Source of the DNA: Eggerthellaceae bacterium
GTDB lineage: Bacteria; Actinomycetota; Coriobacteriia; Coriobacteriales; Eggerthellaceae
Length of the DNA stretch: 16,331 nt
Direction: 5' to 3'
Assembly (NCBI GenBank): GCA_900754955.1
Contig: CAAEEV010000008.1
Location: forward strand, 1-16,331
The position numbers were made by a program, and so were the translations under genes. The notes below the pieces were generated by a model, which saw nothing but the letters and a program-made list of their open reading frames with translations, did not search any database and was not told the DNA's origin. Every line of letters begins with the position of its first letter. The first letter of the stretch is position 1. Of the stretch, positions 1 to 16,331 are shown one piece after another.

Positions 1-173
1 CGGCTTGGCCCTGCGGCGGGGCAATCTCGGGCACCACAGCGTCCCTCGCTGACTTGGGTTCTGCTGGTGGGCTTGCAAGTTGCCTCGCCGGTTTGGGCTC
101 GCCTGGTAGGTTTTTGGCATACCCGCTGATTCGGGTTCTGCCAGTGAGTTTTTAGTTTTTCCGCCTGTTGGTT
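1..173. repeat. Degenerate tandem repeats upstream of ribH
   Basis: Three imperfect copies, spaced 38-39 bases apart, begin at 48 (GCTGACTTGGGTTC), 87 (GCCGGTTTGGGCTC) and 125 (GCTGATTCGGGTTC), each followed by a TGGTGGG-like block. Weaker copies may start near 3 and 163. The same 14-base core ends both copies of the larger fold-back element found elsewhere in the window (2307-2320 on the minus strand and 15528-15541). One plus frame stays open from the window edge to TAG at 153-155 and reads as a Gly/Ala/Leu-rich repeat. This could therefore be the eroded tail of an upstream gene, but a second frame is open to 129 and neither looks like a known protein. I treat the stretch as non-coding repeat sequence. 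Confidence 0.5.
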
Positions 174-229
174 TACTGGTATCGCAATGACGCTTTTGCA
201 GGAATGAAAAGAAAGGGAAGGGAATCATC

Positions 230-697
230 ATGACGACGTTTGAGGGAAAGATCGTTTCCGAGGGCATCAAGGTGGGCATCGTGGCATCGCGTTTCAACGA
301 GTTCATCACGTCGAAGCTGCTGTCGGGCGCGATGGACGGGCTCGTGCGACACGATGTGCGCGAAGAGGACGTCGACGTGGCGTGGGTGCCGGGTGCGTTC
401 GAGATCCCGCTCATCGCGAAGAAGATGGCCGAGTGCGGTCGCTACGATGCGGTGATCTGCCTCGGAGCGGTCATCCGCGGCGCTACCTCGCACTACGACT
501 ACGTGTGCGCCGAGGTGTCGAAGGGCATCGCGCAGGTGTCGCTTGCCACGGGCGTGCCCGTGCTGTTTGGCGTGCTCACGACCGACACGATCGAGCAGGC
601 GGTTGAGCGTGCGGGCACGAAGGCCGGCAACAAGGGCTTCGACTGCGCGACGAGCGCCATCGAGATGGTCAACCTCGTGCATGCGATCGAGGCCTAG
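230..697 (+). CDS. ribH: 6,7-dimethyl-8-ribityllumazine synthase
   Basis: RibH condenses 5-amino-6-ribitylaminouracil with 3,4-dihydroxy-2-butanone 4-phosphate to give lumazine, the penultimate step of riboflavin synthesis, and usually forms cytosolic pentamers or 60-mer shells. The 155-residue product has the family length and its landmarks in order: RFNEFI (21-26), PGAFEIP (54-60), [14 protein letters not shown] (79-92) with the catalytic histidine at 88, and FGVLTTD (113-119). The ATG has a GGGAAGGG Shine-Dalgarno-like tract just upstream. The stop TAG shares one base with the GTG start of the next gene, so the two are probably translationally coupled. The rest of the riboflavin genes are not in the window. 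I see no FMN riboswitch in the 229 bases upstream. Confidence 0.97.
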
Positions 698-1512
698 TGA
701 CGGCTGACGATCAGCGCACCGCGCAGGCGGCCGTCGAGCGGGGTGTCGAAGCGACGCCTGGCGGTCCAGATGCGGCGGTGGGCTGCGCGGCTTCCGGCGC
801 CTCGGCGGCCGAGTGCGGCACCGCCGCCGGCACCCGCGGCACCGTCTTCTTCGATTACGACGGCACGCTGCACGACTGCATGCGGCTGTATGGTCCTGCC
901 TTCCGCACGGCCTACGCATGGCTTGTGAACGAAGGGTGGGCCGAGCCGCGAGAGTTCACCGACGAATGGATCGGGCGCTGGCTCGGGTGGCAGGTACGCG
1001 ACATGTGGGAAGCGTTCATGCCGGAGTTGCCCGAGGGGATATGGCGCCGGGCGAGCCGCATCGTCGGTGAGGAAATGGATCGCCTGCTCGACGCGGGGGA
1101 GGGCGCTCTGTTCCCCGGCGTGCCTGAGGCGCTCGACGCGCTCAAGGACGCGGGGTACGGCCTCGCCTTCCTGAGCAACTGCGGCGAAGCGTATCGCGAC
1201 CGTCACCGCCGCGCGTTCGGTCTCGACCGATGGATCGACGCATACTACTGCGCGGAGGCGTATCCTGGCCTTGAGAAGTGGGAGATTTACGAACGTGTGG
1301 CGCCGCGCCATGCGCAACCTCATCTTATGGTGGGGGATCGCTTCCACGACATCGATGTGGCGGTGCGGGCGGGCATACCCTCGATCGGCTGCGCGTTCGG
1401 CTTCGGCGCGCCCGACGAGCTCGACCGCGCCACGGTGACGGTGGCGCGCTTCGCCGATGTTCCTGCAGCGGTGGAGCGGCTGATAGGGGGTTCAGGTGGC
1501 GCAGGGGCGTGA
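697..1512 (+). CDS. HAD-superfamily phosphatase, coupled to ribH
   Basis: A 271-residue cytosolic haloacid-dehalogenase-type hydrolase of the subfamily I (helical cap) kind. All four HAD motifs are visible: DYDGT (nucleophile D53, acid/base D55), the motif II serine in FLSNCG (S160), a motif III lysine in GLEKW (K194), and GDRFHDID (213-220) binding Mg2+. Helices between residues 60 and 140 fit the cap. The first ~46 residues are Ala/Gly-rich and not part of the fold, so translation could start later, but the GTG at 697 overlaps the ribH stop and is the natural coupled start. The substrate cannot be read from sequence. Coupling to ribH makes dephosphorylation of the ribitylaminopyrimidinedione phosphate, the riboflavin-pathway step done by HAD enzymes such as YigB in E. 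coli, a reasonable inference. A phosphoglycolate- or nucleotide-type phosphatase is the alternative. Confidence 0.88.
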   Translation: MTADDQRTAQAAVERGVEATPGGPDAAVGCAASGASAAECGTAAGTRGTVFFDYDGTLHDCMRLYGPAFRTAYAWLVNEGWAEPREFTDEWIGRWLGWQVRDMWEAFMPELPEGIWRRASRIVGEEMDRLLDAGEGALFPGVPEALDALKDAGYGLAFLSNCGEAYRDRHRRAFGLDRWIDAYYCAEAYPGLEKWEIYERVAPRHAQPHLMVGDRFHDIDVAVRAGIPSIGCAFGFGAPDELDRATVTVARFADVPAAVERLIGGSGGAGA

Positions 1513-1681
1513 GACCGTGTTGCGCGTGCGGGGCTTGAGCTACCGCGCGCGGGATCTCGAGGTGTTCGCCGACGTCTCGTTCTCCCTTGAGGCGGGGCAG
1601 GTCGCGTTTCTCGTCGGGCCGAACGACGAATGCGTTCGAAACAGCTTGAGGAGCCGCATTGCGGAAGGGGAGGCATCATGA
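1496..1681 (+). pseudogene. N-terminal fragment of an ABC transporter ATPase
   Basis: The 61-residue frame begins at a GTG preceded by a GGGGG tract and overlaps the HAD gene by 17 bases. Residues 8-43 read as the first strands of an ABC ATP-binding domain (VLRVRGLSY, VFADVSFSLEAGQVAFLVGPN). The match stops exactly where the Walker A loop should read GPNGxGKST. Instead GPN is followed by DECVRNS and unrelated sequence, and there is no signature motif or Walker B. The frame ends in ATGA, sharing bases with the start of the acetyltransferase gene. The simplest reading is a deletion that removed the rest of an ABC gene once part of this cluster, with the junction near 1625. The surviving peptide cannot bind ATP. 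It may persist because its translation feeds the downstream gene. Confidence 0.75.
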
Positions 1682-2217
1682 CGGAGAAACAGGCGGTCGA
1701 CGCGGGTGAGATCAGGCTTGAACCTGCAAAACCGGGGGAGAGCGCGGCCTGCTTCGCCGTCATCTGCGAGGGGCGCGCCTTCCAAGGCGAGCAGGGCATC
1801 CTTCAGTGGACGGAGAACTATCCCACCGAGGACACCGTTCGCGAGGACATCGAGGCGGGGCGCGGGTACAAGATCATGTGCGGCGATGCACTTGCAGGCT
1901 ACCTCTGCGTTGATTTCGCGGGAGACCCGCTGTACGCGCATATCCGCGGAGCCTGGCACACGGGCGAGCCGTATGCGGTGGTGCATCGCATGGCGTTTAC
2001 GCGCGCGTTTCGGGGCAAAGGGCTCGCGAGCGTCGTGTTCGGCCTCGTTGAGGAAATGAGCCGAGCCCGCGGCGTGCGCTTCTTCCGCGTCGATACCGAT
2101 GAGACCAACGCGCGCATGCAGCATGTGCTTGAGAAGTGCGGCTTCGCGCGGTGCGGCATCGTGGAATCCCCCGGCGATCAGGGCGAGAAGGTCGCCTTCG
2201 ACAAGACGATCGGATAA
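1678..2217 (+). CDS. GNAT-family N-acetyltransferase
   Basis: A 179-residue acetyl-CoA-dependent acyltransferase. The core is visible at 101-160: the motif A strand VVHRMAFTRAF, the pyrophosphate-binding loop RGKGLA (112-117), a helix (ASVVFGLVEEMSRARG), and the motif B end (TDETNARMQHVLEKCGFARCGIV) typical of Gcn5-related enzymes. The amino acid or peptide substrate is unknown. The ATG at 1678 is chosen because GGGGAGG lies directly upstream, although the frame is open further back to 1630. It overlaps the stop of the ABC fragment as ATGA and is probably co-transcribed with ribH and the HAD gene. No clear terminator follows, only the fold-back element about 90 bases downstream. Confidence 0.9.
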   Translation: MTEKQAVDAGEIRLEPAKPGESAACFAVICEGRAFQGEQGILQWTENYPTEDTVREDIEAGRGYKIMCGDALAGYLCVDFAGDPLYAHIRGAWHTGEPYAVVHRMAFTRAFRGKGLASVVFGLVEEMSRARGVRFFRVDTDETNARMQHVLEKCGFARCGIVESPGDQGEKVAFDKTIG

Positions 2218-2306
2218 CGACGGCTGGCGTGCGCGGAATTGCCCCGCCTTGGCTTCAAGCGGCCTTTCGGCATCTTCCGCCACCAATAAGAGTTGAACTA
2301 CTAAGC

Positions 2307-2457
2307 GAACCCAAGTCAGCGAGCGGGATTTTGGCGCGTGCAGATGACGCGAAAGCCCAGCGAAGCGTACTTTGGTACGCGAGCTGGGCTTGGAGCGTCA
2401 GCTGTGCCGCCAGAATCCCGCGCAGCGTCGACAGGTTGCGTCTGCGCTGCGCGCAGA
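2307..2457 (-). repeat. Fold-back intergenic repeat, copy A
   Basis: A roughly 150-base element filling the space between the convergent GNAT and ahcY genes. Bases 2323-2421 form one long imperfect hairpin. The outer arms are GCGGGATTTTGGCG against CGCCAGAATCCCGC with one mismatch, then TGACGC/GCGTCA, AAGCCCAGC/GCTGGGCTT and GCGTAC/GTACGC around a TTTG loop. A second small hairpin, TCTGCGC/GCGCAGA with a 3-base loop, sits at 2441-2457. Read on the minus strand, the element closely matches 15390-15541 on the plus strand in sequence, order of parts and length of the main hairpin (99 and 98 bases). No T-run follows the hairpin, so it is not a classic terminator, though it could slow or stop transcription from either side. 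It is non-coding. Confidence 0.8.
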
Positions 2458-2466
2458 AGCAATACC

Positions 2467-3723
2467 CTAGAAGTTCCAGGAGTTCATGTAGGCGATCTGC
2501 TCTTCGGTGAGCTCGTCGATCTCGATGCCGAGCGTCTCGAGCTTCACGCGAGCCACGCCGTCGTCGATGTCGGCGGGCACGTCGTAGACCTTGCACTCGA
2601 GCTCGCCCTGGTGCTGGTAGAGGTACTCGGCGGCGAGCGCCTGGTTGGCGAAGCTCATGTCCATGACCGACGCGGGATGGCCCTCAGCGCAGGACAGATT
2701 CACGAGACGGCCCTGTGCGAGCACGATGATGGTGCGGCCGTCTTCGAGCGTGTACTCCTCGACGAGCGGCTTGATCTCTTCTTTCTTGACGCAGTGCTCA
2801 TCGAGCCACACGAGGTTGATCTCGGAGTCGAAGTGGCCGGAGTTGCACAGGATCGCGCCGTCCTTCATGTTCTTGAACGCGGGCTCATCGATGACCTTGC
2901 AGTCGCCGGTGACGGTTACCCACACGTCGGCGTAGCGGGCGGCCTCCTCGGCCTTCATCACGCGGTAGCCCTCCATGTGCGCCTCGAGCGCCTTGAGCGG
3001 ATCCACCTCGCACACGATGACGTCCATGCCCATGCCCTTCGCACGCAGCGCCAGGCCGCTGCCGCAGTAGCCGTAGCCCGACACCACCATGGTGCGGCCG
3101 CACAGCAGGCGGTTGGTGGCGCGCACGATGCCGTCGAGCGTGCTCTGGCCCGTGCCGTAGTGGTTGTCGAAGCAGTGCTTGGTGTTCGCGTCGTTGATGT
3201 TGAACACGGGGTAGCGCAGCGAGCCCTCCTTGGCCATGGCGGCGAGGCGCACCACGCCGGTGGTGGTCTCCTCGGTGCCGCCGATCACACTGGCGAGCTT
3301 GTCGGTGAATTTCGTGTGCAGCGCGGTGTCGAGGTCTGCGCCGTCGTCCATGATGATCTGCGGATCCGTGGCGCACACGGCGGCGATGTGCTGCTCGTAG
3401 GTTGCCATGTCCTCGCCGGTGATGGCGTGCACCTTGATGCCGAAGTCGCGCACGAGCGAGGCGGCGGTGTCGTCCTGGGTGGACAGCGGGTTGGACGCGC
3501 ACAGGGTCACATCAGCACCGCCGGCGACGAGCACGCGCATGAGGTTGGCGGTCTCGGTGGTCACGTGCATGCAGGCGCCGATGCGCACGCCCTCAAGCGG
3601 CTTCTCGCGCTCGAAGCGCTCGCGGATCTTCGCCAGCACGGGCATGTCGCGGTCGGCCCACAGGATGCGGGCAAGGCCGGCGTCGGCAAGTTCGATATCT
3701 TTGATGTCGTAGTTCTCGGACAC
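2467..3723 (-). CDS. ahcY: Adenosylhomocysteinase, short type
   Basis: S-adenosyl-L-homocysteine hydrolase, an NAD-dependent cytosolic enzyme that splits SAH into adenosine and homocysteine and so relieves product inhibition of methyltransferases. The 418-residue protein shows HVTTETA (53-59), SNPLSTQDD (77-85), GGTEETTTG (148-156), [11 protein letters not shown] (177-187), the Rossmann loop GYGYCGSG (216-223), GHFDSEI (296-302) and [24 protein letters not shown] (338-361). It lacks the segment and the KPxHYRY tail of the long eukaryotic and proteobacterial form and ends in AYMNSWNF, as archaeal and thermophile-type short enzymes do. Translation starts at GTG, with GAAAGGGA five bases upstream. 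The gene stands alone, divergent from the glycosyltransferase gene. I found no SAH riboswitch in its 5' region. Confidence 0.96.
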
Positions 3724-4027
3724 GGTGTTCCCTTTCGACCAGTATGAGAATGATGCAACGCACAGGGTATCACACCCGTTTTACGCGCAGAAGCCGCCCC
3801 GCCGCAGGGTGCGCGTTTGTGAAGGCGGTGTGCAGATTCGGCGGCGAAACGGCGGAGGCGGGCGCGCAATCGGCGCCGAAACGTACAAAACAGTCACGTT
3901 CGCAGGTCGTCGCTAGGAAAACATGCCTGCGCTCGCTATACTTTCAAAAGTTTGTGTACGTAAGGCGTGCCGTCCCTTCGCAGGGGAATCGGGGCGTCGC
4001 ATCGGGTTTTGGCGAAGAGGGGGATCG
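3724..4027. other. Divergent intergenic region with GT2-gene promoter
   Basis: This 304-base stretch separates divergent ahcY and the GT2 gene. The half near ahcY is GC-rich, holds no convincing gene, and shows only a short GGGTxxxxACCC inverted repeat near 3765. On the plus strand TATACT at 3937-3942 is a good -10 element; the -35 candidate (TAGGAA, 3914-3919, 17-base spacer) is weak. A promoter here implies that translation of the glycosyltransferase begins downstream of it, in agreement with the chosen start at 4028. Confidence 0.45.
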
Positions 4028-5359
4028 GTGTTCGATCAACTGGCTGCGTGGATGGCGGGGCTGTCGTTCGTCGACATCTTCAACGGCTGCGTCTTCATCA
4101 CGTTCACCATCTGCTACACCTATCAGCTCTTTTACGTGTTCGTGGTGCTCACGCGCAAGCCGCCGGCGCGCACGGCGAAGAAAGACCACCGCTACGCCGT
4201 CCTCATCGCGGCGCGCAACGAGCGCACCGTCATCGCCGACCTCATCGCGTCCATCCGGGCGCAGAACTATCCCCAGAAGCTCATCGACATCTTCGTCATC
4301 GCTGATAACTGCACCGACGACACCGCCGAGATCGCGCGCGGCGCGGGTGCGGTGGTGTTCGAGCGCTTCAACACCGAGCAGGTGGGCAAGGGCTACGCCC
4401 TCGACTACGGCCTCAAGCGCATCTGGAGCGAGTTCCCCGACGCCGGCCACGAGGCGTATTTCGTGTTCGATGCCGACAACGTGCTCGACGAGAACTACTT
4501 CCGCGAGATGAACGCCACGTTCGATTCCGGCGCGCAGGCGTCCACCTCGTACCGCAACTCCAAGAACTTCGGCTCCAACTGGATTTCAGCCGGCTACGGC
4601 ATCTGGTTCATGCGCGAGGCGAAGTACCTCAACCAGGCGCGCCTGACCCTCAACACCTCGTGCGCGGTGTCGGGCACGGGCTTTTTCATCGCGGCCGACG
4701 TGCTCAAGAAGGCGGGCGGCTGGAAGTGGCACCTGCTCACCGAGGACATCGAGTTCTCCGCCTCCTCGATCACCGACGGCCTGCGCATCAGCTACACCCC
4801 GACCGCGATGCTCTACGACGAGCAGCCCATTACCTTCATCGACTCGTGGAACCAGCGCTTCCGCTGGGCGAAGGGCTTCTACCAGGTGTTCTGGCACTAT
4901 GCGGGCGGCCTGGTGCGCGGCATCGCGAAAAACCCCAAGGGCTACCGCTTCGCGTGCTATGACATGCTTGTCACGCTTGCGCCGGGCATGCTGCTCTCGG
5001 TTATCTCCATCGTGTTCAATGCGATCATCATCGTGCTGGCGCTCTCCGGTGCCATGACGGTGGGCGTGGCCATCGCGAGCTGCGCGTCGTCGATCTTCTT
5101 CTGCCTGTTCAACTTCTTCATGTTCATGTTCGTGTTCGGGTGCCTCACCACGTTCACCGAGTGGGACAACATCCGCACCACGCGCGCGAAGAAGATCGGT
5201 TACATGTTCACGTTCCCGTTCTTCCAGTTCACCTACATTCCCATCGCGCTCGTTGCGCTCGTGAAGAAGGCCACGTGGAAGCCGATCAAGCACTCCATCT
5301 CGGTGGACGTTGCCGAGTTCTCCGAGGCCGCCGCCAAGAAGGAGAACCCCGAAGCTTAG
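4028..5359 (+). CDS. Membrane-bound family 2 glycosyltransferase
   Basis: A 443-residue processive-type GT2 enzyme related to cellulose, chitin, hyaluronan and PgaC/IcaA synthases. An N-terminal membrane segment (about 14-42) is followed by the cytosolic GT-A domain with VLIAARNE (58-65), IADNCTDDT (91-99), FDADN (147-151, the DxD metal site), GTGFF (216-220), LTED (237-240, catalytic Asp/Glu) and QRFRW (276-280). These are the D, DxD, TED, QxxRW set of polymerising GT2 proteins. Two or three further membrane segments lie at about 313-376 and 391-412. Product and sugar donor are unknown; extracellular polysaccharide or a glycolipid is likely. The frame is open back to 3923, but GTG at 4028 has AGAGGGGG upstream and lies after the promoter. 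No partner genes such as deacetylases or c-di-GMP proteins are adjacent. Confidence 0.9.
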   Translation: MFDQLAAWMAGLSFVDIFNGCVFITFTICYTYQLFYVFVVLTRKPPARTAKKDHRYAVLIAARNERTVIADLIASIRAQNYPQKLIDIFVIADNCTDDTAEIARGAGAVVFERFNTEQVGKGYALDYGLKRIWSEFPDAGHEAYFVFDADNVLDENYFREMNATFDSGAQASTSYRNSKNFGSNWISAGYGIWFMREAKYLNQARLTLNTSCAVSGTGFFIAADVLKKAGGWKWHLLTEDIEFSASSITDGLRISYTPTAMLYDEQPITFIDSWNQRFRWAKGFYQVFWHYAGGLVRGIAKNPKGYRFACYDMLVTLAPGMLLSVISIVFNAIIIVLALSGAMTVGVAIASCASSIFFCLFNFFMFMFVFGCLTTFTEWDNIRTTRAKKIGYMFTFPFFQFTYIPIALVALVKKATWKPIKHSISVDVAEFSEAAAKKENPEA

Positions 5360-5373
5360 CGGATGCGTGCGCC

Positions 5374-5420
5374 GGCTGATGACGAGCGGTCGTCTCTCCA
5401 CGGCATCAGCCCCGTTTTTT
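5374..5420 (+). terminator. Probable terminator of the GT2 gene
   Basis: An 8-base stem GGCTGATG (5374-5381) / CATCAGCC (5404-5411) is followed by CCG and six T residues at 5415-5420. The 22-base loop can form an inner ACGA/TCGT helix. The location, 14 bases after the stop of the glycosyltransferase gene, fits intrinsic termination. Confidence 0.65.
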
Positions 5421-5448
5421 GATGGCAAGTGGAAGTCGTTTGCCATCA
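5420..5448. repeat. Second hairpin between convergent genes
   Basis: A perfect 9-base inverted repeat, TGATGGCAA (5420-5428) and TTGCCATCA (5440-5448), directly abuts the T-run of the preceding terminator. Only a short TTTT follows it on the plus strand and no T-run follows on the minus strand. It may help stop transcripts arriving from comF, but this is uncertain. Confidence 0.5.
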
Positions 5449-5491
5449 GCGTCGTTTTGCTCCTGTGTTGTGCGCGTCGGCGTGTCGCGGC

Positions 5492-6253
5492 TCAGCTCCA
5501 GGCGCGGGCGAAGGTGAGCCCGTAGACCGTCTTTGTGCCGCCGCTTTGCAGCGCTTCCGCCGCGCTATAGAGCGTGGCGCCCGTCGTGCATACGTCGTCC
5601 ACGAGAATCACCGTATCTGGCACTGTCGCCCCTGCAAGCAGAGTCATGCGGCCGCTGAGGTTGGCAAGTCGCTGCGTGCGCGAGAGTTTGCGCTGGTCGC
5701 GGCTGTGCGGGCGTGCGAGCACGGGTGCCACTTCGAGGGCGAGCGCCTCGGCGACGTCGTGCGCGATCTTCTCGGCGTGATCGAACCCGCGCCTCCGGCG
5801 TGCGGCGCTCGTAGCGGGCACGAAGGCCACGGCGGGAGGGCGTCCGTCCTGCGGCGCGGTCCAGCTCGGCGGAACATAGCGTGCCATGACCTGCGCGATG
5901 ACGGCGCTGAGCCGCCGTTCTCCCTGGTCCTTGTAGGCGAGAACGATGCGCCGTGCGCTTCGATCGAGTACGACGGCGCTTGCGAGCGCGGCAAGCGGCA
6001 GCTCGGTGCGGCCACCCGATGCGAGCATGGTGGCATTGCATTCGGTACATTGCACGCGTCCGAACGGGGCGCCGCAACGAGGGCAGGCGCGCCACGTGTC
6101 GATGAACGCGAGGGCGCGGGCGCACGCGTCGCAGATGAGCTCGCCGGGCAGATCGCACACGGCGCAGCGCGTGGGCCAGATCGTCTCGCAGGCCACGTCG
6201 AGGGCGGCTCGTCCGCACGCGGCCGCGACTTCTTTCCAAGATGCTTTCGCCAT
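5492..6253 (-). CDS. comF: ComF/ComFC-family phosphoribosyltransferase-like protein
   Basis: A 253-residue ComF family protein, the cytosolic factor needed for DNA uptake in naturally competent bacteria and widely present in others. The N-terminal part carries a two-part zinc ribbon: C30xxC33 and C41xxC44, then C57xxC60 and C69xxC72. The C-terminal part is a type I phosphoribosyltransferase fold with the PRPP loop VILVDDVCTTGAT (215-227). The segment RRRRGFDHAEKIA (152-164) matches the conserved R-GFNQ-like region of the family. The ATG at 6253 gives the usual length. The frame is open back to 6484, but that part is arginine-rich and looks non-coding. No strong Shine-Dalgarno site precedes 6253, so the exact start is uncertain. 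The gene is convergent with the GT2 gene and lies next to the structured RNA. Confidence 0.9.
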   Translation of the reverse strand: MAKASWKEVAAACGRAALDVACETIWPTRCAVCDLPGELICDACARALAFIDTWRACPRCGAPFGRVQCTECNATMLASGGRTELPLAALASAVVLDRSARRIVLAYKDQGERRLSAVIAQVMARYVPPSWTAPQDGRPPAVAFVPATSAARRRRGFDHAEKIAHDVAEALALEVAPVLARPHSRDQRKLSRTQRLANLSGRMTLLAGATVPDTVILVDDVCTTGATLYSAAEALQSGGTKTVYGLTFARAWS

Positions 6254-6512
6254 GGCCCGAGCGTAGGCGCGTGCTGCCTGCTTTCGTTGGCGGCGGCATG
6301 GTGTCAGCCTTTCGCCGCGCTGCTGCGGAACCGGCGGACATCTGACACAGATCAAGCAGAAGGCGCGCTTCGGTCTGGTGCGGTTCACGCGGTGCGCCGG
6401 CAGCATTCCGGCGTGCAGCAAACGCCGCGTCGATCCTCGGCGCCGCTCGATTCCGTCGCGTACGCATCTGCGTGTGAAGTGCATTCATACGTCGCTGTTC
6501 TGCGCTTTTATC
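6254..6512. other. Untranslated region upstream of comF
   Basis: About 260 bases between the comF start and the RNA promoter. I see no convincing gene. A 7-base inverted repeat GTGTCAG (6301-6307) / CTGACAC (6342-6348) encloses a CGCCG/CGGCG pair, so a comF leader transcript could fold here. On the minus strand TATGAA (complement of 6484-6489) is a possible -10 element for comF, with no good -35. Confidence 0.35.
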
Positions 6513-6521
6513 TGCTACACT
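6513..6521 (+). promoter_or_regulatory. Extended -10 promoter for the structured RNA
   Basis: TGCTACACT at 6513-6521 matches an extended -10 element (TGnTATAAT type) and would start transcription near 6528, only a few bases before the 5' arm of the closing helix of the RNA. No clear -35 box is present, which extended -10 promoters can tolerate. Confidence 0.5.
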
Positions 6522-6527
6522 GAGAAA

Positions 6528-6757
6528 TTGCTTCTTTCGAGTCTGTAGTTGCGGGAGCGTTTGCTCCCTAGTCCATGGCAGATGCGGTCGAAAGGATCCA
6601 CGTAAGCCGCCTCGGCGGTGAGCATGGCGTATCCTAGGGGTAAGTCGTACCGTCCGTTTTCACGCGGCATTCGGCTGCGGCGGGCGAGAGGGTGAAACGC
6701 GCAAGCGGAGCTCCAGTACGCGAGTGTGGGGGCAAAGACTAGGTCAGTCGAAGGAAG
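6528..6757 (+). ncRNA. Structured non-coding RNA, candidate raiA-motif RNA
   Basis: A non-coding stretch with a consistent fold. The ends pair: CTTCTTTCGA (6531-6540) with TCGAAGGAAG (6748-6757), continued by CTG/CAG (6543-6545 with 6745-6747) and TAGT/ACTA (6546-6549 with 6738-6741). Inside are GGGAGC-GTTT-GCTCCC, a long arm (GGTCGA 6586-6591 with TCGTACC 6645-6651, AGGAT/ATCCT, GCCGC-CTCG-GCGGT), a GTTTTCAC/GTGAAAC helix (6656-6663 with 6692-6698), GCGGC/GCTGC, and CGC-GCAA-GCG with a GNRA loop. The raiA-motif RNA of Bacillota and Actinomycetota typically lies between raiA and comFC and has about this size, so the place beside comF suggests that class. raiA itself is not in the window and I cannot match the consensus from memory. 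A 6S RNA or a long cis-acting leader of the lipoprotein gene are alternatives. No T-run ends it before 6807. Confidence 0.55.
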
Positions 6758-6806
6758 CCTCGTATCGGTGCGTTCCGTCGAAGACGGTAGTATGGAGGGT
6801 TTCGTG

Positions 6807-7769
6807 GTGAAGCGATTGCGAGCAGTGGTTGCGGCGTGCGCGCTGGCGGCGTGCATGATGGTGTTCCTGGCGGGTTGCTCCGGCAGCTCGGCCAACCCCC
6901 CGGAGACGAAGGATCCGACGGTTTCGAGTCCCGTCATCGGTGAGGACGGGACGCTGCGCGTAGGCGTCAACACCGACAACTCGCCGCTTGCCGGCATGAG
7001 CACCAACAACGACAAGATCATCGGCGTCGATGTCGACATTGCGGCGGCGATCGCCGACGAGCTCGGCCTCAAGCTGTCGATCGTCGATGTGGGATCCGAC
7101 CCCGAGGGTGCGCTTTCCGATGGCAAGGTCGACATCGTCATGGGCATCGACAGCTCCGATGCATCGTCCGATCTGTGGCTGTCTGACGAGTACCTTCCCA
7201 CTGGCGTTGCTCTGTTCGCGCTCTCGTCCGAGAACACAGGGGTTCCGACGGCTGATTCCGCTCCGTCCGTCGCCGCGCAGATCTCCTCGAAGAGCGCATG
7301 GGCGGTCACCAATAGCTTCGGCGACAGCGCGCTCAAGTCGACGAGCAATCTCGCCGACGGCTTCTCGCAGCTCGAAGCGGGCTCGGTTGATTACGTGGCT
7401 GCCGACGCGATCATCGGACTGTACGCTGCCCGTCACGAGGGTATCGACGCGAGCATCGTGGCGCTCATGGCCGATGCGAGCGGTTACTGCGTGGGCGTGG
7501 CGACCACCAACGCCGATCTTCAGAACACGGTGAACGAGACGCTGCGCACCCTTATCGACAACGGCACGATCAACGTCATCGAGATGAAGTGGCTCGGCCA
7601 GTCGCTCGATCTCTCTGCGTTGCCGAAGATCGAGGCTACGGCAGCAAACGAGGAACCCGCTGCGGAAGAGTCCGCTGATGGTACCGCCGACGACGCGACG
7701 GCCGATACGGTTGCCGCCGCCGAGGCCAACGATGCCGCAGCTGACGCAGAAGGCGAAGAAGCCGCCTAA
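6807..7769 (+). CDS. Solute-binding lipoprotein, amino-acid ABC transporter type
   Basis: A 320-residue extracellular binding protein of family 3 (polar amino acids). Residues 1-24 form a lipoprotein signal peptide (KR, hydrophobic run, LAGC lipobox), with lipidation expected at C24. The fold starts at TLRVGVNTDNSPLAG (49-63), continues with GVDVDIAAAIADELG (73-87) and DGKVDIVMGIDSSDAS (105-120), and ends with the characteristic NGTINVIEMKWLGQS (252-266). Residues 277-320 are an Ala/Glu/Asp-rich tail not usual for the family. GTG at 6807 is preferred because GGAGGG lies seven bases upstream; GTG 6804 and ATG 6792 are alternatives. No permease or ATPase gene is nearby, so the transporter partner must be encoded elsewhere. 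The ligand is unknown. A strong terminator follows. Confidence 0.88.
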   Translation: MKRLRAVVAACALAACMMVFLAGCSGSSANPPETKDPTVSSPVIGEDGTLRVGVNTDNSPLAGMSTNNDKIIGVDVDIAAAIADELGLKLSIVDVGSDPEGALSDGKVDIVMGIDSSDASSDLWLSDEYLPTGVALFALSSENTGVPTADSAPSVAAQISSKSAWAVTNSFGDSALKSTSNLADGFSQLEAGSVDYVAADAIIGLYAARHEGIDASIVALMADASGYCVGVATTNADLQNTVNETLRTLIDNGTINVIEMKWLGQSLDLSALPKIEATAANEEPAAEESADGTADDATADTVAAAEANDAAADAEGEEAA

Positions 7770-7796
7770 GGCGCATTCGAGCAAACATATGCATGG

Positions 7797-7825
7797 GAAG
7801 GGGGTCGCAAGGCCCTCTTCTTTTT
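7797..7825 (+). terminator. Intrinsic terminator of the lipoprotein gene
   Basis: A 10-base stem GAAGGGGGTC (7797-7806) / GGCCCTCTTC (7811-7820), with two G-T pairs, closes a GCAA tetraloop and is followed directly by TTTTT (7821-7825). It sits 28 bases after the stop codon. Confidence 0.9.
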
Positions 7826-7856
7826 GCGCGACGCGGTCTTGCGCGCGCCTGTCTAT

Positions 7857-7950
7857 GTTCGCTCTCGCGCGTTCGTCCGCGTTCGCTCTTGCGTGCGCTC
7901 GTCTCCGCACGTTCTCGCCCACGTTCGCCTGTGTTCGCTTTCGCGTGCGG
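7857..7950. repeat. Degenerate GTTCGC-type short repeats
   Basis: Copies of a GTTCGCTCTCGCGCG-like unit occur at 7857-7871, 7881-7897 (GTTCGCTCTTGCGTGCG) and 7933-7950 (GTTCGCTTTCGCGTGCGG), with shorter GTTC-containing pieces at 7911 and 7923. The stretch is non-coding: translations in all frames are arginine-rich and without recognisable domains. Confidence 0.5.
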
Positions 7951-7974
7951 CGGGTTGTTCCGAAAAAATGCACG

Positions 7975-8134
7975 TTTTTCACCGAAGTATGCACGTGCAT
8001 GCGTCGCGAAACGGCCAGAGCTCGCGCAACGCTGCCCGCTGTGCACAAAACCCCAGGTCGCGAGCTTGGATCCTGCGCGCCGTCGGCGGGTGGCGAACGT
8101 CCCCTTGCTCCCGCCCGCATACTTCGGTGAAAAA
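7975..8134. repeat. 18-bp perfect inverted repeats around a 124-base core
   Basis: TTTTTCACCGAAGTATGC at 7975-7992 is repeated exactly in inverse orientation at 8117-8134. The core shows no gene. The left copy is also flanked by ATGCACG direct repeats (7968 and 7989). Size and arrangement resemble a small non-autonomous mobile element or two facing copies of a dispersed short repeat. I see no target-site duplication. The rest of the gene-free stretch, 8135-8290, holds nothing I recognise. Confidence 0.6.
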
Positions 8135-8294
8135 TCGGAAGAAATTTCCCGTAACGTGTCCCGTTCGAGAAAAGAGGCCGCGTTCGCGAACCGAGACGCG
8201 CGCCAACACGCGCATCGGATCGCGATGCTCGTGCTGATGATGACCGCGTCCGCCTTCCGCGTGCCAACGCGCGCACCGAATCAAGCGCGCACGC

Positions 8295-8327
8295 AAAAAG
8301 GCCCGCGACGAATCCGCTGCGGGCCTT
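8295..8327 (-). terminator. Intrinsic terminator of the sufCB operon
   Basis: On the minus strand AAGGCCCGC (complement of 8319-8327) pairs with GCGGGCCTT (complement of 8298-8306) and is followed by T residues (complement of 8295-8299). It lies 31 bases beyond the sufB stop. Confidence 0.9.
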
Positions 8328-8357
8328 GGCTTCAAAAACGCTCTGCGCGCGCTGGCG

Positions 8358-9287
8358 CTAGTTCAGGAAGTCGTCGATGATCTCCTGCTCGGCCTCCTCC
8401 TCGGTGAGACCGAGGGTCATGAGCTTGACGATCTGGTCACCGGCGATCTTGCCGATTGCGGCCTCGTGGATGAGCTGGGCATCCTCGCTTGCGGCCTCGA
8501 TGCCCGGGATCGCCTTCACCTTGGCGTTGCCCATGATGATGGCGTCGCACTGCACGTGGCCGTGGCATTTCGCCTCGCCAATGACGAGCGGGTTGAAGAT
8601 CTGCACCGAGTCATCCTGAGCGACCGAGCGCGAGATCACCTGAACGCTCGCGTCCTCGCCCTTGAGCTCGATCTTCATGTTCGAGGTGGCCTCCTGCTTG
8701 TCGTGCGTCAGTAGCTTCTCGATGAGCACGAGCTTCGCGCCCGCGGCCAGCTCGGCGTTGGTGTCGCGCACCGTGGAGGTCACGCCGCGCAGCTGCACCA
8801 TTTCCATCTCGCAGTAGGAGTTCTCCTCCTGATAGACGTTGGTGGTGGGATTGAGGATGCGCTCGCCGGTGCCTTCGCCCTCGCCGTAGTGCTTCTCAAC
8901 GTACACGACGCGGCTGTTCTTGCCGACATAGAAGCTGTGGATGCCGTCGTGCTCGGACGCCTGGTGGCTCGAGTTGTGGATGCCGCAGCCAGCGACGATC
9001 TTCACGTCGCAGTCCTCGCCGATGTAGAACGTGTTGTACACGACGTCCTTAAGACCCGCCTGCGTGACGATGACGGGAATGTACACCGTCTCGCCCTTGG
9101 TGCCGTCCTTGATGCGGATGTCGATGCCGGGGTGGTCGGTTTTCGTCTCGATGTCGATGAACGCCGAGGAATGGCGTTCGACGAGCTGTCCGTCTTTGCG
9201 GATGTTGAAGGCGCCCTTCGGCATGCCGTGAATGTTGGCGATCTCGGCGAGCAGGTTCTCGTCGATGGGGGAAAGATCAACAGCCAT
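8358..9287 (-). CDS. sufB: SufB/SufD-family Fe-S cluster scaffold protein, short form
   Basis: A 309-residue member of the SufB/SufD family, the beta-helix scaffold on which Fe-S clusters are built together with the ATPase SufC in the cytosol. Recognisable segments are AGCGIHNSSHQASEHDGIHSF (99-119), CHGHVQCDAIIMG (241-253), AIPGIEA and the family hallmark IHEAAIGKI (273-281), and the C-terminal GLTEEEAEQEIIDDFL (293-308) that contacts SufC. It is much shorter than E. coli SufB (about 495 residues) and lacks its N-terminal region. ATG 9287 has AGGAG six bases upstream. It follows sufC by 52 bases. No sufD, sufS, sufU or sufE is present, which fits the two-gene SUF-like minimal system (SmsCB) described for anaerobes. 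SmsB may be the more exact name. Confidence 0.9.
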   Translation of the reverse strand: MAVDLSPIDENLLAEIANIHGMPKGAFNIRKDGQLVERHSSAFIDIETKTDHPGIDIRIKDGTKGETVYIPVIVTQAGLKDVVYNTFYIGEDCDVKIVAGCGIHNSSHQASEHDGIHSFYVGKNSRVVYVEKHYGEGEGTGERILNPTTNVYQEENSYCEMEMVQLRGVTSTVRDTNAELAAGAKLVLIEKLLTHDKQEATSNMKIELKGEDASVQVISRSVAQDDSVQIFNPLVIGEAKCHGHVQCDAIIMGNAKVKAIPGIEAASEDAQLIHEAAIGKIAGDQIVKLMTLGLTEEEAEQEIIDDFLN

Positions 9288-9339
9288 GGTTGACTCCTAT
9301 CTGATGAAGCGCGGTGCCACAGGGGCCGCGCAGAGGGTG

Positions 9340-10110
9340 TTAGCAGGTGGTGGGGATCTCGGTCAGGTGCAGCTCGGTGGGCTCGGAGAGCTGGCAGCCG
9401 GGCACGCCCTTCGACACGAAGCCGAGCTGCGGCATGAGCTCCTCGGGCGTGCCTGTGCGCTCGACGTGGCCGTCGCGCAAAAGCACGATCTCATCGGCGA
9501 GCTGGATGATGCGCTCCTGGTGCGAGATGATCACGATCGAGCGGCCGTCGCGCGCCTCGTGGATGTTGCGGAACGTCTCGGTGAGGCGATCGAAGCTCCA
9601 CAGGTCGATGCCAGCTTCGGGCTCGTCGTAGATGGCGAGCTTCGGGTCGCGCGCGAGGATCGTGGCGATCTCGATGCGCTTCACCTCGCCGCCCGACAGC
9701 GACTTGTCGACCTCGCGGGTGAGGTAAGCTGCCGAGCACAGGCCCACCTTCGCAAGGTACTCGTTGCAGGCGAGCATCGGCAGCTTCTTGCCCGCGGCGA
9801 TGTCGAGGAGCTTCTTCACCTTCATGCCCTTGAAACGCGCGGGCTGCTGAAAGCCGTAGCCGATGCCGAGGTTGGCGCGCTCGGTGATGGCCATGTTGGT
9901 GATATCCTGACCGTCGAAGATGATCTGGCCGCTCGTGGGCTTCTCGATGCCCATGATGAGCTTGGCGAGCGTGGACTTGCCGCCGCCGTTGGGTCCGGTG
10001 ATGACCGTGAAGCGGTCGTCGGGGATGGTGAGCGACAGGTCGTCGATGATGCGCTTGGTGGCGCCGTCTTCGGTCCTCACCTCGAAGACGATGTTCTTCA
10101 GTTCAAGCAT
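9340..10110 (-). CDS. sufC: SufC-type ABC ATPase for Fe-S cluster assembly
   Basis: A 256-residue soluble ABC ATPase that powers conformational change of the SufB-type scaffold. Visible motifs: Walker A GPNGGGKST (39-47), Q-loop region YGFQQPARFKGM (85-96) typical of SufC, signature LSGGEVKR (138-145), Walker B LAIYDEPEAGID (158-169), where most SufC proteins read DEPDSGLD, and the switch histidine in IISHQER (194-200). The last 25 residues (GFVSKGVPGCQ...) extend beyond the ABC core. ATG 10110 has GGAGA seven bases upstream; the frame is open further back but that sequence is repetitive and non-coding. It is the first gene of the sufC-sufB operon, reading away from the divergent PreP gene. 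Confidence 0.93.
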   Translation of the reverse strand: MLELKNIVFEVRTEDGATKRIIDDLSLTIPDDRFTVITGPNGGGKSTLAKLIMGIEKPTSGQIIFDGQDITNMAITERANLGIGYGFQQPARFKGMKVKKLLDIAAGKKLPMLACNEYLAKVGLCSAAYLTREVDKSLSGGEVKRIEIATILARDPKLAIYDEPEAGIDLWSFDRLTETFRNIHEARDGRSIVIISHQERIIQLADEIVLLRDGHVERTGTPEELMPQLGFVSKGVPGCQLSEPTELHLTEIPTTC

Positions 10111-10228
10111 TACGTTCTCCGTCTCTTCGTGCGCCGCATTTCTCGTCTCATGCTGCTGCGGCGCGGCAATTTCACGGGCATATTCTATAGCAAATCGAGG
10201 AGAAGATGCCCCATCAGTGCTCAAGGCG

Positions 10229-10267
10229 AGTATACACAAGTAAAGAGGGAATGAAAGCATAAATGCT
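10229..10267 (-). promoter_or_regulatory. Candidate sufCB promoter and operator
   Basis: In an AT-rich patch unlike its surroundings, the minus strand reads TTTCAT (complement of 10251-10256), a 16-base spacer, and TATACT (complement of 10229-10234). The palindrome AGCAT-AA-ATGCT at 10256-10267 abuts the -35 box and could bind an iron- or redox-responsive repressor. Which regulator, if any, cannot be told from sequence. The sufC leader would be about 110 bases. Confidence 0.45.
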
Positions 10268-10286
10268 AGTAATTTAGTAACAATTA

Positions 10287-10402
10287 TGAAAACGGAACGC
10301 AGAAGGTGCGGAAGGGGAACGCGAGGGCGGGGAAGAAGCGAGGAAAGAAGGCGGGGGAGATGTGGGGAAGAAGGCGGAAAAGGTGCAGAAGAGGGGGCGG
10401 GA
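10287..10402 (+). other. Non-coding purine-rich tract
   Basis: About 115 bases in which nearly all residues on the plus strand are A or G, broken mainly by single C residues and a few GTG triplets. The block AGAAGGCGG occurs twice. No gene, hairpin or known motif is visible. It lies between the suf promoter patch and the GC-rich repeat cluster. Confidence 0.6.
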
Positions 10403-10415
10403 CGCGTTGTGCGCA

Positions 10416-10621
10416 GATGCCCAGCGCCGCAGTCGCCCGTCGCGTCCGCGGATGCCCGGTGTCGCGGTCGTCCGCCGCGCGCATGTCTGGTCGAGCTTGA
10501 TCGGTGTAAACGGCGAAAGGGGCGGGTCGCCCCTTTCGCGCATATGCCCGGTGCCGCGGTCGCTTGCTGTGTCCGCGGATGCCCGGCGCCGCAGTCGCTC
10601 ATCGCCCGCGGATGCCACGCG
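10416..10621. repeat. GC-rich repeat cluster upstream of the PreP gene
   Basis: Units of 33-35 bases with consensus GATGCCCGGYGYCGCRGTCG followed by a variable part and GTCCGCG start at 10416, 10451, 10543 and 10578, with a truncated unit at 10611. Two pairs of units are separated by a perfect 11-base inverted repeat, GCGAAAGGGGC (10513-10523) / GCCCCTTTCGC (10529-10539), with a 5-base loop. Copies differ at many positions and are directly adjacent, so this is not a CRISPR array. Function is unknown. Confidence 0.65.
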
Positions 10622-10640
10622 TACGGTAAACAGGTAGAAT
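10612..10640 (+). promoter_or_regulatory. Candidate promoter of the PreP gene
   Basis: ATGCCA (10612-10617, four of six matches to TTGACA), a 17-base spacer and TAGAAT (10635-10640) predict a start near 10647 and a leader of about 83 bases. The -35 box lies inside the last, truncated unit of the repeat cluster. Confidence 0.5.
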
Positions 10641-10729
10641 GCTCGGTGGAAAAATCAGGGCCCGTCCTGCGCGCCGCCGTCTGCGTCGTGCGCGGGGTTG
10701 GGTGCCTCTTCTCGCGTGAAAGGCTCATC

Positions 10730-13700
10730 ATGACATCTACTGAACGTGTTTCCGCTGAGGAAATCTCCCGCATCGCCGCTACGCACGGCTTCTCGGTGCG
10801 CAAAGCCGAGGACATCGCCGAGATCGAGGGCATTGCGTACACCATGCTTCACGAGGCGAGCGGCGCGCGCCTGCTCTACCTGTGCAACGACGATGCCAAC
10901 AAGGCGTTCTCCATCACGTTCAAGACGCCTGCTGCCGACGACACAGGCGTGTTCCACATCCTCGAGCACTCGGTGCTCAACGGCTCGCGCAAGTTCCCGG
11001 TGAAGGAGCCGTTCGTCAATCTGCTCAAAACGTCGATGCAGACCTTCCTCAATGCCATGACGTTTCCCGACAAGACGATGTACCCGGTGGCATCCACCAA
11101 CGAGCAGGATCTCATGAACCTCATGGACGTGTACCTCGACGCGGTGTTCTATCCGGCCATCTACGACAAGCGCGCCATCTTCGAGCAGGAGGGCTGGCAT
11201 TATGAGCTGGTCGAAGGTGCCGCAGCGGCCGCCGACGCGACGGGTGAGCCCGCAGCGGAAGCAGGCGTGCCCGGCGCTGATGCCGCGGAAGCAGGCGTGC
11301 CCGGCTCCGACGCAGCGGAGCGCCTCGTGTACAACGGCGTGGTGTACAACGAGATGAAGGGCGCGCTGTCCGACCCCGACTCGGTGCTCTACGACACGCT
11401 GTCCGCGGCGATGTTCCCCGACACGACGTATCGCTTCGAATCGGGCGGCACGCCTGAAAGCATTCCGACGCTCACCTACGAGGGCTTCGTCGAGACCCAT
11501 CGCCGCCACTACCGCCCCGACAACAGCTACATCATCCTGTACGGCAACCTCGACCCCGACCGCTTCCTCGGCTTCATCGACGAGGAGTACCTCACGCCGC
11601 TCGCGCGCGCCGATCGCGGCCCGCTCGCGGTGAACGCGCTCGAGAACCAGGCGCCCGTGCAGCCCGTCCTCGCGAAGCGCTCCATGGTCACCTCCCCTGA
11701 AAACGCCTGCGCCGCCCTCGGCTTCGCGGCGGGTGCGGTGGCCGATCGCGAGCGCCTCATTGCGGTGGAGATCCTGCTCGACGCCCTCATGGGGTCGAAC
11801 GAGGCGCCCATGAAGCGCGCGCTGCTCGACGCGGGCATCGCCGCCGACGCCACCGCCTATCTCGCCGACGCCATCCGCCAGCCCTTCGCCGTCGTGCAGC
11901 TGCGCGGCCTGCGCGACGGCAGCGCCGACGACCTCGCACGCATCGTACGCGCACAGGCGGATGAGCTCGCGGCCGGCGCGCTCGATCACGCGCTCGTGGA
12001 GGCGTCGCTCTCCCGCAGCGAATTCCAGATGCGCGAGCGCAACTTCGGCTATCCCGACGGCGTGGTGCTCGCCATGACCGCGATGAGCGGCTGGCTGTAC
12101 GACGACGAGCTGTCAACGGCGTACCTGCGCTACGACGAGCTGTTCAAGAGCCTGCGCCGCAAGCTTGACGAAGGCTACTTCGAGCAGCTCACGCGCGAAC
12201 TCTTCCTTGAGAACGACCATGCGGCCGCCGCTGAGGTGGTGCCCGTCGAGACGCTCGAGGAGAACGCCGAGGCCGACCGTCTCTCCGCCGCAGCCGCGCG
12301 CATGACGCCTGCCGATCTCGAGCAGGTGCGCGCCGACGTGGAGGCGCTGCGTACCGCACAGGAGGCACCCGACGATCCCGCCGACGTGGCGAAGCTCCCG
12401 CAGCTGCCCGTCTCGGCGATCGGCGAGACTCCAGGCGAGGGCGCGTTCGCGCTCGACGAGAGCCAGCCGATCGCGTGTCTGCGTCACGACATCCCCACGC
12501 ACGGCATCGCGTACGCGTACCGTTACTTCGACCTGCGCCGCATTCCCTTCGACGAGCTGCCCTACGTGACGGTGCTCGCGATGATGCTCGGCAAGCTCGG
12601 CACCGCGCATCACAGCGCAGCGGAGATCGACACGCTCGTTCAGAGCACCCTCGGCAACCTGAGCTTCTTCTCCGAGGTGCACGAGAACGTGGACGACCCC
12701 GCGCTCTTCACGCCGAAGTTCGTGGTAGGCGCCTCGGCTCTCTCCGAAAAGACGGCGTTCATGGCAACGCTTGCGAAGGAGGTCATGTGCGAGACCGACT
12801 TCTCCGACCATGCGAAGATGCGCGACGTGCTGCTGCAGAAACGCGTCGCCTTCGAGCAGGGCTGCGCCTCGGCGGGCCACAGCGTCGCCATGGGGCGCGT
12901 GGCGTCGTACTACCTGCCAGCGGCGGTGGTGCGCGAGCAGCTTGGCGGCATCGACTTCTACCGCTTCCTCAAGGAGCTGACCGACCGCTTCGACGAGCGC
13001 GCCGACGACCTCGAGCATCGGCTGACCGATTTGGCGCGCCGGCTTTTCACGGACGACGCCTGCGTGCTTTCCTTCACGGGCACCGACGACGACCTCGCGC
13101 GCTTCTGGGATGCGGGGGCGCTCCTCGGCCCGTGGCAGGGCGCGGGCGTACCTGCGCCGGGCGCACACCTCGTGGTACCCGAGCCTCGCGACCGTCACGA
13201 GGCGTTCGCCGTCCCCACCGACGTGACGTTCACGGCGGCGGGCTTCGACCGCCGTTTGCTCGGCGCGCCGTACGGCGGGTCGTGGCTCGTGGCGTCGCGC
13301 GCGCTCACGTACGGCTACCTCTGGAACGAGGTGCGCGTGAAGGGCGGCGCGTACGGCGTGGGCTTCCAGGTGGCCCGTGCGGGTTCGATGCGCTTCTACT
13401 CGTTCCGCGATCCGCACGTCGACGAGACGATCGAGCGTTTCGCCGCGGCGGGATCGTGGCTTGCGGGCTTCGACCCGAGCCCTGCGGAGTTCGAAGGCTA
13501 CATCGTGAGCACGACGGCGGGTGTGGACGCACCGCTCAAGGCGCGCGAGCTCATGCGCCGTCAGGACGGCATGCACTTCGCGGGCTATGCGCAGGCCGAT
13601 CGCCTGCTCACGCGCGCGCAGGTGGTTGAGTCCACCGTTGACGCGGTGCGTGGGCTCGGGCGCTTCGTCACCGACACCGCGGCGCGCGGGCTTACGTGCG

Positions 13701-13771
13701 CGGTGGGCAACCACGCGATCCTCGAGGCGGCGCGCGCCGACTTCGACGTGATCGACCTTCTGGGGAAATAG
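10730..13771 (+). CDS. PreP-like M16C zinc metallopeptidase
   Basis: A 1013-residue protease of the presequence-peptidase/insulinase group (M16C), which degrades short unstructured peptides inside a closed two-half chamber. The inverted zinc motif HILEH is at 76-80, in context DDTGVFHILEHSVLNGS. The third zinc ligand is E208 in GVVYNEMKGA. The N-terminal catalytic half is followed by a long helical linker and a C-terminal half with the substrate-binding RxxxY-type end (YGYLWNEVRVKGGAYGVGF near 870). Length fits the family. H76 and E208 are about 30 residues further apart than in human PreP because of an Ala/Gly-rich insert at 163-197. ATG 10730 has GAAAGG upstream; the frame is open back to 10286 but that is repeat sequence. 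No signal peptide is seen, so it is probably cytosolic. Confidence 0.93.
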   Translation: MTSTERVSAEEISRIAATHGFSVRKAEDIAEIEGIAYTMLHEASGARLLYLCNDDANKAFSITFKTPAADDTGVFHILEHSVLNGSRKFPVKEPFVNLLKTSMQTFLNAMTFPDKTMYPVASTNEQDLMNLMDVYLDAVFYPAIYDKRAIFEQEGWHYELVEGAAAAADATGEPAAEAGVPGADAAEAGVPGSDAAERLVYNGVVYNEMKGALSDPDSVLYDTLSAAMFPDTTYRFESGGTPESIPTLTYEGFVETHRRHYRPDNSYIILYGNLDPDRFLGFIDEEYLTPLARADRGPLAVNALENQAPVQPVLAKRSMVTSPENACAALGFAAGAVADRERLIAVEILLDALMGSNEAPMKRALLDAGIAADATAYLADAIRQPFAVVQLRGLRDGSADDLARIVRAQADELAAGALDHALVEASLSRSEFQMRERNFGYPDGVVLAMTAMSGWLYDDELSTAYLRYDELFKSLRRKLDEGYFEQLTRELFLENDHAAAAEVVPVETLEENAEADRLSAAAARMTPADLEQVRADVEALRTAQEAPDDPADVAKLPQLPVSAIGETPGEGAFALDESQPIACLRHDIPTHGIAYAYRYFDLRRIPFDELPYVTVLAMMLGKLGTAHHSAAEIDTLVQSTLGNLSFFSEVHENVDDPALFTPKFVVGASALSEKTAFMATLAKEVMCETDFSDHAKMRDVLLQKRVAFEQGCASAGHSVAMGRVASYYLPAAVVREQLGGIDFYRFLKELTDRFDERADDLEHRLTDLARRLFTDDACVLSFTGTDDDLARFWDAGALLGPWQGAGVPAPGAHLVVPEPRDRHEAFAVPTDVTFTAAGFDRRLLGAPYGGSWLVASRALTYGYLWNEVRVKGGAYGVGFQVARAGSMRFYSFRDPHVDETIERFAAAGSWLAGFDPSPAEFEGYIVSTTAGVDAPLKARELMRRQDGMHFAGYAQADRLLTRAQVVESTVDAVRGLGRFVTDTAARGLTCAVGNHAILEAARADFDVIDLLGK
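11255..11314 (+). repeat. 30-bp in-frame tandem repeat inside the protease gene
   Basis: GCGGAAGCAGGCGTGCCCGG occurs at 11255 and again at 11285, exactly 30 bases apart, and a third partial GCGGAG begins at 11315. It encodes AEAGVPGADA then AEAGVPGSDA, part of a low-complexity insert in the catalytic half of the protease. The period is a multiple of three, so copy-number change keeps the frame. Confidence 0.85.
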
Positions 13772-13791
13772 TGACGCAGCGGCAGGCGGGG

Positions 13792-13797
13792 TATAAT
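13792..13797 (+). promoter_or_regulatory. Consensus -10 box ahead of the 124-residue gene
   Basis: TATAAT at 13792-13797 is a perfect -10 element 33 bases ahead of the next ATG. The -35 candidate around 13769-13774 overlaps the stop codon of the protease gene and is poor, so the small membrane-protein gene may have its own promoter in addition to read-through. Confidence 0.5.
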
Positions 13798-13829
13798 TTC
13801 TCCGTTGAACGGAAGGAAGGCTGACGGCG

Positions 13830-14204
13830 ATGCCTGAAGAAAAGAAGTTCTCGCTCATCTCCGTGAACGCGGGCGACGATGACGACATCGTGATCCAAGC
13901 GGGTGCCGCGCCCGCCGCGTCGCCTCGTGCCGCGTCCGAACCTGTCGATTCCGCCGCGGATCGCACAGCCGAGCCGACGACCGCGCGTGAGCAGGCTGCT
14001 CCGGTCGAGGAGCCGCCGAGCGTCGCGCCGTCCGAGAGCGCTGGGCGCGCTGAAGACGCCGCCGGCACAGACAATGCCGACGGCTACCAGCCGACGACCC
14101 TCGATGACCTCAAGCGCTCGTCGATGTCGACGACGCAGCGCGTGATCATCGTGATCGCCGCACTCGCCATCATCGCGTTCGTCGTGCGCTACGTGGTGAT
14201 GTAA
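13830..14204 (+). CDS. Small C-terminally anchored membrane protein, unknown function
   Basis: A 124-residue protein I do not recognise. The first ~85 residues are acidic, Ala/Pro/Glu-rich and probably disordered, with a short ordered-looking start (EKKFSLISVNAG). A YQPTTLDDLKRSSMSTTQR segment then leads into a single hydrophobic span VIIVIAALAIIAFVVRYVVM at the very C-terminus, so the bulk is expected in the cytosol with a tail anchor. GGAAGGAAGG lies upstream of the ATG. It is followed after 33 bases by another membrane protein with a similar disordered acidic N-terminus. The pair may work together, but nothing in the sequence says at what. No catalytic motif is present. Confidence 0.8.
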   Translation: MPEEKKFSLISVNAGDDDDIVIQAGAAPAASPRAASEPVDSAADRTAEPTTAREQAAPVEEPPSVAPSESAGRAEDAAGTDNADGYQPTTLDDLKRSSMSTTQRVIIVIAALAIIAFVVRYVVM

Positions 14205-14237
14205 GAATCTGCCGTCCGATCGGGAAAGGGGAGCGCC

Positions 14238-15383
14238 ATGCCGCGCCATCACGATAAAACTGCCAACCGCCGCCCCGACGACGAGAACGCCATCGGCCTG
14301 ACCCGCGCGTTCTCTCCCGTCGGCGATGACGACTACTACGACGGCGCGGTTCCCACCGACCCGTTCGATGATGCCGCAGGCGGATGGAACGCCGCGCAAG
14401 GCGACGAGACGCCGGCACGGCACGCGGCCGCCGCATCCGACGCTGCGCCCGAGCCGCCCACGGCGCCCGAGGGAATCGAGGCGCTCTCCGAAGAGGAATT
14501 TGAACGCACGCTGCGCAAGCGCGGCAAGCACGCACGCCACGCCGCGCCCGAGGACGAGGTGCTTGACGCTCCCACGGTGTTCGAGGAAGGGGGCGACACG
14601 GTGCCCGCCTACCTGCACAAGTCGCGACGCATGAGGCGCATCCTCACCGTGGCGATCATCATCCTCGTGGTGCTGCTCGCCGCCGGCGCGGTGTTCGCCT
14701 GGCAGCTCATCCAGGCTGCGCAGACCACGGCGACGCAGCAGGCACAGACCGCCACGCAGGACGTCACCGAGGTGCTCGGCGACGGGGAGGCCGAGGACGC
14801 TTCCACGGCTACGGCGAAGACCACGACGGTTCCCGATCTCGTGTCGCTGCTCGGCATGACGCAGGACGAGGCGGTGGAGGCGCTCCAGCACGGCGCGCAG
14901 GTTTCCAGCTCGAGCGCGGTGAACGAGGAGGGCAACCCCATCCGCACCGAGGTGCGTGTGGCGCTGACCGCCGAACCCGCCGACGAGCGTTCGGGCACGC
15001 CCACGGTGTACCTCGGCCTCGATGAGGCGGGTGCGGTCGTTCAGGCGGGCTACTCGGCGGCGACCTCGTCGCTCGGTTACGGCTCGCTCAGCTTCTCCGA
15101 CGCGGTGACCAACGAGCACATCATCGAGAAGACGCTCGACGAGGCGGGCGCTCCGGTGGAGGAGGGCACGGTGGTGCTTCCCTCCGACAAGATGGAGTAC
15201 TCGTCCTATGCCACCGACGGCACGACGCTCACGCGCGAGTACTACTCGTTCCAGGGCTTGGTCGACATCGCCGGCGCCTCGCACGGCTGGTCGGCGGCGC
15301 TCTCCTACGATTACGCGATGGCCAACGCCACCGGCAACCTCGCCGACACGATTCGCACGGTGTACGTGTATATAAATGCTTAG
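14238..15383 (+). CDS. Single-pass membrane protein with extracellular domain
   Basis: A 381-residue protein of unknown function. Residues 1-133 are acidic and low in complexity and should be cytosolic, ending in a basic KSRRMRR stretch. One membrane span follows at about 135-157 (ILTVAIIILVVLLAAGAVFAW), which predicts that residues 158-381 are outside. That part begins with a Thr/Gln/Ala-rich linker (160-196). It continues with TTTVPDLVSLLGMTQDEAVEAL (195-216), which resembles the opening of a PASTA repeat (VPDLVGLTxxEAxxxL), and ends with a Tyr/Ser-rich beta-like domain (252-381). A PASTA-like start hints at the cell wall, but only one incomplete unit is visible and no kinase domain is attached. 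AAAGGGGAG precedes the ATG. Probably co-transcribed with the 124-residue gene. Confidence 0.8.
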   Translation: MPRHHDKTANRRPDDENAIGLTRAFSPVGDDDYYDGAVPTDPFDDAAGGWNAAQGDETPARHAAAASDAAPEPPTAPEGIEALSEEEFERTLRKRGKHARHAAPEDEVLDAPTVFEEGGDTVPAYLHKSRRMRRILTVAIIILVVLLAAGAVFAWQLIQAAQTTATQQAQTATQDVTEVLGDGEAEDASTATAKTTTVPDLVSLLGMTQDEAVEALQHGAQVSSSSAVNEEGNPIRTEVRVALTAEPADERSGTPTVYLGLDEAGAVVQAGYSAATSSLGYGSLSFSDAVTNEHIIEKTLDEAGAPVEEGTVVLPSDKMEYSSYATDGTTLTREYYSFQGLVDIAGASHGWSAALSYDYAMANATGNLADTIRTVYVYINA

Positions 15384-15389
15384 GAGTTT

Positions 15390-15541
15390 CCGTCTGCGCT
15401 CATGCGCAGGCGGAAGGCTGACGCTGCGCGGGATTCCAGCGGCGCAGCTGGCGCTCCAAGCCCTCGTCGCGTACGAAGTGCGCTTCCTCGGGCTTTCACG
15501 CCATCTGAGCTCGCCAGAATCTCGCTCGCCGACGTGGGCTC
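15390..15541 (+). repeat. Fold-back intergenic repeat, copy B
   Basis: The inverted counterpart of 2307-2457, starting seven bases after the preceding stop codon. A first hairpin CCGTCTGCGC (15390-15399) / GCGCAGGCGG (15404-15413) is followed by the long fold-back 15428-15525, whose outer arms are GCGGGATTC/GAATCTCGC and whose apex is GCGTAC/GTGCGC around GAA. The element ends with GCCGACGTGGGCTC. The middle stem reads TGGCG/CGCCA here and TGACG/CGTCA in copy A, a paired change that keeps the helix. Identity to copy A is high over GACGCTGCGCGGGATT and CGCTCCAAGCCC. No T-run follows. Confidence 0.8.
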
Positions 15542-15604
15542 GGCTTGTGAGCTTAGAGGCGAATGGCCGAATACCTTCGTTTCGAAAATCCCTCAAATTC
15601 GTTC

Positions 15605-15633
15605 TTGCGCGGGGCGGTGGGCTCCGCTACAAT
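15605..15633 (+). promoter_or_regulatory. Promoter of infC
   Basis: TTGCGC (15605-15610), a spacer of exactly 17 bases and TACAAT (15628-15633) form a good sigma-70-type promoter, with transcription expected to begin near 15640. This leaves a leader of about 160 bases before the infC start. Confidence 0.8.
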
Positions 15634-15654
15634 AAGCAAGCTGTTTAATCAAGC

Positions 15655-15770
15655 GAGGGGAAACCCTCCACCTGTTTCGGCGCTTCGGTTGCTGATGGGT
15701 CGTTCTAATGAAAGCCATGCTCGTGGCTTTGTGATGCGAACCCGCGGTGCCGTGTGCCCGCGGGTTTTTT
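15655..15770 (+). promoter_or_regulatory. infC leader with attenuator-type terminator
   Basis: Three hairpins lie between the infC promoter and gene: GAGGG-GAAA-CCCTC (15655-15668), AAAGCCA/TGGCTTT (15711-15717 with 15724-15730), and AACCCGCGG/CCGCGGGTT (15739-15747 with 15758-15766), the last followed by a T-run to 15770. The third is a textbook intrinsic terminator located 30 bases ahead of the coding region, so it probably works as an attenuator. infC-rpmI-rplT leaders in Bacillota are controlled this way by L20; whether L20 or something else acts here is not visible. A short frame MGRSNESHARGF from 15695 has no ribosome site and is probably not translated. Confidence 0.75.
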
Positions 15771-15800
15771 ATGTGCTGTGCACAGAAGGAGGTGGGCGCG

Positions 15801-16331
15801 ATAGCCGCTCAAGAGCCCAGGCTCAACGACGCGATCACGGTGCGCGAGTGCCGTCTGATTGACTTCGACGGCAATCAGATGGGCGTGTTCCCCGTGTCGC
15901 AAGCTCAGCGTATCGCCGACGAGGCCGGTCTCGACCTCGTTGAGATCGCACCTAACGCCACGCCGCCGGTTTGCCGCATCATGGACTACGGCAAGTTCAA
16001 GTACGACCAGGCCATCAAGGCAAAGCAGGCGCGCAAGAAGCAGACCAAGATCGAGATCAAGGAGATGAAGTTCCGCCCGAAGATCGACGTGGGGGACTAC
16101 ACCACCAAGAAGAAGCACGTGCTTCGCTTTCTCGATGCTGGCAACAAGGTGAAGATCACCATTATGTTCCGCGGGCGCGAGATGGCGCATCCGGAGCAGG
16201 GCCTCTCGATTCTGGAGCGCCTTGCTGACGACCTCAAGGACGTGGCCGTCATCGAGAACCAGCCCAAGATGGAAGGCCGCAACATGCACATGCTCATCGC
16301 CCCGCTGCCCGCGACGGCGAAAAAGAAGAAG
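15801..16331 (+). CDS. infC: Translation initiation factor IF-3 (3' end outside window)
   Basis: IF-3 binds the 30S subunit, prevents premature subunit joining and rejects wrong start codons. All 177 codons to the window edge are open. Landmarks are LNDAITVRECRLID at the N-terminus, LDLVEIAPNATPPVCRIMDYGKFKY, a lysine-rich linker (AKQARKKQTKIEIKEMKFRP), and the C-terminal FRGREMAHPEQGLSIL and MEGRNMHMLIAPLP. Only a few residues should be missing. The start is read as ATA (15801-15803), because the perfect Shine-Dalgarno AAGGAGGT (15786-15793) lies seven bases before it. The in-frame ATG at 15771 directly follows the terminator T-run without a ribosome site, and the in-frame GTG at 15792 is inside the Shine-Dalgarno. 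A rare start codon is a known autoregulatory device of infC. rpmI and rplT probably follow. Confidence 0.95.
   Translation, partial: MAAQEPRLNDAITVRECRLIDFDGNQMGVFPVSQAQRIADEAGLDLVEIAPNATPPVCRIMDYGKFKYDQAIKAKQARKKQTKIEIKEMKFRPKIDVGDYTTKKKHVLRFLDAGNKVKITIMFRGREMAHPEQGLSILERLADDLKDVAVIENQPKMEGRNMHMLIAPLPATAKKKK

What the first reader, a model, noticed from the sequence alone, without database searches (positions are those of the whole stretch)
6513..6757. Structured RNA candidate beside comF, possibly a raiA-motif RNA
The sequence shows a gene-free stretch with a closing helix of about 17 pairs joining bases 230 apart, several internal hairpins with GNRA-type loops, and an extended -10 promoter placed to start just before the closing helix. 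The raiA-motif RNA, an abundant RNA of unclear biochemical role, is known to sit between raiA and comFC in Bacillota and Actinomycetota. Here comF is present, but raiA is absent and a solute-binding lipoprotein gene lies on the other side, so this could be a relocated or divergent member, or a new leader RNA of that gene.
Basis: partly seen in the sequence, partly recalled or inferred. Interest (0 to 1): 0.8.

Follow-up and report, generated by a model that had tools for sequence, protein, structure and literature searches.

The report
raiA-motif RNA before lipoprotein gene
This stretch encodes a known, intricately folded bacterial RNA (the raiA-motif RNA, also called ModT); in the bacterial family the window appears to come from, it sits directly in front of one gene for a nutrient-binding lipoprotein, which gives a concrete lead on an RNA whose biochemical job is still unknown.

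Summary
Window 6532-6756 (+) is a full-length raiA-motif RNA (RF03072, 143.4 bits, cut-off 101.3). In 66 aligned relatives 96.3% of tested pairing cells are standard and 32 of 53 pairs show compensatory changes, three of them in pseudoknot pk-1. The odd neighbours are normal for this clade: of 138 genomes in the family of G002 (an Adlercreutzia), 128 show the RNA, and in all 128 the same solute-binding lipoprotein gene (SBP) follows on the same strand, about 24-132 nt away. In the wider class, comF-RNA-SBP-raiA is a frequent order (12 of 30 loci); the window looks like that order with comF inverted and raiA gone. An extended -10 element precedes the RNA; a terminator-like hairpin follows the SBP gene, none was seen between. 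One genome, G036, keeps promoter and SBP but shows no RNA. Spo0A was found in 0 of 138. Best reading: a ModT-type, probably trans-acting RNA made as the 5' part of an SBP transcript. Association with periplasmic-binding protein genes is in print; I found no report of this strict coupling.

The parts
6513..6521 (+). extended -10 promoter element TGCTACACT; inferred transcription start about 6528-6531
6532..6756 (+). raiA-motif RNA (RF03072, ModT), full length
   Evidence: 143.4 bits, model 1-209 of 209
6532..6550 (+). P1 5' strand (17 Rfam pairs with 6737-6756)
   Evidence: 16 of the 17 pairs were counted; 11 show double changes, 5 never vary
6737..6756 (+). P1 3' strand
6553..6568 (+). P2 hairpin (absent in L088, L089, L109)
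   Evidence: 4 pairs counted, 3 with double changes
6581..6586 (+). pk-1 5' half (P3 loop), pairs with 6628-6633
   Evidence: 6 pairs standard in 66 of 66 sequences, 3 with double changes
6628..6633 (+). pk-1 3' half
6598..6627 (+). P4 (6598-6600 with 6625-6627, my placement) and variable P5 hairpin
   Evidence: for P4 (nearly invariant, so no covariation); P5 not counted, alignment too poor
6646..6720 (+). P6, P7 and P8 domain; P8 ends in a GCAA loop at 6701-6704
   Evidence: P6 and P7 100% of cells paired, P8 base 97%; one further P8 pair fails in 51 of 66
6757..6803 (+). 47-nt linker without a run of four T, Shine-Dalgarno TGGAGG from 6793; can fold on itself (-15.3 kcal/mol)
6804..7769 (+). 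solute-binding lipoprotein gene (SBP_bac_3), start GTG 6804 or 6807
   Evidence: PF00497, E 2.2e-17; solved relatives mostly amino-acid binding proteins
7796..7826 (+). terminator-like hairpin followed by TTTTT behind the SBP gene; likely end of the transcription unit
   Evidence: -18.6 kcal/mol; the pattern scan did not list it
5492..6253 (-). comF gene, divergent from the RNA; likely start ATG at 6253, not 6484 as in the ORF list
   Evidence: zinc ribbon and phosphoribosyltransferase matches, both just below the curated cut-offs

Best explanation
A bona fide raiA-motif (ModT) noncoding RNA of an Eggerthellaceae-type bacterium. SHOWN from sequence: the RNA, most of its fold including pk-1, a recurrent promoter element just before P1, an SBP gene 47 nt downstream that is coupled to the RNA across the family, and a terminator-like hairpin only behind the SBP gene. 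INFERRED: transcription starts at the foot of P1 and runs into the SBP gene; the compact RNA is released or survives as a stable 5' fragment and acts in trans, as ModT does in clostridia, in a growth-phase adjustment that is unlikely to depend on Spo0A sporulation or, in many members, on c-di-GMP. The tight link to the SBP is best explained by the shared promoter. The locus probably derives from comF-RNA-SBP-raiA by inversion of comF and departure of raiA.
For: Rfam match far above cut-off. Covariation: 378 double-change cells against a shuffled mean of 96 and at most 64 when slid. RNA in 128 of 138 family genomes and 284 of 296 sampled class genomes. SBP downstream, same strand, in 128 of 128 genomes with an RNA match. 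Promoter element in 33 of 36 family loci. G036 keeps comF, TGGTAAAAT and the SBP without an RNA match. comF-RNA-SBP-raiA in 12 of 30 class loci. Spo0A 0 of 138. GGDEF in 91 of 138; of the 20 GGDEF-less genomes that names (27 more are not named), 18 have the RNA, one of them below cut-off. Trans action and abundance of ModT in C. difficile: PMC11706538 (abstract, Introduction, passages).
Against: No transcript data for this clade, so abundance, ends, processing and trans action are untested. Nine family genomes show neither RNA nor SBP, and incomplete assembly cannot be told from loss. The shared promoter rests on one genome plus the anatomy. Strict linkage would also fit control in cis, and in the window the Shine-Dalgarno is predicted mostly paired within the linker (unpaired probability 0.24). 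The pattern scan missed the hairpin behind the SBP gene, so its negative result carries little weight.
Confidence: 0.76

Rival explanations
1. The RNA is a cis-acting leader (riboswitch-like) that controls the solute-binding lipoprotein gene 47 nt downstream.
For: Linkage in 128 of 128 family genomes with an RNA match, approximate median gap 38 nt, Shine-Dalgarno soon after the RNA. Rfam types the family as cis-reg/riboswitch. Window linker folds at -15.3 kcal/mol and mostly pairs the Shine-Dalgarno; in 37 of 62 loci its predicted unpaired probability is below 0.5 (no shuffled control). In the class group the P1-strand pairing with the Shine-Dalgarno region is a little better than swapped (10 of 200 swaps as low).
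Against: No intrinsic terminator candidate in the linkers: 4 of 62 hold a run of four or more T, the window none. Linkers are mostly weakly structured (median -3.9 kcal/mol). The P1-strand pairing does not track partners in the family (own -8.48, swapped mean -8.86) or in all 62 together (129 of 200 swaps as low). The same RNA works in trans in clostridia (PMC11706538; PMC11477304) and mostly lies before other genes there.
Confidence: 0.15
2. The RNA and the SBP form one functional pathway in this clade (for example the SBP senses an amino acid and the RNA carries out a growth-phase response), beyond sharing a promoter.
For: Both present in 128, neither in 9, SBP alone in 1 of 138 genomes. Among 12 window proteins scanned with Pfam no permease was recognised; the one ABC ATPase (9343-10245) lies beside a SufBD-type gene and is probably SufC.
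Against: Co-presence follows from linkage alone. Clostridial loci mostly lack this neighbour (SBP in 3 of 29). Nothing links the SBP ligand to the RNA.
Confidence: 0.2
3. Not a functional RNA: a chance structured stretch, decayed copy or idle untranslated leader.
For: Folding energy is ordinary (z -0.93).
Against: Full-length covariance-model match and strong covariation; 73 invariant columns among 66 sequences.
Confidence: 0.01

Closest known systems
raiA-motif RNA / ModT (Rfam RF03072)
   Same: Full-length covariance match; P1-P4, P6-P8 and pk-1 consistent with the description of the cryo-EM structure of the Clostridium acetobutylicum RNA (PMC11751092, section 10 read); next to comF.
   Different: comF is inverted; an SBP gene, not the raiA gene, follows; organism family without detected Spo0A. 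Rfam's outermost pk-1 pair fails in 52 of 66 sequences; I did not map which pair is the published seventh.
raiA motif upstream of periplasmic-binding protein genes, as noted in a review (PMC11477304, passages seen)
   Same: Same kind of downstream gene.
   Different: The passage gives no clade and no frequency; here the coupling holds in 128 of 128 family genomes with an RNA match.
ModT of Clostridioides difficile (PMC11706538; abstract, Introduction, passages)
   Same: Same RNA family; its downstream gene is also not raiA.
   Different: Sporulation and c-di-GMP outputs are unlikely to be the common core here. There a longer isoform ends at a terminator just behind the RNA; here the first terminator-like hairpin seen lies behind the SBP gene.

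Membership tests
raiA-motif RNA (RF03072) | Score above the curated cut-off over the whole model | tested here: met
   143.4 bits against 101.3, positions 1-209 of 209
raiA-motif RNA (RF03072) | Secondary structure supported by covariation | tested here: met
   for P1, P2, P6, P7, P8 base; P3b varies on one side only, P4 is nearly invariant, P5 was not counted, one P8 pair fails in 51 of 66
raiA-motif RNA (RF03072) | Pseudoknot pk-1 between P3 loop and the P5-P6 junction | tested here: met
   six pairs in 66 of 66 sequences, three with double changes; Rfam's outermost pair only in 14 of 66
raiA-motif RNA (RF03072) | Pseudoknot pk-2 (two pairs) | not tested
   described in PMC11751092; not mapped here
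raiA-motif RNA (RF03072) | comFC next to it (74% in print, not obligatory) | tested here: met
   the window's comF matches both Pfam domains just below cut-off
raiA-motif RNA (RF03072) | raiA gene downstream (66% in print, not obligatory) | tested here: not met
   window: SBP downstream; S30AE in 0 of 36 family loci within the flanks held, at most 1.5 kb for the 35 relatives, although 134 of 138 genomes have the gene
raiA-motif RNA (RF03072) | Abundant, stable discrete transcript | not testable with these tools
   no RNA-seq reachable
Riboswitch / cis-regulatory leader | Conserved expression platform (terminator or Shine-Dalgarno sequestration) | tested here: inconclusive
   no T-run terminators in most linkers and no partner tracking in the family, but Shine-Dalgarno often predicted paired, window included (no control)
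6S RNA | Match to a 6S covariance model | tested here: not met
   RF03072 was the only match reported

The most novel reading that the evidence does not exclude
In Coriobacteriia the raiA-motif RNA and an orphan amino-acid-type binding lipoprotein form one functional unit: the RNA is made only as the 5' part of the lipoprotein transcript and either controls it or acts with it in nutrient-linked growth-phase control, independent of sporulation and c-di-GMP.
Probability: 0.2. Interest if true: 0.75.

Novelty: new member of a known kind. Interest (0 to 1): 0.42.

Why it matters
[quoted passage not shown] Within one whole bacterial family the neighbourhood is in fact strict: one RNA, one lipoprotein gene, by inference one promoter, no detected Spo0A, often no GGDEF protein. 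That makes this family a clean place to look for the RNA's core role without sporulation, and it names a protein partner to test.

Tried and rejected
Minimum-energy folding as evidence: rejected, z -0.93. 6S RNA: no match. Relocated copy: rejected, RNA plus SBP is the family norm. Riboswitch platform: not supported by the swap test in the family, weak hint in the class group, left inconclusive; I raised the odds of that rival from 0.12 to 0.15 and lowered the main reading from 0.80 to 0.76 for that reason. The terminator scan found nothing in 6400-7900, but it missed the hairpin with TTTTT behind the SBP gene that folds, so I do not lean on it. A raiA gene hidden beside the RNA: not found; comparing the lists by eye, the nearest same-contig pair is about 31 kb apart (G115); many contigs are too short to tell. 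A plasmid search gave one partial Collinsella match (query bases 168-259 of 411, 76.8%), not followed. Paper searches for transcript data in Eggerthella lenta (13 papers hold the terms, 8 listed, none looked relevant from the listing) and for raiA with Coriobacteri (none). A count of the loop-E motif of P8 used a pattern that hit a wrong stretch in at least L085 and missed three rows; its numbers are not used. In one search one family locus was scored SBP 'upstream' by my rule, by position, has the SBP downstream of the RNA in all 36, window included.

Selection: the 35 family loci are five plus the 30 best of 128, and the 30 class loci are the 30 best matches, so the figures lean to well-conserved copies. 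The 128 of 128 figure is over all matches; its gaps are approximate, corrected for where the protein match begins. Searches used stricter filters that lose weak matches; only G036 was re-scanned. The 29 clostridial loci are 26 plus three; the comF profile came from Coriobacteriia and may miss clostridial comF.

Full report
WHAT WAS CHECKED. The window was scanned against all of Rfam. One family matches, RF03072 raiA, at 6532-6756 on the + strand, full length, 143.4 bits against a gathering score of 101.3 (E 4.6e-36 over the window; E 1.1e-37 over 401 bases). By free energy alone the region is unremarkable (z -0.93, 40 of 200 shuffles fold as well).

STRUCTURE. I aligned 66 RNAs: the window, 35 family loci and 30 class loci (A1); 73 columns are invariant. 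I named a structure that combines Rfam helices with P3 and P4 placed by me from the text description of the cryo-EM structure (PMC11751092, section 10 read; figures not seen). Over 53 pairs, 96.3% of cells are standard pairs (shuffled 87.6%; slid by 1-3 columns 27-41%), 32 pairs have changes on both sides (shuffled mean 20.1), and the covariation score is 0.388 (shuffled 0.211, slid at most 0.117), reached by 0 of 500 shuffles. Six pk-1 pairs hold in all 66 sequences, three with double changes; the outermost pair drawn by Rfam fails in 52 of 66, the window included. One P8 pair fails in 51 of 66. P5 was not counted and pk-2 was not tested. Caveat: the shuffles ignore relatedness; the slid controls keep it, but favour a structure derived from such sequences.

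TRANSCRIPTION SIGNALS. TGCTACACT lies at 6513-6521. TGNTANANT occurs within 45 nt upstream in 33 of 36 family loci (32 of them 8-11 nt before the RNA) and 22 of 30 class loci (21 of them 8-10 nt before it), against 18 of 11,667 random 45-nt windows. A sigma-70 scan that needs a -35 box found nothing. For terminators, the scan listed none in 6400-7900, but folding shows a strong hairpin followed by TTTTT at about 7796-7826, behind the SBP gene, so that scan is not reliable here. In the 62 of 66 loci where a start codon could be assigned, four RNA-to-SBP linkers contain a run of four or more T; the window's does not. Taken together, RNA and SBP look like one transcription unit (inference).

NEIGHBOURHOOD. 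comF (5492-6253, -) points away from the RNA. An SBP_bac_3 lipoprotein gene (6804-7769, +; PF00497 E 2.2e-17) follows; its solved relatives are mostly amino-acid binding proteins. Of the ten comF loci most like the window's (L001-L010), nine have the RNA in the fetched DNA, on the strand opposite to comF; L001's genome has it elsewhere, on what is by its length the same contig. In the family of G002 (the genome of L002, Adlercreutzia sp. ZJ473), 128 of 138 genomes have an RNA match, 126 over the cut-off, and 129 of 138 have the SBP at E 1e-20 or better. All 128 have the SBP downstream on the same strand, approximate gap 24-132 nt, median 38, 124 within 100 nt. Nine genomes show neither. G036 shows the SBP only: in 3.5 kb around it Rfam finds nothing at E up to 0.1, yet the comF end, an extended -10 (TGGTAAAAT) and the SBP are there, with 191 nt between comF stop and SBP start. 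I read this as a natural loss of the RNA that spared the promoter. Within 1.5 kb of the RNA, comF was found in 29 of 35 family loci and the SBP in 35 of 35.

WHERE THE raiA GENE WENT. S30AE (the raiA/hpf gene) is in 134 of 138 family genomes, but in 0 of 36 family loci within the flanks held. In 30 class loci, comF was found in 30 (29 on the RNA's strand), the SBP family in 28 and S30AE in 14: in 12 behind the SBP and in two (L142, L146) directly behind the RNA without an SBP. Twelve other class loci have a second SBP-type hit. In 29 clostridial loci the same profiles find comF in 12, S30AE in 17 (one on the opposite strand) and SBP in 3. The simplest history (inference, no tree built) is comF-RNA-raiA, gain of an SBP between RNA and raiA in Coriobacteriia, then departure of raiA and inversion of comF in the window's family.

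WHAT IT DOES. In C. difficile the RNA's abundance rivals that of rRNA; it acts in trans and affects entry to stationary phase, sporulation and c-di-GMP (PMC11706538: abstract, Introduction and passages). Its authors already note many non-spore-forming hosts and infer a more basic role. Here Spo0A was found in 0 of 138 family genomes (control: found in B. subtilis). GGDEF proteins were found in 91 of 138; of the 20 GGDEF-less genomes named there (27 more are not named), 18 have the RNA. So sporulation and c-di-GMP are unlikely to be the common core, with the caveat of incomplete genomes. A cis role on the SBP was examined in three ways. Terminators: none likely in most linkers. Pairing of the P1 5' strand with the Shine-Dalgarno region: no tracking in the family (own -8.48, swapped -8.86), a weak hint in the class group (10 of 200 swaps as low), none overall (129 of 200). 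Shine-Dalgarno access: unpaired probability 0.24 in the window, median 0.44, below 0.5 in 37 of 62, without a control. I therefore favour a trans-acting RNA co-transcribed with the SBP and leave the cis role open; processing and trans action are inferred.

KNOWN OR NEW. The RNA class, fold, comF neighbourhood and an association with periplasmic-binding protein genes are in print (PMC11477304, passages; PMC11751092, section 10 and passages; PMC11706538; PMC12286853, passages). The original reports (Soares 2024; Weinberg 2017, DOI recalled) are not held and I did not see them. One search lists five papers with 'raiA motif', of which I opened four; searches list none and one. None of what I saw describes the strict SBP coupling in Coriobacteriia, but the unseen papers or supplements may. 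Verdict: a new member of a known kind, with an unusually clean clade-wide gene coupling.

Noticed in passing
2372-2429 and 15420-15477: A 58-nt inverted repeat, 86% complementary, arms 13 kb apart in apparently intergenic stretches; it may be a dispersed repeat of this genome.
   Followed up: no
10388-10609: Two 95-nt direct copies, 71% alike, 127 nt apart, probably just upstream of the M16C/PreP-type peptidase gene.
   Followed up: no
L156 (G036:C97:5500-9000): A relative that has comF, the promoter element and the SBP but no raiA-motif RNA match: a natural RNA loss useful for tests.
   Followed up: partly
L142, L146: Class members in which the raiA (S30AE) gene directly follows the RNA and the SBP is missing, beside 12 class loci with an SBP between RNA and raiA.
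   Followed up: partly
L126, L130, L135, L138-L140, L148-L153: Twelve class loci with a second SBP-type hit downstream of the RNA.
   Followed up: no
L088, L089, L109: RNAs without the P2 hairpin, with no TGNTANANT match upstream and no comF detected within 1.5 kb: perhaps a distinct subgroup.
   Followed up: no
7796-7826: Strong terminator-like hairpin with TTTTT behind the SBP gene that the pattern scan did not list.
   Followed up: partly
8358-10245: SufBD-type gene and an ABC ATPase (probably SufC) on the - strand behind the SBP gene.
   Followed up: no
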